A stretch of 64,000 nt of DNA from Enhydrobacter sp. (GTDB taxonomy: Bacteria > Pseudomonadota > Alphaproteobacteria > Reyranellales > Reyranellaceae). The stretch lies in NCBI RefSeq assembly GCF_030246845.1, contig NZ_CP126889.1, positions 186,001-250,000 on the forward strand, in the 5' to 3' direction. The position numbers were made by a program, and so were the translations under genes. Shown piece after piece: positions 1 through 64,000 of the stretch (positions are counted from its first letter, which is position 1; each line of letters begins with the position of its first letter). The notes under the pieces are model-generated. The model was not told the DNA's origin. It worked only from the letters and a program-made list of their open reading frames with translations, and ran no database searches.

Positions 1-60
1 GCTCGCGATGCATTCATTGCCGGATATTTCGACGAGGGAAGAATGACAGTGGGAAGGTGA
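1..60 (+). CDS. C-terminal end of an unknown gene, cut by the window start
   Basis: The first frame is open from base 1 and ends at TGA 58-60, giving 19 residues that begin ARDAFIAGYFDEGR. It stops 45 bases before the next gene, which is on the same strand. The fragment is too short to identify, and it may be a chance open frame. Confidence 0.35.
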   Translation, partial: ARDAFIAGYFDEGRMTVGR

Positions 61-105
61 GGAGAAATGCTCAGCTAGTCTCGTTGCTCAAGGGAGATAC
101 CAATA

Positions 106-567
106 ATGACGACACCGCCCGATGTATCGCGGAAGGCGGCCGCTATTGCCAAGGCTGCTGCGGACCTCGCAAGACGCATGGCGGCCGGCCTGGAAGGGCC
201 TCCGAATGGCAAGTTGCTGCTGATTGCGGAGAGGCTCGACGCGGAGGCTGCCGAACTGGCGGCGTCGGCGAATGACGGGCCCGGCAACCCGGCGCCGGTC
301 AAGGCGTTGAACGAAGTAGAGTCTTTTGCGTCAGTACAATCGATGCCTCCCCGCTATACCATTTCGAGCCGCGCCCTTTTCGGCGATGAAATCCTCAAGA
401 TCCTCAAAGGATTCGATGCCTACGTGCGCGCCGAGCTTGCGAAGGGTTCTCAACCGTCGGTCGCCGGCTTCCATTCGCTGCATGGCGCAGAGCTCAAGTT
501 TTCCGAGCAGTCGCTGCTGAGATGGCTGGACCTGCGACGGCGGCACGGCCAGCGCCGAGAGGATTGA
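106..567 (+). CDS. Hypothetical protein, 153 aa
   Basis: A 153-residue soluble protein of unrecognised family. The start ATG is preceded by GGGAGA at a suitable distance. The first 90 residues are Ala-rich and probably helical (KAAAIAKAAADLARRMAAG). The C-terminal part is richer in aromatic and charged residues and ends in a basic RRRHGQRRED tail. There is no signal peptide or membrane span. It faces the convergent DUF1254 gene. No function can be assigned. Confidence 0.6.
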   Translation: MTTPPDVSRKAAAIAKAAADLARRMAAGLEGPPNGKLLLIAERLDAEAAELAASANDGPGNPAPVKALNEVESFASVQSMPPRYTISSRALFGDEILKILKGFDAYVRAELAKGSQPSVAGFHSLHGAELKFSEQSLLRWLDLRRRHGQRRED

Positions 568-714
568 ATCCAAATCGCGCCGCGGCGCATGGCTCGAGCT
601 GGATCGTATGCCAAGCTCCGCGGGGCGATAGGCGGGGCGGACAACCAACCTGGTCGCCTCGCCTCGAGTTCGGCGAAGCGCTTTCGTCGCCAGCGCCTGA
701 TGCGGCGGCCCGAG

Positions 715-2145
715 CTACGCCACCTTCTCCACTGCTGGCGGGGTCCAGGTGCCGTCGATGATCGACGGCGCTGTCTCGGTCGGCCAGTAGAGCCGCATCA
801 TGAGAACGAACTTGCCCGTCGGCGCCGGGAGCCAATTCGACTCCTTGTCCGTCCCCGGCGACTGGTTCTGGATGTAGAGATCGACTGAACCGTCGTCGTT
901 GACCTTCAGGTTCTGGCGAGCGCTGATCGAGTAGCGATCGATCGGATTGGCGACGAAGAAGTAGTTGGCGTCGTACATGGTCAGCGACCAGAACCCGCGA
1001 GCCGGCGGAAGCTGACCCTTCGGAAAGCGCACGACGTACCGGTTCGCGCCGGAGTAGTCGTTGCCATTGGCGTCCTTCGGGGACGTGGGATAGACGGCAT
1101 CCTGCATGCGGTTCGCGCCGAGCCCGATCGCCGTGACGAAGGCGCGGTTGAGGTAGTCCGTGCCGTAGACGCCGGTGACCGTATCGAACATCCAGCCCTT
1201 GATGTTCCTGACCGACTTGCCGACCTTGAACTGCAGCATGATGCGGTCGAAGGCGATCTGCGGGATGCGTTTGGCGAAGTCGGCCCCGAGCTTGCCGGCG
1301 TCGAAAGTCTTGCCGGGCACGAGGCCGATCCGCGCATAGCGCGAAGCCTCCGCGGCGTCCTCCGCCGCGGGCGGATTGCTCTTCATGAGATCGGCCAGCA
1401 GGGTGAAATACTGGATGGCGTCCATGCCGTTCACCTGATCGCGCACCGCCGTCTTCATGTCGATCGAGGGATCGGCCGTCCCGGCCGGCGGCGCATACTC
1501 CTTGCCCCACGAGCCGAGCGGCACGAGCTTGCACTGGTCCTGGAGGGCATGGACGGCCGCATAGTCCTCGGGCGTGCCGGTGCAATAGATGCGGCCGAGG
1601 ATCCAGACGAGTGCCGTGGGCGACTTGTATTCCGTCACGCCGGCCGGCAGCGTGCCGCTCCAGCCCGGGCCGGTGATGGCATAGGCCTGCGCGCCCGTTC
1701 CCGTGGTGCGCGTGCCGGGGACCTGGAACACGTTGGTCCATCCGTCCAGCAGCGGGAACAGAAAGTAGCGATCCTTCATGTCGGGCAGGCTCAGCACCCA
1801 CGGCTCCTTGCCGACATCGATCCAGGCCGTGGTGTAGAGCGTGTCGGCGTTGGGCGCCGTGACATCGCGGAACGTGGCGTCAGGATACTGGCGTGCCTTG
1901 ACGAACTGGCCCATTGGCCCGCGGGTGCCTGCGGGTGCGACGACGTTCGTCATGACCCGCCGCGTCATCTCCATCGTCACCAGCGGGTAGCCGAAGACGT
2001 AGGCATCCGTCGCGAGCCAGAAATCTTCCAGGCCGTCCATGGCCCTGGAAAGAAGCCCGTCGTCGGCGCGCGACGCCGGCGGCGAGAAGGCGGAAAGTGC
2101 GCCGCCGAGGCCGGCGCCCACAACGAAACGACGCGAGACGTCCAT
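715..2145 (-). CDS. DUF1254/DUF1214 domain protein, Tat-exported
   Basis: A 476-residue exported protein. The N-terminus is a twin-arginine signal (SRRFVVGAGLGGALSAF) followed by a likely cleavage site near residue 27. Residues of about 40-190 resemble DUF1254 (AYVFGYPLVTMEMTRR, APNADTLYTTAWIDV), and residues of about 330-470 resemble DUF1214 (RYVVRFPKGQLPP, GFWSLTMYDANYFF). Such proteins are periplasmic and of unknown reaction. The start is supported by GGAGG 7 bases upstream of the ATG. It stands alone on the minus strand. Confidence 0.9.
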   Translation of the reverse strand: MDVSRRFVVGAGLGGALSAFSPPASRADDGLLSRAMDGLEDFWLATDAYVFGYPLVTMEMTRRVMTNVVAPAGTRGPMGQFVKARQYPDATFRDVTAPNADTLYTTAWIDVGKEPWVLSLPDMKDRYFLFPLLDGWTNVFQVPGTRTTGTGAQAYAITGPGWSGTLPAGVTEYKSPTALVWILGRIYCTGTPEDYAAVHALQDQCKLVPLGSWGKEYAPPAGTADPSIDMKTAVRDQVNGMDAIQYFTLLADLMKSNPPAAEDAAEASRYARIGLVPGKTFDAGKLGADFAKRIPQIAFDRIMLQFKVGKSVRNIKGWMFDTVTGVYGTDYLNRAFVTAIGLGANRMQDAVYPTSPKDANGNDYSGANRYVVRFPKGQLPPARGFWSLTMYDANYFFVANPIDRYSISARQNLKVNDDGSVDLYIQNQSPGTDKESNWLPAPTGKFVLMMRLYWPTETAPSIIDGTWTPPAVEKVA

Positions 2146-2277
2146 GATCGTCCTCCTTCATCCTCCGCCGGGCCGGTGGATCAATGCGGGCTCTCTCGAG
2201 TACATCGGCATCTCCCCACGGGGTGGTACAGCCTGCACCGAGAGCCGGTCCGGCAAATGATCTGGATCAAGGCAAGC

Positions 2278-2456
2278 TCACTGCCGGTCGAACCGGCATC
2301 CCGGCTTCGAGCGCTCGGCGACCGGCATGACCTTGGCGAGGATAACGGCATTGACGCCTGCGAAGCGCTGCGCGACGAACCCATGTCCGACTCGCCCGGG
2401 ATCACGGCCTCATCGAGAACGAGGAGTCCGAGCACCATCCAGAGGTGGACGAACAT
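2278..2456 (-). pseudogene. Frameshifted remnant of a small membrane protein gene
   Basis: Two minus-strand frames join into one plausible protein. The frame from ATG 2456 reads MFVHLWMVLGLLVLDEAVIPG. After a shift near 2392-2402 another frame continues GFVAQRFAGVNAVILAKVMP and ends FDRQ-stop at 2278. The composite resembles, from memory, short hydrophobic alphaproteobacterial membrane proteins with an N-A-x-I-L-A-K-V core, but it lacks their C-terminal half. Neither frame alone looks like a complete gene. This is the only coding-like signal in the 385 bases between the flanking genes. Confidence 0.4.
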
Positions 2457-2530
2457 GACCAGGAAACGGTGAGGTTCGTGGATTCCCCGATCTGCAGAAT
2501 GGCCGCGCCGGTCTCGGTGCGGTTGCCGAC

Positions 2531-3412
2531 ATGCCGGTGAAGCACGCGATGCGCCGATCGAAGCCGACGTCGTGGCTCATGGCAGCGGGAATGGCGTTCA
2601 CCGTTGCCCTGTCGCAACCGACGCCGGCGCGCGCCGCTCCTCCCTCCGTCGACGAGGTCTGCCGCACGCTGGCGCAGGCGGCGGCCGACAACAGGCTCCC
2701 CGAGGCGTTCTTCACGCGCCTGATCTGGCAGGAGAGCCGCTTCGATCCGGCAGCGGTCAGCCCGGCGGGAGCGCAGGGCATCGCGCAGTTCATGCCGCAG
2801 ACCGCCGCGACACGCGGGCTCACCGACGCCTTCGAGCCGCTGCAGGCGCTGCGCGAGTCGGCGAGCTACCTGCGCGAGCTGCGCACCACCTTCCACGGCA
2901 ACCTCGGTCTGGCCGCGGCCGCCTACAACGCCGGGCCCGACCAGGTCGAGGCCTGGCTCGCCGGCCGCCGTCCCCTTCCGGCCGAGACGCAGGCCTATGT
3001 CCGCATCGTCACGGGCTACAGTGCCGAGGCGTGGACCTCGAAGCCGCCACCGCAGGTCGAGCCCTCGAACACGACAGGAGGCGCGCGCTGCATCGAGGTC
3101 GCCAGGCTGATGATCGAGAGCACCCGGCACCGTCCCGACCTCACGGGCAACCCGGCCTGGGGACCGTGGGGCGTCCAGCTCGCCGGCAACTGGTCCGAGG
3201 GGCGCGTGCTCGCCACCTACGAGCGGCTGCGGCGCCGCTACGCCGCCGTCCTGGGCGACCGGCTGCCGCTGGTCCTGCATGCGCGCCGGCCCGATCTCCC
3301 GACCTTCGCCGTCCGGGTCTCGGAAAAAAGCCGGGCCGAAGCGGACGCGCTGTGCGCGAAGCTGCGCGCCGCCGGCGGCGCCTGCGTCGTCTTCCGCAAC
3401 CCGCGCAATTAG
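2531..3412 (+). CDS. Lytic transglycosylase with SLT domain and SPOR-like tail
   Basis: An exported murein hydrolase of the goose-lysozyme-like SLT family, expected to cleave peptidoglycan glycan strands in the periplasm. An N-terminal signal peptide (SWLMAAGMAFTVALS...ARA) is followed at about 45-165 by the SLT domain, with the catalytic Glu in WQESRFDP, the GAQGIAQFMP motif and AAAYNAGP. The last 35 residues (FAVRVSEKSRAEADALCAKL) resemble half of a SPOR repeat, which binds denuded septal murein. That assignment is inference. Start choice is uncertain, because ATGs at 2531, 2549 and 2579 all lack a strong ribosome-binding site. Confidence 0.87.
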   Translation: MPVKHAMRRSKPTSWLMAAGMAFTVALSQPTPARAAPPSVDEVCRTLAQAAADNRLPEAFFTRLIWQESRFDPAAVSPAGAQGIAQFMPQTAATRGLTDAFEPLQALRESASYLRELRTTFHGNLGLAAAAYNAGPDQVEAWLAGRRPLPAETQAYVRIVTGYSAEAWTSKPPPQVEPSNTTGGARCIEVARLMIESTRHRPDLTGNPAWGPWGVQLAGNWSEGRVLATYERLRRRYAAVLGDRLPLVLHARRPDLPTFAVRVSEKSRAEADALCAKLRAAGGACVVFRNPRN

Positions 3413-3437
3413 AGCATGTCCCGTTTGGGCAGAATCA

Positions 3438-3548
3438 CCTCACCCTGGGGAGCGGCCGCCGGCCGCGTCTCGAAGGGTGGGAACAAGCACCGCGTCTGTT
3501 GCCGACCCTTCGAGACGCATCGCTACGCGATGCTCCTCAGGGTGAGGG
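3438..3548. repeat. Long inverted repeat, CCTCAcCCTG...CTCGAAGGGT family
   Basis: The left arm (3438-3480) contains CTCACCCTGGGGAGC and GTCTCGAAGGGTGGG. The right arm (3503-3548) carries the reverse complement ACCCTTCGAGAC and GCTCCTCAGGGTGAGG. The arms are separated by about 22 bases and could form a long hairpin. The element lies between convergent genes and may help end transcription. It differs in sequence from the GTGTCATCC repeats elsewhere in the window. Confidence 0.75.
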
Positions 3549-3640
3549 TAGGATGGGTCCACCATTCGGAATCCGCTCCTGGGTAAGGACCCAAAAACTG
3601 AACAAGAACCCGGAGGACGACTTCCGGCCCGGGACGGACT

Positions 3641-4297
3641 TCAATCGGCCGGTCGGTGGCTTGCAGCGCAGACCGCCAGTTGGGCGGCGAAGGCCCGCTG
3701 GTAGGCGGGCCGCGCTTCGCCGCGGGCGACATAGGCGGCGAGGTTCGGGTATTCGCCCAGCATGCCCGACGATTTCAGCCGGAGCAGCACCGAGACCATC
3801 ATCAGGTCGCCCGCGCTGAACCCGCCGTCGAGCCAGTCGGCCTCGTCCAGGCGACCGGCGAGCTGCCGCAGCCGGTGGCGGACACGATCCTCGACCAGAG
3901 GCAGGCGCGCCTCGGACCAGGGCTCGCCGCTTTCCAGCAGCCTGGCGTTCGCGAGCTCGAGGATCGGCGGCTCCACCGTGTTGAGCGCGGCGAACATCCA
4001 GGCGATCGCGCGCGCCCGGGCATCGGCATCGTCCGGCAGCAGGCCGGCATGGCGCTGGGCGACATGCAGCACGATCGCCCCCGTCTCGAACAGGGCGAGA
4101 TCGCCTTCCTCGTAGGTCGGAATCTGGCCGAAAGGATGAAGGGCGAGGTGCGCGGGTTCCTTCATGGCGCGGAACGAAAGGAGGCGCACCTCGTAGGGCT
4201 GGCCCACTTCCTCGAGCGCCCAGCGAACGCGCGTGTCGCGCGCCAGCCCCCTGCCGCCGTCGGGCGACCGCTCGAAGGCGGTGATGGTGATGGTCAT
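3641..4297 (-). CDS. Glutathione S-transferase family protein
   Basis: A 218-residue cytosolic GST. The N-terminal thioredoxin-like half carries the glutathione-site pattern FGQIPTYEEGDLALFETGAI (cis-Pro and the E-[ST/TG] binding turn). The C-terminal half is all-helical (YPNLAAYVARGEARPAYQRA). An upstream ATG at 4351 would add 18 residues, but GGAGGAGC 8 bases before ATG 4297 decides the start. The substrate is unknown. It is followed after 79 bases by a cupin gene on the same strand, so the two may be co-transcribed. Confidence 0.9.
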   Translation of the reverse strand: MTITITAFERSPDGGRGLARDTRVRWALEEVGQPYEVRLLSFRAMKEPAHLALHPFGQIPTYEEGDLALFETGAIVLHVAQRHAGLLPDDADARARAIAWMFAALNTVEPPILELANARLLESGEPWSEARLPLVEDRVRHRLRQLAGRLDEADWLDGGFSAGDLMMVSVLLRLKSSGMLGEYPNLAAYVARGEARPAYQRAFAAQLAVCAASHRPAD

Positions 4298-4376
4298 CGT
4301 GAGGCTCCTCCTCGGCGAAAAGCATCGGCCGCAGAGCCGGCGAGCTGTCAAGGCAAACTCAGCGAGCTTCCTGTCC

Positions 4377-4835
4377 CTATTCTCCGAGCGCGGAGAGCTG
4401 GTCCGTGTCGTACCGCGCGCGCAGGCTCGCGATCTTGTCAGGCTCCGCGGCGCCGCCGCGTGCTACCGCGTGGGCCAGCTCCTCGAAATAGTGCTCATGG
4501 CCGGGCGGTGACACCGTCATCAGGACGCGTGCCGGCCTGTCGCTTGCGTTGGCGATGTCGTGCGGCACGCCGGGCGGCAGGAACAGATAGGTACCGGACA
4601 CGGCGCGCACGCGCTCGGCACCGACCTGCCAGTCGCATTCGCCCTCCAGCACATAGAACGTCTCCTCCTGCACGCGATGCACGTGCAGCCCGGTGGAGAA
4701 ACCGGGTGGGATCGTCCACTCGAACATCGAGGTGTGTTTCGTGTCCTCGCCCGTGACGAGGAACGCCATGGGGTGGCCTGAAAGTCTTACACTCTTGCCT
4801 TCGCCGGGTCGTCGGATGATCGCCTTTGCTGACAT
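4377..4835 (-). CDS. Cupin domain protein
   Basis: A 152-residue single-domain cupin. Motif 1 is GLHVHRVQEETFYVLEGE (metal-binding His-x-His and Glu) and motif 2 is FLPPGVPHDIAN. It resembles small quercetinase- or ectoine-synthase-like cupins of unassigned reaction. The start at 4835 is chosen because GGAGG lies 8 bases upstream. An ATG at 4934 would read back through the promoter region. It is divergent from the winged-helix regulator at 4947, which is a candidate controller. Confidence 0.87.
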   Translation of the reverse strand: MSAKAIIRRPGEGKSVRLSGHPMAFLVTGEDTKHTSMFEWTIPPGFSTGLHVHRVQEETFYVLEGECDWQVGAERVRAVSGTYLFLPPGVPHDIANASDRPARVLMTVSPPGHEHYFEELAHAVARGGAAEPDKIASLRARYDTDQLSALGE

Positions 4836-4930
4836 GTCGGGTCCTCCGCAGTTGGGGGTGCGCATTGAAGGCACGTCCCTACCCTGCCTCGGCCCTTGCC
4901 CAAAGGTCGTGAAAGCGGTCCGAAATTGTT

Positions 4931-4942
4931 GCAAAATTTTGC
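4931..4942. promoter_or_regulatory. AT-rich palindrome before the wHTH regulator
   Basis: GCAAAATTTTGC is a perfect 12-bp palindrome in an otherwise GC-rich region, flanked by two CGAAAT copies. It ends 4 bases before ATG 4947 and lies between divergent genes. It is a possible autoregulatory site for the winged-helix protein, by inference from position only. Confidence 0.3.
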
Positions 4943-4946
4943 CGAA

Positions 4947-6500
4947 ATGGATCGCCCGCCGCCGTCAGCCGCCTACAAGTTCGGCACCTTCACGCTCGAT
5001 GCTGAGGCCGGCTTGCTGTTCCGCGGCGGGAAGCCCGCGCTGCTGGGCCAGCGCGCCGTCGCGCTGCTGCGCCTTCTCCTGGAGCGCACCGCCTCTCCTG
5101 TCTCCAAGGATGCGCTGATCGCGGCGGCATGGCCGGGACTTGCCGTCGAGGACAGCAATCTCACGGTCCAGATCGCAGCCCTCCGCCGCGTGCTGGAGCA
5201 GGACGGCGGCGCCGGCTGGATCGAGACGCTGCCGCGCCGCGGCTATCGCTATGTCGGGCCGCCGGCATTGCGCGTCGACGCCGATGCGAGCGAAACGCCA
5301 AGAACGCCTGCGCTGCCGGCGCCCGAGAAGCCGTCGATCGCGGTCCTGCCGTTCGAGCATTCGGGTGACACCGCCTGGTTCGCCGACGGCATGGTCGACG
5401 ACATCATCACCGGGCTGTCGCGCATCAAGTGGCTGTTCGTGATCGCGCGCAACTCGAGCTTCGTCTATCGCGACCGGATGATTGACGTGAAGCAGGTCGG
5501 CCGCGACCTCGGCGTGCACTATGTGCTCCAGGGCAGCGTTCGGCGGAGCGACAATCGCGTCCGCATCAACGCCCAGCTCGCCCACAGCACGAGCGGCGCG
5601 CAGGTCTGGGCCGAGCGTTACGATCGCACCTTGCACGACGTGTTTGCGCTGCAGGACGAGATCGCGCTCTCGGTGGTGGGCGCCATCGAGCCGAGTCTGC
5701 GCCGCGCCGAGGTCGAGCGCATCAAGCGCAAACGGCCCGACAGCCTCGACGCCTACGAGCTCGTGCTGCGTGCACAGCCCGATGTCGATTCGGGCATGCC
5801 CGATCGCGCCGCATCGGCGCTGCCGCTGCTGATGCGCGCCCTCGCGCTCGATCCCACCTACGCTCTCGCCCATGGCCTCGCGGCGATGGCCCATCACAAT
5901 CGCTTCCTGCGCGCCGGCCTGAAGGAGGAGGATCGCCTCGCCTCGATGCGTCACGCGCGTCTCGCGCTGGAACACGGTCGCGACGATGCGCTGGCACTCA
6001 CCTTCGCCGGCTTTTCGCTCGGCATGGATGCCCACGATCGCGCCGCCGCATTCGCCGCATTCGAGGCCGCGCTCGCGCTCAGCCCGTCGACCGCGCTTGG
6101 CTTCATTCTCGGCAGCGTCGTTCATAGCTGGGCGGCGGAAGCAGAGCCCGCGATCGCTTGGGGCGAGCGCGCGCTCCGCCTCTCGCCGTTCGATTCCTGG
6201 GCGTTCGCGGCGTTCGGCTCGCAGGCGCTCGGTCATTTCCTGCTGGAGCGGCCGCACGAAGCGGCAAAGGCGGCCTACCAGGCGGTGCAGGCCAACCTTG
6301 GCCACAGCATCAACTATGTGATCCTGATCGGGCCGCTGGTTGTGCTCGGCCGGCTAAGTGAAGCGAAGACCGCCGCCTCACGCGTGATGGAACTGCAGCC
6401 CACGTTCCGCATCAGCCGGCAATTTGCCGGTGTAGACTGCGCGCCCGTGCTCGCCGCGAAGCTGGGTGCCGCGCTGCGTGCGGCCGGATTGCCCGAATAG
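4947..6500 (+). CDS. Winged-helix regulator with TolB-like and TPR region (CadC-like)
   Basis: A 517-residue protein. Residues of about 8-100 form an OmpR/CadC-type winged helix (LLGQRAVALLRLLLERT, SNLTVQIAALRRVLEQ, TLPRRGYRYVG). Residues of about 120-245 are the TolB-N-terminal-like domain common in rhizobial regulators (KPSIAVLPFEHSG, HYVLQGSVRRSDNRVRINAQL). The rest is helical repeats of the TPR type. No membrane span separates the domains, unlike true CadC. An in-frame ATG at 4896 is possible; 4947 is preferred because it begins just before the conserved domain. The signal it senses is unknown. Confidence 0.85.
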   Translation: MDRPPPSAAYKFGTFTLDAEAGLLFRGGKPALLGQRAVALLRLLLERTASPVSKDALIAAAWPGLAVEDSNLTVQIAALRRVLEQDGGAGWIETLPRRGYRYVGPPALRVDADASETPRTPALPAPEKPSIAVLPFEHSGDTAWFADGMVDDIITGLSRIKWLFVIARNSSFVYRDRMIDVKQVGRDLGVHYVLQGSVRRSDNRVRINAQLAHSTSGAQVWAERYDRTLHDVFALQDEIALSVVGAIEPSLRRAEVERIKRKRPDSLDAYELVLRAQPDVDSGMPDRAASALPLLMRALALDPTYALAHGLAAMAHHNRFLRAGLKEEDRLASMRHARLALEHGRDDALALTFAGFSLGMDAHDRAAAFAAFEAALALSPSTALGFILGSVVHSWAAEAEPAIAWGERALRLSPFDSWAFAAFGSQALGHFLLERPHEAAKAAYQAVQANLGHSINYVILIGPLVVLGRLSEAKTAASRVMELQPTFRISRQFAGVDCAPVLAAKLGAALRAAGLPE

Positions 6501-6769
6501 GAAGATATGAATAAGAAGATATGGAAGTGAAGAAGCCCGTCGCACGGGTCGGACTCGCGTCGATCGGGAGCATGTGCTGAAAGGTGTGGTGGCGATCGCC
6601 TTGCCCAGCGGGCTTGTCCGTTGCCCTATCGGCTACTGCTGATCGCCGGTAGCCTCTACGTGATCGCGTGCCGCCGTACGAACATTCGGCGGCCCTTGGC
6701 CGGGACAGAGCCACGCCTGGGCAAAGTGGCCCGGAACTGAAAGCAGAATCGAAGAACAGGGAGATCTTC

Positions 6770-7804
6770 ATGAAAAAATTGCTACTGCTGGCGGCGATCG
6801 GCCTGGCCGCGATCTCGTCCTCGGGCCCGGCGCTGGCCGGCAAGGACCTCGACACGGTCCGGGCCCGCGGCACGCTGATCTGCGGCGTGGCGGCGGGCGG
6901 CCTGGCCGGCTTCATGACGGTCGACAGCCAGGGCAAGTGGACGGGCATGGACGTCGATGTCTGCCACGCCGTGGCGGCGACGATCTTCGGCGATTCGGAG
7001 AAGGTGAAGTTCGTGCCGGTGTCGGGCCAGCAGCGCTTCACCGCGCTGCAGTCGGGCGAGGTCGACCTGCTGTCCAACAACACGACCTGGACCCTGACGC
7101 GCGACACCGCGCTCGGCCTCGACTTCACCGGCGTCACCTACTACGACGGCCAGGGCTTCATGGTGAACAGGAAGCTCGGCGTGAAGAGCGCCAGGGAGCT
7201 GAACGGCGCCTCGATCTGCGTGCCCTCGGGCAGCACCACCGAGCTCAACATCGCCGACTATTTCCGGGCGCAGAAGATGACCTTCAAGCCGGTCGTGTTC
7301 GACGACGCCGACCAGATCCGCGCCGCCTTCTTCTCCGGCCGCTGCGACGTCTATACCGGCGACCGCGCCCGCCTGTTCGCCACCCGCGCCGCCAACCCGC
7401 CGCCGCCGCTCAAGCCCGACGACTTCGTCGTGCTGCCCGAGATCATCTCCAAGGAGCCGCTGGGCCCGGCCGTGCGGCACGGCGACAACCAGTTCGCCGA
7501 CATCGTGCGCTGGGCGCAGTACGCGATGATCGAGGCCGAGGAGTACGGCATCACCTCGAAGAACGTCGACGAGATGCTGAAGAGCGACAATCCCAACATC
7601 AAGCGCATCCTCGGCGTCACGCCGGGCATGGGCAAGGCGCTGGGCGTCGACGAGAAGTGGGTCTACACCATCGTCAAGCAGGTCGGGAACTACGGCGAGG
7701 CCTTCGACCGCAACCTCGGCGCCGGCAGCCCGCTCAAGATCGACCGCGGCCTCAACAAGCTGTGGAAGGACGGCGGCCTGCAATACGCCCCGCCGATCCG
7801 ATGA
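6770..7804 (+). CDS. aapJ: Amino-acid ABC transporter substrate-binding protein (AapJ/BztA-like)
   Basis: A 344-residue periplasmic binding protein. The signal peptide (KKLLLLAAIGLAAISSSGPALA) is followed by a family-3 solute-binding fold: GTLICGVAAGGLAGF, SGEVDLLSNNTTWTLTRD and FSGRCDVYTGDR match AapJ/BztA, which feed general L-amino-acid ABC importers. GGGAGA lies 7 bases before the ATG. No permease or ATPase genes follow, so this is an orphan binding protein that would need a transporter encoded elsewhere. Confidence 0.9.
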   Translation: MKKLLLLAAIGLAAISSSGPALAGKDLDTVRARGTLICGVAAGGLAGFMTVDSQGKWTGMDVDVCHAVAATIFGDSEKVKFVPVSGQQRFTALQSGEVDLLSNNTTWTLTRDTALGLDFTGVTYYDGQGFMVNRKLGVKSARELNGASICVPSGSTTELNIADYFRAQKMTFKPVVFDDADQIRAAFFSGRCDVYTGDRARLFATRAANPPPPLKPDDFVVLPEIISKEPLGPAVRHGDNQFADIVRWAQYAMIEAEEYGITSKNVDEMLKSDNPNIKRILGVTPGMGKALGVDEKWVYTIVKQVGNYGEAFDRNLGAGSPLKIDRGLNKLWKDGGLQYAPPIR

Positions 7805-7832
7805 GGGCGATATCGTCGTTGTCCAGAGACAG

Positions 7833-7905
7833 GTGTCATCCTGAGCGCAGCGAAGGATCTTTGATTGGCGGCGCGAAAGATCCCTCACTTCGTTCGGGAT
7901 GACAC
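7833..7905. repeat. GTGTCATCC palindrome, closed arrangement
   Basis: The left arm GTGTCATCCTGAGCGCAG...GATCTTT and right arm AAAGATCCCTC...CGGGATGACAC are separated by a short GC-rich spacer. It lies 28 bases after the binding-protein stop and could act as a hairpin on transcripts. The 70 bases that follow resemble the flank of the copies at 40428 and 60361. Confidence 0.9.
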
Positions 7906-7950
7906 CCATCTTGCGGCGAGCAGCGCCGTTTCATCCCCGAGGGTCGACGC

Positions 7951-7977
7951 GGCCGGCGACGAACTCCGGTGGCGCTC
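7951..7977. repeat. Second repeat family, GACGAACTCCGGTGGCGCTC
   Basis: A copy of the unit read in the other direction as GAGCGCCACYGGAGTTCGTCACC. It lies 45 bases beyond a GTGTCATCC palindrome, as in the copies near 26045, 40354 and 60475. Confidence 0.65.
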
Positions 7978-8031
7978 GTCTTGCCGTTGCGGCGGGCGGC
8001 TCCTACCCTGCGGCTCGGGGAGGACGATGCC

Positions 8032-8442
8032 ATGACCCATGTCTCCATGACCGTGCTGATCGGGCTGGTCGCGTGGACGCTGCTGCTCGTGATCGTGATG
8101 GAGGTCCTCAGGGCGCGGCTGATCCTGACCGGGGCGGTCGCGGTGACGGCGCTGAAGCCGGACAATGCCAACCTGTCGCCGTTCATGCAGCGGCTGACGC
8201 GGGCGCACGCCAATTGCGTCGAGAGCCTGCCGGTGCTGGCGACGCTGCTGATCGCGGCGCTGGTGGCCGACCGCGCCGCCGTCACCGACCCGCTGGCGCC
8301 GTGGCTGCTGGCGGCGCGGGTCGCGCAGTCCTGCGCCCATCTCGCCTCGTCCGGCGCCTTCGCCACCAACACCCGCTTCGCCTTCTTCGTCGTGCAGGTG
8401 GCGATCGCCGTCTACTGGATCTGCGCGCTGCTCGCGGGCTGA
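8032..8442 (+). CDS. MAPEG family membrane protein
   Basis: A 136-residue protein with about four membrane spans. The MAPEG signature RLTRAHANCVESLPV is at about residues 56-70. MAPEG proteins are membrane glutathione-dependent transferases or peroxidases, but bacterial members of this short type have no assigned substrate. GGGGAGG before ATG 8032 decides the start. The stop is 5 bases before the GTG of the adenylate cyclase, suggesting one transcript and coupled translation. Confidence 0.85.
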   Translation: MTHVSMTVLIGLVAWTLLLVIVMEVLRARLILTGAVAVTALKPDNANLSPFMQRLTRAHANCVESLPVLATLLIAALVADRAAVTDPLAPWLLAARVAQSCAHLASSGAFATNTRFAFFVVQVAIAVYWICALLAG

Positions 8443-8447
8443 CGGCC

Positions 8448-10220
8448 GTGCCGGAGCGGCGGCGGCTCGCGGCAATCGTGGCGGCGGACGTCGCGGGCTA
8501 CTCGCGGCTGATGGGACGCGACGAGAGCGGCACGCTGGAGGCACTGCGGACGGTGCGCCGCAAGATCGTCGACCCGGCGATCGCCGCGCACGGCGGGCGG
8601 CTGGTGAAGACGACCGGCGACGGGCTCCTGATCGAGTTCGCGAGCGCGGTCGATGCGGTGCGCTGCATGGTCGGGCTGCAGACGGCGATGGCGGCGCACA
8701 ATGCCGGCCTGCCGGAGGACCGGCGCCTGGTGTTCCGCGTCGGCGTCAATCTCGGCGACATCATCAGCGAGGACGACGACATCTTCGGCGACGGCGTCAA
8801 TGTCGCCGCGCGCCTGCAGGCGATCGCGCCGCCGGGCGGCCTCTGCCTCGCCGCCCGCGTGCACGACGAGGTGCGCGACCGGCTGGAGGTCGCGTTCGAG
8901 GACGGCGGCGCGCAGAGCCTCAAGAACATCGCCCGGCCGGTCCAGGTCTGGTGCTGGTCTCCGGAAGGAACGGCCGCGGCGCCGGCGCGGCCGGCCGCGG
9001 TCGAGCCGGCCGCGATGGCGCGCACGCTCGCCGGCAAGCCGTCGGTCGCGGTGCTGCCGTTCCGCAACCTGAGCGGAGATTCCGGCCAGGACTATTTCAC
9101 CGATGGCGTCACCGAGGAGATCATCACCGCGCTCGCGCGCTTCCACGCGCTCAGGGTCGCCGCGCGCAGCGCGAGCTTCCCGTTCAAGGGCGGCACGCTC
9201 GAGGTGCGCGAGATCGCCCGCCGGCTCGGCGTGCAATACCTGCTCACCGGCAGCATGCGGCGCGCGGCGAACCGCATCCGCGTCACCGCCGAGCTGACGA
9301 ACGCGGAGAACGGCCTGCAGGTCTGGACCGACCGCTACGACCGCGACCTCGCCGACATCTTCGACCTGCAGGATGATATCGGCCGCACCGTCGCGGCGGT
9401 GGTCGAGCCCGCCGTGCGCGGCGCCGAGATCGAGCGTGCGCGGCGCAAGCCGACCGGAAGCCTCACCGCCTACGATCTCTACCTGCGCGCGCTGCCGCCC
9501 ATGTGGGAAGGCACGCGCGAGGCGATCCCGCAGGCCATCGCGCTCTTGCGCCAGTCGCTGGCGCACGACCCCGAGAGCGTGCCCACCCTGGCGGCGCTCT
9601 CCTGGTGCCTGTTCATGGCCCCGATCGCGGGCGCCGCACGTCCGGGCGAAACCTGGGCCGAGGCGCTGGAGCTGGCGCGCCGGGCCGTCGAACGGGACGG
9701 CGCCGACGCCTTCGCGCAGGCGATCTACGCCCAGGCCCTGTCGGGGCTCGGCGACCAGCACGATCAGGCCCTCCTGCACGCCGAGGAGGCGGTGCGCCTC
9801 AATCCCGGCCTGGCCCTGGCCTGGGGCGCACTGGGCTATGCCTGCAACAGGACCGGCGATTTCGCGCGCGGCGTCGAAAGCCTCGAGCTCGCCATCCGCC
9901 TCGCGCCGGCCGACGCGTTCGCCTATTTCTCGCTGACCGGGCTCGCCGCCGCCCACTTCGCGCTCGGTCGCCACGACGACGGCATCGCCTGGGCGCGCAA
10001 GGCGGTGCAGCGCAACCCGGGCTACGGCACCGCGCACCGCCTGCTCGCCGCCCATCTCGCCCTGGCCGGCCGCCTCGACGAGGCGCGCGAGATCACCCGC
10101 CGGCGCGACGCGGTGCAGCGCACGACGCTCACCGAGCTGCGCGCGCTGCGCCTGTTCCACCGCCCCGACATCCTCGACCGCTACCTCGCCGCCCAGCGCG
10201 CCTGCGGCGTCAGCGAGTAG
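8448..10220 (+). CDS. Class III adenylate/guanylate cyclase with TolB-like and TPR region
   Basis: A 590-residue cytosolic protein. Residues 1-170 are a class III nucleotide cyclase catalytic domain: the metal Asp in IVAADVAGYSRLMG, TTGDGLLIEF, the second metal Asp in GVNLGDI, and DGVNVAARL. Residues of about 185-330 are a TolB-N-like domain (KPSVAVLPFRNLSGD, YLLTGSMRRAANRIRV). The remainder is TPR-like. It probably makes cAMP, inferred from family. GTG 8448 is the start because it begins the conserved PERRRLAAIVAADV stretch; no ATG fits. The C-terminal architecture is shared with the regulator at 4947. Confidence 0.88.
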   Translation: MPERRRLAAIVAADVAGYSRLMGRDESGTLEALRTVRRKIVDPAIAAHGGRLVKTTGDGLLIEFASAVDAVRCMVGLQTAMAAHNAGLPEDRRLVFRVGVNLGDIISEDDDIFGDGVNVAARLQAIAPPGGLCLAARVHDEVRDRLEVAFEDGGAQSLKNIARPVQVWCWSPEGTAAAPARPAAVEPAAMARTLAGKPSVAVLPFRNLSGDSGQDYFTDGVTEEIITALARFHALRVAARSASFPFKGGTLEVREIARRLGVQYLLTGSMRRAANRIRVTAELTNAENGLQVWTDRYDRDLADIFDLQDDIGRTVAAVVEPAVRGAEIERARRKPTGSLTAYDLYLRALPPMWEGTREAIPQAIALLRQSLAHDPESVPTLAALSWCLFMAPIAGAARPGETWAEALELARRAVERDGADAFAQAIYAQALSGLGDQHDQALLHAEEAVRLNPGLALAWGALGYACNRTGDFARGVESLELAIRLAPADAFAYFSLTGLAAAHFALGRHDDGIAWARKAVQRNPGYGTAHRLLAAHLALAGRLDEAREITRRRDAVQRTTLTELRALRLFHRPDILDRYLAAQRACGVSE

Positions 10221-10247
10221 CTTCGAGGGAGCGCGCAATCGATTTCC

Positions 10248-10319
10248 GTGTCATCCCGAGGCGAAGCCGAGGGATCTTTACTGTTCACGAAAGATCCCTC
10301 GCTGCGCTCGGGATGACAC
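10248..10319. repeat. GTGTCATCC palindrome, closed arrangement
   Basis: The arms GTGTCATCCCGAGGCGAAGC...GATCTTT and AAAGATCCCTCGCTGCGCTC...GATGACAC are separated by CTGTTCACG. It lies between the convergent cyclase and beta-propeller genes, ending 7 bases before the latter's stop, so it may serve as a two-way terminator. Confidence 0.9.
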
Positions 10320-10326
10320 GACTTTG

Positions 10327-10965
10327 CTACTCGCCCCGCGGCCGCCGCACGGCGCGCACCTTGCCGCTGCGGCCGCCGCCGCAGAAGAAGCGGTCGGCGC
10401 CGTCGGACTCGAGGCCGGACACCCCGGCGCCGGCCGGCATCTCGAGCCGCTCCAGCACCTCGCCGGTCTGCGGATCGATCCGCCGCACGTCGCTTTCGTC
10501 GCCTTCCCACGTGCCGTGCCACAGCTCGCCGTCGACCCAGGTGACGCCCGTCACGACGCGGTTGGACTCGATGGTGCGCAGGATCTTGCCGGTCTCGGGA
10601 TCGATCTGATGGATCTTGCGGCCGCGATGCTGGCCGACCCACAGCGTGCCCTCGGCCCAGGCGAGGCCCGAATCGCCGCCGTTGCCGGGCGCCGGGATGG
10701 TGGCCAGCACGCGGCCGGTCGCGGGATCGATCCGGTGGATGCGGTCCTCGGCGATCTGGAACAGGTGCCGACCGTCGAACGCGGTCCCGGCGTGGGCTGC
10801 GACCTCGATCGATCGCACCACCTTGCCGTTCGCCGGATCGAGGGCGTTCACCTTCTCCCCCGACGCGAACCACACCTGCCGGCCGTCGAACGTGACGCCG
10901 TGCACGGCCTCGACGCCGGGAAAGGGTCCATACTCCTCGATGATCTCGGCGGCCGATCGCTTCAT
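10327..10965 (-). CDS. Beta-propeller protein, glutamine cyclotransferase/Vgb-like
   Basis: A 212-residue protein built from repeated blades of the pattern D-x-x-T-G-x-[IV]-L (IDPATGRVLATI, IDPETGKILRTI, IDPQTGEVLERL), as in glutaminyl-peptide cyclotransferase-like, SMP-30 and virginiamycin-lyase-like propellers. No signal peptide is seen, so it is probably cytosolic. The start at 10965 has GGAG 9 bases upstream; ATG 10986 is an alternative. It lies downstream of the helical HTH gene and divergent small membrane protein, a neighbourhood that may be functional. The substrate is unknown. Confidence 0.75.
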   Translation of the reverse strand: MKRSAAEIIEEYGPFPGVEAVHGVTFDGRQVWFASGEKVNALDPANGKVVRSIEVAAHAGTAFDGRHLFQIAEDRIHRIDPATGRVLATIPAPGNGGDSGLAWAEGTLWVGQHRGRKIHQIDPETGKILRTIESNRVVTGVTWVDGELWHGTWEGDESDVRRIDPQTGEVLERLEMPAGAGVSGLESDGADRFFCGGGRSGKVRAVRRPRGE

Positions 10966-11005
10966 CGCTGTCACTCCGGTTTTCATGTCACCCGGACCGC
11001 ATCGG

Positions 11006-11081
11006 AAAGATCCCTCGGCTTCGCCTCGGATGCCGTCGGTCCCGAAGACCGTGTCATCCCGAGCGTCGGCGAGGGATCTTT
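11006..11081. repeat. GTGTCATCC palindrome, open arrangement, degenerate
   Basis: A degraded right-type arm (AAAGATCCCTCGGCTTCG) comes first, and a clean left-type arm (GTGTCATCCCGAGCGTCG...GATCTTTT) second, so the GTGTCAT ends point inwards. It lies between two minus-strand genes. Confidence 0.75.
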
Positions 11082-11106
11082 TCCTCTCGCTCCGATCGAC
11101 ATGACC

Positions 11107-12327
11107 CTAGCCGCCCGGCAGCGGGCCGGGGAGTAACAAGGTTGTCGGGAAGCCGGGCACGGGCGGGCTCATCCAGCGGCGCGCGCGGCCGCGGCCGAAC
11201 GACTGGACCTTGCCCGCCTCGGCGAGCGCCTCGAGCGCGCGCTGCACCGTGCGCGCGCTGGCGCCCAGCGCCAGTGCCAGCGCCGAGCTCGACCACGACT
11301 CGCCGTCGGCGAGAAAAGCGAGCACCGCCGCATGCTTTTCCTCGACCGGCGGGGCCAGCACCACGACCTCGCGCGCGCCGACCGGCGCCAGGGCGAAGCC
11401 CCGCTCCGTCGCATTCACCTCGGCGAGCGGACGGAGCGCGGCGCGCAGCCGCCCGACCTCGACGCGCAGGCGCGCGCGGTGCGAGTCGTCGGCGTGCCGC
11501 GCACGAAAGGCGCGTGCGAGCAGCGCACTTCGCGGCACGTCGGCCGGCCACGCCTCGGCCAGCGCGCGCACGATCGCGAACAGCACCGGGCGCGTCGCGA
11601 GCGAGACCACCGTGTCGGCTTCTCGCACGACATTGCGGCAGGCGTCGACGACCAGCGCGCCCGATGCCAGCAGCGTCTCGACCTCGTCGAGCAGGAGGGC
11701 GCGCTCCGTGCCGCGCGCGATCAGCCGCGCCGCCGGCCTGTCGAGCGTCGCCGTCGTGCCCTCGACCTCCGCCATCAGCGCCGGCACACCCGCCTCGCGC
11801 GCCGCGGTGCCGGCCCGCGCCAGCGCCGCGCGCGCGGTCCTGGTGTGCAGCCGCCGCATCGCGATGCCGGCGACGACCAGCTCGTGGGCGGCGCGCAGCG
11901 CGGGCGGCAGCGCCATGGGCTCGAGCGCGGCCAGCGCCCGTTCGGCCTCGTCGAGCCGGCCGATCAGCAGCAGGCGCCGCACCTCGAGATGCCGCGCGTG
12001 GGCCGAATTCACGCGATCGCCGTGCGCCTCGAGTGCGGCCCGCGCCGCCGCCAGCGTCCTGGCCGGCCAGCCGAGCTCGCGCGACACGAGCGCGATCTCG
12101 GCCTCGGCGACGACGCAGCGTGCGCGGGCCACCGCTTCGCGCGGGCCGAAGCCGCGCGCCGCGCGATGCAGCAAGGCCCTGGCGCGCGCCAGATCGCCGA
12201 GCTGGGCCATGGCGATGCCGCGCAGCGCCAGCGCCGGCGGGTCGTCGCGCAGCGCCACCCGCTTCAGCGCGCCCAGCAGATCGCCGGCCGCCAGCGCCCG
12301 CGCCGCCGCGTTGATCAGCGAATCCAT
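11107..12327 (-). CDS. Helical-repeat protein with C-terminal winged helix
   Basis: A 406-residue protein. Residues 1-200 are Ala/Arg-rich paired helices resembling TPR. Residues of about 230-300 contain a basic segment (RARLRVEVGRLRAALRPLAE) like the DNA-binding or trans-activation part of SARP/OmpR regulators. Residues of about 330-395 form a second winged helix (SALALALGASARTVQRALEAL). It is probably a transcription factor. GGGAG before ATG 12327 sets the start. It is divergent from the small membrane protein at 12416, with 88 bases between them, so it may control that gene. Confidence 0.7.
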   Translation of the reverse strand: MDSLINAAARALAAGDLLGALKRVALRDDPPALALRGIAMAQLGDLARARALLHRAARGFGPREAVARARCVVAEAEIALVSRELGWPARTLAAARAALEAHGDRVNSAHARHLEVRRLLLIGRLDEAERALAALEPMALPPALRAAHELVVAGIAMRRLHTRTARAALARAGTAAREAGVPALMAEVEGTTATLDRPAARLIARGTERALLLDEVETLLASGALVVDACRNVVREADTVVSLATRPVLFAIVRALAEAWPADVPRSALLARAFRARHADDSHRARLRVEVGRLRAALRPLAEVNATERGFALAPVGAREVVVLAPPVEEKHAAVLAFLADGESWSSSALALALGASARTVQRALEALAEAGKVQSFGRGRARRWMSPPVPGFPTTLLLPGPLPGG

Positions 12328-12415
12328 CGCACTCCCGTCACACTTGTAACTCCCGCCGTCCGCCTCCCCTCCGTATCTATCCCACGACCCGCGACCGCCC
12401 AAGGGAGGGAAGACC

Positions 12416-12745
12416 ATGACGACATCGACGATCGGCACGACCGAGGAAAGATCCCTCGCTGCGCTCGGGATGACACGGTCTTCCGGATCGATGAAATCGT
12501 GTCATCCCGAGCCGAAGGCGAGGGATCTTTCGTCAGCCGCCGACTGGCTCGGGCTCGCCGCCGCGCCGACCTTCGCCGCCATGGCGCTGCTGACGGGCGT
12601 CCTCGAAGGCGGCGCGCCAGCCATGATGTGCGCGCCCGACGCCTCGCCGCTCGGCAGCATGGCCTGGATGTATCTGCTGATGAGCGCCTTCCATTCGGCG
12701 CCCTGGCTGCGGCGGATCTCGCGATCGAGAAAGATCCCTCGCTGA
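12416..12745 (+). CDS. Small membrane protein carrying an in-frame repeat insertion
   Basis: 109 residues. The native-looking part is MTTSTIGTT followed after a gap by ADWLGLAAAPTFAAMALLTG and MYLLMSAFHSAPWLRRISR, a two-span membrane protein of a small family I recall in alphaproteobacteria. Residues 11-38 (ERSLAALGM...KARDLS) are encoded entirely by an 84-base GTGTCATCC palindrome, which is exactly 28 codons and keeps the frame. The last residues (RKIPR) and the TGA stop come from a second palindrome. GGGAGGGA lies 5 bases before the ATG. Whether the protein still works is unknown. Confidence 0.65.
   Translation: MTTSTIGTTEERSLAALGMTRSSGSMKSCHPEPKARDLSSAADWLGLAAAPTFAAMALLTGVLEGGAPAMMCAPDASPLGSMAWMYLLMSAFHSAPWLRRISRSRKIPR
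12447..12530. repeat. GTGTCATCC palindrome inside a coding region, open arrangement
   Basis: AAAGATCCCTCGCTGCGCTC...GATGACAC is followed by a spacer beginning GGTCTTCCGG and then GTGTCATCCCGAGCC...GATCTTT. It is 84 bases, a multiple of three, with no stop in the frame of the host gene. The spacer resembles that of the copy at 26974. Confidence 0.9.
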
Positions 12746-12801
12746 CGCTCGGGGCGACACCACCTTGGCCGTGTCATCGCGAGCGAAGGCGAGGGATCTT
12801 T
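12729..12801. repeat. GTGTCATCC palindrome supplying a stop codon, open arrangement
   Basis: The first arm AAAGATCCCTCGCTGACGCT contains the TGA that ends the small membrane protein gene. The second arm is GTGTCATCGCGAGCG...GATCTTT. The variant CGCTGACGCTC is shared with the copy at 15691. Confidence 0.85.
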
Positions 12802-12813
12802 CGCCGGTGCCTT

Positions 12814-13047
12814 CTACCGCTTCCCCCACTTGTTCCAGCACGAGCCGATCTGGTGGGCCTCGCGCTGGACGGCGATCCAGCGGCGGGAGAAGCGCAGGCC
12901 GGTGCGGGCCTCGATGGCGCGGGCGATCTCGCCGTCGGTGAGGCCCTGCGCGTTCAGCCGCTCCAGCAGCGCGCTGCATTCGGCGGTCCACCGCTCGCCG
13001 ATCGGTCGGCGGATCGCGCGCATCGCTTTCGGGCGCGGCCGGCTCAC
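12814..13047 (-). CDS. Small HTH-like phage protein
   Basis: 77 basic residues with a possible helix-turn-helix (LTDGEIARAIEARTGLRFSR). It begins at GTG 13047, which overlaps the TGA of the preceding gene as GTGA, so translation is probably coupled. It is the last gene of the minus-strand phage-like cassette. The family is not recognised. A later ATG at 13023 would give a shorter form. Confidence 0.6.
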   Translation of the reverse strand: MSRPRPKAMRAIRRPIGERWTAECSALLERLNAQGLTDGEIARAIEARTGLRFSRRWIAVQREAHQIGSCWNKWGKR

Positions 13048-13904
13048 GGTCCGGCCTCGCGCCACTCGGCGAGGATCGGCGGCGGCACGCGGGCGCGGCC
13101 GCTCTCGGGGCGCGGGCCCCAGTCGCCCTCGAGCCAGAAGCCGCCCGGCCGGTAGCCGCGCAGGCGCGCCCGCCAGTGCGCCTCGCTGTCGCGATCGGCG
13201 GTGATCCCGGCGGCCGCGCTTTTCGTCGTCGCGGCGGGCTTCGGCGCATGGGCGCGCGTGATCCAGTTGCGCCAGTACGGCCCCCAGCGCTGCGCGGTGC
13301 GGCCGGTGGCTGCGGCGTGGTTGCGGAAACGCTCGGTCTCGGCCGCGATCGCCTCGGGTGCGAGATCGGGCCGGGCTGTCGCTGCCCAGGCAAGATCGGC
13401 GGCGTCGGGCTGCCAACCCTCGGGCAAAGCGTGAGCGGTCGGGCGTGGGGGCCGCGACGCGACGCGTGGCGGCGCGTCGCCCGCTCCCTCCCCTTCCTTT
13501 CCTTTCCCGTTCCCTTCCCCTTCCCTTCCCATGGAAGCGGAGTCGTCGACGCGTGCCGACGCGTCGGCCGCGCGTGGCGACGCGTCGCCCTCCGGCGCCG
13601 GCAGCCGCGAGGCGGCCTCGCGCGGATTGAGGATCTGGTGCCGGGCGAGCGTGGGGATCCACGCATAGCCCTCGCCGTAGGGCACGACCAGGCCGCGCTC
13701 GATCAGCTCGGCCGCGACCGCATCGCCGTCGCAGGCATCGTCGGGCAGATAGCGCCGCTTGAAGACGCGCGGCGTCCAGACCAGCCGTCCCTCGCGGTCG
13801 GCCTCGCACCACAGGCCGATATAGAGCAGCCGGGCCAGCGGCGAGAGCGCGCAGATGTCGTCGGAGGTGAAGAACTCCGGCTTGATCGTGCGGATGCGCG
13901 CCAT
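13044..13904 (-). CDS. Phage replication-type protein
   Basis: 286 residues. The N-terminus ARIRTIKPEFFTSDDICAL with WCEADREGRLVWTPRVFKRR is the pattern of phage and prophage replisome-organiser/primosome-like proteins with an N-terminal winged helix. A low-complexity acidic linker sits in the middle (about 115-150), and the C-terminal region (WGPYWRNWI) resembles the DnaC-interacting tail of such proteins. Start 13904 matches the conserved MARIRTIKPE beginning. No clear ribosome-binding site is visible. Replication function is inferred from family resemblance only. Confidence 0.65.
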   Translation of the reverse strand: MARIRTIKPEFFTSDDICALSPLARLLYIGLWCEADREGRLVWTPRVFKRRYLPDDACDGDAVAAELIERGLVVPYGEGYAWIPTLARHQILNPREAASRLPAPEGDASPRAADASARVDDSASMGREGEGNGKGKEGEGAGDAPPRVASRPPRPTAHALPEGWQPDAADLAWAATARPDLAPEAIAAETERFRNHAAATGRTAQRWGPYWRNWITRAHAPKPAATTKSAAAGITADRDSEAHWRARLRGYRPGGFWLEGDWGPRPESGRARVPPPILAEWREAGP

Positions 13905-14001
13905 CAGCGACGCCCGGGACAAGAGGTGCGCGGGCGCCGGTGGGGGAGCCGGCGGCCCGCGCCGGCGACCGTGGAAGGGAACGATGCGGGAGGGAACATC
14001 G

Positions 14002-14250
14002 TCACGGCCGCCGTTGGGAATTGGGGGAAGAGGATCGCGGGAGCACCATCCCGAGCGCGGCCTCGCGGCCCACCGCCTCGCGCAGCAGGCGGTACTTCCA
14101 GCGCTGCTGCGGCGTCATCGGCGGCAGGCGCCGGCCGTCCCACCAGCGCTTCATGCCCTCGCGGCAGGCGGCGCTGATGCGGGCGCGCATCACCGGATCG
14201 GCGTTCATGCGCCGGATGTTCTTGCCGAAGCCGCAGGCTCGCGCCGTCAT
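14002..14250 (-). CDS. Small phage-cassette protein, 82 aa
   Basis: 82 basic residues (RISAACREGMKRWWDGR, QQRWKYRLLREAVGREAA), unrecognised family. The ATG overlaps the stop of the upstream gene as ATGA, which places it in the cassette operon. The composition suggests nucleic-acid binding, but this is only a guess. Confidence 0.6.
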   Translation of the reverse strand: MTARACGFGKNIRRMNADPVMRARISAACREGMKRWWDGRRLPPMTPQQRWKYRLLREAVGREAALGMVLPRSSSPNSQRRP

Positions 14251-14612
14251 GGCCGCTTCTCCGTGCCGGCCGGCCCGCCGCGGCCTTCCGCGGGCGTCAG
14301 GCGGCGGGCGAGCTCGATCAGCAGCACCGCGGTCGCGCCCGGCCCGCGCTCCTCGATCAGCCGCGCCGCCGCCCGCTCCAGCGCCTCGGCGCCGGCCATC
14401 GTGCGGTCGATCAGCTCGAGAGCGCGCGCCCGCCGCGGCAGGCGGCGCAGGAAGCCGCGCTCCACCAGGCGGTCGATCACCGCGCTCACCCGCGCCTTCG
14501 AGCGCAGGCCGAGCGCCACCGTGATCTCGTCATGGCTTGGCATCACGCCGCCATGCGCGGCCGCGTAGGCGCGCAGGAAGGCCAGCAGCTCGGCCTGGCG
14601 CGGCGTCAGCAT
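14247..14612 (-). CDS. LexA/MarR-type winged-helix protein
   Basis: 121 residues. The N-terminal 65 residues form a LexA-like DNA-binding winged helix (LTPRQAELLAFLRAYAAAHG, MPSHDEITVALGLRSKARVS, RLVERGFLRRLPRRARAL). No LexA protease domain follows; instead there is a short helical tail. It overlaps the neighbours on both sides (4 bases downstream, 7 bases upstream), so it belongs to the phage-like operon. Confidence 0.72.
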   Translation of the reverse strand: MLTPRQAELLAFLRAYAAAHGGVMPSHDEITVALGLRSKARVSAVIDRLVERGFLRRLPRRARALELIDRTMAGAEALERAAARLIEERGPGATAVLLIELARRLTPAEGRGGPAGTEKRP

Positions 14613-14878
14613 CGGCCGCTCCGGACGGGATGCCCCGCCGGCGCGGCCGGTGAAGGCGGCCGGGACGAAGACGGGGGAGGGCCGAAATGGTCGGGCCGGA
14701 TGTCGTAGCGCGTGACGCGGCCCGCAGTCAGCGCCTCGATCTCGATCGCGCGCCGGACCGGCACCACGCCGTTCCAGCGGCTGACCGCCGAGGGCGTAAT
14801 GCCGAGCAGCCGCGCGATGTCGATGTCCTTGCCGCCCGCCGCATGGCGGGCCCGCTTCATGCCGTCGGGAATGCTCAT
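14606..14878 (-). CDS. Cro/YdaS-like repressor
   Basis: 90 residues. The segment KDIDIARLLGITPSAVSRWN followed by VPVRRAIEIEALTAGRVTRY is the Cro/YdaS helix-turn-helix pattern, and the tail is Pro/Ser-rich. It is the first gene of the leftward cassette and is divergent from the S24 repressor, the arrangement of a cro/cI switch. A 17-bp palindromic operator lies 8 bases upstream of its start. Confidence 0.8.
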   Translation of the reverse strand: MSIPDGMKRARHAAGGKDIDIARLLGITPSAVSRWNGVVPVRRAIEIEALTAGRVTRYDIRPDHFGPPPSSSRPPSPAAPAGHPVRSGRC

Positions 14879-14886
14879 GGCCCGAA

Positions 14887-14903
14887 GTTAATCCTTGATT
14901 AAC
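14887..14903. promoter_or_regulatory. Phage-type operator, GTTAATC-N3-GATTAAC
   Basis: A perfect 17-bp palindrome in the cro/repressor intergenic region. Weaker half sites follow (CAATTAAC at 14911-14918 and GTTAAC at 14931-14936). The same palindrome, with one changed position per half-site, is present at 15818-15834. Confidence 0.7.
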
Positions 14904-14952
14904 ATTCGGTCAATTAACAATGTGCGGGAAGTTAACCGCAGGTCAAGTCAAA

Positions 14953-15672
14953 ATGGACATCATGTCGGAGCTGGGCGATGCCATCAGCGAAGGCCGCAGG
15001 CGCCGCGGTCTGACCCAGGCCGAGCTCGCGCGCGAGTTCGGCATCTCGAAGTCGGCCGTGAACCAGTGGGAGTCGGGCAAGAACGTTCCCGACCAGCGCA
15101 AGCTCGGCAGGCTGGTGCAGCTCCTCGGGCTCGATCCCGCCGTGGCCGCCGGCGTGCCCCCCGAGACGAGAAACACGGAGACGAGACAAACGGAGGCGGG
15201 GCACGCGGAGACGGGGGGCCCGCGCAGCGACGCAGCGCCCGCCGCCACGCGCCTGCTGCGCGAGATGCCGGTCAACGGCCGGCCCGACATCGCGGTGTGG
15301 GCCAGCGCCGAGGCCGGGCACGACGGCGCGATGGTGCTGGTGAACGAGCCGATCGACTATATCCGCCGCTCCGAGCGCATGCTGGGCGTGCGCAATCCCT
15401 TCGCCTTCTACGTCATCGGCACCTCGATGAGCCCGGCGATCGAGCACGGCGACCAGGTCGTGATCCATCCCGGCATGCCGCCGCAGCCGGGCAAGGACCA
15501 TGTCTTCCTGCAGCAGCAGCCCGACGGCACCATGCTCGCGCTGGTGAAGCGCCTGCTGCGCTCGACCACGACGGCGTGGCGGGTGCGCCAGTTCAACCCG
15601 CCGCGCGACTTCGACCTGCCCAAGAGCAAGTGGTCGAAGGCGCTCATGATCACCGAGAAGCGGGTGGGGTAG
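14953..15672 (+). CDS. S24-family phage repressor (XRE N-terminus)
   Basis: 239 residues. An XRE helix-turn-helix occupies about 5-65 (LTQAELAREFGISKSAVNQW, NVPDQRKLGRLVQLLG). A variable Thr/Glu-rich linker follows, and a LexA/UmuD-type S24 domain at about 140-235 has the catalytic Ser in GTSMSPAIEHGDQV and the Lys region MLALVKRLLR. It is a cI-like repressor that should be inactivated by self-cleavage after DNA damage (family knowledge). ATG 14953 is chosen; 14920 and 14962 are alternatives. Confidence 0.87.
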   Translation: MDIMSELGDAISEGRRRRGLTQAELAREFGISKSAVNQWESGKNVPDQRKLGRLVQLLGLDPAVAAGVPPETRNTETRQTEAGHAETGGPRSDAAPAATRLLREMPVNGRPDIAVWASAEAGHDGAMVLVNEPIDYIRRSERMLGVRNPFAFYVIGTSMSPAIEHGDQVVIHPGMPPQPGKDHVFLQQQPDGTMLALVKRLLRSTTTAWRVRQFNPPRDFDLPKSKWSKALMITEKRVG

Positions 15673-15690
15673 CGCGGCGGCGAGGCGGAT

Positions 15691-15772
15691 AAAGATCCCT
15701 CGCTGACGCTCGGGATGACACAACCTTCTGAGCGACAAACCGTGTCATCCCGAGCGCCAGCAAGGGATCTTT
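15691..15772. repeat. GTGTCATCC palindrome, open arrangement
   Basis: AAAGATCCCTCGCTGACGCT...GATGACAC, then a 20-base spacer, then GTGTCATCCCGAGCGCCAG...GATCTTT. It lies 18 bases after the repressor stop. Confidence 0.9.
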
Positions 15773-15817
15773 CCGCACCGCCGGCGATCGATGTCCAGTG
15801 ACAGCGCTTGACCGGTA

Positions 15818-15834
15818 GTTAATTAATAATTAAC
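15818..15834. promoter_or_regulatory. Second phage-type operator, GTTAATT-N3-AATTAAC
   Basis: A perfect 17-bp palindrome matching the consensus GTTAATY-N3-RATTAAC of the site at 14887. It is 8 bases before ATG 15843, the same spacing as the first site has from the Cro start. This suggests that the same repressor controls both genes. Confidence 0.65.
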
Positions 15835-15842
15835 ATCGGTTC

Positions 15843-16133
15843 ATGCCCGACGCCCCCTCCCCCATCGTCCGCACCGTCACCGCCGACGGCTTCGTCGTGG
15901 TCGCGGCCTTCCGGGACCCCAACGCGGTGCTGCCGCCGCGGCGGATCGCCTACACCTACGACCACCATGCGCATCTCAACGATGCGGCCGACGCCTATGC
16001 CGCCTACGAGCGCGGCGAATATCGGGGCTTCTCGGCGGTCGGCCTGTTCCCGGTGCGCGGCGGGCTGCCGTTCGGCCCCGCGCTGGGCGCTCTCGAGCTC
16101 GCCCGCCTGGTCCGCGAGACCGAGGCTGCCTGA
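15843..16133 (+). CDS. Hypothetical protein under phage-type operator
   Basis: 96 soluble residues, unrecognised (RIAYTYDHHAHLNDAADAYA, FSAVGLFPVRGGLPFGPA). The start ATG sits 8 bases after the second GTTAAT palindrome, so it is probably part of the repressor regulon and of the phage-derived region. It could be an anti-repressor-like or accessory protein; nothing in the sequence proves this. Confidence 0.6.
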   Translation: MPDAPSPIVRTVTADGFVVVAAFRDPNAVLPPRRIAYTYDHHAHLNDAADAYAAYERGEYRGFSAVGLFPVRGGLPFGPALGALELARLVRETEAA

Positions 16134-16145
16134 GGCAAGCGCCGT

Positions 16146-16451
16146 TCAGCGTTGCCAGTCCTCTTCCGGCGGCAGGCCGTCATGGACGTCGGCGTGGGCG
16201 GCATCGTCGGGCGTGCCGAGCCGCCGGCCGCTGAAACGGATGCCGAGCACGCGGCCGTCGTCGGTGCGCAATCGGAGGTCGCGACGGCGAAGGGCGTTGC
16301 TGAGCTGGCCGGCGGCCATGCGGATCTCGCCCGAGGCGACGACCTCGCCCGGCCGCATGAGATAGCCGTCGAGCTCGTAGTCGGCGCGGCCCATGACTTC
16401 GCCCCGGCTTTCCAGCGTGCCGCTGCCGCGCAGGACCCCGATATGCCGCAT
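16146..16451 (-). CDS. Hypothetical protein, 101 aa
   Basis: 101 residues, with AAGGAGAAGGACG immediately before ATG 16451. It is Gly/Arg-rich and beta-like (MGRADYELDGYLMRPGEVVA, RLRTDDGRVLGIRFSGRRLG), with an acidic end. No membrane span or known domain. It converges with the gene at 15843, with only 12 bases between them. Confidence 0.65.
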   Translation of the reverse strand: MRHIGVLRGSGTLESRGEVMGRADYELDGYLMRPGEVVASGEIRMAAGQLSNALRRRDLRLRTDDGRVLGIRFSGRRLGTPDDAAHADVHDGLPPEEDWQR

Positions 16452-16694
16452 CGTCCTTCTCCTTGTCGACGGTGGGCGATGCTCTACACCCTGCCGATGC
16501 CGGCGTCGATGACGCGGCTTGCCACCGGCCCCCGATGCGTCCATATGGATGATGTCGATACACGGACCGATGATCTGGCCGCGCCGCGTTGGGTTGGCGC
16601 CTCGCCATCGACCTTGATCCCGAAACAGATGCGAATTCGACGACCGGCCTCCCTTGGCGGGTCAGCATGTCTACGTTTGTGAAAGGTTATTCCC

Positions 16695-16907
16695 ATGTCC
16701 AGGGGAACCGTGAAGTGGTTCAACAGCACCAAGGGCTTCGGCTTCATCGCGCCGGATGACGGCGGCAAGGACGCCTTCGTCCATATCAGCGCCGTGGAGC
16801 GCGCCGGCCTCGACCGCCTGATCGAGGGCCAGAAGGTCGAGTACGATGTCGTCGCCGACCGTCGCACCGGCAAGGCCTCCGCCGAGAACCTCAAGAAGGT
16901 CGACTGA
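16695..16907 (+). CDS. cspA: Cold-shock protein, CspA family
   Basis: A 70-residue single cold-shock domain with RNP1 KGFGFIAP and RNP2 DAFVHISAV. It binds single-stranded RNA/DNA in the cytoplasm. AAAGG lies 7 bases upstream of the ATG. The 243 bases upstream contain no other gene and could hold a long leader, but I see no recognisable cold-shock element. Not every CspA paralogue is cold-inducible. Confidence 0.95.
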
Positions 16908-16924
16908 ACCCCGTACCTCCCGCG

Positions 16925-16951
16925 CCGGCCGCCGCGAATGCGCGGCGCCGG
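16925..16951 (+). terminator. GC-rich hairpin after the cold-shock gene
   Basis: CCGG-C-CGCCGCG and CGCGGCG-CCGG can pair around AATG, 17 bases after the stop. No U-tract follows, so intrinsic termination is uncertain. Confidence 0.3.
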
Positions 16952-16991
16952 TCGCGGGACTTTCGCTCGCCCGATGGATCCTCGCCTCCTG

Positions 16992-17069
16992 CTACGCCGT
17001 CGGCAGCCACAACGTGGCCCATAGCCCTTCCCGTTCGTAGCGCAGCAGGCGATAGAGGTCGTCCTTCAC
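16992..17069 (-). CDS. Very small ORF, 25 aa
   Basis: GTG 17069 is preceded by GGAGGTTCCGAG and encodes KDDLYRLLRYEREGLWATLW ending in PTA. It starts 16 bases downstream of the gene at 17086 on the same strand. The good ribosome-binding site and non-random composition suggest a real micro-protein, but the length gives little statistical support. Confidence 0.35.
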   Translation of the reverse strand: MKDDLYRLLRYEREGLWATLWLPTA

Positions 17070-17085
17070 CTCGGAACCTCCTCCG

Positions 17086-17376
17086 CTATCGCGACAGCCG
17101 GTCGAAGTCATCGAGCACCGCGGCGATGAGCCGGGCGATACGCGCATCGCCTCTCGCCGTGGAGGCGGCGTAGAGGCCGAGCAGGTAGCGCGCCTTGTCC
17201 GCGGCCTGCGACCAGCTCTCGGCGGGCTCGGCCAGCAACCGGCGCTCGACCTCCTCCTGCGCGCGCCGCAGCGCCGCCTGATTGGCCTCGACTTCCGAAA
17301 TATGGCGGCGCAGCTCGGTCTCGTGCTGTGCCGACAGGCCCCGATGCAGGTCGAGATCGATCGTCTTGTCGGTCAT
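17086..17376 (-). CDS. Hypothetical coiled-coil protein, 96 aa
   Basis: 96 residues, strongly helical (HETELRRHISEVEANQAALR, AQEEVERRLLAEPAES). A helical C-terminus follows (ARIARLIAAVLDDFDRLSR). No known domain. GGAGGGA is 6 bases before ATG 17376. It is divergent from the CsbD-like gene, with a 19-bp palindrome between them; a stress role is guessed from this neighbour only. Confidence 0.7.
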   Translation of the reverse strand: MTDKTIDLDLHRGLSAQHETELRRHISEVEANQAALRRAQEEVERRLLAEPAESWSQAADKARYLLGLYAASTARGDARIARLIAAVLDDFDRLSR

Positions 17377-17512
17377 GATCGTCCCTCCTCGCTGCGATTG
17401 CGCGGCGCTTTGCGCGGCGATGTCCAGCACATTCGCCGTCGTCCGCGAAGAAATAGATCCGGCGCCGCCCCTGACAATCGCGGGATTCGTCCCCACCTGC
17501 CGCAAGCGTCGT

Positions 17513-17531
17513 TTGAACGATGATCGTTCAA
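17513..17531. promoter_or_regulatory. 19-bp palindrome TTGAACGA-TGA-TCGTTCAA
   Basis: A perfect inverted repeat between divergent genes, 31 bases before the CsbD-like start and 136 before the other. It is a likely regulator-binding site; the regulator is unknown. Confidence 0.5.
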
Positions 17532-17562
17532 GGGGCAGCAAACCCGAACAACCGGAGACAAC

Positions 17563-17793
17563 ATGGCCAATGCCCCGACAGCAGGCAGCCGCTCGCCCGC
17601 AGACGACACCGACCGGCAGGACGTTCTCAACCAGATCGGCACCAGGTGGAACAGGTTCTCGAAGCAGGAGCTCTCCGCCCTCAAGTCCAATGACGAGCTC
17701 GTCGATCAGGTCGTCGCAAAATACGGCATCGCGAAAGATGCCGCCCAGAGCCAGGTCGACGCGCTGATGGACGGCCGCAACCTTACGGCGTGA
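17563..17793 (+). CDS. CsbD-like stress protein
   Basis: 76 residues, hydrophilic. The core LNQIGTRWNRFSKQELSALK and LVDQVVAKYGIAKDAAQSQV matches the CsbD-like small general-stress proteins frequent in Rhizobiales. Function is unknown, though expression is often controlled by the general stress response. CCGGAGACA precedes the ATG. The palindrome at 17513 lies in its promoter region. Confidence 0.78.
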   Translation: MANAPTAGSRSPADDTDRQDVLNQIGTRWNRFSKQELSALKSNDELVDQVVAKYGIAKDAAQSQVDALMDGRNLTA

Positions 17794-17937
17794 CCCGCAT
17801 GCCGACCGAGACGCCGCGAGGGGCGTCCGTCGTCCCCGGGGAAGTGCCGGCGACCGGCATCGCCCGGCGATGGCGTGGCCCAGCGCTGCACTGACGCCGT
17901 AGGGGGCATTGCGCGGCGTCGCGCAAAGGCCCATGTA

Positions 17938-17951
17938 GGGAATGCATTCCC
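17938..17951. promoter_or_regulatory. 14-bp palindrome GGGAATGCATTCCC
   Basis: A perfect palindrome whose end is 16 bases before the desaturase ATG, just upstream of its AAAGGA ribosome-binding site. It could be an operator that blocks transcription or initiation. Confidence 0.4.
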
Positions 17952-17967
17952 CCGAAAGGACCCCCTC

Positions 17968-18996
17968 ATGAACACCGACCGGGCTTTTGCCCGCTCGGGT
18001 GCCGAGGTGCGACGGGCGGCAGCCGCGTTCGCACAACCGATCGCCGGACAAGGCGCGTTGCAGCTCCTGACTTCCTTCGGTCCGTTCATCGCCGCGTGCG
18101 TGGCGATGTATCTCGTCTTCCCGATCTCCTATCCGCTCACCCTCGCCCTCGCCGTGCCGACCGGGGCGCTTCTGGTCCGCATCTTCATCATCCAGCACGA
18201 TTGCGGCCACGGCTCGTTCTTCGCCTCGCGCCGGGCCAACGCGCTGGTCGGGCGGTTGTGCAGCCTGATCACGCTGACGCCGTTCGCGAACTGGGGGCGC
18301 CAGCACGCCCTGCACCACGCCGACTGGAACAACCTCGACCGCAAGGGCGGCGGCGCCGACATCTATTCGTCCTGCCTGACGGTGCGCGCCTATCGCGCGC
18401 TGTCGCAGCGGCGGCGCCTGCTCTACCGCCTGCCGCGCCATCCGCTGGTGGCCAACCTGCTGCTGCCGCCGCTGATCTTCGTGTTGCTCTATCGGCTGCC
18501 GTTCGACACGCCGAACGAATGGCGGCGCGAGCGCCGGTCGGTGCATTTCACCAACCTGGCGCTGGTCGCGCTGTTCGGCGCGCTGGTCGTGCTGTTCGGA
18601 TGGCGCGCGGTGCTGCTCGTCCATCTGCCGGTCATGACGGTGGCCTCCATTGCGGGCGTCTGGCTGTTCTCCCTGCAGCATCGCTTCGAGACGGCGCGCT
18701 GGACGACCGAGGGCGACTGGAGCTTCGCCGACGCCGCGCTGCAGGGATCGTCGTGGTTCGGCCTGCCGCGCGTCCTGCACTGGCTGACCGGCAACATCGG
18801 CTTCCATCACGTCCATCACCTCAATCCGCGCGTGCCGAGCTATCGGCTGCGCGCGGCGCACGAGGCCGTCCAGGCGCTGCTGCCGGTGAAGCCGCTCAGC
18901 CTGCTCGGCGGGCTGCGCGCGCCGTGGCTGACGCTGTGGGACGAGGCGGCCGGCCGGCTGGTCCGCTTCCGCGACGTGGCGACGGCCCCCGTCTGA
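17968..18996 (+). CDS. Membrane fatty acid desaturase
   Basis: A 342-residue inner-membrane diiron desaturase. The three histidine clusters are HDCGHGS (about residue 80), HALHH (about 116) and HHVHH (about 280), separated by hydrophobic spans. The spacing fits the delta-12/omega-6-like FADS family, which introduces double bonds into lipid acyl chains. The regioselectivity cannot be read from sequence. AAAGGA before ATG 17968 sets the start. The diiron protein at 19480 is a possible partner by proximity only. Confidence 0.88.
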   Translation: MNTDRAFARSGAEVRRAAAAFAQPIAGQGALQLLTSFGPFIAACVAMYLVFPISYPLTLALAVPTGALLVRIFIIQHDCGHGSFFASRRANALVGRLCSLITLTPFANWGRQHALHHADWNNLDRKGGGADIYSSCLTVRAYRALSQRRRLLYRLPRHPLVANLLLPPLIFVLLYRLPFDTPNEWRRERRSVHFTNLALVALFGALVVLFGWRAVLLVHLPVMTVASIAGVWLFSLQHRFETARWTTEGDWSFADAALQGSSWFGLPRVLHWLTGNIGFHHVHHLNPRVPSYRLRAAHEAVQALLPVKPLSLLGGLRAPWLTLWDEAAGRLVRFRDVATAPV

Positions 18997-19029
18997 CTGC
19001 GGCGCTGCGGTCGCCGCCGTCTGTCCCTT

Positions 19030-19368
19030 TCACGCCTGCGCTGCCTCGCGGAAATGGCCGGCTCTTTCGACGAGGTCGATCATGTGGGCGGCGGCGTGGA
19101 TCGTCAGCGGATGAGGCGTGAAGCCGGCCTTGGGCGAGATGTAGGCCGCCATGTCGCGGACGACGCCAACTTGCCGCTCGGATGCCTCGGCAAGCAGCGC
19201 GATCACCAGATTCTCCAGCGCGATCACGCGGACGCGCAACTGCGTCAGCTCGGCATTCGTGGGTCGAGACATCGCGGATGGCCTCTCGGCGTAGAGCGCC
19301 GCGGCCTGCGGCCCGCGGGGCCCGCGCTGTCGCGAAGAGGCTGAGGAACGCTGCTTCCTGCCGGCCAT
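19030..19368 (-). CDS. Hypothetical protein with coiled-coil segment
   Basis: 112 residues. A basic N-terminus (GRKQRSSASSRQRGPRG) is followed by a helical stretch (TQLRVRVIALENLVIALLAE) and a conserved-looking C-terminal helix (HAAAHMIDLVERAGHFREAA). GAGGAGG lies before ATG 19368; a shorter form from ATG 19272 is possible. No known family. Confidence 0.65.
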   Translation of the reverse strand: MAGRKQRSSASSRQRGPRGPQAAALYAERPSAMSRPTNAELTQLRVRVIALENLVIALLAEASERQVGVVRDMAAYISPKAGFTPHPLTIHAAAHMIDLVERAGHFREAAQA

Positions 19369-19479
19369 AGGCGACCTCCTCTGAAACAAGGGAGAGACGG
19401 CACGCTTGCGTCCTAGCGCCTTTCACCCGGCCTTTCCAGCCGAGGATGGGCGCCTGCCATTGAGCGAAAGGACGATGTT

Positions 19480-20316
19480 CTAGCGCATAAGGAGGCTGCG
19501 CGTTGCCGAGGCCATGACCGGCATCACGGCGCGCGCGATCCATGGCTGCAGGCCGAGAGGCTTCAGCAGCATCTTGATCGCCATGTCGTGCGGCAGGTGG
19601 CGCTTCGCGAACTGCAGGACGTCGGCGCGCCAGATGTCGTAGTCGCCACGCCGGAAGGCACGGTCGGGGTTGCAGGCGAGGAACACGGCCTTGAAGGCGC
19701 AGAAGGCGTCCTCCGTATCGACGGCCGCCAGCCGGCTCCAGAGCGTGCGCAGCACGGCAGCCCGGCCCGGACATTCGAGCGCCTGGTAGCGCAGGAAATA
19801 GCGGTAGAAGTGCTTGTAGTGGCCCACCTCGTCGGCGCTGATCCGCGCCGCCAGCCCGCTCAGCACCGGCTCCTCGCTCGCCTCCGACAACATGCGGTAG
19901 AACGCGGCGGTGCCGGTCTCGACGACGCAGCGCGCCGCCATCTCCAGCGTGCGGGTGCCGGCGAGCTGCTCGACCGTGCAAAGCGGCGTGTACTCGGCGA
20001 GAAATGTCCGATAGGCGCCCTCCCAGTCGAAATCAGGCCACGCCGCCCGGACGTAGCGTTTCAGCGCCGCGCCATGCCGCAGCTCCTCGCTCTCCCACTC
20101 GCGCTCCAGCCACTCGACGACCTCGCTGTCGCAGCGGAAGTAGTCGACCAGGTTGCGCGTATAGAGGCCCGACGTGATCTCGATGAAGGAGGCCGAAGCC
20201 ACGAGATAGAAGAGCCGCCGATCGACGCCCGCCGCGCCGGGCGCCAGCGCATGGTACGGGATGTCCTCGAGGGACCAGGAAGCTGCACGCTTCTTGCCGG
20301 GGCGCCGGGCCGCCAT
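19480..20316 (-). CDS. Ferritin-like diiron protein
   Basis: 278 residues, mostly helical. The pair WESEELRHGAALKRY and ISADEVGHYKHFYRY supplies E-x-x-H-type ligands as in ferritin-like and acyl-ACP-desaturase-related diiron carboxylate enzymes. It might be an oxygenase or desaturase acting on lipids, consistent with the desaturase gene nearby, but the reaction is unknown. GGAG 9 bases upstream favours ATG 20316; ATG 20325 is too close to that site, and 20454 would add an unlikely Arg-rich leader. Confidence 0.75.
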   Translation of the reverse strand: MAARRPGKKRAASWSLEDIPYHALAPGAAGVDRRLFYLVASASFIEITSGLYTRNLVDYFRCDSEVVEWLEREWESEELRHGAALKRYVRAAWPDFDWEGAYRTFLAEYTPLCTVEQLAGTRTLEMAARCVVETGTAAFYRMLSEASEEPVLSGLAARISADEVGHYKHFYRYFLRYQALECPGRAAVLRTLWSRLAAVDTEDAFCAFKAVFLACNPDRAFRRGDYDIWRADVLQFAKRHLPHDMAIKMLLKPLGLQPWIARAVMPVMASATRSLLMR

Positions 20317-20484
20317 GTCGGCCATCTCCGCGGTAGTGATGTCCGAAAGGGCGGCGCGATTGCGAAGTCGCTTGCGCGGTCGCGAGCGCGGCCACCCGAT
20401 CGTACCTGGCGCCGATGCTAGCAGGTTCGCGCGCGGCCGGAAGCGCCGCGCCATCGCAGGCCGGATCGCTCCGATGTCCGCGAT

Positions 20485-20688
20485 CTACTTCTCGCGGAAA
20501 CACCAGCTCGCGAGCGCCAGGACCAGCACCAGCACGAGGACGATGCCGAGCGACAGGCCGCCGATCAGCCTCTCCACGCGATGGCCGATGTAGAGATCGT
20601 CGAACCAGAACCAGTAGAGGACCTGTCCCAGCAGGCCGGCGATCGCCGGCAAGGCGAGCCTCGAAGCCCAGAGGACGACGCGTTCCAT
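20485..20688 (-). CDS. Small two-span membrane protein
   Basis: 67 residues with hydrophobic spans at about 8-25 (LALPAIAGLLGQVLYWFWF) and 40-62 (IGGLSLGIVLVLVLVLALAS), joined by DDLYIGHRVERLIG. GGGAGGA is 7 bases before ATG 20688. Unknown function. It is transcribed away from the Crp/Fnr gene with 297 bases between them. Confidence 0.7.
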   Translation of the reverse strand: MERVVLWASRLALPAIAGLLGQVLYWFWFDDLYIGHRVERLIGGLSLGIVLVLVLVLALASWCFREK

Positions 20689-20921
20689 GTCTTCCTCCCG
20701 CGTCGCGGACGGCCCGGCGGAGGGCAGGGGGTCGTGTCGCCCGCCCGAAAACCCTGGCTGGCAAGCGGAACGATCGGACCATCCGGTCGAGGGAACTCCG
20801 GCGCCGGCGAGTCTCGTGCTGCCCCCAACGTGACGAACCCGCACCGGCGATGTCCGATCGTTCACGCCTCCCACGCTCTTCGAGCAGACTAGTCGTCGAG
20901 GTCCGGGGCGTCTGTCCAATA

Positions 20922-20952
20922 TTGACCGAAGCAACGTCGGAAAGCGTACAAT
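20922..20952 (+). promoter_or_regulatory. Possible sigma-70 promoter of the Crp/Fnr gene
   Basis: TTGACC and TACAAT are separated by 19 bases, 34 bases before ATG 20986. The spacer is 2 bases longer than ideal, so this is tentative. It is the only promoter-like match I see in the intergenic region from 20689. Confidence 0.35.
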
Positions 20953-20985
20953 CGCCGCCGATGCTCCGCGCATTGGAGGTTCGCC

Positions 20986-21660
20986 ATGGCCCGGCAGGCT
21001 AAGTCCACCTTCAATCCCAAGGCGTTTCTCGGCACCGCGGCCCGCGGGCGCACCATCTCCGACTATCCCCGGGAAAGCGTCGTCTACCGGCAGGGCAGTG
21101 CGGCGGACGCCGTGTTCTACATCCAGAAGGGCCGGATCAAGATCACGGTCGCGTCGCAGCAGGGCAAGGAGGCGATCATCGCGATGCTGGGACCGGACGA
21201 GTTCTTCGGCGAAGGCTGCCTCATCGGCCAGCCGCAGCGGCTGGGAACGGCCACCGCGATGATCGACAGCAGGCTCACGCGCGTCAGCAAGGCCGAGATG
21301 ATCCGCGTCATCCGCGAGGAAGCCGCGTTCGGGGAGCTCTTCACGGCCTACCTGCTGACCCGCAACAGCCGCATCCAGGAAGACCTGATCGACCAGCTTT
21401 TCAATTCGAGCGAGAAGCGGCTGGCGCGCACGCTGCTGCTGCTGGCGAACTTCGGCAAGCGCGGCGGGCCGCAGCCGATCGCCGGGCGCATCACCCAGGC
21501 CACGCTGGCCGAGATGGTCGGCACGACGCGCCCGCGGGTCAGCTATTTCATGAACAAGTTCAGGAAGGCGGGCTTCATCAGCTACAACAGCCACCTGTCC
21601 AATGGTCACCTGCAGGTCCACAGCTCGCTGCTGACCGTCGTGCTGAACGAGCGGGCCTGA
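20986..21660 (+). CDS. Crp/Fnr-family transcription factor
   Basis: 224 residues. A cyclic-nucleotide-binding-like beta-barrel occupies about 25-115 (VVYRQGSAADAVFYIQKGRI, GPDEFFGEGCLIG), followed by a helical linker and a Crp-type winged helix at about 165-220 (TQATLAEMVGTTRPRVSYFM). It has no N-terminal cysteine cluster, so it is not an Fe-S FNR. The effector pocket is not the canonical cAMP motif. TTGGAGG precedes the ATG. It heads the run of small genes at 21.8-25.1 kb and may regulate them, by position only. Confidence 0.88.
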   Translation: MARQAKSTFNPKAFLGTAARGRTISDYPRESVVYRQGSAADAVFYIQKGRIKITVASQQGKEAIIAMLGPDEFFGEGCLIGQPQRLGTATAMIDSRLTRVSKAEMIRVIREEAAFGELFTAYLLTRNSRIQEDLIDQLFNSSEKRLARTLLLLANFGKRGGPQPIAGRITQATLAEMVGTTRPRVSYFMNKFRKAGFISYNSHLSNGHLQVHSSLLTVVLNERA

Positions 21661-21825
21661 CGGCCCGCTGTCGGCAGCCACGCCCGCACGATTAAATTTC
21701 CGCGATTCGCCGGCCAGCCCCTTACCGACGTGCCGGGCGCGTCCCATATGCCCGACGAGACTTGTGGCGCAGCGTCTCGTGTTCCCGCTCAGAGCAACCA
21801 CACACCATCTGAGAGGGGGAGTTCC

Positions 21826-22263
21826 ATGACAATCGATCCGGGGAAGCCGGCCTTCGGCCCGGCCGCCATCGACCGTCGCGCCGCCGGCAGCGCGAAGACC
21901 GCATCCGCTCCGACGACAAGGATGCCCCTTGCCTATCTTGCCATCGTGGCCGGCCTCATGAGCCTGTTCGCAGGCGCCATGCTGGCCGGCCGTACCGATC
22001 GCGCCCTGCCCGATTTCGAGACCGAGGACGCGCCGGCGGACGTCGCGACCCTCGCCAGACGCGTCGTCGAATGCCGGCAGTGGCTGAACTTCGCCGTCAT
22101 CGACGAGGCGACCGACCGCGCGGTCCAGGACGCCGTCGTCCATCTGCGATGCGACGCGCTGGCCGCCGATCAGCAGCGCCTGCGCCGCAAGTACGCGCAA
22201 TGGCCGACGACGCTGCAGGCCCTCGACAGCGCGGGCGGCGACCGCGCCGATCCCGATCCGTGA
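21826..22263 (+). CDS. Single-span membrane protein with shared MT(I/V)DP leader
   Basis: 145 residues: a cytoplasmic N-terminus, one membrane span at about 38-55 (MPLAYLAIVAGLMSLFAGAM), then an outer domain with two cysteines (VVECRQWLNFAVIDEAT, VVHLRCDALAADQQRLRRK). GGGGGAG precedes ATG 21826. The first 22 residues (MTIDPGKPAFGPAAIDRR) closely resemble the start of the next gene, at both DNA and protein level. Confidence 0.65.
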   Translation: MTIDPGKPAFGPAAIDRRAAGSAKTASAPTTRMPLAYLAIVAGLMSLFAGAMLAGRTDRALPDFETEDAPADVATLARRVVECRQWLNFAVIDEATDRAVQDAVVHLRCDALAADQQRLRRKYAQWPTTLQALDSAGGDRADPDP

Positions 22264-22436
22264 ACGGCCCGGAGCCGGCGCCGGGTCGACAATTCATTCG
22301 ACCGGGCCGCCTTTCGCCCTTACTATCGGCTCCGCCCGTCCCCATATCCTTTCTTCGGCGTGGGACGAGGCGTTGCAAGGCGGCGCTTCGCCCGGTCCCG
22401 ATGCGACGAGCGCGCCCCACCCCGGGAAGGAATTTC

Positions 22437-22751
22437 ATGACAGTCGATCCGACGCCGCCGGCCCTCGGCCCGGCCAACATCGAGCGTCGGCCGGTTACCC
22501 GGCTCGAGGTCAGGCGCCGCGAGAGCATCTGGGAGATCACGAGCGACGGTCGTCTCTGCGGTCACTACGACGACGATCAGCCGGCCTTCGACGCGGCGGA
22601 AGCGATGGCGCTCGCCCTCGTCGCGGACGGAGGCGCAGCCGACCTTCTGTGGACCGACGCACGACCGCAATCCGGCGTTCCCGATCGGATCATCGAGTTC
22701 AGATCCGGATCGACGACCATCGTGTGCCAACGCACGGGAAGTGCATCGTGA
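22437..22751 (+). CDS. Hypothetical protein sharing its leader with the previous gene
   Basis: 104 soluble residues starting MTVDPTPPALGPANIERR, a near copy of the previous gene's N-terminus. The body (RRESIWEITSDGRLCGHYDD, AAEAMALALVADGGAADL) resembles small DUF2188-like domains seen in rhizobia. GGAAGG precedes ATG 22437. Its stop overlaps the next GTG as GTGA. Confidence 0.65.
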   Translation: MTVDPTPPALGPANIERRPVTRLEVRRRESIWEITSDGRLCGHYDDDQPAFDAAEAMALALVADGGAADLLWTDARPQSGVPDRIIEFRSGSTTIVCQRTGSAS

Positions 22752-22846
22752 AGAACTTCAAGAGCTGGCTCGTGCCGCCCGTCCTGTTCCCGGCACTGCT
22801 GATCGTGCTCATCGTCGCCTACGCACTGCTGCGCGCGCCGACCTGA
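22748..22846 (+). CDS. 32-aa single-span membrane peptide
   Basis: GTG 22748 overlaps the previous TGA. The peptide KNFKSWLVPPVLFPALLIVL continues IVAYALLRAPT and is almost entirely one membrane helix with a short basic N-terminus. The overlap argues for coupled translation. Too short for family assignment. Confidence 0.55.
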   Translation: MKNFKSWLVPPVLFPALLIVLIVAYALLRAPT

Positions 22847-22868
22847 CAACCCGAACACAGGAGCATCG

Positions 22869-23108
22869 ATGGAATCCTTGACCCAGAAGCGCTCCCGCCT
22901 GCGCGGCGAGCTGCGGGAAGCCTACAGCGACTGGCTCGGCGCCACCCGTGGCGCGGGCGAATTCGACGACGTCGGGACGCCGGGGATCGATATCTCCGGA
23001 TGCCCGGACGCCAGCAAGATGAAATGGTTCGCCTACCAGGCCGCGAAGCTCCGCCTCGTGCAGGCCTACGCCGAGGGACCGGACAGGACCTCCGGGACCG
23101 CTCCATGA
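22869..23108 (+). CDS. Hypothetical protein, 79 aa
   Basis: 79 residues, with AGGAG 6 bases before the ATG. Helical segments (KRSRLRGELREAYSDWLGAT, KMKWFAYQAAKLRLVQAYAE) flank a Gly/Asp-rich middle. Its stop overlaps the next start as ATGA, so the two genes form a coupled pair. Unknown function. Confidence 0.65.
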   Translation: MESLTQKRSRLRGELREAYSDWLGATRGAGEFDDVGTPGIDISGCPDASKMKWFAYQAAKLRLVQAYAEGPDRTSGTAP

Positions 23109-23329
23109 CAGATCGCGCGACCTTGCACTCCCGTCTCGTCGCCGCCGAGGCGCACGCGGCGGAAGGCCATCGCGATATCGCGCGGCAACTCCGTCTGATC
23201 GCGGATCTGGAACGGGACGGCCGCCACACGGCGCACGCGAAGCAACGGCTCGACTCTCTGGAGAAGGTCCAGGCGCGGCATCTGAGCAGGCTGGCGACGA
23301 TCGCCGACCGGCTGGAGAAGCTGCCGTAG
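23105..23329 (+). CDS. Small coiled-coil protein, 74 aa
   Basis: 74 residues, nearly all helical and charged (RLVAAEAHAAEGHRDIARQL, HAKQRLDSLEKVQARHLSRL). The ATG overlaps the previous TGA. It has the look of a small dimeric coiled coil; no family is recognised. Confidence 0.65.
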   Translation: MTDRATLHSRLVAAEAHAAEGHRDIARQLRLIADLERDGRHTAHAKQRLDSLEKVQARHLSRLATIADRLEKLP

Positions 23330-23355
23330 AGCCGGAAGGACGGAAGGGAACGAAC

Positions 23356-23742
23356 ATGCCCGATCATCTCGAAGCCGGAACGCTGGCCCGTCGCACCTAC
23401 GAACTGTTCCTGCCCAATGCGACCGACGCCAGCGTCGCCATCACGCTCGGCGATATGGCGCACGACTCGCCGGCGGCCTCCTTCGCCCGCCACAGCGGAG
23501 CGACGCACTACGGTCTCATATCGATGCGCAACGTGCCCGACGGTCCCAGGCATCCGGTCGTCTGGAGCCTGCACGAGACCATGCTCGCGGTGACGGGCGT
23601 CGGCGACGATGAAGATGTCGGCCAGGATATGAGGCGAGTGATCGTCCGGCTGCTGGCGGTGTTCTTCCACGAGATCTGCGCCATTGCGCCCGGTCTTTCG
23701 ACGTCGGAGTTCGCCGTCGCCAACGACAGGCCGCTGAACTAG
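23356..23742 (+). CDS. Hypothetical protein, 128 aa
   Basis: 128 residues, with GGAAGGGA before the ATG. Mixed alpha/beta composition (LEAGTLARRTYELFLPNATD, RVIVRLLAVFFHEICAIAPG). No signal peptide and no recognised domain. It is the last of the closely spaced plus-strand genes that begin at 21826. Confidence 0.62.
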   Translation: MPDHLEAGTLARRTYELFLPNATDASVAITLGDMAHDSPAASFARHSGATHYGLISMRNVPDGPRHPVVWSLHETMLAVTGVGDDEDVGQDMRRVIVRLLAVFFHEICAIAPGLSTSEFAVANDRPLN

Positions 23743-23777
23743 CGGATCCGGACGCTGCGCCCCGACGAGCCAGCCAG

Positions 23778-23876
23778 TCAGGGCCAGTGCAGGATCATGT
23801 AGGCCGTCTTGCCGGCGACGACGACGACCATGATGGCTGTCGTTCCTATGAGCGCGAACACGATTCTACGGAACAT
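23778..23876 (-). CDS. 32-aa single-span membrane peptide
   Basis: ATG 23876 encodes FRRIVFALIGTTAIMVVVVA continuing GKTAYMILHWP: a basic start and one membrane helix. No strong ribosome-binding site is visible (GAGGCACAGGC precedes). It resembles in design the 32-aa peptide at 22748 but is unrelated in sequence. Confidence 0.45.
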   Translation of the reverse strand: MFRRIVFALIGTTAIMVVVVAGKTAYMILHWP

Positions 23877-23933
23877 GCCTGTGCCTCGACGCTGAAAAGA
23901 AGGATATTGGTCGGACGTCCGCCTCGTCGAACA

Positions 23934-24154
23934 TCACCAGCCCAACAGCCGGGCGACGAGGGAGCTCGCCAGGATGACTGTCGTGAGGGATACAAAGGCT
24001 GTCAGGGTCATCAGCAGCACCGCGCCCGCTGCCAGCCCGACGGTCCGAAATGCTCGGGCCAACGCTTGTACTCCCATTGCCGGCCAAATTGGAGAGCGTT
24101 GCCTGAGCCGAACAGGTCCGCGGCACCCTCATCCTCCGGCGGCCGACTGTCCAT
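23934..24154 (-). pseudogene. Possible frameshifted small membrane protein gene
   Basis: Two overlapping minus-strand frames share this stretch. One runs 24154-24011 and is soluble (DSRPPEDEGAADLFGSGNAL, QWEYKRWPEHFGP). The other runs 24077-23934 and is a membrane helix (GLAAGAVLLMTLTAFVSLTT continuing VILASSLVARLLGW). A one-base shift near 24040 would join them into a protein of about 73 residues with a soluble front and membrane tail. They could also be two real overlapping genes, or a sequencing slip. Confidence 0.35.
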
Positions 24155-24239
24155 GACGTTCTTTGCCGGCATCGGCGGGACGGTCCATCGAAAAGACATC
24201 ATCCCGGCGACGGGAGCGACAGCAGGAAAGGAGCCGGAC

Positions 24240-24629
24240 ATGACGACGATCGACGACGTCAGGGCGGCCATTCTCGAGACCCGGATCTACGAAGGCATGC
24301 TGAAGGACGGCGAGCCGCTCGAGCTGACGGCCACGCTCCTCGATCTTCGCAACGACGGCCTGCCGCTGGCCAGCGACGTTCGCGAGCGCGGCGCGCGGGC
24401 CTTCGGGATGCTGTTCTTCGATTCTCGCTCGCCGGTGTGCCCGGAGCTCGGCGTCACCTGGCAGCGGTTCGACACCGGCCTCGAGCTGGTCCCGGACGAA
24501 AGCGAGCGTCACTTGCTCGACAACGAAGGCGTGTTCGACCTCTGCATCCAGATCGTCGTCAACTTCCTCAGCGCCCTCGCCGAACGGGACGCGAAGTACG
24601 CCTGGCTCGCCCCGCCGCGCGTGCACTAG
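24240..24629 (+). CDS. Hypothetical protein, 129 aa
   Basis: 129 residues, with GGAAAGGAG 6 bases before ATG 24240. Acidic, mixed alpha/beta (TTIDDVRAAILETRIYEGML, GVFDLCIQIVVNFLSALAER). It has no signal peptide or known motif. The codon bias towards GC in third positions supports coding. Confidence 0.65.
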   Translation: MTTIDDVRAAILETRIYEGMLKDGEPLELTATLLDLRNDGLPLASDVRERGARAFGMLFFDSRSPVCPELGVTWQRFDTGLELVPDESERHLLDNEGVFDLCIQIVVNFLSALAERDAKYAWLAPPRVH

Positions 24630-24783
24630 AGGAGGATCGCGCATCGCCGATGCCGCAGTCCGTCCTTGTGCCGCCCGGGACCGGCGCGCACACTCGGTGC
24701 CGGCGCATGACGGGGTGCCGTTCCGATCGTGGAAGCGCAGGCTCGTGGAGACTTCGCCGTCCAACAGGCCGGGAGCACGGCAG

Positions 24784-25068
24784 ATGAGCGACAACGTCAT
24801 CAGCCTGGACAAGCGCCGCCGCGACAAGGCGGCCGCCCTCGACGCGGCCGTCCTGACGCCGTCCGCCGAGGAAATCGCCGCCGGGGCGGTCGTCGCGGCT
24901 CAGGTCGCCGCCGATCAGGAGGAGCGCGGCCGGATGCATATGGCCCTGGTGAACGCGACCACCCAGGTGCTCGACGCCCGGCCGCTCTCGATCGAGAATC
25001 GCCTCGACATTGCGCGCGGCATCGTCCGCGCCATCATGGGCCCCGGCTGGAAGATCGTGCGCAAATGA
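24784..25068 (+). CDS. Hypothetical protein, 94 aa
   Basis: 94 residues from ATG 24784 with GGGAG 8 bases upstream. The N-terminus is charged (SDNVISLDKRRRDKAAALDA), the middle Ala-rich helical (EEIAAGAVVAAQVAADQEER), and the end basic (GIVRAIMGPGWKIVRK). Unknown family. The second-family repeat begins 3 bases after its stop. Confidence 0.6.
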   Translation: MSDNVISLDKRRRDKAAALDAAVLTPSAEEIAAGAVVAAQVAADQEERGRMHMALVNATTQVLDARPLSIENRLDIARGIVRAIMGPGWKIVRK

Positions 25069-25070
25069 GC

Positions 25071-25100
25071 ATGAGCGCCACCGGGAGTTCGTCACCGGCC
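25071..25100. repeat. Second repeat family, ATGAGCGCCACCGGGAGTTC
   Basis: A solitary copy of the GAGCGCCAC-GGAGTTCGTCACCGGCC unit without an adjacent GTGTCATCC palindrome. It lies just after the stop at 25068. Confidence 0.6.
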
Positions 25101-25125
25101 ACGGCCGCCCGCAAATGATCGCTTG

Positions 25126-25899
25126 CTACGCTCGCGGGCGGCGCCTTCCGGCCGGCCGCGCCCCCTGGGCCGGCCGCGGGCGGATGCGGACCGCGCGTCC
25201 CTCGGCCTGGTCGATCTCGAAGGCGCCGCTCTCGCGCACGAGGTCGCTCAGCTTGCGGTAGCCGTAGGTGCGCGGATCGAAGTCCGAGGCGATGTTGGCG
25301 AGGCGCCGGCCGACCACGCCGAGACCGACCCAACCGTCCTCCGTCTCGATCTGCTCGATCGCCCTCATCAGGATCGGGACCGCGGCGCCGGCCGGCTCGA
25401 GCGCCCGCCGCGGCGCGCCGCCGTCCGGCTCCCTCGCCGACGCCGCCGTCGTCTCCGGCAGCAGGTTCTCGGTGTAGACGAAGCGGCGGCAGGCTTGGCG
25501 GAAGCTCTCCGGCGTCTTCTGCGCGCCGAAGCCATAGACGTCGGCGCCCTCCTCGCGCAGCCGCGAGGCGAGGCGCGTGAAGTCGCTGTCCGACGAGACG
25601 AGGCAGAAGCCGTCGAAGCGGCCGCTGTGCAGCAGGTCCATCGCGTCGATGACGAGGGCGATGTCCGAGGCGTTCTTGCCCGAGGTGTAGGCGAACTGCT
25701 GGTAGGGATCGATGGCGTATTTCTGCAGGATGTCGGCCCACGACCTCAGCCGCGGGCTGGAGAAGTCGCCGTAGATGCGGCGCACGCTCGCCTCGCCGAA
25801 CTTCGCGATCTCCTCGAACAGCCCGGCGGCGATGCGCGGCGAGGTGTTGTCGGCATCGATCAGCACCGCGAAGCGGCGGGAGCGGGCGTCGTCGGCCAT
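25126..25899 (-). CDS. NYN-domain (LabA/DUF88) protein with LOTUS-like C-terminus
   Basis: A 257-residue putative RNase. The NYN/PIN-like domain occupies about 8-145 with acidic active-site residues in AVLIDADNTSPR, KNASDIALVIDAMDLL and CLVSSDSDFTRLASRL. Residues of about 170-235 (GWVGLGVVGRRLANIASDFD, YGYRKLSDLVRESGAFEI) resemble the OST-HTH/LOTUS RNA-binding module that commonly follows NYN. It probably cleaves or handles RNA in the cytosol; targets are unknown. No strong ribosome-binding site is visible. Confidence 0.88.
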   Translation of the reverse strand: MADDARSRRFAVLIDADNTSPRIAAGLFEEIAKFGEASVRRIYGDFSSPRLRSWADILQKYAIDPYQQFAYTSGKNASDIALVIDAMDLLHSGRFDGFCLVSSDSDFTRLASRLREEGADVYGFGAQKTPESFRQACRRFVYTENLLPETTAASAREPDGGAPRRALEPAGAAVPILMRAIEQIETEDGWVGLGVVGRRLANIASDFDPRTYGYRKLSDLVRESGAFEIDQAEGRAVRIRPRPAQGARPAGRRRPRA

Positions 25900-25954
25900 G
25901 GGTGTCGCACTATCCCCTCATAATCATCGACTTTGTGCCATCCCTATGGGGGTC

Positions 25955-26028
25955 GTGTCATCCCGAGCGCAGCGAGGGATCTTTTGCGGCGCCGATCAAG
26001 GATCCCTCGCGTTCGCTCGGGATGACAC
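25955..26028. repeat. GTGTCATCC palindrome, closed arrangement
   Basis: GTGTCATCCCGAGCGCAGCG...GATCTTTT and AAGGATCCCTCGCGTTCGCT...GATGACAC around the spacer GCGGCGCCGATC. The same spacer is seen at 40428, 42113 and 60361. It lies upstream of the NYN gene. Confidence 0.92.
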
Positions 26029-26044
26029 AGCTTGTTGCGCTGTT

Positions 26045-26066
26045 GGTGACGAACTCGGTGGCGCTC
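26045..26066. repeat. Second repeat family, GGTGACGAACTCGGTGGCGC
   Basis: It starts 17 bases after the palindrome at 25955-26028, in the same relative orientation as at 7951 and 60475. The connecting segment is shorter here. Confidence 0.6.
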
Positions 26067-26077
26067 GGGCGGCGCGG

Positions 26078-26368
26078 TCAGCGGCCCCTGTCGCGCAGCA
26101 GGTGCGCCATCTCGCGCAGCATGTCGTCGACGCGCCGGGGCGAGTCGCGCCCGGCCGCCTTGGGCAGGCCATTGAAGACACTGCGGCCGGCTTCGGTGAG
26201 CCGCGGCCCGTCCTTGGCGTCCTCGATCAGCCCCAGCTTGCGCAGGCGCGCGAGATCGCGGGCGCGCATCGCCTTCACCTCCGATTCGCCATAGGCGACG
26301 CGGCGCAGCGTCACCTCCTCCTCGTCGGTCAGGACACCCGGCCGGCCACCGTTGCCGGCGAGCGTCAT
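26078..26368 (-). CDS. Hypothetical HTH-like protein, 96 aa
   Basis: 96 residues, with GGAGG 7 bases before ATG 26368. A winged-helix-like pattern is visible at about 30-70 (ARDLARLRKLGLIEDAKDGP followed by RLTEAGRSVFNGLP), as in small MarR/phage-type regulators. The C-terminal helix is basic. It could bind DNA; no target is evident. Confidence 0.65.
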   Translation of the reverse strand: MTLAGNGGRPGVLTDEEEVTLRRVAYGESEVKAMRARDLARLRKLGLIEDAKDGPRLTEAGRSVFNGLPKAAGRDSPRRVDDMLREMAHLLRDRGR

Positions 26369-26519
26369 GGCCGGCCTCCGGAATGCTCGGTGCGCGTCGA
26401 CATGGGCGGCCTCGTCGGAAAGGAGTTTGCGGGCGGGTCTCGGGAAGGCGACCGCGTGAACACCGCTCAGACGACGCCTGACTCCATATGGGCCTTCACG
26501 CGCCCTTTGTCATCAGCCG

Positions 26520-26912
26520 TCAGCGCGGCGGCTCGCGCCAGGCGCGCAGCGCGGCCATTGCATAGGCCACGACGCACCAGAGCGGCAGCACCAGCATCGG
26601 GATCGGATGGGCGGCCAGCGCCTGCCTGAGGTCGCGCTGGAAGGCGACGCTCGCCACGATCGGCACCATCAGCAGCGCCTCGCCGATCTGGCGCACGATG
26701 CCGTCGCGAACCTCGCCCAGCCGGCGCTTCTTGGCCGAGCGGCAGGCGAGCGCGGCCAGCACGACGCCCGGTCCCGCCGTCAGGCCCGGGCCGGGCGGCA
26801 CCAGGTTCATCAGGAAATAAATCGCCCCCAGGCCCATCGCGAGCGTCGTGCCCGCATGTCGATACCAGGGCCGCCGCGCCGCGCCCCCGATCGAACGACC
26901 GATCTCCGTCAC
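26520..26912 (-). CDS. Small membrane protein, about 3 spans
   Basis: About 130 residues with hydrophobic segments at about 24-60 (MGLGAIYFLMNLVPPGPGLT), 75-92 (EALLMVPIVASVAFQRDL) and 103-122 (PMLVLPLWCVVAYAMAAL). The start is uncertain. Tandem GTG codons at 26915 and 26912 follow GGGGAG, and the second has better spacing. No family recognised. Confidence 0.55.
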   Translation of the reverse strand: MTEIGRSIGGAARRPWYRHAGTTLAMGLGAIYFLMNLVPPGPGLTAGPGVVLAALACRSAKKRRLGEVRDGIVRQIGEALLMVPIVASVAFQRDLRQALAAHPIPMLVLPLWCVVAYAMAALRAWREPPR

Positions 26913-26973
26913 CACACTCCCCGCTCCCCAGGCGCGGTATCCTAACGTGTCCGCGCGGGCGGGAAAATGCCGA

Positions 26974-27056
26974 GGATCCCTCGCCTTCGGCTCGGGATGA
27001 CACCGTCTTCCGGTCAGAGAGGTCGTGTCATCCCGAGCGCAGCGAAGGATCCTTGA
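26974..27056. repeat. GTGTCATCC palindrome overlapping the response-regulator end, open arrangement
   Basis: AGGATCCCTCGCCTTCGGCT...GATGACAC, a spacer starting CGTCTTCCGG, then GTGTCATCCCGAGCGCAGCG...GATCCTT. The minus-strand gene at 27028 ends inside the second arm: its stop TGA is the reverse complement of the TCA in GTGTCAT. Confidence 0.92.
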
Positions 27057-27423
27057 CGGCCAGCGCCGCCTGCAGCGCCTGCGCGAGGTCGCCGGGCTGG
27101 AGGGGCTTGGGCAGGATCGGCGTGCCGGCGAGCGCCGGCGGCAGGCGGTCGGCACCGTAGCCGGTCGCGAAGACGAAGGCGCGGCCGTGCCCGGCCAGCA
27201 GCTCGGCGATCGGGAAGGTGCGCCGGCCGTCGAGATTGACGTCGAGGATCGCGACGTCGAAGGCGAGCGAGCGCGCCTTCTCCAGCGCCTCGTCGAAGCG
27301 CGCCGCCGTGCCCGCCACCGTGCAGCCGAGACCGCCGAGCGCGTCTTCGATCAGCATCGTGACCAGGAACTCGTCCTCCACGATCAGCACCTGCTTGCCG
27401 GTCAGGTTCGCGGCATCCGCCAT
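27028..27423 (-). CDS. Single-domain response regulator with repeat-encoded C-terminus
   Basis: 131 residues, one REC domain: acidic pocket VLIVEDEFLV, phosphoacceptor Asp in VAILDVNLDG, conserved Thr/Lys regions VFATGYG and PILPKPLQ. No output domain, as is typical of receivers paired with HWE kinases. ATG 27423 lies inside the end of the kinase gene (22-base overlap), so the two are translationally coupled. The last residues (KDPSLRSG) and the stop are encoded by the GTGTCATCC repeat, replacing or extending the native tail. Confidence 0.88.
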   Translation of the reverse strand: MADAANLTGKQVLIVEDEFLVTMLIEDALGGLGCTVAGTAARFDEALEKARSLAFDVAILDVNLDGRRTFPIAELLAGHGRAFVFATGYGADRLPPALAGTPILPKPLQPGDLAQALQAALAVKDPSLRSG

Positions 27424-30400
27424 CCTTCTTCTCCCATCTCGCCGATCGGCGCCTCGATCGTGCAGACGAGGCCCGCGGGCTCGAACGAGAGCCGCACCTC
27501 GCCGGCGAGATCGTAGGCCAGGCCCTGCTCCAGAAGCCGCGAGCCGAAGCCGCGCCGGGTGGGCGGCGCGACCGGCGGCCCGTCGATCTCGCGCCATTCG
27601 AGGCGGAAGCGGCGCGCATCGCCGTCCGCTGGCCCCCAGGCGATCGCGACCCGGCCGCGCGCATTGGAGAGCGCGCCGTACTTCACCGCGTTGGTCGCGA
27701 GCTCGTGCAGCGCCATCGCGATCGCGAGCGCCGCCTTGGGCCGCAGGAAGATCTCCGGTCCGCGGCCCTCGATGCGCGGCAGCCTCCCGGCGGCGCCGCG
27801 GTAGGCCGAGGTCGCGCCGGCCACGATCTCGCCGAGCGAGGCGCGGCCCCAGTGCTCGCGCGTCAGCACGTCGTGCGCGCGCGCCAGCGCCAGCAGCCGC
27901 GCGTCGAGCGCGGCGCGCCCGTCCTGCGCGCTGGCCGCGCCGCGCAGCGATTGCGCGGCCAGCGACTGCACCGTGGCGAGCGTGTTCTTCACCCGGTGGT
28001 TGAGCTCGTCGACCATCAGCTTGAGCTGCGCCGCGCGCTGTTGCAGTGCCTCGCGCTCGGCGTCGCGCTCGATGGCGATGGCGGCGAGGTGGGTGGCGAT
28101 ATCGACCGCCTCGGGATCGGCCGGCGCGGGATCGCGCGCCCGATCGTAGTAGACCGCGAGCGAGCCCAGCACCCGGCCGCCGCTGCCGCAGATCGGCGTC
28201 GAGCGGCCGGCCCTGATGCCGAACGACAGCATCAGGGTGCGCCATGCGTCGCCGTAGCGGGCTTCGCTTGCGATGTCGGGCACCGTCACGACCGCGCAGC
28301 GATGCGCCGCCTCGGCGCACGAGCCGGCATAGGGCGGCCCGATCGGCGTCCCGTCGAGCGCCACGTGATAGGCCTCGGGCAGGCTCGGCCCGCTGCCGCG
28401 GCGGAGACGGGCGCCGTCCTCGTCGAGCAGCAGGATGCCGCAGCGCGTCCCCGGCTCCTGCGCCTCGAGGAACAGCACCACGGCATCGAGCACCTTCACC
28501 AGCGGCGCCGCCGTGGCCACCATCTCCAGGATGCGGGCCTGGACGAGCGCCTGCTGCTCGTCGCGCTTGCGCTGGCTGATGTCGCGCGCGACCTTCGAGG
28601 CGCCGATGATGCGGCCGGCCGCGTCGACGACGGGCGAGACGGTCAGCGAGATGTCGATCAGCCGCCCGTCCTTGTGCCGCCGGACGGTCTCGTAGTGGCT
28701 GATCCGCTCGCCGCGCCGGATGTGCGCCAGGATCGTCGGCTCCTCGTCTGGACGGTTCACGGGAACGAGCATGGTGACCGACCGGCCGACCGCCTCGTCG
28801 GCGGTATAGCCGAACAGCCGCTCCGCCCCCTGGTTCCAGGTCTGGATGACGGCGTCGAGATCGATGCTGATGATGCCGTCGTCCGACGATTCGACGATCG
28901 CGGCGAGGCGCGCCCTCGCCTCGTCCATCCGCCGGCGCTCGGTGATGTCGGCCGCCGTGCCGATCCATTCCGTCACCTCGCCCGCCGCGTCGAGCAGCGG
29001 CACGGCGCGCGAATGACTCCAGCCCGGCGAGCCGTCGCGCAGGATGACGCGATGCTCGAGCTCGAACACGCTCCTGTCGCGGATCGCCACCGCGACGGCG
29101 GCCGTGACGGCCGCACGGTCGTCCGGATGGATGTACTTCTCCAGCCATGTCGAGATCGGATCGGTCGTGTCGGCCATGAACTGGCGACCGACGAGCTGCC
29201 GCATCTCGCTCCAGTCGGGACTCATGCGGTAGACCGCGTCGGAACCCGCCATCACCAGGCTGCGGAAGCGCAGCTCGCTCGCGCGCAGCGCGTCCTCGGC
29301 CAACACGTGCCGGACCGCGGCCCGGGTGCGCTCGGCCGTCTCCTCGACCAGCGCCACCTCGTCCTCGCTCCAGGCGCGCGGGCGCGCCGAGTGGACGCCC
29401 AGCGCCGCGACCGGCCGCCCGGACTTGAGGAGCGGCACGACGACATAGGCCCCGACCCGCAGCTCGCCGTAGAGCGCGCGCTCGGCCGGCGTCAGCATGG
29501 GATCGGCCTCGACATCGTCCGACCAGACGGCGAGACCGCCGTCCAGCGCGGCGCGCATGCCGGGACCGAAGGCCGCGACCGGATGGCGGCCCGTGATCGG
29601 CGGCAGGCCGTCGGCATAGTCGCCCTCGACGAGGCAGTGATCGCCGTCGACGCTGAAATAGGCGACGCGGCTCGCCCCCAGGCGCTGGCCCAGCAGCCGG
29701 CTCGCCGCCGCCTTGATTTCCTCCGGCCGGATGAGCGGCCGCAACGCGTCGCTCAGCCGGAGCAGGAAGGCCTGCCGCTCCTCGCCCGCCCTGAGCGCCT
29801 GCGTGGCGGCGCGCCGGGCCTGCGCGATCTTGAGATGGGCGCCCGCGCGCGCGATCAGCTCGCGCGCCGAGAACGGCTTCACCAGATAGTCGTCGGCGCC
29901 GGCCTCGAGGCCCTCGACGCGGCTCTCCTCGCCGGCGCGGGCCGACAGCATGATCACCGGGATGTCGGCCAGCGCCGGATCGGCACGGATCGCGCGCAGC
30001 AGGCCGAAGCCGCCGAGCCCCGGCATCATCACGTCGGCCAGCACGAGGCCGGGCCGTGCGGCGCGCATCGCCGCGAGCGCCGCCTCGCCGTCCGGCACCG
30101 CCTCCACTGCGCAGTGCGGCTCCAGCAGCCGGCGCAGATAGGCGCGCATGTCGGCATTGTCGTCGGCCAGCAGGATGCGCGCGCTCTTGGGCAGGGCCGA
30201 CGCCGCGCTGTCGCCTTCGGTCCCGTGCGGCGCTCGCGGAATCTCCGCCCCTTCCTCCTCCGGCAGCCAGCGCAGCGCCTCCTCGAGGTAGGCCTCGGCG
30301 CGCACCGCGGTCGAGGCTGGGCCGGGTGTCGTGCCGACGCGGTCGGCCGGCAGATGCGCCGTGCCAAACGGAATCGCGACCGTGAAGCTGGTGCCGCGGC

Positions 30401-32081
30401 CCTCCTCGCTCTCGGCGCGGATGCTGCCGCCATGCAGCTTCACCAGCTCCTGCACCAGCGCGAGGCCGATGCCGCTGCCCTCGTAGGTGCGGCTTTTCTG
30501 GCCCTCGATGCGATGGAAGCGCTCGAACAGGCGCGGCAGCTCGGCCGCGGGAATGCCGACACCGCTGTCGCGCACCGTGAGCTCGGCGCGACCGTCGTCG
30601 GCGCGCAGCCGCACCACGATCTCGCCCGCGAAGGTGAACTTGAAGGCGTTTGAAAGAAGATTGAGGATGATCTTCTCCCACATCTCGCGATCGACGAAGA
30701 CCGGCTCGGGCAGCGGCGCGCAATCGACCACCAGCGCCAGCCGCGCGCGCTCGCAGGCCGAGCGGAAGGTGCTGGCGATGTCCTGGGTGAGCGGCGCGAG
30801 ATCGAGCGGCGCGTACGAGGCCCGGGCGCGGCCCGCCTCGATGCGCGAGAAATCGAGCAGCGAGTTCACGAGCTTCAGCAGCCGCAGCGAGTTGCGATGG
30901 GCGAGCTCGAGCCGCGGCCGCTCCATCATCGGCAGGTCGCGCGCCGCCAGCGCCTCCTCCAGCGGCCCCAGCATCAGGGTGAGGGGCGTGCGGAACTCGT
31001 GGCTCACATTGGAGAAGAACATCGTCTTGGCGCGGTCGATCTCGGCCAGCGCCTCGGCCCGGCGGCGCTCCTGCTCGCGCGCGCGGGCGGCGGCGACCGC
31101 GGCCGCGATCTGCGCCGCCGCGAGATCGAGGAAGCTGCGATACTGCTCGTCGAGCGCGAGCCTGGGACTGACGCCCGCCACGAGGAAGCCCGCGAGCCGA
31201 TGGGCGTCGTCCGACCGGATCGGCACGACCAGGGCGGTGTGCGGCGGGTCCGGCCAGGGGCCGGCCGGCACCTTGTCGAGACGCTGCGCGAGGTGTTCGA
31301 CCGTCAACGCTTGCCCGGCGTGCAGCGCTTCCGCCAATGGCCAGGGCGCGCCACCCGCAGACACGGGATCGAGACCGATCGCGACCGGCGCCGCCGGCTC
31401 GTCCGGCGCGACGCCGCTGGCGCCGGCGAGCCGCGCCTCGGCCCCGGCCTCGTCGATCAGGTAGACGAGGGCGAAGGGGATGTCCTTCGGGTGCGTCGCC
31501 AGGGCGCCGGCGGCGATGGCACAGGCCTCCTCCGCCGTCCGCGCCTCGCCGGTGCGCGCGCCGAGGTCGCGCAGGGCGGCGATCCGCCGCTCGCCCACGA
31601 CCTTCTGGGTGATCTCGTGCACCGTCGCCAGCACGCCGCCGATGCCGCGCGGCGCGGTTTCGTCCGGTACCGGGCTGTAGGCGACGGTGAAATGCGTCTC
31701 CTCGACGAAGCCGTGCCGGTTGAGCTCGAGCGCCAGGTCCTCCATCCAGGTCGAGGGCCCGCCCTCGAACGGCGAGTCGATCAGGGGCTTCAGGATGTCC
31801 CAGATCTCGGCCCAGCACTGGCGGACCGGCTGGCCGAGCGCGCGCGGATGCTTGGCCCCGAGCACCGGCCGGTAGGCGTCGTTGTAGAGCGAGATGTAGT
31901 GCGGTCCCCACCACAGCAACAAGGGGAAGCGGTTGGCCAGCAGGAAGCCCACCATCATGCGCAGGCTGAGCGACCATCGTTCGACGGGCCCGATCGGCGT
32001 CCTCGACCAGTCCTTGGCCCGGATCAGCGCCCCCATCTCGCCGCCGCCGGCCAGGAAATCGGTCTCCGGCCCGATGTCCAT
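27402..32081 (-). CDS. Giant hybrid sensor kinase with two kinase cores
   Basis: 1559 residues, cytosolic, no membrane span. Approximate order: PAS-like sensor 20-160, GAF 170-330, HisKA with FFSNVSHEFRTPLT near 360, HATPase with ILNLLSNAFKF and RDSGVGIP 470-585, receiver 640-755 (LADDNADMRAYL, Asp in VLADVMMPG, DYLVKPFS), GAF 785-930, two PAS 935-1185, GAF 1200-1340, then a second HWE-type kinase with ELNHRVKNTLATVQSLAAQS near 1350 and MALHELATNAVKYG. One chain thus joins a classical and an HWE kinase. GGGAGAA favours ATG 32081. The partner is the overlapping receiver gene at 27028. Confidence 0.9.
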   Translation of the reverse strand: MDIGPETDFLAGGGEMGALIRAKDWSRTPIGPVERWSLSLRMMVGFLLANRFPLLLWWGPHYISLYNDAYRPVLGAKHPRALGQPVRQCWAEIWDILKPLIDSPFEGGPSTWMEDLALELNRHGFVEETHFTVAYSPVPDETAPRGIGGVLATVHEITQKVVGERRIAALRDLGARTGEARTAEEACAIAAGALATHPKDIPFALVYLIDEAGAEARLAGASGVAPDEPAAPVAIGLDPVSAGGAPWPLAEALHAGQALTVEHLAQRLDKVPAGPWPDPPHTALVVPIRSDDAHRLAGFLVAGVSPRLALDEQYRSFLDLAAAQIAAAVAAARAREQERRRAEALAEIDRAKTMFFSNVSHEFRTPLTLMLGPLEEALAARDLPMMERPRLELAHRNSLRLLKLVNSLLDFSRIEAGRARASYAPLDLAPLTQDIASTFRSACERARLALVVDCAPLPEPVFVDREMWEKIILNLLSNAFKFTFAGEIVVRLRADDGRAELTVRDSGVGIPAAELPRLFERFHRIEGQKSRTYEGSGIGLALVQELVKLHGGSIRAESEEGRGTSFTVAIPFGTAHLPADRVGTTPGPASTAVRAEAYLEEALRWLPEEEGAEIPRAPHGTEGDSAASALPKSARILLADDNADMRAYLRRLLEPHCAVEAVPDGEAALAAMRAARPGLVLADVMMPGLGGFGLLRAIRADPALADIPVIMLSARAGEESRVEGLEAGADDYLVKPFSARELIARAGAHLKIAQARRAATQALRAGEERQAFLLRLSDALRPLIRPEEIKAAASRLLGQRLGASRVAYFSVDGDHCLVEGDYADGLPPITGRHPVAAFGPGMRAALDGGLAVWSDDVEADPMLTPAERALYGELRVGAYVVVPLLKSGRPVAALGVHSARPRAWSEDEVALVEETAERTRAAVRHVLAEDALRASELRFRSLVMAGSDAVYRMSPDWSEMRQLVGRQFMADTTDPISTWLEKYIHPDDRAAVTAAVAVAIRDRSVFELEHRVILRDGSPGWSHSRAVPLLDAAGEVTEWIGTAADITERRRMDEARARLAAIVESSDDGIISIDLDAVIQTWNQGAERLFGYTADEAVGRSVTMLVPVNRPDEEPTILAHIRRGERISHYETVRRHKDGRLIDISLTVSPVVDAAGRIIGASKVARDISQRKRDEQQALVQARILEMVATAAPLVKVLDAVVLFLEAQEPGTRCGILLLDEDGARLRRGSGPSLPEAYHVALDGTPIGPPYAGSCAEAAHRCAVVTVPDIASEARYGDAWRTLMLSFGIRAGRSTPICGSGGRVLGSLAVYYDRARDPAPADPEAVDIATHLAAIAIERDAEREALQQRAAQLKLMVDELNHRVKNTLATVQSLAAQSLRGAASAQDGRAALDARLLALARAHDVLTREHWGRASLGEIVAGATSAYRGAAGRLPRIEGRGPEIFLRPKAALAIAMALHELATNAVKYGALSNARGRVAIAWGPADGDARRFRLEWREIDGPPVAPPTRRGFGSRLLEQGLAYDLAGEVRLSFEPAGLVCTIEAPIGEMGEEGWRMPRT

Positions 32082-32138
32082 GCTTCTCCCGTCTCCTCGC
32101 CCAACTGCGGTCAACGCCCGCCACCCGCCGAGGTTGCC

Positions 32139-32405
32139 TTACTCCGGCGCCGTGTCCTCGCGCGCCAGCGCCGCGTCGATGGCGTCGAGGCCGGCCTTGG
32201 TGATCGCGACGGTGAGCGGCGGATGGCCCGCCACCTTGAGCCAGCCCGCGCGCTCGGCGAGCGCGATCGCCTGGCCGAGCCGGAGCTGGTCGATGCGCAG
32301 GCGCAGGGTATCGAGCCCGATCCAGTGGGGCGGCCTGCGCTCGCCGGTCGCCTGGCGCACGGCGCGCAGCACCCGCATCACCAGCGGCGGCGGGCTCGCA
32401 CTCAT
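32139..32405 (-). CDS. Small winged-helix-like protein, 88 aa
   Basis: 88 residues. The segment RIDQLRLGQAIALAERAGWL followed by VAITKAGLDAIDAAL looks like a winged helix. Its ATG overlaps the stop of the CopG-like gene as ATGA, forming a two-gene unit. It ends 58 bases before the giant kinase start. Toxin or regulator functions cannot be separated from sequence. Confidence 0.6.
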   Translation of the reverse strand: MSASPPPLVMRVLRAVRQATGERRPPHWIGLDTLRLRIDQLRLGQAIALAERAGWLKVAGHPPLTVAITKAGLDAIDAALAREDTAPE

Positions 32406-32605
32406 TCCCGTGCGGCGATCGCGGCGTAGCCCTCGTAGCGGCGCAGCGCCGCCTCGATCAACAGACGCGCGGCCTGCGATCGCGACACCGCCGACCGCTT
32501 CGCCCACGCATCGAGCGCCTCGAGCGTGGCCGGCGGCAGGTCGACGGCGAGGCCGCCGTCGCACGACGACAAGCGCGGACCCTCCCTGCCTTCTTCTTCT
32601 TTCAT
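32402..32605 (-). CDS. Ribbon-helix-helix (CopG-like) protein
   Basis: 67 residues. The segment GGLAVDLPPATLEALDAWAK followed by SVSRSQ-type helices (AVSRSQAARLLIEAALRRY) is a ribbon-helix-helix DNA-binding pattern. GGAGG lies before ATG 32605. It is coupled by overlap to the gene at 32139, an arrangement seen for regulators and for antitoxin-toxin pairs. Confidence 0.65.
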   Translation of the reverse strand: MKEEEGREGPRLSSCDGGLAVDLPPATLEALDAWAKRSAVSRSQAARLLIEAALRRYEGYAAIAARE

Positions 32606-32685
32606 ATTTGCCTCCGCTCGCACGATTGAGGCGGAGAGCCGCAAAGGACGCAAGCGGAATCGTTACGCAAACAGCCAAAGATCCC

Positions 32686-33180
32686 TCAGGCGGCCAGGCG
32701 CCAGCGGCCGCCGGCTTCGCGTTCGAGGATCGTCGTCGCGAGGCCGAACGGCTCGGGCGTGACGCCGCGGATCCACAGCGACATGCGCTCGACCGCGATC
32801 TCGACGAAGACGGCGGCGGCGCGGTCCTCCGCCGTAGGGAAGTAGGCGTCGTAGCCGGGCTGCCAGCGCCGCCGCACCTCGGCTGCCTCCGCGCGCAGCA
32901 CCGCGCGGCCGGCGAGCGTCAGATAGGCCTCGGCCGGATCGTCCTGGAACACCAGGGTCACGCGCCCGTCGCGCCCGAGCGCGGCCGCCTTGCGCGAGCG
33001 CCCGTCGGTGACGAAGCGCAGCGTCCAGTCGTCCTCGCCCGGGTCGTGCAGCAGCCGCCCCATCGGCCGCGCCTCGGCCCCGCCCGCCTCGCGCGCCGTC
33101 ACCAGCCAGCAATAGCGCACGCTCCTCACCGCCCTCGCCGCGCCGGCCAGCAGGCGCGCCACGTCGCTGTCGTCGCTCAT
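32686..33180 (-). CDS. Pyridoxamine 5'-phosphate oxidase-like (general stress 26) protein
   Basis: 164 residues with the split-barrel FMN-binding fold: RYCWLVTAREAGGAEARPMG, DDWTLRFVTDGRSRKAAALG, VTLVFQDDPAEAYLTLAG. This is the general-stress-protein-26 subgroup, flavin- or F420/heme-binding proteins of unassigned reaction. GGAGG 5 bases before ATG 33180. Two adjoining palindromes just upstream probably bind a regulator. Confidence 0.82.
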   Translation of the reverse strand: MSDDSDVARLLAGAARAVRSVRYCWLVTAREAGGAEARPMGRLLHDPGEDDWTLRFVTDGRSRKAAALGRDGRVTLVFQDDPAEAYLTLAGRAVLRAEAAEVRRRWQPGYDAYFPTAEDRAAAVFVEIAVERMSLWIRGVTPEPFGLATTILEREAGGRWRLAA

Positions 33181-33195
33181 CGCATCCTCCGTTGT

Positions 33196-33223
33196 GACCA
33201 TATGGTCTAGACTATATAGTCTA
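33196..33223. promoter_or_regulatory. Tandem palindromic operator GACYATATRGTCTA x2
   Basis: GACCATATGGTC is followed directly by TAGACTATATAGTCTA, both perfect palindromes. Together they are two 14-base copies of GACYATATRGTCTA. They lie 16 bases before the PNPOx-like start. This is a candidate MarR/PadR/TetR-type site. Confidence 0.6.
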
Positions 33224-33233
33224 CAACGAAGTC

Positions 33234-33283
33234 GCATGAGCGCAACTGGAGTTGCGCGCTCCCATGAGCTCGGAGGAGCGCGC
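33234..33283. repeat. Second repeat family, ATGAGCGCAACTGGAGTTGC
   Basis: The unit ATGAGCGCAACTGGAGTTGC is followed by GCGCTCCCATGAGC and an inverted GAGCGCGCCTC end, similar to the copy at 54643. It abuts the stop of the gene at 33285. Confidence 0.6.
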
Positions 33284-33284
33284 C

Positions 33285-33506
33285 TCATCGCCATCCGGAC
33301 TGGTTGTTCACCATCCACCGCAGGAGCAGGAGGAACGCGATCCCGCCGAGCAGGATCCAGTGCCACCAGAAATAGAGCACCAGCGCCGCACCGCCGACCA
33401 TCACGATCAAGCCGATGAGGGACAGCACGATCGGGATGGAGTCGAGCTTGGACACGTCGACGTCGGTGTCGTCCGGCTTCCGATCATGATTGAAGTCGTT
33501 GGACAT
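33285..33506 (-). CDS. Small two-span membrane protein
   Basis: 73 residues: an acidic cytoplasmic N-terminus (SNDFNHDRKPDDTDVDVSKL) then two membrane helices (IPIVLSLIGLIVMVGGAALV and HWILLGGIAFLLLLRWM). Unknown function. Its stop lies next to a second-family repeat. Confidence 0.65.
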   Translation of the reverse strand: MSNDFNHDRKPDDTDVDVSKLDSIPIVLSLIGLIVMVGGAALVLYFWWHWILLGGIAFLLLLRWMVNNQSGWR

Positions 33507-33598
33507 CGCCGCGCCAGCATACGCCGGCAGCGGCCGCCGCCTGCGATTTTCCCTGTATCGATTGTTGCCGAGCGAAGAGACTGAAGGTGCGCGCTCCG

Positions 33599-33668
33599 AA
33601 AGATCCCTCGCTGCGCTCGGGATGACACACAAACCGGTGTCATCCCGCGGCGAAGCCGAGGGATCTTT
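33599..33668. repeat. GTGTCATCC palindrome, open arrangement
   Basis: AAAGATCCCTCGCTGCGCTC...GATGACAC, the short spacer ACAAACCG, then GTGTCATCCCGCGGCGAAGC...GATCTTT. It ends 3 bases before the glucoamylase-like stop, between two minus-strand genes. Confidence 0.9.
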
Positions 33669-33670
33669 CG

Positions 33671-35968
33671 TCAGCCCAGCGCCACCTTCTGGTCGCGGCC
33701 TTCCCAGCGGCCGTCGGCGGAGAGGTAGAGGGTGAAGTCGAGCGAGCGGTGGCCGGCGAGGTCGGCGGCCGCCAGGCGGACGCCGTGGCGGCCGAAGGGC
33801 AGCGGCGTCGAGGGGCGGTCGGTCGTGCCCTGCCAGCCGTCGAAGCCGAAATGGAGCACGAACGGCCGGGCGAGGTCGATCACCACCGCGCGGCCGGCCG
33901 GCAGCGCCTCGAACGGCGTGTCGAGCCGCCAGTGCCAGGCCTTCGCGCGCCCGCCGGTTCTCGCGAGATGATCCTCGACGCTCGCCAGCAGCTCGAGCGG
34001 CCGCTTCTTCTCGCGCGCGATCAGGAGCTTCAGGAACTCGGCATGCGCCCACACCAGCGGCATGGCGCTGCCCGAGGGCTTGCCGGGCTCGAGCATGCGC
34101 GAGGGGATCGCGGGCGCGTCCCACACCTGCTCGGGGATCAGCCCGGCCGGTCCCGTCATGCGCGCCATGGTCTCGAGCCAGGGCAGCGGATCGCGCCCGG
34201 CCGCCAGCTCGAAGTGGCCGCGCTCGCCCGCCAGCAGCGGCCAGGCGCGGCCGATGCCGCTGCCGTCGAACGGGCTGCCGTCCTCCTTCTCACCGTAGCC
34301 GTCGCCGTTGTAGCGGCGATAGGCGACGCCGTTCGGCGTCTCCACACGCAGCAGCGCCTCGGCGACCTTGAGCGAATCGAGGATGCGCGGGTCGTTCGCC
34401 TTGCGCAGGCCGAGCCGCACGAGATAGAGGAACTCCATGCCGACCAGCGCCGCCGCCTCGACCCATTCGCCGTTGCGGTTCTTGACGTTGACGCGCCCGC
34501 GCAGGCCGCCGTCGAGCGCCGCCGGCCCCAGCCGCACATAGTAGCCGCGCACGCCGTGCGGAGCCGCCAGCGGCCCGCCCTCGACATAGGTCCAGTCCTC
34601 GATGCGCTCGTTCCAGCAGTCGGCGAGCGAGAGCACGTAGTCGCGCTCCTCGTCCTCCAGGAACTCCGCCGCCGCGATCAGCGCCACGATCTCGATGCCG
34701 ATGGTGAACGGGCTGATGCCGGCATTCTCCTCCCAGCGGTCCTGTGCGCTCACCGGCCCATGATTGGCGAGATAGCCGGCCGCGCGCCGCACCATCGCCT
34801 CGACGCCGCTCACGCCGGCCAGCGATCCCTGCTCGGCGAGCTTGGCCGCGAGCACGATCGGGAAGCCGACCTCGTCGAGCTGGATGCCCTCCCAGAAGGG
34901 ACGGCCGTCGGGAAAGGTGTTCTGGCTCCAGTGCCCGTCGTCGTGCTGGGTGGCGATCAGGTAGCAGAGCATCCACACCGCGTCCTCGATCTCGCCCACG
35001 CCGATCAGCGCCAGCCCCGCCTCGACGCAGTCGCGCGCCCAGACAAGGTGATAGCCGCCGGAGCTGTCGCTCGCATTGCCCCACGGCACGCTGAGGCTGG
35101 CCACGATCGAGCCGGGGAAGCTGCGATCCTCGTGCACCTTCAGCACGACGGCGGAGACGTAGGCCTCGCGCTCGACCGGGAGCGAGCCGCCCGGGATCAC
35201 CAGCTTCCTGCCCCATTCCTCCCAGTCGTGGATGAAGCGCTCGCGCATCGTGTCGTAGCCTTCGGCGATCGCCGAGCGTGCCAGCGTGCGCGCGCCCTCG
35301 ATGTGCTCGGAGAAGCCGAGGGCGAGAACGCCCTCCTGCGACGCGAGCTCGCCCATCAGCGCCACGTTGCCGTCGAGCGCCTCGGTCCAGCTCCAGCTCA
35401 TGCCGCCGTTGCGGTCGAAGTCCTGCCAGCCGTCGGACACGCCAACATAGCCCGCGCTGGTGCGCGAAAAGCCCGAGTCGCTCGCGAGGCAGAGTGCGTT
35501 GTCGTCCTTCCACGCCGCCAGGTCGCGGCCGGCGCGCGCATTGTTGCCGAGGCCGCTGTTGCCGAGATGCGGCGACAGGAGCGCGTACAGCCTCGCCCCC
35601 TCGCCCTCGAGCCGCCACGAGATCAGCAGCGCGTCGCGCAGCGGAGCCGGCAGCAGCTCGATCTCCAGCCTATAGCCCGGGCCCTCGTGCACGACCCGCG
35701 GCAGCGGCACGTAGGGCTTGGGCACCGAGACGGTGTAGCGGGCGACGCGCTTGACCTCCGACCAGCCGTCGGGCGTCGCGACGATGAAGCCGAGGTCGCG
35801 GATCTGCGGCGTGCCGGTGGCGGGCCAGTAGACCTCGTTCACGATGCCGAAGCCGGTCGTCACCCAGATCCGGCTCTGGGCCAGCGCCGTCGTCACCAGA
35901 TCCTTCGCGCTCGACGTCCAGGTCGGCGGGATGCCGGGCTTGCCCGGCGCAAGGTTCGTACTCCCCAT
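33671..35968 (-). CDS. Glycoside hydrolase family 15, glucoamylase-like
   Basis: 765 residues. The N-terminal part (about 20-290) is the beta-sandwich of bacterial glucoamylases (TGFGIVNEVYWPATGTPQIR). The (alpha/alpha)6 catalytic barrel follows: GGYHLVWARDCVEAGLALIG, candidate general-acid Glu in DRWEENAGISPFTIG, and general-base Glu in LIPEQVWDAP. A C-terminal beta domain closes the protein. No signal peptide, so it probably releases glucose from alpha-glucans in the cytosol. GlgX at 38070 handles branched glucans, which supports a shared pathway. The start at 35968 fits the family's N-terminus. Confidence 0.9.
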   Translation of the reverse strand: MGSTNLAPGKPGIPPTWTSSAKDLVTTALAQSRIWVTTGFGIVNEVYWPATGTPQIRDLGFIVATPDGWSEVKRVARYTVSVPKPYVPLPRVVHEGPGYRLEIELLPAPLRDALLISWRLEGEGARLYALLSPHLGNSGLGNNARAGRDLAAWKDDNALCLASDSGFSRTSAGYVGVSDGWQDFDRNGGMSWSWTEALDGNVALMGELASQEGVLALGFSEHIEGARTLARSAIAEGYDTMRERFIHDWEEWGRKLVIPGGSLPVEREAYVSAVVLKVHEDRSFPGSIVASLSVPWGNASDSSGGYHLVWARDCVEAGLALIGVGEIEDAVWMLCYLIATQHDDGHWSQNTFPDGRPFWEGIQLDEVGFPIVLAAKLAEQGSLAGVSGVEAMVRRAAGYLANHGPVSAQDRWEENAGISPFTIGIEIVALIAAAEFLEDEERDYVLSLADCWNERIEDWTYVEGGPLAAPHGVRGYYVRLGPAALDGGLRGRVNVKNRNGEWVEAAALVGMEFLYLVRLGLRKANDPRILDSLKVAEALLRVETPNGVAYRRYNGDGYGEKEDGSPFDGSGIGRAWPLLAGERGHFELAAGRDPLPWLETMARMTGPAGLIPEQVWDAPAIPSRMLEPGKPSGSAMPLVWAHAEFLKLLIAREKKRPLELLASVEDHLARTGGRAKAWHWRLDTPFEALPAGRAVVIDLARPFVLHFGFDGWQGTTDRPSTPLPFGRHGVRLAAADLAGHRSLDFTLYLSADGRWEGRDQKVALG

Positions 35969-36092
35969 CCGCAGAGCGTGCCGCTTCGCCGCCGCGACGG
36001 CAACCGCCCTCGGCCGCCTCTCTCCCCCTCGGAAACGGCGCCGCCCGTCGCTATGCTCGCGATGAACACGAATGGCCTCGGGGGAGACGCCC

Positions 36093-37553
36093 ATGCTGCA
36101 ATGTTCCTCGACGCGCGCGCCCGGGCGGCATCCGGCCGGCTGCCTGTGCCAGAGCCCCGGCTTCGCGCGGCTGAACGCCCGTCTCGAGGCCAAGTTCTCG
36201 CGTCGCGCCTTCGTCGCCGGAGCGGCCGCCACCGCGATGTCGGCGTTCGGGCCAAGGCCGGCATCGGCGCGCATCCCCAAGGCGCCCGGCTCGGCGATCG
36301 CCTTCACCAACGTCCGGGTGTTCGACGGCAAGTCGGAGGCGCTGCGGGCCGGCCTGCGGGTCGTCGTCGAGGGGCAGAAGATCAAGGCGGTCGAGGCGGC
36401 CGGACAGCCGCTCGCGGCCGGAGTGCGGACGATCGACTGCGGCGGCCGCGTGCTGATGCCGGGCCTCATCGACGCGCACTGGCACGCCATGATGGCGGCG
36501 ATCCCGCTCACCACCCTCATGGTGGCCGACGTGGGCTACATCAACCTTCTGGCCGCCAACGAGGCGGAGCGGACGCTGATGCGCGGCTTCACCAGCGTGC
36601 GCGACATGGCCGGGCCCAGCTTCAGCCTCAAACGCGCGATCGACACCGGGCTGGTGTCCGGTCCGCGCATCTGGCCGTCGGGTGCCATGATCTCGCAGAC
36701 CGGCGGGCACGGCGACTTCCGCTTTCCCTACGAGGTGCCGGCCGCGCCGAACGCCCCGCTGAGCCGCGGCGATGCGATCGGCGGCGGTGCGATCGCCGAC
36801 GGCGTCGACCGCGTGCTGCAGAAGGCCCGCGAGCAACTGATGCAGGGGGCGAGCCAGCTCAAGCTGGCGGCGGGTGGCGGGGTGTCCTCCTACTACGACC
36901 CGATCGACGTCGCGCAATACACCGAGCCGGAGTTCCGCGCCGCCGTGGACGCCGCCGAGAACTGGGGCACCTACGTCGCGGTGCATGCCTACACGCCGCG
37001 CGCCATCCAGACGGCGATCCGGGGCGGCGTCAAATGCATCGAGCACGGGCAGCTCATGGACGAGACGACCGCGAGGATGATCGCCGACGAGGGCCTGTGG
37101 CTCAGCACCCAGCCGTTCCTCGACAACGAGTATGCCAATCCGAAAAGCTCGCCCGAATCGCGGGCCAAGCAGCTCGAGGTTTTCGCGGGAACGGACAGGG
37201 CCTACGGCTTCGCCAGGAAGTACGGGATCAGGACGGCATGGGGCACCGACATCCTGTTCGAGCGCGAGGCGACGGCCAAGCAGGGCGCCATTCTCGCGAC
37301 CATGACGCGCTGGTACAGGCCGGCCGAGATATTGAAGATGGCGACCGGCACCAACGCCGAGCTTCTCGCCCTGGCGGGACCGCGCAATCCCTATCCGGGC
37401 AAGATCGGCGTCGTGGAGGAAGGCGCCTGGGCCGACCTTCTCGTGATCGACGGCGATCCGCTGGCGGATATCAGGCTGATCGCCGACCCCGACAAGAACC
37501 TCAAGCTCGTCATGAAGGACGGCCGGATCTTCAAGGACACGTTGACGGCCTGA
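36093..37553 (+). CDS. Tat-exported metal-dependent amidohydrolase
   Basis: 486 residues. A twin-arginine signal (SRRAFVAGAAATAMSAFG) is at about 37-60. The amidohydrolase barrel has the first metal pair in LIDAHWHAM, the likely carbamylated Lys in GASQLKLAAGG, His ligands in VAVHAYTPR and CIEHGQLM, and the catalytic Asp in AWGTDILFE. It resembles imidazolonepropionase/prolidase-like enzymes; the substrate is unknown. ATG 36093 has CGGGGGAG 5-6 bases upstream. It is divergent from the glucoamylase gene. Confidence 0.88.
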   Translation: MLQCSSTRAPGRHPAGCLCQSPGFARLNARLEAKFSRRAFVAGAAATAMSAFGPRPASARIPKAPGSAIAFTNVRVFDGKSEALRAGLRVVVEGQKIKAVEAAGQPLAAGVRTIDCGGRVLMPGLIDAHWHAMMAAIPLTTLMVADVGYINLLAANEAERTLMRGFTSVRDMAGPSFSLKRAIDTGLVSGPRIWPSGAMISQTGGHGDFRFPYEVPAAPNAPLSRGDAIGGGAIADGVDRVLQKAREQLMQGASQLKLAAGGGVSSYYDPIDVAQYTEPEFRAAVDAAENWGTYVAVHAYTPRAIQTAIRGGVKCIEHGQLMDETTARMIADEGLWLSTQPFLDNEYANPKSSPESRAKQLEVFAGTDRAYGFARKYGIRTAWGTDILFEREATAKQGAILATMTRWYRPAEILKMATGTNAELLALAGPRNPYPGKIGVVEEGAWADLLVIDGDPLADIRLIADPDKNLKLVMKDGRIFKDTLTA

Positions 37554-37669
37554 GCCGGCGCGACGAGCATCACCGCTTGTTCCGGCAAGGCAATTTCAAG
37601 GCAGCCGGAACGACGATGCCCGCCCCGCGTTCACCTCGCCACCCGCGCAATCGCGCGAAGGAGACCGGG

Positions 37670-37843
37670 ATGAAAGAGCTCATACTGGCTGTCGCGTTCT
37701 GCGTTCTGATCGGCGGCTGTGCCTACCGCCACGAGACGGTGGTCGAAAGACCCGCGCCGGCGCTGCAGCCGACCTCCGTGGTCGTGACCGATCCGCCGCC
37801 GCCACCGCCGCCGACCACCGTCTACGTGCCCGCACGCTACTGA
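37670..37843 (+). CDS. Small lipoprotein
   Basis: 57 residues. The signal with lipobox LIGGC puts the lipidated Cys at about residue 17. The mature part is Pro/Val-rich with eight prolines in a row nearly uninterrupted (DPPPPPPPTTVYVPARY). GGAG precedes ATG 37670. It is likely anchored in the inner or outer membrane facing the periplasm. It may share a transcript with the amidohydrolase 116 bases upstream. Confidence 0.75.
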   Translation: MKELILAVAFCVLIGGCAYRHETVVERPAPALQPTSVVVTDPPPPPPPTTVYVPARY

Positions 37844-37904
37844 CGGGCGCGTCGCCGCGCGCGCAGCCCTGGCGATCGAGGATGAACCGCGTGCGGCAAA
37901 AGGG

Positions 37905-37977
37905 GTGTCATCCCGAGCGTAGCGAGGGATCTTTCGCAGCGTCGACCAAGGATCCCTCGCTACGCTCGGGATGACAC
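37905..37977. repeat. GTGTCATCC palindrome, closed arrangement
   Basis: GTGTCATCCCGAGCGTAGCG...GATCTTT and AAGGATCCCTCGCTACGCTC...GATGACAC. Both arms carry the compensating TA variant (GCGTAGCG/CGCTACGC), which keeps the pairing. It lies between the lipoprotein and glgX. Confidence 0.92.
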
Positions 37978-38069
37978 AGAATGTGTCGCGCTCTCCGAGC
38001 GCACGGCGGCCGGTCGGAGCTATAGTCGGGGTGGCGCGTTGTCTCACCACTTGCCGGCACTGAGGTATC

Positions 38070-40301
<2,232 letters not shown>

Positions 40302-40353
40302 GACGCGGACCGCGGGCTTCCAGCCTGCTCATGGTGTGCCGCAAGAAAGAGAA

Positions 40354-40380
40354 GAGCGCCACAGGAGTTCGTCACCGACC
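40354..40380. repeat. Second repeat family, GAGCGCCACAGGAGTTCGTC
   Basis: It precedes the palindrome at 40428 by 48 bases, the mirror image of the 7833-7977 and 60361-60487 pairs. The connecting bases (CTCGGGAACGAAACTGCGCT) match those pairs, so the full repeated module is about 150 bp. The rest of 40302-40650 shows no gene. Confidence 0.7.
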
Positions 40381-40427
40381 AAGGGCAGACCCTCGGGAAC
40401 GAAACTGCGCTGCCTGCCGCAAAATGG

Positions 40428-40500
40428 GTGTCATCCCGAGCGGAGCGAGGGATCCTTGATCGGCGCCGCGAAAGATCCCTCGCCATGCTCGGGATGACAC
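40428..40500. repeat. GTGTCATCC palindrome, closed arrangement
   Basis: GTGTCATCCCGAGCGGAGCG...GATCCTT, the spacer GATCGGCGCCGCG, AAAGATCCCTCGCCATGCTC...GATGACAC. The bases after it (GACACTGGTTGGGCGCC) match those after the copy at 55495. Confidence 0.92.
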
Positions 40501-40568
40501 GACACTGGTTGGGCGCCCGATCGTGCTTCCTGTCGGTGGCGCGCTCCCCTGGAGGCGTAGGCGGGAAG

Positions 40569-40583
40569 TACCAGCGGCTGGTA
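40569..40583. promoter_or_regulatory. TACCA box 1
   Basis: TACCAGCGGCTGGTA is a palindrome within the conserved block GGCGGGAA-N-TACCA...TGGTAGA-N-AACGACC. It is 67 bases before ATG 40651. Boxes 2 and 3 lie before the LuxR-type gene at 42326. Confidence 0.65.
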
Positions 40584-40650
40584 GATAACGACCTGTTCAC
40601 AAGGGCGCCGCGGCGTGGCTACTGTGGGCGGGCACGGATGCGGCCTGGCG

Positions 40651-40860
40651 ATGTTCACCCTCAGCTTCTACGACCTGCAGAATCGTCGCGATCTCACCCG
40701 GACGTTCGACCGTCGTTCGGAAGCCCTGTCGTTCGCCGACGACCTCAAGCACAGGAAATGCCTCGTTCTCACCTTGCGGTTTCCCGACGGCTCGACCGTG
40801 GGCTCCACCGAGATCGCGGCGATGATCCGCGAGATGGCCCGGCACAAGCGACAGGCATGA
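40651..40860 (+). CDS. Hypothetical protein under a TACCA box, 69 aa
   Basis: 69 residues, alpha/beta (MFTLSFYDLQNRRDLTRTFD, KHRKCLVLTLRFPDGSTVGS). The start is uncertain: ATG 40651 is spaced from its TACCA box like the luxR gene is from box 3, while GTG 40615 would add 12 residues. A good terminator follows. Its likely co-regulation with the luxR-kaiBC operon is the main clue to function. Confidence 0.6.
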   Translation: MFTLSFYDLQNRRDLTRTFDRRSEALSFADDLKHRKCLVLTLRFPDGSTVGSTEIAAMIREMARHKRQA

Positions 40861-40866
40861 ACGAAA

Positions 40867-40889
40867 AAGGCGGCCGATCGGGCCGCCTT
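40867..40889. terminator. Terminator between convergent genes
   Basis: AAGGCGGCC and GGCCGCCTT pair around a five-base loop. A-rich bases lie upstream and TTCCTCGTCTT downstream, so it can end transcription from both the small gene and the OmpA gene. Confidence 0.8.
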
Positions 40890-40915
40890 CCTCGTCTTCG
40901 GTCCGTGCGCGCCGG

Positions 40916-41881
40916 CTACTGGATCACGATCTCCACGCGCCGGTTCTGCGGCTCGCGCACGCCGTCGCCGGTCGGCACCAGCGGCTGGGTCTCGCCCTTG
41001 CCGATCACCGAGATCGCCGTCGCCGGCACGCCGTCACGCACCAGGGCATCCTTGACCGCGTTCGCGCGACGCAGCGACAGCGCCATGTTGTAGCTCGCCG
41101 GTCCGGACGTGTCGGTGTGGCCGGTGGCGGTGATGCGGGCGCTGCCCTTGGTCTTGTAGGCGTCGGCCGCCTGCTGGATCGTGCCCAGGGCCTGCTGCGA
41201 CAGGTTCGAGCGGTCCCAGTCGAAGAACACCATGAAGGATGGCGCGCTGGGCGCGGCCGGCGGCGGCGGTGGCGGCGCCACGGCCGCAGGCTGGCCGAAC
41301 TTGTAGCTGACGCCCAGCATGACGGCGATGTTGTTGTTCTCGTAGAAGCCCGGATTGGTCGTGCCGTAGTAGCGGCCCTCGAGATCGACGCGGATGTTCT
41401 GGGTCGCGTTCCAGCCCAGGCCGATCATGCCCTGGTAGGCGAACTGCGTGCTGCAGAGCGAGCAGCCGTTGATGGCGTTGTCGGCGAAGGCGACGCCGAG
41501 GCCGGCGCCGATATAGGGCGTCACCACCGCGCCCGGAAAGAAATCGTAGAGCGCATTGGCCATCACGCTGACCTGCTCGATGCGGCCGGCGCTGTTGCTG
41601 AAGATGTTGCCGAAGTTCGCCGTGCCGCGCCCGTTGTTCGAGCGGTACATGCCTTCCAGCTCGAGCCTGGGGCCGACGAAGTCGTAGCCGACCTTGCCGC
41701 CGACCGCGTAGCCCAGATCCATGTTGTAGTTGCTGCTGTTCAGCAGCCAGTTGAGACCGCCTTCCGCGCCGATATAGAAGCCCGGGAAGGATTGCCCTGG
41801 CGTGAACCAGTCGGATTGTGCATTGGCTGCCGCCATCGGCAGAGCGACGAGGGCCGCTGCGCCCAGCAGTGTGTTCTTCAT
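40916..41881 (-). CDS. OmpA-family outer membrane protein
   Basis: 321 residues. A signal peptide (KNTLLGAAALVALPMAAANA) is followed by an eight-stranded beta-barrel at about 30-200 (GFYIGAEGGLNWLLNSSNYN), a proline linker (APPPPPPAAP) and a C-terminal OmpA-like peptidoglycan-binding domain (TATGHTDTSGPASYNMALSL, PQNRRVEIVIQ). It tethers the outer membrane to murein. GGAAGGA precedes ATG 41881. Confidence 0.92.
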   Translation of the reverse strand: MKNTLLGAAALVALPMAAANAQSDWFTPGQSFPGFYIGAEGGLNWLLNSSNYNMDLGYAVGGKVGYDFVGPRLELEGMYRSNNGRGTANFGNIFSNSAGRIEQVSVMANALYDFFPGAVVTPYIGAGLGVAFADNAINGCSLCSTQFAYQGMIGLGWNATQNIRVDLEGRYYGTTNPGFYENNNIAVMLGVSYKFGQPAAVAPPPPPPAAPSAPSFMVFFDWDRSNLSQQALGTIQQAADAYKTKGSARITATGHTDTSGPASYNMALSLRRANAVKDALVRDGVPATAISVIGKGETQPLVPTGDGVREPQNRRVEIVIQ

Positions 41882-42056
41882 GTGAGGCTGTCCTTCCAGG
41901 CGAAGTTGCAGAAACGAAGTCAAGTCGGCTGTCAGAACAGCCTCTCGCCCCGTTTATTTTTCGCGATCATACAGCCGTCGCCGCGAGGATCACCGAGCGA
42001 TGCGCGCCGTCATGTCGATTTGCGGCGAGTGTGCCGGGTGGGCAACAGGCGGGAAC

Positions 42057-42072
42057 TACCAACCGACTGGTA
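42057..42072. promoter_or_regulatory. TACCA box 2
   Basis: TACCAACCGACTGGTA within GGCGGGAAC...GGTAGATTGCGACCAG. The half-sites are one base further apart than in the other boxes. It lies 254 bases before the LuxR-type gene, separated from box 3 by a GTGTCATCC repeat. Confidence 0.6.
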
Positions 42073-42112
42073 GATTGCGACCAGCCGACAATGAAGCGCC
42101 GCACAGGACTCG

Positions 42113-42185
42113 TGTCATTCCGAGCGCAGCGAGGAATCTTTTGCAGCGCCGATCAAGGATCTCTCGCGTCGCTCGGGATGACACG
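42113..42185. repeat. GTGTCATCC palindrome between TACCA boxes 2 and 3
   Basis: GTGTCATTCCGAGCGCAGCG...AATCTTTT and AAGGATCTCTCGCGTCGCTC...GATGACAC, closed arrangement, with spacer GCAGCGCCGATC. It splits the upstream region of the luxR-kaiBC operon. The interval 41882-42325 otherwise holds only the two TACCA boxes. Confidence 0.9.
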
Positions 42186-42240
42186 ACATGGCCTGCCGTG
42201 TCGGCCTCATGGCGGAATCAGGGCGGACATGGGGCGGAAA

Positions 42241-42255
42241 TACCAATGACTGGTA
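42241..42255. promoter_or_regulatory. TACCA box 3
   Basis: TACCAATGACTGGTA preceded by GGGGCGGAAA and followed by GAAAGCAACCAG. It is 70 bases before ATG 42326, almost the same spacing as box 1 has from 40651. Confidence 0.65.
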
Positions 42256-42325
42256 GAAAGCAACCAGTGCCCGAGGCCGGCGTTGACGAGACGGAGAACG
42301 ACACGAACCCGGACCGAGGAGAGCA

Positions 42326-43015
42326 ATGGATCACGTCATCGACGAGGGCGTGCGCGAGCGCGGGCGGCTGGAGGCGATCGCCAGGGCACTGGGCGACGGC
42401 GTCGTCCTGGTCGACCGGAGCGGCGAGATCCTGTGGATCGACCGCGCGACGCGCCGGCGCATCGATGGCGAGCTCGGCAAGCTCGACCTGCCGCTGCCGC
42501 GTCCCGCCGGGCGCGCGATCGACTGCTTCGCCGCGCCGGTCGATCTCACCGTCAATGGCGAGCGGCTGAGCCTCTGCGTGCTGCAGGAGGCCGACGCGCG
42601 CGCGGACAGCGGACAGGATCTGCTCGCGGCGCTGGAGACCATCATGGCCGACAGCGCCTCGTGGCTGACGCGCACCGTGCTCGACAAGCTCAAGGCCATC
42701 GGCCGGCCGGTCGAGTCGAACGGGCCGGCGCGCGGGCGCGATCTCGACCTCCTGAGCGATCGCGAGCGCGAGGTGCTGGGCCTGATCTGCGAGGGCAAGA
42801 GCGGCACCGCGATCGGCGACATCCTCGGCCTCTCCGAGAACACCGTGCGCAACCACATCGCCTCGCTCTACCGCAAGATCGGCGTCAACCGCCGCTCGGG
42901 CGCGATCATCTGGGCGCGCGAGCGCGGCATCACCGGCCGCGACTCGATCGCGATCGGCCGCGCCGGCCGCAACCGCGAGCGCGCGCGGCAGGCGCAGCGG
43001 CTACTAGGCGACTAG
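42326..43015 (+). CDS. LuxR-type regulator with PAS-like sensor
   Basis: 229 residues. The N-terminal 110 residues look like a PAS domain (ARALGDGVVLVDRSGEILWI). Residues of about 145-205 form a GerE/LuxR helix-turn-helix (LLSDREREVLGLICEGKSGT, LGLSENTVRNHIASLYRKIG). There is no receiver or AHL domain. GAGGAGAGC precedes the ATG. It is followed after 48 bases by kaiB, so it probably heads the kai operon, and the TACCA boxes upstream are candidate autoregulatory sites. Confidence 0.85.
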   Translation: MDHVIDEGVRERGRLEAIARALGDGVVLVDRSGEILWIDRATRRRIDGELGKLDLPLPRPAGRAIDCFAAPVDLTVNGERLSLCVLQEADARADSGQDLLAALETIMADSASWLTRTVLDKLKAIGRPVESNGPARGRDLDLLSDREREVLGLICEGKSGTAIGDILGLSENTVRNHIASLYRKIGVNRRSGAIIWARERGITGRDSIAIGRAGRNRERARQAQRLLGD

Positions 43016-43063
43016 TCCTTTTCTCTCTCTTGCCGCGAACCGGCATCGGCGGTTCGATGGGCA

Positions 43064-43339
43064 ATGCTCCGCCTCTACATCGCCGGCAATTCCGCCAGCT
43101 CGCGACGGGCCGAGCAGAACCTTGCCCTGCTGCGACGACACATGAAGCCCGGCGAGTGGAAGATCGAGGTCATCGACGTGCTGCTGCGGCCCGATCTGGC
43201 CGAGAAGGCGGGCATCCTCGCCACCCCCACCCTGTCCTGCGATCTGTCGTCCCGGCCGCGCCGCGTCGTCGGCGATCTCGGCGACACCCGGCGGGTGCTG
43301 GAATTCCTTGGCATCGAACCCGGCGGTGACGGCGCATGA
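43064..43339 (+). CDS. kaiB: KaiB-like protein
   Basis: 91 residues with the thioredoxin-like KaiB pattern: LRLYIAGNSASSRRAEQNLA, EVIDVLLRPDLAEKAGILAT followed by PTL. KaiB binds KaiC rings and changes fold in cyanobacteria; in bacteria without KaiA it is thought to act in simpler timers or stress responses. Its stop overlaps the kaiC ATG by four bases. Confidence 0.87.
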   Translation: MLRLYIAGNSASSRRAEQNLALLRRHMKPGEWKIEVIDVLLRPDLAEKAGILATPTLSCDLSSRPRRVVGDLGDTRRVLEFLGIEPGGDGA

Positions 43340-44820
43340 ACTCGATCGACATCGACACACCCGAGGTCCTCGAACGGGTGCAGACCGGCGTGAAGGCGTT
43401 CGACGACCTCGTGATGGGCGGCCTGCCGCGCGCCCGCACCACCATCGTCGGCGGCACGCCGGGCAGCGGCAAGACCGTGTTCGCCACGCAGTTCCTCGCC
43501 CACGGCATCACCATGTACGGCGAGAGCGGCGTGCTCGTGACCTTCGAGGAGCCGCCGCGCGACATCGAGGCCAACATGCGCGGCTTCGGCTGGGACCTCG
43601 CGCGCTGGCGCCGCGAGGGCCGGCTCGCCTTCGTCGATGCCAGCCCGCCGACCGACGAGGAGATGGTGATCGGCGACTTCGATCTCGGCGGCCTGCTGTC
43701 GCGCATCCTGCATTCGGTCAAGGCCGTCAACGCCCGCCGCGTCGTGCTCGACTCGCTCACCCAGCTTTTCGACCATTTCATCGGCGACCCCAGGATCATG
43801 CGGCGCGAGCTGTTCCATATCAGCAACGCCCTGAAGCAGGCCGGCCTCACCGTGCTGATGACGGCCGAGCGCAACAGCGAGTACGGCGAGATCACGCGCC
43901 ACCGGCTCGAGGAGTTCGTGGCCGACAACGTGGTGATCCTGCGCAACGTGCTGCACCGCGAGAAGCGCCGGCGCACCATCGAGGTGCTGAAGATGCGCGG
44001 CAGCCATCACGCCGAGGGCGAGGCGCCGTTCACCCTGCTCGCCAACCAGGGCGTGGTCGCCGTCCCCCTCTCCTCGCTCCGGCTCGAGCAGCAGTCGAGC
44101 ATGGTGCGGGTGACGAGCGGCAACCGCGCGATCGACGAGATGTGCGGCGGCGGCTTCTTCCGCGACAGCGTCACCCTGGTGAGCGGCGCCACCGGCACCG
44201 GCAAGACGCTGCTCGTCACCAACTTCCTGGCGGGCGGGGTCGCGGCCGGCGAGAAGGCGATCCTGTTCGGCTACGAGGAGAGCCGCGGCCAGCTCTTCCG
44301 CAACGCCAGCGGCTGGGGCGTCGACTTCGCGCGCATGGAGGAGGAAGGCCGGCTGCGCGTGATCTGCCTCTATCCCGAGGCGCAGGGCCTGCCCGACCAT
44401 CTGCTCACCATCCAGGCGCTGGTCGACGAATTCCAGCCCAACCGCATCGCCGTCGACAGCCTCTCCGCGCTCGAGCGCATCGCGTCCGACACCGGCTTCC
44501 GCGAGTTCCTGATCAGCCTCACCTCCTTCATCAAGAAGCGCGAGATCGCCGGCCTCTGCACCGCCACCAGCAAGTCGCTGGTGGGCGGCCAGAGCGCCAG
44601 CGAGCAGCACATCTCCACCCTCACCGACTCGATCGTCCTGCTGCGCTACATCCAGGAGCAGGACACCATGCATCGCGGCCTGATGGTGCTGAAGATGCGC
44701 GGCAGCGAGCACGCCAAGGAAATCCGCCGCTTCACCATCGACGGCGCCGGCATGCATCTCGGCGCGCCGTTCCGCGAGGCGCCGGACGTGTTCGCGGGCG
44801 GCGGCGACTACGCGCGATGA
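43336..44820 (+). CDS. kaiC: KaiC-like double-ATPase
   Basis: 494 residues, two RecA-like domains. CI has Walker A GGTPGSGKT and the catalytic pair in VTFEEPPRD. CII has Walker A SGATGTGKT and FGYEESRGQL. The phosphorylation region reads HISTLTDSIVLL, so the Ser-Thr pair matching S431/T432 of Synechococcus KaiC is kept. Hexamer formation and autophosphorylation are expected from family. It overlaps kaiB and the following kinase gene by four bases on each side. No kaiA is present. Confidence 0.93.
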   Translation: MNSIDIDTPEVLERVQTGVKAFDDLVMGGLPRARTTIVGGTPGSGKTVFATQFLAHGITMYGESGVLVTFEEPPRDIEANMRGFGWDLARWRREGRLAFVDASPPTDEEMVIGDFDLGGLLSRILHSVKAVNARRVVLDSLTQLFDHFIGDPRIMRRELFHISNALKQAGLTVLMTAERNSEYGEITRHRLEEFVADNVVILRNVLHREKRRRTIEVLKMRGSHHAEGEAPFTLLANQGVVAVPLSSLRLEQQSSMVRVTSGNRAIDEMCGGGFFRDSVTLVSGATGTGKTLLVTNFLAGGVAAGEKAILFGYEESRGQLFRNASGWGVDFARMEEEGRLRVICLYPEAQGLPDHLLTIQALVDEFQPNRIAVDSLSALERIASDTGFREFLISLTSFIKKREIAGLCTATSKSLVGGQSASEQHISTLTDSIVLLRYIQEQDTMHRGLMVLKMRGSEHAKEIRRFTIDGAGMHLGAPFREAPDVFAGGGDYAR

Positions 44821-46703
44821 GGATGTCCGGCGGCAGCCTCGACCAGACCGAGCTGCGCTTCCTCGTCGAGAAGAACGCAGACGGCATCATCGTCGTCGAC
44901 GGCGACGGCGTCGTCCTGTTCGCCAACCCGGCCGCCGAGGAGATCTTCGGCCGGCCGCCGGCCGTGCTGATCGGGGCGCCGATCGGCATTCCCGTCGCCG
45001 CGGGCGAGACGACGGAGATCGCGGTCCATCGGCCCGACGGCCGGCTGGTCGAGGCCGAGATCCGCGTCGTCGACACGGTCTGGAACCAGCAGCCGGCGCG
45101 GCTCGCGACCCTGCGCGACGTCTCCGCCCGCAAGGCGATGGAGGAGCGGCTGCGCCACACCGCCAAGATGGAGGCGGTCGGCCGGCTGACGGCCGGCATC
45201 GCGCACGACTTCAACAACCTGCTGACGGTGGTGCTGGGCAACCTCGACAGCGCGCGCCGCCAGCTCGCCTCGACCGAGGCGACGCTGGCGCAGGCGCTCG
45301 AGAACGCCACGCGCGGCGCCGAGCGCGCCGCCGGCCTCACCAGCCGCCTGCTGGCCTTCGCCCGCCGCCAGCCGCTCGAGCCGCGATCGGTCGACGTCAA
45401 TGCGCTGGTCGAGGGCATGTCCGATCTCCTGCGCCGCTCGCTTGGCGAGGAGATCCGCGTGGTCACCGCGCTTGCGCCCGAGCCCTGGACGGTCGACGTC
45501 GATCCGACCGAGCTCGAGGCGGCGATCCTGAACCTCGCCGTCAATGCGCGCGACGCCATGCCGAAGGGCGGCGAGCTTCGGATCGTGACCGCCAATGTCG
45601 GGCCCTTCGACGAGGCGCGGGCGGCCGAGCTCGACCTCGCGCCCGGCGCCTATGTCGCCATCATGGTCGAGGATTCGGGCACGGGCATGGAGGGGCACGT
45701 CCTGAAGCAGGCGCTCGAGCCCTTCTTCACCACCAAGGGCGGACGCGGCACCGGCCTCGGCTTGAGCCAGGTCTACGGCTTCGCCACGCAAAGCGGCGGC
45801 ACGGTCGCCCTGCAGAGCGCGCCGGGACGCGGCACGGCGGTCCGCATCTATCTGCCGAAGGCCGAGGCGATGACGGCGCCGGAACGCGAGCGCGAGGCCG
45901 TGCGGTCGATGCCGTCGCCGATCCGACCGGTCGCCGAGCCGCACGCCGGATCGGGCGAGACGATCCTGGTGGTCGAGGACGACGAGGATGTCCGGCGCTA
46001 TGCCGTCGGCGCGCTGAGCGGCCTGGGCTACCGCGTGCTGGAAGCCGGCGACGGCCTCGAGGCGCTCGGCCTGATCGAGCGCGAGCCCGCCCTGCGCCTG
46101 CTGCTGACCGACCTCGGCCTGCCGGGCGGGCTCGACGGCCGGGCACTGGGCGAGCGCGCACGCCACGGCCATCCCGGCCTCGCGGTGCTGATCATGACCG
46201 CCTACGCCGCGACCTCGCTGATCCATGACGGCCGGCTCGATCCCGGCATCGACCTGCTGGCCAAGCCGTTCACGCGCGAGGCGCTGGCGCAGCGCGTCCG
46301 CGCGCTGCTCGACCGGGAAGCGACGCCGGTCGAACGGCGCGTCCTGCTGGTCGAGGACGAGGTGCTGGTCCGGCTCTACGCCGCCGACGCGCTGGGCGCG
46401 CTCGGCTGCACCGTCGAGCAGGCGGCGAGCTTCAAGGAGGCGCGCGCCACGCTCGAGCGCCTCGGCCCGTCGCTGGCCGCCGCCGTGATCGATCTCGGCC
46501 TGCCCGACCGGCCGGGCGACGCCCTGGTGACGGAGATCCGCGCCCTTCTGCCGTCGCTGCCGATCCTGCTCGCGACCGGCTATGCCGACGCCGCCGTGCG
46601 CGCCCGCCTGCCGGCCGACCCGCTGCTGCGCATCGTCGGCAAGCCCTTCCAGCCCCACGACCTGCGATCCGCCTTCGAGGCCCTGGGCCTGCGCCTCGGC
46701 TGA
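44817..46703 (+). CDS. Hybrid histidine kinase with two receivers, coupled to kaiC
   Basis: 628 residues, soluble. A PAS domain at about 10-110 (NADGIIVVDGDGVVLFANPA) is followed by HisKA with phospho-His in RLTAGIAHDFNNLLTVVLGN, an HATPase (LNLAVNARDAMPKGG, VEDSGTGMEG, GTGLGLSQVYGF), receiver 1 (LVVEDDEDVRRYA, Asp in LLTDLGLPGG) and receiver 2 (LLVEDEVLVRLYA, Asp in AVIDLGLPDR). Its ATG overlaps the kaiC stop as ATGA. It is the probable output of the KaiBC module, as in kaiBC-kinase clusters described in purple bacteria. Confidence 0.9.
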   Translation: MRMSGGSLDQTELRFLVEKNADGIIVVDGDGVVLFANPAAEEIFGRPPAVLIGAPIGIPVAAGETTEIAVHRPDGRLVEAEIRVVDTVWNQQPARLATLRDVSARKAMEERLRHTAKMEAVGRLTAGIAHDFNNLLTVVLGNLDSARRQLASTEATLAQALENATRGAERAAGLTSRLLAFARRQPLEPRSVDVNALVEGMSDLLRRSLGEEIRVVTALAPEPWTVDVDPTELEAAILNLAVNARDAMPKGGELRIVTANVGPFDEARAAELDLAPGAYVAIMVEDSGTGMEGHVLKQALEPFFTTKGGRGTGLGLSQVYGFATQSGGTVALQSAPGRGTAVRIYLPKAEAMTAPEREREAVRSMPSPIRPVAEPHAGSGETILVVEDDEDVRRYAVGALSGLGYRVLEAGDGLEALGLIEREPALRLLLTDLGLPGGLDGRALGERARHGHPGLAVLIMTAYAATSLIHDGRLDPGIDLLAKPFTREALAQRVRALLDREATPVERRVLLVEDEVLVRLYAADALGALGCTVEQAASFKEARATLERLGPSLAAAVIDLGLPDRPGDALVTEIRALLPSLPILLATGYADAAVRARLPADPLLRIVGKPFQPHDLRSAFEALGLRLG

Positions 46704-46764
46704 CTTGCCGGAGCCTCCCGAAGCGGCTTGCGTCCGCGACGCCCGGGCCTATCTGCTGGTCGCG

Positions 46765-46998
46765 ATGTCGAGCGGACGGCCGAAGTTCAGGAACGACCGC
46801 GGCGTACCCGAGATCCGCATCGGGACGCGCGAGTTCGAGTGCATCGGCGTGTCGCCGCCGCTCGATCATCCGCACATCTACATCGACATGGGCGCGGCCG
46901 ACGCGATCCGCTGTCCCTACTGCGCCACGCACTTCCGCTTCGATCCGCGCCTGTCCCCGGCTGCCGCCGATCCGCCTGACTGCGCCTTCGAGGATTGA
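46765..46998 (+). CDS. Zinc-finger protein (zf-CHCC type)
   Basis: 77 residues. FRNDRGVPEIRIGTREFECI is followed by DHPHIYIDMG and IRCPYCATHFRFD, the C-H-C-C ligand pattern of the small zinc-finger proteins related to the complex I NDUFS6-type subunit. ATG 46765 matches the usual family start; no strong ribosome-binding site is visible. It lies 61 bases after the kinase and may be on the same transcript. Confidence 0.82.
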   Translation: MSSGRPKFRNDRGVPEIRIGTREFECIGVSPPLDHPHIYIDMGAADAIRCPYCATHFRFDPRLSPAAADPPDCAFED

Positions 46999-47033
46999 AC
47001 GGGACCGCCCCGCCGGAAATTGCGCGCGGCCCT

Positions 47034-47061
47034 CTTGACGGTCCGGTGCGCCAACCTACAT
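47034..47061 (+). promoter_or_regulatory. RpoH-type heat-shock promoter
   Basis: CTTG-N17-CCTACAT fits the alphaproteobacterial sigma-32 consensus CTTG-N17/18-CYTATNT at all but one position. It lies 84 bases before the first hsp20 gene. Inferred by eye. Confidence 0.55.
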
Positions 47062-47145
47062 CGCCGCCATCTTCGGCCGGCCGGGCAATGCGCTCGAGCA
47101 CCGCGACCGCAGCCTCGTCGCCGGCCCCTAAAGCAGGAGGCAGAC

Positions 47146-47577
47146 GTGGCATTCTTCTTCGATCTCAGCGATCCATTCGAGACGCTGCTCGGTTTCCAGC
47201 AGGCCCTCGACCAGTTGCGCGCCAGCGCATGGCTCGATTCCGGGTTGAGCGGCCAGGGCTCCTTCCCGCCGCTGAACGTCTTCCGCAAGGACCAGGACAT
47301 CGTGGTCATCGCGGAGGTGCCGGGCGTGAGGAAGAGCGACCTGCAGCTGGAGATCAAGGGCAACGCCATTCGCATCGCCGGCACGAAGCAGGCCGGCCCC
47401 GAGGAGAAAGCGAGCGTGCACCGGCGCGAACGCCGCAGCGGCCGCTTCGACCGCACGATCACTTTGCCGATCGAGATCGACGCCGATGCCGTCAAGGCCG
47501 AATGCCGCGACGGCATCCTCGCCCTGTTCCTGCCGCGCGCCGAGCACGACAAGCCGCGCGCGATCACGATCAACTGA
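47146..47577 (+). CDS. Small heat-shock protein Hsp20 (1)
   Basis: 143 residues. The alpha-crystallin domain is at about 40-135 (PPLNVFRKDQDIVVIAEVPG, VRKSDLQLEIKGNAIRIAGT, LPIEIDADAVKAECRDGILA). An ATP-independent holdase in the cytosol. GTG 47146 with GGAGG 5 bases upstream is the start. It is first of a tandem pair and follows a likely RpoH promoter. Confidence 0.9.
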   Translation: MAFFFDLSDPFETLLGFQQALDQLRASAWLDSGLSGQGSFPPLNVFRKDQDIVVIAEVPGVRKSDLQLEIKGNAIRIAGTKQAGPEEKASVHRRERRSGRFDRTITLPIEIDADAVKAECRDGILALFLPRAEHDKPRAITIN

Positions 47578-47608
47578 CCCGATGCAGCCGAAGCGAAAGG
47601 AGGCGACC

Positions 47609-48004
47609 ATGGCTGACCAGGCGCTGCAGGTGCAGGAGAAGAAGGAGCTGGTGCCCAAGGGCGAGAAGACCGTCCCCGCCCGCTACTACGTGCCGACCAC
47701 CGACATCTACGAGACCGACGACGCGCTGACCGTGGTGATGGAGGTGCCCGGCGTCGACCGCAAGGATGTCGAGGTGCGGATCGAGAACGACGAGCTGCAT
47801 GTCGAGGCGCGGATCGAGTTCTCGAAGTACGAGGGCATGGAGCCGCTCTACACCGAGTACAATGTCGGCCATTTCACGCGCACCTTCATGCTCTCGCAGG
47901 CCGTCGACCAGCAGCAGATCAGCGCCGCGATGGCGGACGGCGTGCTGACGCTGACGCTGAAGAAGGTGCAGCAGGCACAGCCGCGGCGCATCGCGATCAC
48001 CTAG
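47609..48004 (+). CDS. Small heat-shock protein Hsp20 (2)
   Basis: 131 residues with an alpha-crystallin domain (YVPTTDIYETDDALTVVMEV, VEVRIENDELHVEARIEFSK, GVLTLTLKKVQ). It is a different subfamily from its neighbour, closer to the short sHSPs with YYVPTTDI near the start. AAAGGAGG lies before ATG 47609. The 31-base gap suggests co-transcription with the first hsp20. Confidence 0.9.
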   Translation: MADQALQVQEKKELVPKGEKTVPARYYVPTTDIYETDDALTVVMEVPGVDRKDVEVRIENDELHVEARIEFSKYEGMEPLYTEYNVGHFTRTFMLSQAVDQQQISAAMADGVLTLTLKKVQQAQPRRIAIT

Positions 48005-48020
48005 GCTGGTCGGAAAGCCG

Positions 48021-48200
48021 ATGGCAAAGCCCTGTCCGGAGAGACTCAATCCGGCGCACGACGCCGCCGTGCGCCGGATGCTGGAACCGCCACCCGCGCC
48101 GAAGAAGCCGGCGAGGAGGGGCAAGCCGGCGAGCAGGGAATCGGGACGGCCGAAGACCAAGCCCGTTGCGGCGGCCCGGCGGTCGCGGCGGCGGCGCTGA
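48021..48200 (+). CDS. Short, very basic Lys/Arg/Pro-rich protein
   Basis: 59 residues ending in a poly-Arg tail (ARRSRRRR) with a histone-H1-like middle (APKKPARRGKPASRESGRPK). It starts 16 bases after the second hsp20 stop; GGAAAG is a weak ribosome-binding site. It could bind DNA or RNA. The low complexity limits certainty. Confidence 0.45.
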   Translation: MAKPCPERLNPAHDAAVRRMLEPPPAPKKPARRGKPASRESGRPKTKPVAAARRSRRRR

Positions 48201-48388
48201 TCGCCGCCTATGTCGTGGTAGCGGCTTCCAGGATCGTCCTGGCGACGACGTTGGAAGCATCGCCTGTTGCCATCGCTTTGCGCAGGATAACGTCATGCCG
48301 GCGCGCGCGGAATCATAGATATCGAGCAACTGATCCGGCTTGGCGGGTTCTCTTCAAATGACCTACGGGTATGGGCGGAGCTCAACTT

Positions 48389-49612
48389 TCATGCTTGGAC
48401 CTCCGCCTCCGGCTGGCGCATTGCGACCGGGACAAAAACCAGAAGGGCAAGTGCCGAGCCCGCCGTCAGGATGACCGCAAGGGACGCAGACGGCTGGAGA
48501 GGCAAGACGCTTGCGAACGACGCGCCGATGGCTGCGCAACCCATCTGCAGAAAGCCCAGCAGTGCGGAGGCCAGGCCGGCCTGCCGCCCGAAAGGATGGA
48601 GCGCGATCGCCGTGCCGAGCGGATTGATCAGTCCCATGCCGAGCAGATAGAGCGCGATGGCGATGGTGAATGCCATGAAGGTCGGTGCCGCGGCGAACGC
48701 GAACATGAACAGGCTGCCAGCGAGGGCGATGAAGAGGCCGATCATGCCGACGGTGCGCTGTCCCCAGCGATCAGCCAGGCGTGGCGCGAGAAACCCGGCC
48801 GCGAACACGATCAGAACCGTCGTCGCGAAAGACAATCCGAGTTCAAAGGCGGTAAGGCCAAGCCCGCTCATCAGGACCGCAGGCGCCGCCGCGAAGAAGG
48901 TGTAGAGGCCGCCGATGACGAGGCTCACTGAAAGGGCGGGAAGGAGAAAGCGCGGATCGACGGCCAAGCGGCCGTAGGCGGAGGCCACGGCCGAAGCCGC
49001 CAGGGACGTCCTGCGGCCCGTCGGATGCGTTTCGCCGATGCGCCTCGCGTAATGCAGCGCGAGCACCGCGCCAAATGCCGCGACGACGACGAAGGTAATC
49101 CGCCAGCCGAACAGGGCGTCAAGCGCGGTTCCGAGTAGAGGCGAAAAGCCCGGTGCAGCCGCCGCGGCAATCATGGTCAGCGCCAGAGCCCGCGCCAGAG
49201 CGTCGCCGTCGAACAGGTCGCGTGCGATGGCGCGCGACAGGACCGAGGCTGCGCAAGCCCCGAGCGCCTGGATGACACGGCCTACGATCAGGAAGGACAA
49301 GGTGTCGGCGAAGGCGCAAAGGACACTGCCCGCGGCGAAGACCGCGAGGCCCCCCAGAACCAGCCATTTGCGGCCGAAGCCGTCGGAGAGCGTTCCGGCC
49401 AGAAGTTGTCCGAACGCGAAGGCAACGAAGAAGCTGCTCAACGACAGGCCGAGTTCCTGGGAAGAAACGCCGAGGCTGGCGCCAATCCGTGGAAAGGCGG
49501 GAAGGATGATGTTGGTGGCAAGCGCGCCCAGCGCGGCCAGACCGGCGAGCAGGAACAGGATTCCCCCGCTCAGCCGGCGCTCGGAAGCTGCGGGTTTCGA
49601 AAGTGCGGACAT
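48389..49612 (-). CDS. MFS drug transporter, Bcr/CflA-like
   Basis: 407 residues with 12 predicted spans. Motif A between spans 2 and 3 is AGTLSDGFGRKWLVLGGLAV, and the export motif region is RVIQALGACAASVLSRAIAR, as in Bcr/CflA multidrug exporters. The start is ATG 49612 with AGGA 8 bases upstream. It lies 43 bases downstream of the TetR gene on the same strand, so the regulator probably controls it. Confidence 0.88.
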   Translation of the reverse strand: MSALSKPAASERRLSGGILFLLAGLAALGALATNIILPAFPRIGASLGVSSQELGLSLSSFFVAFAFGQLLAGTLSDGFGRKWLVLGGLAVFAAGSVLCAFADTLSFLIVGRVIQALGACAASVLSRAIARDLFDGDALARALALTMIAAAAAPGFSPLLGTALDALFGWRITFVVVAAFGAVLALHYARRIGETHPTGRRTSLAASAVASAYGRLAVDPRFLLPALSVSLVIGGLYTFFAAAPAVLMSGLGLTAFELGLSFATTVLIVFAAGFLAPRLADRWGQRTVGMIGLFIALAGSLFMFAFAAAPTFMAFTIAIALYLLGMGLINPLGTAIALHPFGRQAGLASALLGFLQMGCAAIGASFASVLPLQPSASLAVILTAGSALALLVFVPVAMRQPEAEVQA

Positions 49613-49655
49613 CACGGCTTCCTGCCCGCGACCACCTCAGTCGGAGAATCCATTC

Positions 49656-50261
49656 TCATTGGCGCCGTCCTTGCTGAGCATCACCCGCAGCCGCCTGTGC
49701 CAGCACGCTCCCGGCAGCCGCTTGCAGGAACCGCTTCGCCAGCCGCTCGTCGTTGACCGCCCGCGAGAGGAGGACCGCGCCGACCATCGTCGAGAGAATA
49801 GCCATGGCCTTGCCGCTGGGATCCTCACCCTCAGCCTCGCCAAGCAAACGGCCGAACATCTCGAGGTATCCCTTGATGCCGGCTTCGAATGACGCCTTCA
49901 CCTTCGGGCCCTGCCGAGCAGCATCCGCGCCGAGCGCAACGATCGGACAGCCGTCCATCCGTTCTGCGCGATGCTCCATGCTGAGAAAGAGCGCGATCAC
50001 CGCAGCGAGCGGGTCCTGCGGATTTGCGGCGGCTGCGGCTGACCGCCGGCCGGAGGCGCTCTCGAAGGCCCGTCTGGAGGCCTGCGCCGCCAGGTCGTCC
50101 TTGGACGCGAATTGCTTGTAAAAAGCGCCGTGGGTCAGCCCGGCAGCCTTCATCAGGTCCTTAAGGCCAATGCCGTCAAAGCCGTGTTCCCGGAAAAGCC
50201 GGCTCGCCACGTCGATCACCTTTTTCCGGTTTTCTTCAGCCTGAACCCGACTCACGCGCAT
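49656..50261 (-). CDS. TetR-family repressor
   Basis: 201 residues. The N-terminal helix-turn-helix is ENRKKVIDVASRLFREHGFD with LMKAAGLTHGAFYKQFASKD, followed by an AcrR/YsiA-type helical ligand domain (MDGCPIVALGADAARQGPKV). It is divergent from the RND genes, with a perfect 19-bp palindrome between, and probably represses both the MFS unit and the RND unit in response to a drug-like ligand. Confidence 0.9.
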   Translation of the reverse strand: MRVSRVQAEENRKKVIDVASRLFREHGFDGIGLKDLMKAAGLTHGAFYKQFASKDDLAAQASRRAFESASGRRSAAAAANPQDPLAAVIALFLSMEHRAERMDGCPIVALGADAARQGPKVKASFEAGIKGYLEMFGRLLGEAEGEDPSGKAMAILSTMVGAVLLSRAVNDERLAKRFLQAAAGSVLAQAAAGDAQQGRRQ

Positions 50262-50293
50262 CGTGATGCTCCATTTTTAGCTTGCGTTCGTAA

Positions 50294-50312
50294 TCTATAT
50301 AGCTCATATAGA
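50294..50312. promoter_or_regulatory. TetR-type operator TCTATAT-N5-ATATAGA
   Basis: A perfect inverted repeat, 33 bases upstream of the TetR start and 29 bases before the RND adaptor gene. Position and symmetry mark it as the probable operator for both directions. Confidence 0.7.
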
Positions 50313-50340
50313 GGTCGAGCGCAATCTAATTCGAGAGGCG

Positions 50341-51459
50341 ATGGTCATGAAAAAGCGACCCGCTGTTGTGCTGGGCGGTCTCCTGATTGGGGCGTCGGGC
50401 GCGGCCGCTTTAGTCGCGCTTTCCCTTCGCACGCCGGAAGCCTCCGCCGTGAGGGATCCGAGGCAGGAACCTCCGATCGTGAGATTGGTGACGGCCGCGG
50501 GGGTGACCGGGTCCGAACGCGCGTTCACGGGAACCGTTGGGGCGAGAGTCCAAAGCAATCTCGGTTTTCGCGTCACCGGTAAGATTGTGGAACGCCTTGT
50601 GAGTGCTGGTCAGCGGGTCAAAGCCGATCAACCTCTGATGCGCATCGACGACACCGACTTGCGTCTCGCCTTGACGGCAAAACGCAACACGGTTCTGGCC
50701 GCGCGCGCAGTTCTGGTTCAGGCGAGCGCGGACGAGAAGCGCTATGCCGCTCTGGTCAAGAACGGAGTGGCGGCTAGCCCCCAGCGTTACGAGCAGGCCA
50801 AGGCCGCGCTGGACACGGCCGAGGCGCAACTCACTGCCGCCGACGCCGAAGCACGGGTCGCCGAAAACGAGGCGACCTATTCCGTCCTGGTGGCGGACGC
50901 GGATGGAACGGTGGTGGAAACCCTTGGCGAACCGGGTCAGGTCGCCGCCGCCGGCCAGACCGTTGTTCGGCTTGCCCAGGCCGGCCCCCGCGAAGCAGTG
51001 ATCGCGCTTCCCGAAACGATCCGACCGGCGATTGGCTCGGTGGCCGAGGCCAGTCTGTATGGAAGCAACGGACGTCGCTATACCGCGCATCTCCGGCAGT
51101 TGTCGGATTCCGCCGATGCACAGACCCGTACCTACGAGGCCCGTTATGTGCTCGATGGCGAGGCCGCGGCGGCACCACTTGGCGCGACGGTAACCATTCG
51201 GCTTGCGAGCCACACGAGTCAGCAGGAAGTCCAGGTGCCCCTGGGAGCCGTGCTCGATGACGGCCAGAAGACCGGCGTTTGGATCCTGGACAGCGCCACC
51301 TCGAGTGTTCGCTTTCGGCCCGTCAAACTTGTCCGAGTGAGCGGGGAAACCGCCGTGATCTCCGGACTGAGCCCTGGCGATCCGATTGTTTCGCTCGGCG
51401 CTCATCTTCTGCATGAGGGCACCCGCGTCAGGACTGCCTCCGAAAGCAGGGGCAACTGA
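50341..51459 (+). CDS. RND efflux periplasmic adaptor
   Basis: 372 residues. An N-terminal signal/anchor (RPAVVLGGLLIGASGAAALV) precedes a lipoyl/barrel-sandwich half (GFRVTGKIVERLVSAGQRVK), a helical hairpin (SPQRYEQAKAALDTAEAQLT), the second lipoyl half, and a beta-barrel with a C-terminal membrane-proximal domain (VPLGAVLDDGQKTGVWILD). It links an RND pump to the outer membrane channel. GAGAGG precedes ATG 50341. Its stop shares a base with the next ATG (TGATG). Confidence 0.9.
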   Translation: MVMKKRPAVVLGGLLIGASGAAALVALSLRTPEASAVRDPRQEPPIVRLVTAAGVTGSERAFTGTVGARVQSNLGFRVTGKIVERLVSAGQRVKADQPLMRIDDTDLRLALTAKRNTVLAARAVLVQASADEKRYAALVKNGVAASPQRYEQAKAALDTAEAQLTAADAEARVAENEATYSVLVADADGTVVETLGEPGQVAAAGQTVVRLAQAGPREAVIALPETIRPAIGSVAEASLYGSNGRRYTAHLRQLSDSADAQTRTYEARYVLDGEAAAAPLGATVTIRLASHTSQQEVQVPLGAVLDDGQKTGVWILDSATSSVRFRPVKLVRVSGETAVISGLSPGDPIVSLGAHLLHEGTRVRTASESRGN

Positions 51460-54400
51460 TGAGCAGCCTCAATCTTTCCGCGATCGCCGTTCGCGAACGG
51501 GCCGTCACCCTGTTCGCCATTCTCCTGCTGGCGGCCGCCGGCGCCTACGCCTTCTTCATGCTCGGACGGGCGGAGGATCCCGCCTTCACCATCAAGACCC
51601 TGACGGTCACGACGGTATGGCCGGGTGCGACGGCGCGCGAGATGCAGGACCTCGTCGCCGAACCATTGGAGAAGCGGCTTCAGGAACTGGCCTGGTATGA
51701 CCGGACCGAGACGACCACGCGGCCGGGCTATGCCTTCATGACGGTCACGCTGAAGGACAGCACGCCGCCATCTCTCGTGCAGGAGGAGTTCTACCAGGCC
51801 CGCAAGAAGCTCGGGGATGAAGCGCGCAACCTGCCATCCGGCGTGCTCGGCCCGTTCGTCAACGACGAATATTCGGACGTGAGCTTCGCCCTTTATGCGT
51901 TCAAGGCCAGGGGCATGCCGATGCGTGAGCTGGCGAGGCAGGCCGAGGTGATCCGCCAGGACCTCCTGCACGTGCCCGGCGTGAAGAAGATCAACATCCT
52001 CGGTGAACGTCCCGAGCAGATATTCGTCGAGTTTTCTTATCCCAAGCTGGCAACGCTCGGCGTGTCGACGCGAGACATTGTTGCCGCGTTGCAGCGGCAG
52101 AACACCGTGACACCGGCAGGCTCGATCGACACCCAGGGGCCGCGGGTCTTCATTCGGGTCGACGGCGCTTATGACAGCGTTCAGGCGATCGCCGACACGC
52201 CGATCGTCGCTGCCGGGCGGACGCTGAAGCTCGCCGACATCGCCGAGGTCCGCCGCGGCTACGAGGATCCTCCGACCTTCTTGATCCGGAGCCAGTGTGA
52301 ACCGGCACTGATGCTCGCGGTGGTCATGCAGGAGGGATGGAACGGTCTCGCGCTCGGCAAGGCGCTGGAGGAGAAGTCTGCCGCGATCGCCCGGACACTG
52401 CCGCTCGGGATGACGCTCGACAAGGTGACCGATCAGGCCGTCAACATCACCTCGGCGGTCGACGAGTTCATGGTGAAGTTCGCGATGGCGCTGGGCGTGG
52501 TGCTGCTGGTGAGTCTCCTCAGTCTCGGATGGCGTGTCGGCATCGTCGTGGCGGCCGCCGTCCCCCTGACGCTTGCCGTCGTGTTCCTCATCATGCTGGA
52601 GACCGGCCGGTTCTTCGACCGCATCACGCTCGGCGCCCTGATCCTGGCGCTCGGACTTCTCGTGGACGACGCCATCATCGCCATCGAGGCAATGTTGGTG
52701 AAGATGGAAGAGGGCATGGACCGCATCAAGGCGGCAGCCCACGCGTGGAGCCATACTGCGGCGCCCATGCTGTCGGGGACAGTCGTGACGATCGCCGGCT
52801 TCCTGCCGGTCGGCTTCGCGCCCTCGACGGCCGGCGAGTATGCCGGCAACATCTTCTGGATCGTGGGATTCGCCCTCATCGTCTCCTGGATCGTCGCGGT
52901 GATCTTCACACCCTATCTTGGCGTCAAGATGCTGCCTGCGATCAAACCGATTGAAGGCGGTCACCACGCGATTTATGACACACCGAACTATCGGCGTCTG
53001 CGACGGCTCATCGCCTTCGCCGTGCGTCACAAGCTTGCAACCTGCGGCATCGTTGCCATCGCCTTCGCGTTTTCTGGCCTCGGCATGGGCGCCGTCAAGC
53101 AGCAGTTCTTCCCGACGTCGGACCGCCCCGAAGTGCTGGTGGAGGTTCGCCTGCCGGAAGGTACCAGCATCGAAACGACGACTGCCGCCGTCGAGAAGCT
53201 CGAGCACTGGCTCGACAAGCAGCCCGAGGCCAGAATCGTCACGAGCTATGTCGGCCAGGGCGCGCCGAGGTTCTTCCTGGCGCTGTCGCCGGAACTGCCT
53301 GATCCGGCCTTCGCCAAGATCGTCGTGCTGACGCCGGATGCGGAGGCGCGCGAGGCCTTGAAGCAGCGCCTCCGGGAGGCGGTGGCCCAGGGGCTCGCGC
53401 CCGAGGCTTATGTGCGCGTCACACAGTTCGTGTTCGGTCCGCCTTCTCCCTTCCCGGTCGAGTTCCGCATCATGGGACCCGATCCCGCGCAACTCTACAG
53501 CATTTCCGAAAAGGCGCTCGACATCATGCGGGGAGTCCCGGACGTGCGGGAGGCCAACCGCGACTGGGGCAATCGCACGCCGGTAGTCCGTTTCATCCCG
53601 GATCAGGATCGACTGAACCTTATCGGCCTCTCGCCAGCGGAGGTCGGCCAGCAGCTTCAGTTTCTCCTCACCGGCGTCGCCGTCACGCAGGTCCGCGAGG
53701 ACATTCGCAATGTCCCCATCGTGGCGCGCAGCGCCGGCGGCGAGCGGCTGGATCCGACGCGGCTGGCGGATTTCTCACTGATGAGCCGGGACGGCCGCCA
53801 GATCCCGCTCGACCAGATCGGTCATTCGGAAGTCCGTCTGGAAGAGCCGATTCTCAAGCGCCGCGATCGCATCCCCGTCATCACGATCCGCTCGGATATC
53901 AATGAGGCGACCCAGCCACCGGAGGTTTCCAAACAGGTCATGAAGGCTCTTCAGCCACTGATCGCATCCCTTCCGGCCGGCTATCGCATCGAAATGGGTG
54001 GATCGATCGAGGAGGCTGAAAAGGCCAACGCCGCGTTGGGCAAGATCTTCCCGGCCATGATCGCCGCCACGTTGATCGTCATCATGCTGCAGGTGCGCTC
54101 CTTCTCGACGATGACCATGGTCTTGCTGACGGCGCCGCTTGGCCTTGTCGGTGTCGTACCCGCGCTGCTCATCTTCAACCAGCCCTTCGGATTCAATGCC
54201 ATTCTGGGCCTGATCGGATTGGCCGGCATCCTGATGCGCAATACGCTGATCCTCACCGAACAGATCAAGGACAACCGTGCGGCTGGCCTCGACGACTATC
54301 ACGCCGTCATCGAGGCCACAGTGCAACGCACGAGGCCGGTGATCCTGACGGCACTTGCCGCCGTGCTGGCCTTCATCCCGCTCACGCACTCAGTCTTCTG

Positions 54401-54599
54401 GGGGTCCATGGCCTATACGCTGATCGGCGGCACGGCAGCGGGCACGGTGCTGATCCTGCTGTTCCTTCCGGCGCTCTATGCCGCGTGGTTCCGGATCAAA
54501 TCGCCGACTGGACATGTCCGCGAACCCAAGGTGGCATCGTTCGGCATCAATTTCCGTTTCGCGCGGAGCTACGCACGACATTCGCGCGTCAAGCTATGA
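51459..54599 (+). CDS. RND efflux pump permease (AcrB/HAE1-like)
   Basis: 1046 residues, 12 spans with two large periplasmic loops. The proton-relay aspartates are in span 4 (ALGLLVDDAIIAIEAML). The protein has the usual RND start (AVRERAVTLFAILLLAAAGA) and the second-half motif FGFNAILGLIGLAGILMRNT. It exports drugs or small amphiphiles using the proton gradient with the upstream adaptor. No outer-membrane TolC gene follows. Codon use in 48.4-54.6 kb looks somewhat less GC-extreme than in the flanks, which may indicate transfer of the whole unit. Confidence 0.92.
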   Translation: MSSLNLSAIAVRERAVTLFAILLLAAAGAYAFFMLGRAEDPAFTIKTLTVTTVWPGATAREMQDLVAEPLEKRLQELAWYDRTETTTRPGYAFMTVTLKDSTPPSLVQEEFYQARKKLGDEARNLPSGVLGPFVNDEYSDVSFALYAFKARGMPMRELARQAEVIRQDLLHVPGVKKINILGERPEQIFVEFSYPKLATLGVSTRDIVAALQRQNTVTPAGSIDTQGPRVFIRVDGAYDSVQAIADTPIVAAGRTLKLADIAEVRRGYEDPPTFLIRSQCEPALMLAVVMQEGWNGLALGKALEEKSAAIARTLPLGMTLDKVTDQAVNITSAVDEFMVKFAMALGVVLLVSLLSLGWRVGIVVAAAVPLTLAVVFLIMLETGRFFDRITLGALILALGLLVDDAIIAIEAMLVKMEEGMDRIKAAAHAWSHTAAPMLSGTVVTIAGFLPVGFAPSTAGEYAGNIFWIVGFALIVSWIVAVIFTPYLGVKMLPAIKPIEGGHHAIYDTPNYRRLRRLIAFAVRHKLATCGIVAIAFAFSGLGMGAVKQQFFPTSDRPEVLVEVRLPEGTSIETTTAAVEKLEHWLDKQPEARIVTSYVGQGAPRFFLALSPELPDPAFAKIVVLTPDAEAREALKQRLREAVAQGLAPEAYVRVTQFVFGPPSPFPVEFRIMGPDPAQLYSISEKALDIMRGVPDVREANRDWGNRTPVVRFIPDQDRLNLIGLSPAEVGQQLQFLLTGVAVTQVREDIRNVPIVARSAGGERLDPTRLADFSLMSRDGRQIPLDQIGHSEVRLEEPILKRRDRIPVITIRSDINEATQPPEVSKQVMKALQPLIASLPAGYRIEMGGSIEEAEKANAALGKIFPAMIAATLIVIMLQVRSFSTMTMVLLTAPLGLVGVVPALLIFNQPFGFNAILGLIGLAGILMRNTLILTEQIKDNRAAGLDDYHAVIEATVQRTRPVILTALAAVLAFIPLTHSVFWGSMAYTLIGGTAAGTVLILLFLPALYAAWFRIKSPTGHVREPKVASFGINFRFARSYARHSRVKL

Positions 54600-54642
54600 G
54601 CCCTCTACGGAGGCAGGCATGAGCGCCGCAGCCAGGTTGCGG

Positions 54643-54692
54643 ATGAGCGCCACTGGAGTTACGCCTGCCCTGAGCGAAGCCGAAGGGCGCTC
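54643..54692. repeat. Second repeat family joined to GCCCTGAGCGAAG motif
   Basis: ATGAGCGCCACTGGAGTTAC followed by GCCTGCCCTGAGCGAAG and GAAGGGCGCTC. The same two motifs occur together, inverted, at 55618. They bracket the coiled-coil gene at 54847. Confidence 0.65.
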
Positions 54693-54846
54693 CCATGAGC
54701 GCGCTCGAGGGCGCGCGCCACTAACGCAACCAGCCCGATCATTCACTTCGTCAGGCGCTTCTCGTGGATCGCTGAGATGGACTTGCCGCGCAGTCGGAGC
54801 GATGGTGCAGGCCCCTCTCTCGAATTCGAACAGGATCCAGGCAAAA

Positions 54847-55473
54847 ATGGGCTACTGGCGGCAGGTTCATCGGCGCGCGTTGGCGAGGACGGCGAAGGGC
54901 GTCGGCGCGACGCCGCTGCGCTTCCTCGCCTTCTTCGCCGCGCAGGCCGCGGGCGCCGCCGCCGTGTGGCTGATCCTGGGCCGCCTCGGCATGCCGGCGA
55001 CGGAACCGCGGCTCGTCGCCTCGGCCGTCCCCTTCCTCGCGCTGCCGTTCCTCTATCTCTGGCGGCTCGTGGGCGCGCCGGCGGCGCTGCACCGGTCCCT
55101 GCACGAGGAGATGAAAGCGCAGCAGGCGCGGGACGCCGCACGGATCGCGGCGCTCGAGGCGGAGGTGGCGCGGCTCGAGGCCGAGCCGCTGCCGCCCTCG
55201 CGCGATCCCGACGCGATCTTCCAGCAGGGCGTGCAGGTCGGCCGCGTCGTGCTGGCGCTCGCCGATCCGGCGACCGGCTCGGCGAGCTTCCAGCAGATCG
55301 TCGAGGCCGCCGACTTCGACGCCTCGGCCGAGTTCGACTACCGCGACTGGGTGCTGAGGCTCGAGGGCGTGGGCGGCGACGCGCGCTCGCAGATCGGCGG
55401 CACGCGCCAGCGCACGCTGAGCCGCGTCGTCTGCCGCATCGAGCGCCGCCGCGCGTGGCGTCAATCGACATGA
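54847..55473 (+). CDS. Membrane-anchored coiled-coil protein
   Basis: 208 residues. Two hydrophobic spans (LRFLAFFAAQAAGAAAVWLI, VASAVPFLALPFLYLWRLVG), then a coiled coil (RDAARIAALEAEVARLEAE) and a small soluble C-terminal domain (FDASAEFDYRDWVLRLEGVG). Function unknown. ATG 54847 is chosen because AGGATCCAGG precedes it; an ATG at 54802 is possible. Confidence 0.65.
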   Translation: MGYWRQVHRRALARTAKGVGATPLRFLAFFAAQAAGAAAVWLILGRLGMPATEPRLVASAVPFLALPFLYLWRLVGAPAALHRSLHEEMKAQQARDAARIAALEAEVARLEAEPLPPSRDPDAIFQQGVQVGRVVLALADPATGSASFQQIVEAADFDASAEFDYRDWVLRLEGVGGDARSQIGGTRQRTLSRVVCRIERRRAWRQST

Positions 55474-55494
55474 TATCGGTCGGTGCTCGGATGG

Positions 55495-55567
55495 GTGTCA
55501 TCCCGAGCGCAGCGAGGGATCTTTCGCACCGCCGGCAATGGATCCCTCGCTGCGCTCGGGATGACAC
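55495..55567. repeat. GTGTCATCC palindrome, closed arrangement
   Basis: GTGTCATCCCGAGCGCAGCG...GATCTTT and GGATCCCTCGCTGCGCTCGG...GATGACAC, spacer CGCACCGCCGGCAAT. It lies between convergent genes, 22 bases after the stop at 55473. Confidence 0.92.
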
Positions 55568-55617
55568 GACACCGGTTGAGCGCCTGCTCCAGCTTCTTGT
55601 TGGTGGCGCGCTGATCG

Positions 55618-55664
55618 GAGCGCCCTTCGCTCAGGGCAGGCGCAACTGCAGTTGCGCTCATGAG
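55618..55664. repeat. Second repeat family joined to GCCCTGAGCGAAG motif, inverted
   Basis: GAGCGCCCTTCGCTCAGGGC followed by AGGCGCAACTGCAGTTGCGC and TCATGAG, the reverse complement of the 54643 type. It lies just beyond the stop at 55679. Confidence 0.65.
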
Positions 55665-55678
55665 CGTGCGGACCGCGG

Positions 55679-57214
55679 CTATGGCGCGGCCGTGGGGTCG
55701 GCGCGCAGGATCAGGGTCTTGCCGGCGGCGTCGCGCTCGAGGCGCAGGAAGGGCAGGCCCGAAGGCAGCGGCGCGTCGCCGGAAAGCGGCGTGTCGAACT
55801 CGCGGCTGATCTCGCCCAGCAGCTTGAGATAGAGCCGCCACTCGACCGTGTTGGGATCGAGCGGCACGCGCACCGCCTCGTTCCAGTCGAGCGCGCGCAC
55901 GCCGGTCTTGACGGCGTTGTCCTCGGCGCGGTCCTGCACCAGCGTCGCCTCGAACCGGCCGATGGTCGCGGTGCGCGCCTGGGCGTCGGCCGGCGCCGCG
56001 GTCACGACCAGGCAGATCTCGCCCGGCTTCTCGTCCTTGGCGAAGTCGACCGTGCCCTCGTTCAGCGTCGGGTCGCCGAGGTCGCCGTGCCAGCCCAGCC
56101 GCTGGATCTCGACGATTCGCCGCTGCGACTTGTCGAAGCGCGTGCCGGCCGGCGGATCGAAGCAGTGGCGCACGGTCGCCGTCTTGCCCGCGTCGGCGCG
56201 CGCCAGGATCTCGGGCGAGACCAGCGTCTTGGACTCGGGCACCAGGGTGCGCACCTTCTGGTCGAGCGCGAACTGGCCCGGCCGGTCGGGCAGCACGACG
56301 AACAGGAGCTGATAGCTTGCCGGCCGCGCGCCCCGGCGGAAGGCGAGCGTGCCAACGGCGAAGGTCGAGCGCACCGGGTCGGTCGCGAAGGCCGCGCGCG
56401 GCACCGAGAAATGGAGCCTGAGCGGCGTCACGCGCGCCGCCTCCTGCCACGCGCCGACCGTCAGCACCGGCGGGCTGCTCTCGTCGAAGCCCACCGCCGC
56501 GACCTCGATCTCGACCGGCGGATCCTCGCCGGGCGCGGCGAAGGCCGGCACATAGCGCGGCATCACCGGCGACGGCAGCCGGTCTGCCGCGCGGCCTTCC
56601 GCGCCCTGGACCGCGGCGGGTGGCGCGTCCGCTTCGCTCGACGGTGCCTGCCCCGAGCCGGTCGAAGGACCGGGCGCGAGCGCCAGCTCGGCCCCGGCGC
56701 GGCGCGGCGGCACGAAGCGCGGGCTGAACTGCAGCACCAACGGCCTGCCGTCGCCGGCCATCCTGTCGAGCGCCGTCTGGGCGCGCTTCTGCGGCTCGTC
56801 GACCGCGTGCCGCGCGCCCTCGCCCGGCCGCGCCAGCGCATCGCCCAGCGCCGCGTCGAGCGCGTCGAGCGCGGCGAAGGCCTCGCGCGACAGCGCCGGC
56901 AGGCTGGCGACGGCGCGCTCGCGCTCGCCGTTGGTGCGCACGGCCAATGCATCGGTCAGCAGGCTCGCGGTCCGGAAGGCGCCGACGAGACCGATCCGGC
57001 TCTCGCCGTCGGCCCTCGCCTGCAACGCCGCGCGCGCGGCCTGCAGGTCGGCCACCCGCTCGCCGGCCGTGACGCCCTGCGGCGGCGCGTCGTGCCCGAC
57101 CAGCAGCCAGGCCGCCACCACGATCAGGAGCGCCAGCATCGCCGCGACGGTCGCGCGCCACGGCCGCCGGCGCCGCTTGGCGACGACCACGGGCAGGTTC
57201 CGGCCGTTCGTCAT
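55679..57214 (-). CDS. Single-span protein with large periplasmic domain
   Basis: 511 residues. A basic cytoplasmic N-terminus (VVAKRRRRPWRATVAAMLAL) leads into one membrane span at about 22-40. The rest is a helical region and then beta-rich domains (GWHGDLGDPTLNEGTVDFAK). No catalytic motif is recognised. Residues of about 180-190 (PSTGSGQAPSSEA) are encoded by a short dispersed repeat, in frame, in a linker. The start is ATG 57214, with weak ribosome-binding site. Confidence 0.6.
   Translation of the reverse strand: MTNGRNLPVVVAKRRRRPWRATVAAMLALLIVVAAWLLVGHDAPPQGVTAGERVADLQAARAALQARADGESRIGLVGAFRTASLLTDALAVRTNGERERAVASLPALSREAFAALDALDAALGDALARPGEGARHAVDEPQKRAQTALDRMAGDGRPLVLQFSPRFVPPRRAGAELALAPGPSTGSGQAPSSEADAPPAAVQGAEGRAADRLPSPVMPRYVPAFAAPGEDPPVEIEVAAVGFDESSPPVLTVGAWQEAARVTPLRLHFSVPRAAFATDPVRSTFAVGTLAFRRGARPASYQLLFVVLPDRPGQFALDQKVRTLVPESKTLVSPEILARADAGKTATVRHCFDPPAGTRFDKSQRRIVEIQRLGWHGDLGDPTLNEGTVDFAKDEKPGEICLVVTAAPADAQARTATIGRFEATLVQDRAEDNAVKTGVRALDWNEAVRVPLDPNTVEWRLYLKLLGEISREFDTPLSGDAPLPSGLPFLRLERDAAGKTLILRADPTAAP
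56646..56677. repeat. In-frame short repeat, CCCCGAGCCGGTCGAAGGAC
   Basis: This matches the widespread proteobacterial CTGAGC-N-GTCGAAGG intergenic unit and is related to the GCCCTGAGCGAAG motif at 54643 and 55618. Here it lies within the linker of the gene at 55679 and is translated as roughly GPSTGSGQA. Confidence 0.5.
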
Positions 57215-57297
57215 GCGCGGCGTTCTAGCATGGCGGTCAAGCCCGCAGCCGCGCCTCTGCGTCGCCCCCTCACCTGTGCGTCGCCCCCGTCACCTGG

Positions 57298-57372
57298 CCT
57301 CTCTCCCAAGGGGAGAGGAACATGAAGACCTTGCTCGCATCTCTTTCTCCTCTCCCCCGCGAGGGGGAGAGG
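57298..57372. repeat. Pair of CTCTCCCC/GGGGAGAG palindromes
   Basis: CCTCTCTCCCAAGGGGAGAGG (57298-57318) and CCTCTCCCCCGCGAGGGGGAGAGG (57349-57372), 30 bases apart. They are preceded by a 19-base tandem direct repeat of GTCGCCCCCTCACCTGTGC (57261-57296, second copy slightly changed). They lie between two minus-strand genes and may act as terminators. Confidence 0.7.
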
Positions 57373-57394
57373 ACGGGTGAGGGGCCGACTCAAC

Positions 57395-58201
57395 TCAATA
57401 GGAGAACAGCACCGGCAGCGGCGAGTGCAGGATGAGATGGCGCGTCATGCCGCCGAAGATCATCTGGCGCAGGCGGCTCTGGGTATAGGCGCCCTTCACG
57501 ATCATGTCGCAGCCGCCCGTCACCGCCGTATCGACGATGGTCTGGCCGGCCGAACGCGTGCCGGGCTTCACGTTCTGGCTCGTGACCTTGAGCCCGTGCG
57601 CCGCCATCGACTGCGCGATCTCCGCCGCGGTCGGTCCCGGCACGCCCGCGCCCTCGACGCTCATCACGTCGATCGACTCGGCGCCGGCCAGCATCGGCAT
57701 GGCGAGCGAGATCGCGCGCGCGCTTTCGGTCGAGCCGTTCCAGGCGAACAGGATGCGCTTGCCCACCGTGCCCTGGAAGCCCTGCGGCACCACCAGCACT
57801 GGCCGGCCCGAATCGAACAGCGCGGTCTCGAACACGCTCTCCGGCATCTTGGGCAGAGGCCCGGGCTGCGGCATCACGATCAGGTCGAAGGCGCGGCCGA
57901 TCAGGCCGATCGCCGTCGGCCCGCTGTCGTCGGCAGCGCGCCATTCGGAGACGAGGCCGGCGGCGCTCTGCTCGAAGGTCTGCCGCACCGCCGCCACGCG
58001 CTGGCGCTCCTCGGCATCCTCGGCGAGACCGCCGCCGATCGGCGCGCCCATGCCGGCATCGGCCCACGCCATGCTCATCACGCCGTAGGACGGCGGCTCG
58101 AGCCCCACCAGCTTCGCGTCGAAGGCGCGCGCCAGCTTCGCCGCGAGGATGAAGGCCGCCGGATCTTCGGCCGCCCAGGCCATTGTCAGGATCGATTTCA
58201 T
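57395..58201 (-). CDS. Universal stress protein, tandem UspA fold
   Basis: 268 residues. The N-terminal half is a degenerate Usp domain (KSILTMAWAAEDPAAFILAA). The C-terminal half has the standard pattern, with KRILFAWNGSTESARAISLA and the nucleotide-site-like GGMTRHLILHSPLPVLFSY. The cytosolic stress role is inferred from family. GGGAGAG before ATG 58201 decides the start over ATG 58225. Confidence 0.85.
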   Translation of the reverse strand: MKSILTMAWAAEDPAAFILAAKLARAFDAKLVGLEPPSYGVMSMAWADAGMGAPIGGGLAEDAEERQRVAAVRQTFEQSAAGLVSEWRAADDSGPTAIGLIGRAFDLIVMPQPGPLPKMPESVFETALFDSGRPVLVVPQGFQGTVGKRILFAWNGSTESARAISLAMPMLAGAESIDVMSVEGAGVPGPTAAEIAQSMAAHGLKVTSQNVKPGTRSAGQTIVDTAVTGGCDMIVKGAYTQSRLRQMIFGGMTRHLILHSPLPVLFSY

Positions 58202-58389
58202 GACCGCTCTCCCTGTTTGCTTCAAGATAGCACGGCCCAGCGATGCGTTTGATACAATACGTTCATTGAGTCCGTCAGTAGTTTCAATATCTTATCTTCA
58301 ATACCTCGACTCATTTAGAGGTGTGGGACTGTTCCGCCCGCTGCGGGCAGCCGTACTCGGCCAGGCAATTAATAGATTTGGAGATACTT

Positions 58390-58557
58390 ATGCTGTCGAT
58401 TTTCCGTAACCTGATGAAGAAGACGGATGGCGCCACCGCCATCGAGTACACGCTCATCGCCGCCCTGATCGCGGTCGCCGCCATCACGGCCATGACCACT
58501 GTCGGCACCACCGTCAAGAACGTGCTGAGCAACGTCGCCGTCAACATGGGCGGCTGA
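58390..58557 (+). CDS. Flp/Fap-type pilin (1)
   Basis: 55 residues. A short basic leader (SIFRNLMKKTDG) is followed by ATAIEYTLIAALIAVAAITA, the class IVb Flp pilin core with Glu at +5 after the expected TadV cleavage. GGAG lies 7 bases before the ATG. No tad assembly genes are nearby. The upstream region 58202-58389 is unusually AT-rich for this genome and probably contains its promoter. Confidence 0.88.
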   Translation: MLSIFRNLMKKTDGATAIEYTLIAALIAVAAITAMTTVGTTVKNVLSNVAVNMGG

Positions 58558-58585
58558 TTGCGCCGCTCGACGACGCCAAGGAAGC

Positions 58586-58613
58586 AAGGGCGGGGCCGCG
58601 AGGCTCCGCCCTT
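58586..58613 (+). terminator. Terminator after pilin 1
   Basis: AAGGGCGG and CCGCCCTT pair around a 12-base loop that can extend the stem (GGCC/GGCT), followed by TCTCTTC. It is 29 bases after the pilin stop. Confidence 0.75.
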
Positions 58614-58681
58614 TCTCTTCGGCGACAAACCATACCAACGTTACCTTGGTTGCGGCCGGCCGAAGCCGTACTCTGCATCCG

Positions 58682-58849
58682 ATGCTACCGATCCTCCATC
58701 GCCTCCTGTCGGACGAACGTGCCGCAACCGCGATCGAATACAGCCTGATCGCGCTGCTGATCTCGGTCGCGGGCATCGTCAGCATGACCAGCGTGGGCCA
58801 GAAGGTCGTCAACCTCCTCGATCAGGTCATCGCCGGATTCCCCCCCTGA
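58682..58849 (+). CDS. Flp/Fap-type pilin (2)
   Basis: 55 residues with leader LPILHRLLSDERA and core ATAIEYSLIALLISVAGIVS. It is a diverged paralogue of pilin 1, separated by a terminator. Its stop shares one base with the next ATG (TGATG). No clear ribosome-binding site. Confidence 0.82.
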   Translation: MLPILHRLLSDERAATAIEYSLIALLISVAGIVSMTSVGQKVVNLLDQVIAGFPP

Positions 58850-58989
58850 TGCCGACCGCCTTCCTCGTGCGGCTGCGCCGCCTGCTGGCTGACACGCGCG
58901 ACCGCTCGCTGGTGCACTACAGTTCGCTCGGGCTGCTCGTCACGATCGCCGCCCTCGCCGTCTGCGCGCATCTTCCGCTCCAGCCGTGA
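58849..58989 (+). CDS. Small membrane protein coupled to pilin 2
   Basis: 46 residues: an amphipathic basic N-terminus (PTAFLVRLRRLLADTRDRSL) and one membrane span (LGLLVTIAALAVCAHLPL). The TGATG overlap with pilin 2 implies coupled translation. It may assist the pilin, by position only. Confidence 0.6.
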   Translation: MPTAFLVRLRRLLADTRDRSLVHYSSLGLLVTIAALAVCAHLPLQP

Positions 58990-59046
58990 AGCACGCCGAG
59001 AAGCGTGCCGCCAACAACAAACAAGTCATGTGACCCAGCCACTTCC

Positions 59047-59068
59047 GTGTCATCCCGAGCGCAGCGAG
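59047..59068. repeat. Left fragment of a GTGTCATCC palindrome split by the IS
   Basis: GTGTCATCCCGAGCGCAGCGAG, after which the sequence changes abruptly at 59069. Its continuation is found at 60361, on the other side of the IS110-family element. Confidence 0.92.
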
Positions 59069-59215
59069 CAACTGTGATGTTGAGGTAGCCCGGTGATCGT
59101 TCGGGCTCAAGGCAGGCGCTATGCGCCTCCGCCTTCGGCGGCTGCGGCCTTGACCCCGCCCGCTCACCGGGCTGATCGGCTTTCAGGCCGTCGGCGCGGA
59201 GCGCCGACGGCGGGC

Positions 59216-60169
59216 TCAGGCGATGGCGTGTTTGACTGGGTCCCATGTCTGGGAGCGCTGCAGCATGGTGTTGAGGATGCCGATCAGCTTGCGCATGCAG
59301 GCGATCAAGGCGACCTTGGGCTTCTTGCCCCTGGCGCGCAGCCGCTGGTAGTGGGCCTTGAGCACCGGATTGTGCTGGATGGCGCTGAGGATCGGCATGT
59401 ACAGCAGCGTGCGCAGCTTGCGACGCCCGCCCTGAATATGGCGTTGGCCGCGCCGCTCACCGCTGTCGTCGGCGAAGGGCGCCACCCCGAGCAAGGCGGC
59501 CGCGGCCTGGCGGTCGACGCGGCCGAGCTCGGGCAGCAAGGCGATCAGGCCGGCAACCGCCGCGTCGCCCAGCCCCGGCACGCTGTGGAGGATCTCGGCC
59601 TGCCGCGCGAAGCGCTCGACCGTGGCGATCCTGGCGGCGATGACGGCCTCGAGCTTGGCCAGCTGAGCGCCCACCGCCTCGAGCAGCGCCTGATGGATCT
59701 TGCGCACCGCCTTGGGCTGCTCGTGCTCATTCCAGCTCTCGATCTGCCCCTTCAGCCGCACCATGCCGAGACGGGCCGTGACCAGCTGGTCGAGTTCCTG
59801 GCGCTCCTCGTCCCGGGCCTGGCCGGTAAGATCCTCGAATACCTCGCCGAACCAGGCGATCATGCGGGCGTCGATGGCATCGGTCTTGGCCCGCTGTCCG
59901 GCCGACCGGGCGAAGTGGCGCACCCGCTGGGGGTCGACGATCACCACTGCCAGCCCAGCCTCGCGCAACAGGCCGGCCCAGCTCCTCTCGTAGCCGCCGC
60001 TGGCCTCCATCACCGCCGTGGCGACGCCATGTTCGGCCAGCCACTCCAGCAGCCGCCGACGCCCCGCGGCGTCATGGGCGAACGACGCTTCCGCGCCCGC
60101 CGACCGGATCGCCGCATCGATCTTTCCCTTGGCAATGTCGAGGCCGACAAGCGTCCGCTTCTGTGTCAT
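59216..60169 (-). CDS. IS110-family transposase (bridge-RNA recombinase type)
   Basis: 317 residues. The N-terminal RuvC-like DEDD domain begins VGLDIAKGKIDAAI and includes AVMEASGGYERSWAGLL and KTDAIDARMIAWFGE. After a coiled-coil middle comes the C-terminal Transposase_20 domain (LHSVPGLGDAAVAGLIALLP, RRKLRTLLYMPILSAIQHNP) with its conserved Ser region near YMPILSA. It appears full length and intact. GGAGACGGAGG precedes ATG 60169. An in-frame extension to 60445 crosses the IS end and is not part of the gene. Confidence 0.95.
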   Translation of the reverse strand: MTQKRTLVGLDIAKGKIDAAIRSAGAEASFAHDAAGRRRLLEWLAEHGVATAVMEASGGYERSWAGLLREAGLAVVIVDPQRVRHFARSAGQRAKTDAIDARMIAWFGEVFEDLTGQARDEERQELDQLVTARLGMVRLKGQIESWNEHEQPKAVRKIHQALLEAVGAQLAKLEAVIAARIATVERFARQAEILHSVPGLGDAAVAGLIALLPELGRVDRQAAAALLGVAPFADDSGERRGQRHIQGGRRKLRTLLYMPILSAIQHNPVLKAHYQRLRARGKKPKVALIACMRKLIGILNTMLQRSQTWDPVKHAIA

Positions 60170-60345
60170 CCTCCGTCTCCCTTCCTTGCTCGTCCGGGCT
60201 TCGCGCCCAGGCAACTGTTCGGGTTTAAGGAAGACACCGGCCCTGGCCCTCGCTCGCTGGCAGGCTCTTGCCTTAGGGATCTCCGGGCTCAGGGCCGGCG
60301 ACGGGCGGCTGCTCAAACGGCCGCCCGTTCGCTTATTCTCGCAAA
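60170..60345 (-). ncRNA. Predicted bridge RNA of the IS110-family element
   Basis: Read on the minus strand: a 5' stem-loop (ACGGGCGGC/GCCGCCCGT, 60301-60328), then a loop closed by CCGGCCCTG-A-GCCC with GGGC-CAGGGCCGG (60298-60285 and 60249-60237). This loop contains AGATCCCT (60282-60275), identical to the target's left side plus CT core, and AGCGAG (60254-60249), complementary to CTCGCT on its right side. A second loop, closed by CTTCCTT/AAGGAAG, contains ACAGTTGC (60218-60211), matching the element's own end next to the core, and CAAG (60188-60185), complementary to CTTG at the other end. The order of stem-loop, target loop, donor loop is that of IS621. Ends are approximate and folding was done by eye. 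Confidence 0.75.
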
Positions 60346-60360
60346 TCACAAAGACACAAG

Positions 60361-60416
60361 GGATCTTTGGCTGGCGCCGATCAAGGATCCCTCGCTCGCT
60401 TCGCTCGGGATGACAC
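60361..60416. repeat. Right fragment of the GTGTCATCC palindrome split by the IS
   Basis: GGATCTTTGGCTGGCGCCGA followed by TCAAGGATCCCTCGCTCGCT and CGGGATGACAC. It completes the left fragment at 59047-59068. The bases after it (CCCATTTTGCAGCAGGTAGC) match the flank of the copies at 7833 and 40428. Confidence 0.92.
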
Positions 60417-60474
60417 CCATTTTGCAGCAGGTAGCGCAGTTCCAATCCCGTGAACGGCTACGCCTGTGACGAAC

Positions 60475-60487
60475 TCCAGTGATGGCC
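60475..60487. repeat. Second repeat family, short copy
   Basis: GTGACGAACTCCAGTGATGG, starting within the flank of the split palindrome, completes the same about 150-bp module seen at 7833-7977. Nothing else is evident between 60417 and 60521. Confidence 0.55.
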
Positions 60488-60521
60488 TCTTTCGCTTGAA
60501 GCGAAAATCAACGGCATGAGT

Positions 60522-61112
60522 TCACCCGATGCCGCTGGCCTGGGGCACGATCCAAGCGAAGCGGTCGGAGAGCGCGGCCAGCGTGATCTTGTTGATCGCC
60601 TCGGCGCTGATGGTGGCGCCGTTGGTCGCGTCGGGCAGGTCGCGGGTGGCGACGGTGTCGGCCGCGACGGTGCACATATAGCCGTGGTCGGTGGCCGAGC
60701 GCACGGTGGCCGAGACGCACATATGGGTCATGAAGCCGCCCACGATCAGGTTCTTGCGGCCGATCCCGGTCAGGTGCCTGGCGAGCTCGGTGCCGGCGAA
60801 GGCGTTGGGCAGGCCCTTGTCGACCACCGTCTCGCCGTCGCGCGGCGTGAGCTGCTTCACGATCTCGTAGCCGGTCGAGGAAGGATTGAACGCCTTGCCC
60901 GGCCCCTTGTGGCGGATATGGATCACCGGGGCGTTGGCGCGGCGCGCCTTGTCGAGCAGCACGGCCAGTGCGTCGACCGCGGCCTGCACGCCGGCCAGCG
61001 GCAGCAGCCCGTCGGTATATTCGCGCTGCGCATCGACGATCACGAGCACCCCATCCGCCATCGTCGCCGGCGTCGGGGCCAGACCCGACATCTGCAGCAT
61101 CGTCATCGCCAT
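60522..61112 (-). CDS. Isochorismatase-family cysteine hydrolase
   Basis: 196 residues. The Asp-Lys-Cys triad is visible: VLVIVDAQREYTDGLL, ETVVDKGLPNAFAGTELARH, and VGGFMTHMCVSATVRSATDH. The family includes nicotinamidases, N-carbamoyl hydrolases and isochorismatases; the actual substrate is unknown. GGAAGGG 8 bases before ATG 61112 sets the start. It is divergent from the FAD oxidoreductase. Confidence 0.88.
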   Translation of the reverse strand: MAMTMLQMSGLAPTPATMADGVLVIVDAQREYTDGLLPLAGVQAAVDALAVLLDKARRANAPVIHIRHKGPGKAFNPSSTGYEIVKQLTPRDGETVVDKGLPNAFAGTELARHLTGIGRKNLIVGGFMTHMCVSATVRSATDHGYMCTVAADTVATRDLPDATNGATISAEAINKITLAALSDRFAWIVPQASGIG

Positions 61113-61134
61113 TGCTTTCACCCTTCCCACGCTG

Positions 61135-61180
61135 AGCGGTTGTGTAAACGTGTTCGATATCAACGCCGAACACAACCGCT
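61135..61180. promoter_or_regulatory. Inverted repeat AGCGGTTGTGT...ACACAACCGCT
   Basis: Eleven-base arms 24 bases apart, enclosing a second inverted pair GTGTTCG (61150-61156) and CGAACAC (61167-61173). It lies between divergent genes, 22 bases before the hydrolase start, and may be an operator or a leader hairpin of that gene. Confidence 0.4.
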
Positions 61181-61294
61181 TTTGCAAGTCCCGCGAACGC
61201 ACATGAGAAACCTTACGCTTGCACCTGAACCGGCTGCATTTTCCGTCGGCGCGACGCTTGACCCCGACGGCGGCGTCGCCGACTGTGCGGCGCC

Positions 61295-62422
61295 ATGAGC
61301 GCGCCCGTGAAAGCGATCGTCGTCGGCGGCGGCGTCATGGGGCTCGCCACCGCCTGGGCCCTCGCCCGCGAAGGTTGCGATGTCGAGCTGTTCGAGCAGG
61401 GCGATCTGCCCAATGCCACCGGCTCTTCCTTCGACGAGCACCGGCTGATCCGCCATCCCTACGGCGAGCACGCGGGCTATGCCCGAATGGTCGACGACGC
61501 CTACGCCGCTTGGGATCTGCTGTGGACCGAGCTCGGGCAGCGGCTCTATGCGCCCACCGGCACGCTGGCGCTGAGCGGCAACGGCGCGCTCTGGGCCGAG
61601 CGATCGGCGGCGGCCCTTGCGGCGATCGGCCGCCCCATGACCGAGATCCCGGTCGCCGAGCTGCCGCGCCGCTTCCCGCTGCTCAGGACCGGCGGCGTCG
61701 AGCGCGCTTTCTGGATCGAGTCGGGCGGCGTGCTGTTCGCCCAGGATATCGTCGCCGCGCTGGCGCGGCGGCTCGCGGGCAGGCGCGGCGTTGCCCTGCA
61801 TCCGCGAACACAAGTGCGTGAAGTCGATCTCGACCGCGCACGTATCGGCACAGGGGCGGGCGCGACGCACGGCGCCGACGTCGTGGTCGTGGCGGCCGGC
61901 GCCTGGGTCGGCCGGCTCCTGCCGTCGCTGGCCCGCCGCCTCGTGCCCTCGCGCCAGGTCGTGGCCTACTTCGACCTGCCGGCCGAGCAGCAGGCCGCCT
62001 GGACCAGGGGGCCAATGATCATCGAGCAGACGGGCGATGTCGGCCTCTATCTCGTGCCGCCGCGGCAGGGGCGTGGGCTGAAGGTCGGCGACCATGCCTT
62101 CAGCCGCACCGGCGATCCCGACGCCGGGCGCACGGCGAGCGCCGCCGAGATCGAGCCGCTGCTCGCGCGCTGCCGCAGCCTGCTCGAGGGCTTCGGGGAG
62201 TGGCGGATCGAGCGGTTGAAGGCCTGCTTCTACACCGTCACCGAGGACGAGCGCTTCGTCGTCGAGAAGCCGGGCGCGGCCGGCTGGGTGATGTCGCCCT
62301 GCTCGGGCCACGGCTTCAAGTTCGGCGCCCTGATGGGGCTGGAGCTCGCCCGCACCATCGTCTCCGGGCGCGACCCCGCCCTGCACGCCCGCTGGGCGGC
62401 GGGGCGCGAAGGGGATACATAG
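61295..62422 (+). CDS. FAD-dependent oxidoreductase, sarcosine oxidase-like
   Basis: 375 residues of the DAO family. The Rossmann dinucleotide motif is at the start (AIVVGGGVMGLATAWALARE). GSSFDEHRLIRHPYGEHAGY resembles the covalent-flavin region of monomeric sarcosine oxidase and MTOX. The C-terminal FAD/substrate motif is CFYTVTEDERFVVEKPG followed by SPCSGHGFKFGALMGLELAR. It probably oxidises an N-methyl amino acid or similar amine. The following dehydratase gene may be co-transcribed. Confidence 0.88.
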   Translation: MSAPVKAIVVGGGVMGLATAWALAREGCDVELFEQGDLPNATGSSFDEHRLIRHPYGEHAGYARMVDDAYAAWDLLWTELGQRLYAPTGTLALSGNGALWAERSAAALAAIGRPMTEIPVAELPRRFPLLRTGGVERAFWIESGGVLFAQDIVAALARRLAGRRGVALHPRTQVREVDLDRARIGTGAGATHGADVVVVAAGAWVGRLLPSLARRLVPSRQVVAYFDLPAEQQAAWTRGPMIIEQTGDVGLYLVPPRQGRGLKVGDHAFSRTGDPDAGRTASAAEIEPLLARCRSLLEGFGEWRIERLKACFYTVTEDERFVVEKPGAAGWVMSPCSGHGFKFGALMGLELARTIVSGRDPALHARWAAGREGDT

Positions 62423-62450
62423 AGTCAAGGGAGCGCGTCCCACAGAAGCA

Positions 62451-62481
62451 GTGTCATCCCGAGCTGCGCTCGGGATGACAC
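62451..62481. repeat. Minimal GTGTCATCC palindrome, 31 bp
   Basis: GTGTCATCCCGAGCTGCGCT followed by CGGGATGACAC: the outer arms only, with the GATCTTT centre deleted. It is a perfect hairpin with a three-base loop, 26 bases before ATG 62507. Confidence 0.85.
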
Positions 62482-62506
62482 CGTCCTTGAGGAGAAAGAA
62501 TCGAAC

Positions 62507-64000
62507 ATGGCTTCGCCCAAGAAGAACGGCAACGCCACCGGCCTGCGGCAGGGCCTCGCCACCTACGGCGATGCCGGCTTCTCGCTGTTCCTGCGCAAGG
62601 CCTTCATCAAGGCGGGCGGCTATTCCGACGACGCGCTCGACCGGCCGATCGTGGGCATCACCAACACCGCGAGCGACTACAACCCCTGCCACGGCAACGT
62701 GCCCGACCTCGTCGAGGCGGTGAAGCGCGGCGTGATGCTGGCCGGCGCCCTGCCGATGGTGTTCCCCACCGTGTCGATCCACGAGAGCTTCTCCCATCCC
62801 ACCAGCATGTTCCTGCGCAACCTGATGGCGATGGACACCGAGGAGATGATCCGCGCCCAGCCGATGGACTCGGTGGTGCTGATCGGCGGCTGCGACAAGA
62901 CCATCCCGGCCCAGCTCATGGCCGCCGCGAGCGTCGACCGCCCGGCCGTCGTGCTGCCGGTCGGGCCGATGCTGGTCGGCCATTTCAAGGGCGAGGTGCT
63001 GGGCGCCTGCACCGACTGCCGCCGCCTGTGGGGCCAGTACCGCGCCGGCACCTTCTCCGAAGGCGACATCGAGCGCGTGAGCGAGCGGCTCGCGCCGACC
63101 AAGGGTACCTGCATGGTGATGGGCACCGCCAGCACCATGGGCTGCATGGTCGAGACCTTGGGCATGGGCCTGCCCGGCAGCGGCTCTACCCCCGCCACGC
63201 ACTCCGACCGCCTGCGGCTTGCCGAGCAGAGCGGCAGGCTTGCCGCCGGGATGGCGAAGCAACAGGGTCCGCGGCCGAGCGAGATCATGACAGAGGCCGC
63301 CTTCCGCAACGCCCTCACCGTGCTGCAGGCGATCGGCGGCTCGACCAATGCGCTGGTCCATCTCACCGCCGTCGCGCGCCGGCTCGGCGTCACGATCGAG
63401 CTCGAGCAGTTCGACGCGATCGGCCGCAAGGTGCCGGTGCTGGTCGATCTCAAGCCCTCGGGCGACCACTACATGGAGCACTTCCACTGGGCCGGCGGCA
63501 ATGCGCGGCTGATGCGCGAGATCCGCGGCCATCTCGACGAGAGCTGCCGCACCGTCACGGGCAGGACCTTGAAGGAAGTGATCGACGCGGCCGAGATCGT
63601 GCCCGGCCAGACCGTGATCCGCACGCCGGAGGAGCCCATCAAGCCGACCGGCGGCATGGCGGTGCTGCGCGGCAACCTCGCGCCGCGCGGCGCCGTCATC
63701 AAGCATGCCGCGGCGACGCCGTCGCTGCTCACCCATACCGGCCGCGCCGTGGTGTTCGACTCGCTCGAGGATCTCGCCGCGCGCGGCGACGATCCCGCGC
63801 TCGACGTGAAGGCGGACGACATCCTCGTGCTGCGCAACGCCGGCCCTAAGGGCGCGCCCGGCATGCCGGAGGCCGGCTCCTTCCCCATCCCGATGAAGCT
63901 CGCGCGCTCGGGCGTGAAGGACATGATCCGAATCTCCGACGCGCGCATGAGCGGGACCGCCTTCGGCACCATCGTCCTGCACGTGGCGCCCGAGTCGGCG
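62507..64000 (+). CDS. IlvD/Edd-family dehydratase, cut by the window end
   Basis: 498 codons are open to base 64000 with no stop, out of about 570-600 in the family. Fe-S cluster and signature motifs are present: NTASDYNPCHGNVPDLVEAV, LIGGCDKTIPAQLMAAASVD, GACTDCRRLWGQYRAG, MGTASTMGCMVETLGMGLPG, IGGSTNALVHLTAVARRLG. The GACTDCRRLW form is closer to sugar-acid (arabonate/xylonate-type) dehydratases than to biosynthetic IlvD, so a role in sugar-acid or branched-chain acid dehydration is possible. GAGGAGAAAG precedes the ATG. Confidence 0.9.
   Translation, partial: MASPKKNGNATGLRQGLATYGDAGFSLFLRKAFIKAGGYSDDALDRPIVGITNTASDYNPCHGNVPDLVEAVKRGVMLAGALPMVFPTVSIHESFSHPTSMFLRNLMAMDTEEMIRAQPMDSVVLIGGCDKTIPAQLMAAASVDRPAVVLPVGPMLVGHFKGEVLGACTDCRRLWGQYRAGTFSEGDIERVSERLAPTKGTCMVMGTASTMGCMVETLGMGLPGSGSTPATHSDRLRLAEQSGRLAAGMAKQQGPRPSEIMTEAAFRNALTVLQAIGGSTNALVHLTAVARRLGVTIELEQFDAIGRKVPVLVDLKPSGDHYMEHFHWAGGNARLMREIRGHLDESCRTVTGRTLKEVIDAAEIVPGQTVIRTPEEPIKPTGGMAVLRGNLAPRGAVIKHAAATPSLLTHTGRAVVFDSLEDLAARGDDPALDVKADDILVLRNAGPKGAPGMPEAGSFPIPMKLARSGVKDMIRISDARMSGTAFGTIVLHVAPESA

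Follow-up and report, generated by a model that had tools for sequence, protein, structure and literature searches.

Little is known of what drives KaiC, and of what reads it, in bacteria that have no KaiA. The clusters described in purple bacteria have a kaiC-kaiB-kinase order, with a PAS-containing histidine kinase and no KaiA (PMC4794148), and as far as the published descriptions extend, their KaiC is of the KaiC2 type, with two serines and a tail longer by about 50 aa (PMC10076222; PMC4794148). Another arrangement is the KaiA3-KaiB3-KaiC3 system of Synechocystis, reported in Rhodospirillum and Bradyrhizobium too, where KaiA3 joins a receiver to a KaiA-like C-terminus, acts on KaiC and is encoded upstream of kaiB3 (PMC11372060). 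For Methylorubrum extorquens AM1, the account available to us gives the kai clusters kaiC1-kaiB2-kaiB1-kaiR1 and kaiC2-kaiR2, and the KaiC proteins of this species act in UV and temperature tolerance (PMC8069551); moreover, in Legionella and Pseudomonas a link between stress and KaiBC homologues has been described (PMC11372060).

The locus described here lies in the window, namely the whole stretch of 64,000 nt of Enhydrobacter sp. that was analysed, and consists of luxR, kaiB, kaiC and the gene of a PAS-HisKA-HATPase-REC-REC kinase in this order, taking up about 4.5 kb together with a promoter and candidate operators. Like the clusters of Rhodopseudomonas palustris and Rhodobacter sphaeroides, as these have been described, the cassette has KaiB, KaiC and a PAS kinase without KaiA; however, its order is kaiB-kaiC-kinase, its KaiC is a Ser-Thr protein with no tail, and it adds luxR in the first place, a kinase with two receivers and an EcfG-type promoter. 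On these grounds the purple-bacterial analogy of the original prediction is not supported, as this KaiC is not of the KaiC2 type in its published definition. With the KaiA3-KaiB3-KaiC3 system, as reported, the cassette shares a regulator gene immediately before kaiB and then kaiC, but the slot of KaiA3 is held by a GerE-type LuxR without receiver, accompanied by matching DNA dyads, and the KaiC tail for KaiA binding is absent. Methylorubrum extorquens AM1 likewise has an alphaproteobacterial KaiC, with stress tolerance known there, whereas its clusters, in the published account, have other genes in another order and serine phosphosites where the cassette has Ser-Thr. As to the EcfG regulon of alphaproteobacteria, the cassette luxR shares with it the promoter motif GGAAC/GCAAC-N16/17-CGTT.

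Gene order and conservation of the cassette

All four genes are on the forward strand: luxR (42326..43015) encodes 229 aa, kaiB (43064..43339) 91 aa, kaiC (43336..44820) 494 aa and the hybrid histidine kinase gene (44817..46703) 628 aa. The coordinates confirm the gene order, the 48-nt gap between luxR and kaiB and the ATGA overlaps of kaiB/kaiC and kaiC/kinase given in the original prediction, and its statement that KaiA is missing stands for the four genes of the cassette, none of which encodes it. With start codons chosen by script, the 4-nt kaiB/kaiC overlap also occurs in 15 of 19 relatives and the kaiC/kinase overlap in one of them, the remaining 18 having a gap of 11-58 nt.

It had been proposed to check whether luxR is conserved beside kaiB in relatives, and this is indeed so. 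Among 265 Bradyrhizobium genomes, the searches gave a near full-length luxR for 18 genomes and this KaiC for 17, and in all of these 17 luxR lies directly upstream of kaiB (in G688 the KaiC is split). Within the genus of the window, luxR is present in 6 of 65 genomes with kaiBC adjoining in every case, and the KaiC search, covering 37 of the 65, gave five close matches, each beside luxR. Moreover, the distances of LuxR correlate with those of KaiC (r=0.90, 20 loci) and with those of the kinase (r=0.91, 153 pairs). When 13 loci were compared, the four cassette genes were the only ones common to at least three, the one exception being a long LuxR of L161 with a match to the cassette LuxRs. The luxR-kaiBC link is real, and the cassette is conserved in two alphaproteobacterial groups. 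Some of its parts are dispensable, since G467 retains luxR and both of the sites described below although its kaiB is degenerate and its KaiC a 26% one, and the kinase of G530 is mostly deleted.

Features of the four proteins

KaiB has the KaiB domain (PF07689, E=1e-14, Pfam) and matches the NCBIfam KaiB models under their cut-offs. In KaiC the ATPase domain is matched in two stretches (Pfam, E=3e-103), and the cut-offs of both NCBIfam KaiC equivalog models are exceeded (629 bits vs 408, and 554 vs 546); it scores 520 bits against Synechococcus KaiC (1tf7) and 291 bits against Rhodobacter KaiC (8dba). Both Walker A motifs are kept (GTPGSGKT and GATGTGKT, with GSPGSGKT in L080), and the Ser-Thr phosphosites at the S431/T432 position, which had been noted as kept, read HISTLTD in the window and HIST[LM]TD in all 19 relatives read. 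The length of KaiC is 488-497 aa across 19 relatives, and its end falls 36-42 aa past KMRGS in the five cassette-clade members measured, at the A-loop, and the KaiA-binding tail is missing. KaiC is also the most conserved member of the cassette, with a mean distance of 0.12 compared with 0.34-0.49 for the others, and this together with the kept motifs suggests a demanding KaiC function.

A different picture is seen in the sister clusters (three Bradyrhizobium genomes with 52-54% KaiC; L011; L056), where a protein of 279-292 aa is encoded upstream of kaiB and matches the receiver model in each of the four scanned (two of them from the Bradyrhizobium genomes), L127 being just under the cut-off. 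The KaiC tail is 54-60 aa long in these clusters (L011, L056 and L127-L129), and the phosphosites are Ser-Thr in four of five and Ser-Ser in L056. Searches with Pfam, NCBIfam and solved-structure profiles (the best 60 of 295 included) found no KaiA-like C-terminus in the sister receiver proteins; nevertheless, these proteins resemble KaiA3 by architecture, by position and by the genus list as far as it is published. It is conceivable, though rather doubtful, that in the cassette a transcription factor replaced a KaiA-type input, with a shortened PAS-LuxR regulator and its twin operators now in the place before kaiB where the sister clusters have the receiver protein, and that the A-loop and the KaiA-binding tail disappeared from KaiC. 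The loss of the tail would not be a simple consequence of the loss of the receiver protein, since KaiCs at 57-60% identity with no receiver protein upstream still have tails of 50-55 aa.

The kinase matches PAS, HisKA, HATPase_c and two stretches of Response_reg in Pfam, and so the two receivers described earlier are borne out. Its residues H130, D432, K483, D559 and K609 are invariant in all 11 complete kinases aligned, the alignment omitting the shortened kinases of G530 and G578.

As for LuxR, the protein of the window has a GerE-type HTH (E=7e-17, Pfam), which is present in all 23 cassette members and matches the NarL, DosR and GerE folds. The original prediction called it a PAS-LuxR regulator, and the PAS part of this name can be kept only as ancestry: the Pfam PAS match is E=0.013 in the window, and no PAS model matches at E<=0.01 in the 23 members. 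In addition, neither a receiver domain, nor a recognisable ligand domain, nor a KaiA match was found in the cassette LuxR. The protein shows, however, 46% identity over 174 aa with a part of L105 made up of the PAS3 end, the linker and the HTH, and its initial residues are similar to the beginning of PAS1 in L105; judged by homology to this long triple-PAS form, its N-terminus is a PAS-derived remnant. The AlphaFold model of the N-terminus is of fair confidence, and Foldseek with this part gave no match at E<=0.001. Compared with the triple-PAS LuxR regulators of Bradyrhizobium (L105, L161:5584-7104), which have about 500 aa, the cassette LuxR with its 229 aa has lost most of the sensor.

Promoter and operator-like sites around luxR

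Upstream of luxR there is a predicted EcfG-type general-stress promoter, P1 (42260..42284, forward strand), with the motif GCAAC-N16-CGTT. The pattern G[GC]AAC-N16/17-CGTT is found upstream of luxR in all 24 loci, compared with 0.07 expected, and is absent from five control windows. As far as described, the EcfG consensus has a GCAAC variant, and its AAC is almost invariant (PMC7083833). Genes for NepR and PhyR are present in the genome of the window (L158) along with those of two ECF sigma factors, and from the overlap with nepR we infer that one of the two sigma factors is EcfG. A search of the open PMC literature found no paper joining EcfG with kaiC.

P1 is preceded by an operator-like dyad, O1 (42242..42254), of the form ACCA-N5-TGGT. 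The pattern ACYA-N5..7-TRGT is found there in 20 of the 24 loci and is missing in its exact form from four; the spacing is N5 in the window and in L074 and N6 in the other 18 exact copies. One arm position covaries (C-G in 7 loci, T-A in 12 and a mismatch in 5 of the 24; Fisher p=0.008, a value that ignores descent). O1 as a piece of REP-like repeats was rejected, since relatives keep it even when the DNA upstream shows no alignment to the repeat. The second dyad, O2 (43003..43016; ACTA-N6-TAGT), spans the stop codon of luxR just before kaiB, and occurs with a spacing of N5-7 in 22 of 24 loci, L074 having N8 and L101 the right arm alone. In L075, which has an insertion of about 600 nt behind luxR, O2 remains beside kaiB, and in L085, where kaiB is broken, the sites remain beside luxR. 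O2 as an RNA terminator was rejected, its stem being short and AU-rich.

Profiles of O1-P1 and of O2, which were built from the very sites that they find, gave one strong match each in all 23 cassette genomes, with 150 first-look candidates scored per genome. An extra dyad of the window, O1b (42058..42071; ACCA-N6-TGGT), was not seen at the corresponding position of any of the other 23 loci. Its region weakly fits the O2 profile on the reverse strand (R1 E=0.014) and there faces a divergent OmpA-like gene.

Between O2 and kaiB there is a candidate LuxR-dependent promoter of kaiB, P2 (43019..43054, forward strand), consisting of TTTTCTCTCTCTTGC at 43019-43033 and GGTT at 43051-43054, where GGTT starts 17 nt past TTGC. 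By eye, CTCTTG[CT] follows O2 in all 24 loci, and [CTG]GTT stands at the P2 spacing in 21 of them. There is no GGAAC box in P2, and a sigma-54 or heat-shock promoter in the CTCTCTTGC block was a poor fit by eye. With this conserved element possibly serving as a second promoter in the luxR-kaiB interval, the four genes are not necessarily one operon. The 48-nt gap was dropped as a proof of co-transcription because the gap is some 660 nt in one relative and because the conserved element lies inside it. A sigma-70 scan of 40000-49000 gave no promoter-like site anywhere and is uninformative in this genome, and the same holds for the terminator scan, which found no terminator-like site in the luxR-kaiB interval.

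The EcfG-type promoter of luxR and the twin dyads O1/O2, both predicted from their motifs, are newly recognised here. The feedback loop through LuxR that had been suggested before gains cis evidence from the twin dyads that flank luxR.

Proposed mechanism and alternative explanations

The reading that we favour, with moderate confidence, is that the cassette is a self-contained, EcfG-induced KaiBC module autoregulated by LuxR. In response to general stress, EcfG would be the sigma factor that transcribes luxR from P1, the motif of which is conserved. A LuxR dimer would then occupy O1, adjacent to P1, and the matching O2 in front of kaiB, and would in this way control both its own level and the level of kaiB-kaiC-kinase, whether upward or downward. 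In cyanobacterial KaiC, the A-loop holds the protein back. The KaiC of the cassette, ending at the A-loop, would autophosphorylate on its Ser-Thr pair without KaiA, and KaiB would bind CI and reset it, so that by analogy the phosphorylation of KaiC may form a slow switch or an hourglass-like timer started by a stress pulse. The PAS domain of the kinase may read KaiC or a small signal, and the phosphate would pass through the two receivers to an unlinked partner and not to LuxR, the phosphorylation of which by the kinase is unlikely since it has no receiver. The remnant sensor of LuxR may receive a signal from KaiC or from another source, and this is the weakest link of the model.

A serious competitor, to which we give a somewhat smaller chance, is that KaiBC with the kinase acts as a stress switch and not as a timer, namely as a clock-independent stress-resistance device. 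The presence of the EcfG-type promoter in every locus agrees with this, and so does a KaiC that stops at the A-loop, the element by which KaiA exerts its effect. The links of KaiBC with stress reported for Legionella and Pseudomonas (PMC11372060) and for Methylorubrum extorquens (PMC8069551) point in the same direction, but KaiC has kept its Walker A motifs and phosphosites and is the most conserved member. Stress switch and hourglass are not mutually exclusive.

The local loop could also be only apparent, the twin dyads being bound by a regulator encoded elsewhere (for example of TetR or NarL type) and LuxR having its targets elsewhere, which we consider unlikely. It is true that dyads like TACCA...TGGTA also resemble TetR-type operators, and that dyad-like copies occur in this genome at 40570, at 42058 and near C1:179670. 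However, the sites flank luxR, the full elements occur once per cassette genome in the profile search, and they stay with luxR in L085 despite the broken kaiB. Moreover, the site set is missing where this luxR is missing: P1 with a dyad was found at none of 26 other kai loci, and the profiles gave nothing below E=0.05 in seven control genomes. The triple-PAS relatives of LuxR argue in the same sense, as the dyad lies close to six of nine, no more than 91 nt upstream of the start codon or 19 nt downstream of the stop codon (three near-identical ones have it 87-91 nt upstream, three others 14-19 nt downstream), and none of them has a kai match in its locus. Short inverted half-sites are usual for HTH domains of the NarL/GerE type, to which that of LuxR belongs. 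In none of the long-form genes is an EcfG promoter found together with a dyad upstream, or dyads on both sides, whereas the cassette luxR has these.

It is quite improbable that LuxR has succeeded KaiA3 both in its place and in its function, contacting KaiC directly as well as DNA. The DNA-binding domain of LuxR is clearly of the GerE type and the protein gave no match to KaiA, the cassette KaiC is without the KaiA-binding tail, and the sister receiver proteins gave no KaiA-like part in sequence searches. These considerations outweigh the receiver-type protein upstream of kaiB in the sister clusters, the description of KaiA3 upstream of kaiB3, Bradyrhizobium included, in the published account (PMC11372060), and the finding that none of the 265 Bradyrhizobium genomes has both KaiC types at E<=1e-100. 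Still less credence is due to a plain two-component pair, modulated by KaiBC, in which LuxR would be the response regulator cognate to the hybrid kinase, for in spite of the gene neighbourhood and the correlated LuxR-kinase distances, a LuxR without receiver has no standard phosphoacceptor. An ordinary KaiC2-type hourglass cluster of purple bacteria can practically be set aside, as kaiB, kaiC and a PAS kinase do stand together without kaiA in the cassette, but its KaiC has Ser-Thr and not the two serines and long C-terminal tail of the published type, the gene order is another one, and the score to cyanobacterial KaiC is far higher.

If a transcription factor has indeed replaced the KaiA-type input, which we consider rather doubtful, a stress-gated transcription loop, carried by a single mobile cassette of four genes, would run the KaiC timer in place of a protein-only oscillator. 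With input, timer and output in about 4.5 kb, a KaiC system without KaiA could be tested piece by piece in cultured Bradyrhizobium. Altogether our analysis suggests a coupling of KaiC to the general stress response in alphaproteobacteria, and an exchange in the gene slot before kaiB, which a transcription factor holds in some clusters and a receiver protein resembling KaiA3 in others.

Linkage of luxR to the kai genes

The layout of the original prediction was recovered in full on the forward strand, namely luxR (42326-43015), kaiB (43064-43339), kaiC (43336-44820) and a hybrid histidine kinase gene (44817-46703), with 48 nt between luxR and kaiB and ATGA overlaps at the two following junctions. 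The two receivers proposed for the kinase are likewise present behind PAS, HisKA and HATPase_c domains; the other domains found are the GerE HTH in LuxR, KaiB, and a two-domain KaiC, while no receiver domain is found in LuxR. In the kinase, H130, D432, K483, D559 and K609 are invariant in all 11 complete ones aligned, and the protein is cut short in genomes G530 and G578. The window covers 186001-250000 of a single-contig 5.44-Mb genome, in which two other genes weakly match the KaiC ATPase family (E 6e-10, 1e-8).

The predicted link between luxR and kai genes holds in relatives. A LuxR protein scan of named genomes gave 40 loci, 7 of which match nearly the whole protein, and six of these have kaiB, a KaiC 87-91% identical and the kinase downstream (three, L014-L016, coincide by coordinates with assemblies G003, G032 and G005). 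The seventh lies in a Bradyrhizobium MAG (G467, L019/L085), where luxR, promoter and both dyads precede a broken kaiB start and a KaiC of 26% identity, which looks like a replacement of the KaiBC part. Among 265 Bradyrhizobium genomes, LuxR is matched in at least 25, starting at residue 1-11 in at least 18 and by only longer relatives in the other 7, and the KaiC clade (84-89%, plus one split gene) occurs in at least 17, adjoining luxR in all 17; these counts are lower bounds, with the best 10 or 5 candidates scored per genome. The split gene, in G688 (L099/L130/L131), has its reading frame broken into two overlapping pieces. In the window's genus, LuxR is found in 6 of 65 genomes, always adjoined by kaiBC; KaiC, searched in 37 of the 65, gave 5 close matches, and G019 and G022 carry distant KaiCs (35% and 31%) without this luxR alongside. 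LuxR and KaiC distances correlate over 20 loci (r=0.90, Mantel p=0.0005). In another family, clusters whose KaiC is 79% identical (L068, L069; L159, L160) carry kaiB-kaiC-kinase but lack this luxR. When 387 genomes were drawn evenly from the class, only the window genome showed the cassette clade among the best 4 candidates per genome.

Outside the cassette, no gene is common to three or more of 13 longer loci except a long LuxR of L161 that matches the cassette LuxRs; two loci at a time share a 55-56% gene (window and L165) and two weaker pairs, the divergent OmpA-like gene (40916-41878) is also present in L014 at 60%, and L016 and L166 have almost no right flank. The cassette thus forms a self-contained unit whose neighbourhood mostly varies, and this, with its patchy presence, suggests horizontal movement or repeated loss. 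Directly 3' of the kinase (46765-48004) lie a zf-CHCC protein gene and two tandem Hsp20 genes; a search of 14 related loci, several of them with little flanking sequence, found no match to these. REP-like hairpin repeats with GTCATYCCGAGCG arms also occur across the window, at 37905-37977, 40428-40500, 42112-42184 and elsewhere, with 20 arm matches over the 64 kb; one copy immediately precedes the kai promoter region.

Promoter, twin dyads and the LuxR subfamily

Upstream of luxR a single block aligns well, consisting of an ACYA-N6-TRGT dyad (O1; spacing N5 in the window and L074), 5 nt, and G[GC]AAC-N16/17-CGTT, whose CGTT lies 9 to 63 nt 5' of the start codon. This last pattern, which is the EcfG consensus, occurs in all 24 luxR upstream regions against 0.07 expected from first-order Markov sequences, and in none of five control windows. 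The window form, GCAAC, ranks among the top two -35 boxes by frequency in Sphingopyxis granuli according to an excerpt of PMC7083833, and the EcfG motif also appears in a portion of PMC6599016. The window genome has a general-stress locus (L158, C1:4150500-4157500) with phyR, nepR and two adjoining ECF sigma genes, one of them overlapped by nepR; a small gene there (4653-4850) is CsbD-like by eye.

The same type of dyad recurs at the luxR stop codon (O2). At a constant spacing after it comes a CT-rich stretch, CTCTTG[CT], in 24/24 loci, with [CTG]GTT 17 nt beyond in 21/24 (both by eye). In L075, with some 600 nt between luxR and kaiB, O2 stays at kaiB. The 24 loci (86,897 nt together) contain 37 exact copies of ACYA-N6-TRGT, 18 at the O1 place, 15 at the O2 place and 4 elsewhere; one arm position covaries (C-G 7, T-A 12, C-A 4, T-G 1; Fisher p=0.008, descent ignored). 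Sequence-only profiles of O1-P1 (P1 being the promoter) and O2 were scanned over 30 genomes (23 cassette, 7 control), the best 150 candidates per genome being scored. Each gave one strong match, at the cassette, in 23/23 cassette genomes (O1-P1, E 1e-3 to 2e-9; O2, E 2e-7 to 4e-15), the next best having E>=0.01, and no match below E 0.05 in the controls; since the profiles were built from the very sites they recover, the informative part is the absence of other comparable sites among those candidates. None of 26 further kai loci that lack this luxR combines promoter and dyad, a few having single matches. Further TACCA...TGGTA dyads lie at 40570-40582 (before a small gene at 40615), at 42058-42071 (between the cassette and the OmpA-family gene) and around 1501 of L137 (near C1:179670), and could be extra LuxR targets in the window genome or an unrelated operator. 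They are followed by ACGACC, GCGACC or GCGACT.

The LuxR N-terminus aligns to the PAS1 start and PAS3 end of a 500-aa triple-PAS Bradyrhizobium LuxR, which makes it a shortened sensor. In the AlphaFold model the HTH is confident and the N-terminus is a small alpha-beta region; Foldseek bears out a NarL/GerE fold for the HTH alone. Nine loci of long PAS-LuxR relatives (L105-L113) were examined for dyads. The nearly identical L105-L107 have ACTA-N7-TAGT 87-91 nt upstream of the start, L108-L110 have ACYA-N6/7-TRGT 14-19 nt past the stop codon, the only dyad of L111 and of L112 is far from the gene, and none was found in L113; these loci have no KaiB or KaiC match, and in none of the nine is the EcfG pattern with a dyad found upstream. 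L112 (G530) is located after a kai cassette; in L161 of the same genome (4787-7104), a kinase gene that has lost a large internal segment precedes a 506-aa triple-PAS LuxR related to that of the cassette. The long triple-PAS genes L105-L110 (Bradyrhizobium) form a LuxR subfamily that probably shares an operator type. The dyad thus accompanies this LuxR subfamily whether or not kai genes are present, a pattern that speaks for autoregulation by LuxR.

KaiC end and the slot before kaiB

HIST[LM]TD is kept in 19/19 KaiC relatives, which are 488-497 aa long and end 36-42 aa past KMRGS (five measured). Residue 488 of the 494 in the window KaiC aligns to 492 of Synechococcus KaiC, and the end therefore falls at the start of the A-loop (residues 488-497). 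By analogy, KaiC without the A-loop should phosphorylate without KaiA, since the buried A-loop inhibits phosphorylation in cyanobacteria, as stated in a part of PMC11372060. KaiCs preceded by a receiver-type protein have tails of 54-60 aa; tail length also grades with distance, because KaiCs without that protein have 50-55 aa at 57-60% identity (L054, L055, L071) and 45 aa at 79%.

The gene before kaiB encodes a protein of 279-292 aa in L127-L129, from three Bradyrhizobium genomes whose KaiC is 52-54% identical, and in L011 and L056. A receiver model matched all four scanned (L011, L056, L128 and L127, the last slightly below the Pfam cut-off). The 52-54% type and the present clade occur together at E<=1e-100 in none of the 265 Bradyrhizobium genomes. 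In receiver N-terminus, place before kaiB and presence in Bradyrhizobium, these proteins fit KaiA3, encoded upstream of kaiB3 in the account excerpted from PMC11372060; a KaiA-like end was not confirmed by Pfam, NCBIfam or profile searches of solved structures.

Proposed mechanism

Conservation among the loci compared establishes the gene set, promoter, twin dyads and short KaiC end; LuxR binding, the sign of regulation, timer behaviour and the kinase partner are what we infer. Searches of open-access PMC papers turned up no description of such a cassette, which, set against known systems, is a new variant of the KaiBC-kinase clusters. In this variant, EcfG would induce the KaiBC module, LuxR would autoregulate it, and the kinase would serve as its separate output.

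What the first reader, a model, noticed from the sequence alone, without database searches (positions are those of the whole stretch)
59047..60416. IS110-family element inserted into a dispersed palindrome, with a readable bridge RNA whose guides match that palindrome
Seen: excising 59069-60360 restores a complete repeat, and both junctions carry AG (CT on the transposase strand). In the roughly 190-base region before the transposase, one stem-closed loop holds AGATCCCT (same as the target left half plus core) and AGCGAG (complement of CTCGCT, core plus right half). The next loop holds ACAGTTGC (same as the element's end plus one core base) and CAAG (complement of CTTG at the other end). Known: IS621 uses a bridge RNA with target and donor loops, a CT core, and REP elements as targets. 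Inferred: this element is programmed for the host's commonest intergenic repeat, giving many mostly harmless landing sites. The repeat family and the guide-target match appear undescribed for this lineage.
Basis: partly seen in the sequence, partly recalled or inferred. Interest (0 to 1): 0.82.

Follow-up and report, generated by a model that had tools for sequence, protein, structure and literature searches.

The report
RNA-guided jumping gene in repeats
A small mobile DNA element of the IS110 family carries its own guide RNA, whose target guides match a short palindromic repeat scattered through this bacterium's genome, and all three copies of the element sit at that exact site; it is a clear new example of a mechanism described in 2024 rather than a new mechanism.

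Summary
Window 59069-60360 is a 1,292-bp IS110-group element (317-aa IS621-like DEDD recombinase, minus strand) whose 191-nt left end folds as a bridge RNA. The genome holds three 100%-identical copies, all at AAAGATCC-CT-CGCTG[C/T]G in a dispersed ~78-bp palindrome. Guides LTG AGATCCCT, RTG CAGCGAG and LDG ACAGTTGC match target and donor; the RDG match is only CAAG. The guide-specified 13-mer occurs 81 times exactly in the genome, against 0 for the reversed control. In relatives (51-59% aa), each element's guides match its own flanks: 0 of 20,000 permutations reach the observed score on either side, and the match peaks at zero offset. The donor loop stays constant while target guides change. 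REP-targeting IS110 elements (IS621, ISPpu9, ISRm19) are known, so this is a new member of a known kind. Two by-products may be newer: the clade's right end carries a covarying ~95-nt structured RNA that also occurs outside IS110 elements, and Rfam sX15 appears to be the antisense strand of an IS110 bridge RNA.

The parts
59069..60360 (-). IS110-group insertion sequence, 1,292 bp, including one copy of the CT core (AG on the + strand)
   Evidence: three identical copies with these ends
59216..60169 (-). DEDD recombinase (transposase), 317 aa
   Evidence: PF01548 and PF02371; IS621 and ISCro4 in the PDB
60170..60360 (-). left end with the predicted bridge RNA
   Evidence: fold z -4.1; structure shared by 26 elements
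60275..60282 (-). left target guide AGATCCCT
   Evidence: equals LT plus core; relatives' guides match their own flanks
60253..60259 (-). right target guide CAGCGAG
   Evidence: reverse complement of CT-CGCTG
60211..60218 (-). left donor guide ACAGTTGC
   Evidence: equals the right end ACAGTTG plus one core base; nearly invariant in relatives
60185..60188 (-). right donor guide CAAG
   Evidence: reverse complement of CTTG at the left end; only 4 contiguous bases
60335..60340 (-). candidate -10 box GAGAAT; with TTGCTT formed across the joined ends and a 17-nt spacer it makes a junction promoter in the circle
   Evidence: sequence only; inference by analogy with IS621
59087..59179 (-). conserved ~95-nt three-way-junction RNA in the right end, role unknown
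   Evidence: covariation, G-U against A-C asymmetry, model R1 95 bits
59047..59068 (+). one part of the interrupted palindrome (right target side)
60361..60416 (+). other part of the interrupted palindrome (left target side)

Best explanation
An IS110-group insertion sequence that moves as a circle under the guidance of its own bridge RNA. Shown here: the recombinase family, the exact ends, three identical copies at one target, and guide-target matching that holds across relatives with different guides. Inferred from IS621: on excision the two ends join at the CT core and rebuild a promoter; this makes a bridge RNA from the left end; its first loop pairs with both strands of the target AGATCC-CT-CGCTG and its second loop with the circle junction ACAGTTG-CT-TGTG; the recombinase then exchanges strands at CT. 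Because the guides spell the inner arm of the host's dispersed palindrome, the element has about 80 exact landing sites in this genome. Relatives keep the donor loop and change the target loop.
For: three copies, one target; recombinase; fold; guide-flank match against permuted and slid controls; abundant target; relatives re-aimed, one class at a Bradyrhizobium dispersed repeat.
Against: The right donor guide matches only 4 contiguous bases. Few bridge-RNA pairs vary, so structural covariation of the left end is modest. No RNA, circle or activity data. Permutation treats related elements as independent. Right-hand matches are poor in some relatives (2-4 of 8).
Confidence: 0.93

Rival explanations
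1. The recombinase protein itself recognises the palindrome by sequence or shape, and the guide matches are incidental.
For: All three copies lie in the palindrome family.
Against: Relatives insert at several unrelated sequences, each matching its own guide, with the match confined to zero offset. One copy has palindrome sequence on one side only, with just AAAGATCC on the other.
Confidence: 0.03
2. The palindrome halves are the element's own terminal repeats, carried along with it.
For: The element is always found between such halves in this genome.
Against: The palindrome arm occurs about 295 times, nearly always without the element. Relatives have other flanks, and flank letters differ between the three copies.
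Confidence: 0.01
3. The three copies are one insertion spread by segmental duplication or homologous recombination, so they are not three independent tests of targeting.
For: The copies are 100% identical and all lie at 27-276 kb of the contig.
Against: Flanks beyond the palindrome differ between copies, and the third departs right after AAAGATCC. Target sites are dense there: 19 of 74 listed lie in the first 272 kb.
Confidence: 0.05

Closest known systems
IS621 (Escherichia coli; PMC11208160, PDB 8wt6)
   Same: DEDD plus Transposase_20 recombinase, left-end bridge RNA with target and donor loops, CT core, insertion in REP sequences
   Different: Different guides and repeat; low overall protein identity; this clade has a conserved structured right end
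ISPpu9 (Pseudomonas putida; PMC8450116)
   Same: IS110 family, identical copies at one position of a REP, AG at both junctions, upstream and downstream non-coding RNAs
   Different: ISPpu9's downstream Ssr9 is a separate ~180-nt RNA flanked by A and B boxes; the structure here shows no such boxes, and no transcript is known
ISRm19 (Sinorhizobium meliloti; PMC1525189)
   Same: IS110 element inserted in REP sequences of an alphaproteobacterium
   Different: Not compared by sequence here; different REP family
ISEc21 and other seekRNA elements (PMC11187229)
   Same: Same mechanism class, an RNA from the non-coding region choosing the target
   Different: ISEc21's transposase is longer (358 aa); its guides differ

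Membership tests
[quoted passage not shown]
   PF01548 8.5e-22 and PF02371 1.1e-16; D, E, D, D and SG aligned with IS621
IS110 group (IS621-like) | Long non-coding left end encoding a bridge RNA with target and donor loops | tested here: met
   191-nt left end, three-stem fold, guides in both loops
IS110 group (IS621-like) | Guides match both strands of target and donor, core included | tested here: met
   LTG 8, RTG 7, LDG 8, RDG 4 bases; control tests
IS110 group (IS621-like) | Scarless insertion at a dinucleotide core | tested here: met
   CT at both junctions of all three copies; excision restores the repeat
IS110 group (IS621-like) | Circular intermediate with a promoter rebuilt across the junction | not testable with these tools
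   Only a candidate TTGCTT-N17-GAGAAT was seen in the sequence
IS110 group (IS621-like) | Right end shorter than left end | tested here: met
   147 against 191 nt, but the right end is unusually long and structured
IS1111 group | Sub-terminal inverted repeats of 7-17 bp and bridge RNA in the right end | tested here: not met
   By eye at most 6 bp (ATCACA/TGTGAT) beside the junction, and the guides lie in the left end
REP sequence (the target palindrome) | Short, dispersed, imperfect palindrome in many copies | tested here: met
   295 arms against 2 in the control; ~78-bp unit
REP sequence (the target palindrome) | Association with a RAYT (Y1 transposase) gene, as for some REP families | tested here: not met
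   Two Y1_Tnp genes in the genome; no palindrome core within about 1.5 kb of either
REP sequence (the target palindrome) | Intergenic location | not tested
   No gene calls were made for the whole genome

The most novel reading that the evidence does not exclude
This IS110 clade carries a second functional RNA: the covarying three-way-junction RNA in its right end, which also occurs outside IS110 elements in Bradyrhizobium, takes part in transposition or in control of the recombinase or the bridge RNA.
Probability: 0.35. Interest if true: 0.6.

Novelty: new member of a known kind. Interest (0 to 1): 0.42.

Why it matters
It gives a compact (317-aa) natural bridge recombinase whose target guides can be read directly and checked against three insertions and about 80 open sites in one genome. 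Its clade is a natural reprogramming series, with a constant donor and donor loop and changing target guides, some of them aimed at dispersed repeats, so guide rules can be tested on natural pairs. The conserved right-end RNA, and an Rfam sRNA family that appears antisense to a bridge RNA, raise the question of how bridge RNAs are regulated.

Tried and rejected
Rfam has no family that matches the sense strand of the left end; its two hits there are on the opposite strand. Of these, BjrC68 (29 bits, threshold 39) I judge a GC-rich hairpin coincidence. Sense similarity of right end to left end was weak: 15 of 500 shuffles scored as well. No T-run follows the right-end structure, so I do not read it as an intrinsic terminator. 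RAYT linkage of the palindrome was looked for and not found. The repeat sequence was searched for in papers and not found. The order-wide search added no relatives beyond the genus.

Full report
WHAT IS THERE. The minus strand of 59069-60360 holds a 317-aa protein (59216-60169) with PF01548 and PF02371. Among solved structures it matches only ISCro4 (3e-30) and IS621 (6e-28), with the catalytic D, E, D, D and the SG motif aligned. The host is probably Reyranella: genome G049, of the same genus as the window's genome, holds the same sequence as locus L052, whose record is titled 'Reyranella sp.' MAG. This is inferred, not stated by a tool.

COPIES AND TARGET. The genome has three copies, identical over all 1,292 bases. 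On the transposase strand each reads AAAGATCC | CT-element-CT | CGCTG[C/T]G. Two interrupt full palindromes. The third has palindrome sequence on one side and only AAAGATCC on the other, so AAAGATCC-CT-CGCTG appears to be enough. The arm GTCATCCCGAGCGNAGCGAG occurs 295 times at up to 2 mismatches, against 2 for the reversed control. The guide-specified 13-mer AGATCCCTCGCTG occurs 81 times exactly (74 of them are listed) and 198 times at up to 1 mismatch, against 3. Most other genomes of the genus have 0-10 exact copies; the highest other count is 55.

BRIDGE RNA. The left end folds at -94.7 kcal/mol, z -4.1: a 5' stem-loop, a loop holding LTG AGATCCCT and RTG CAGCGAG on either side of a small inner hairpin, and a loop holding LDG ACAGTTGC and RDG CAAG. 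Alignment of 26 elements gives the same architecture: 97.3% of cells pair, against 32-44% when the partners are slid. Few pairs vary, so structural covariation is modest. G-U cells outnumber A-C cells 74 to 17, as expected if this strand is the RNA. In the circle, TTGCTT-N17-GAGAAT would be assembled across the core, a candidate promoter as in IS621 (PMC11208160); this is inference.

TEST ACROSS RELATIVES. The element ends ACAGTTG-CT and CT-TGTGTC and the donor loop are nearly invariant, while target guides differ. LTG-flank identity averages 7.29 of 9 against 5.33 when pairs are permuted, and RTG-flank 5.65 of 8 against 4.39; 0 of 20,000 permutations reach either value. Because relatedness inflates such tests, the flanks were also slid: the left match is 7.36 at offset 0 and mostly 4-5 beyond offset 4; the right match is 5.67 at offset 0 and 3.0 or less elsewhere. 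Guides fall into several classes (TTCGTGCTC, TTGCGCCC, TAACGCCCC, AGATCCCT, others), each matching its own flank. Many flanks of the first class share a sequence that is dispersed in Bradyrhizobium: 17, 44 and 10 copies in three genomes, 1 in the window's genome. So this clade appears to have been naturally re-aimed several times, in at least two cases at a host repeat.

CHANCE. Dinucleotide shuffles of the left end reached a combined guide match of 14 or more in 23 of 20,000; observed 15.

RIGHT END. The clade's right end holds a ~95-nt three-way-junction structure. Ten of the pairs counted over the right end are changed on both sides, with none of 500 shuffles as good on any measure, and G-U cells outnumber A-C cells 34 to 4, pointing to a sense-strand RNA. 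Model R1 scores 92-103 bits in the clade members searched; in the IS110 elements below about 45% identity the best score was 26 bits. It also occurs at 96-104 bits in Bradyrhizobium loci without the recombinase or the donor sequence (L136, L137, L139, L147), and at 41-72 bits in other solo places. Its role is unknown. The seekRNA paper notes that 26 listed IS110/IS1111 elements have two long non-coding regions (PMC11187229), so a long right end by itself is not new.

ANTISENSE. Rfam sX15 (RF02234) matches the opposite strand of the bridge RNA here (41 bits, below its threshold of 55). At a full-score sX15 locus in Xanthomonas hortorum (L123 1950-2108, 151 bits) the opposite strand contains CCCGAACAGTTGC, lies directly upstream of a decayed frame that begins MNGIGIDVCKAKL, and aligns in part with the bridge RNAs. 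ISPpu9's Asr9 is likewise antisense to the tnp 5'-UTR (PMC8450116). I infer that sX15 is an Asr9-type RNA, antisense to an IS110 bridge RNA; the strand of sX15 is as given by Rfam and was not checked against its original report.

VERDICT. REP-targeting IS110 elements are known from E. coli, Pseudomonas and Sinorhizobium (PMC1525189), so this is a new member of a known kind. The right-end RNA is the part most worth following.

Noticed in passing
window 59087-59179 (minus); L136, L137, L139, L147 near position 1524 of the oriented locus: Conserved, covarying ~95-nt three-way-junction RNA in the right end of this IS110 clade; the same structure occurs in Bradyrhizobium without the recombinase, joined to a sequence common on rhizobial plasmids.
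   Followed up: partly
L123 1950-2108; window 60175-60311 (+): Rfam family sX15 (RF02234) appears to be the antisense strand of an IS110 bridge RNA, with the same layout as Asr9 of ISPpu9.
   Followed up: partly
genome G000 contig C1: Exact target sites cluster: 19 and 13 of 74 listed sites lie in the first and last 272-kb bins, and 16 at about 3.0-3.8 Mb; all three IS copies are at 27-276 kb.
   Followed up: partly
L141, L142, L143, L144, L146 around 1400-1650: Stand-alone Bradyrhizobium repeats with a GTCAAGGC...GCCTTGA three-way junction inside a longer hairpin ending in CCATGATCGCATGG-like arms; no Rfam family was found in the two of them that were searched, L141 and L144.
   Followed up: no
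L127 around 1440-1660: A right-end remnant without recombinase in the same genus (ends ACAGTTG-CT), lying in a different dispersed palindrome.
   Followed up: no
L067-L074 and L093 (Planctomycetes bacterium syqfu): Nine near-identical IS110 relatives (40% aa identity) in one genome; the five upstream flanks read all end in [C/T]GCG[C/T] before CTTGTAAG, a possible set for testing guide tolerance.
   Followed up: no
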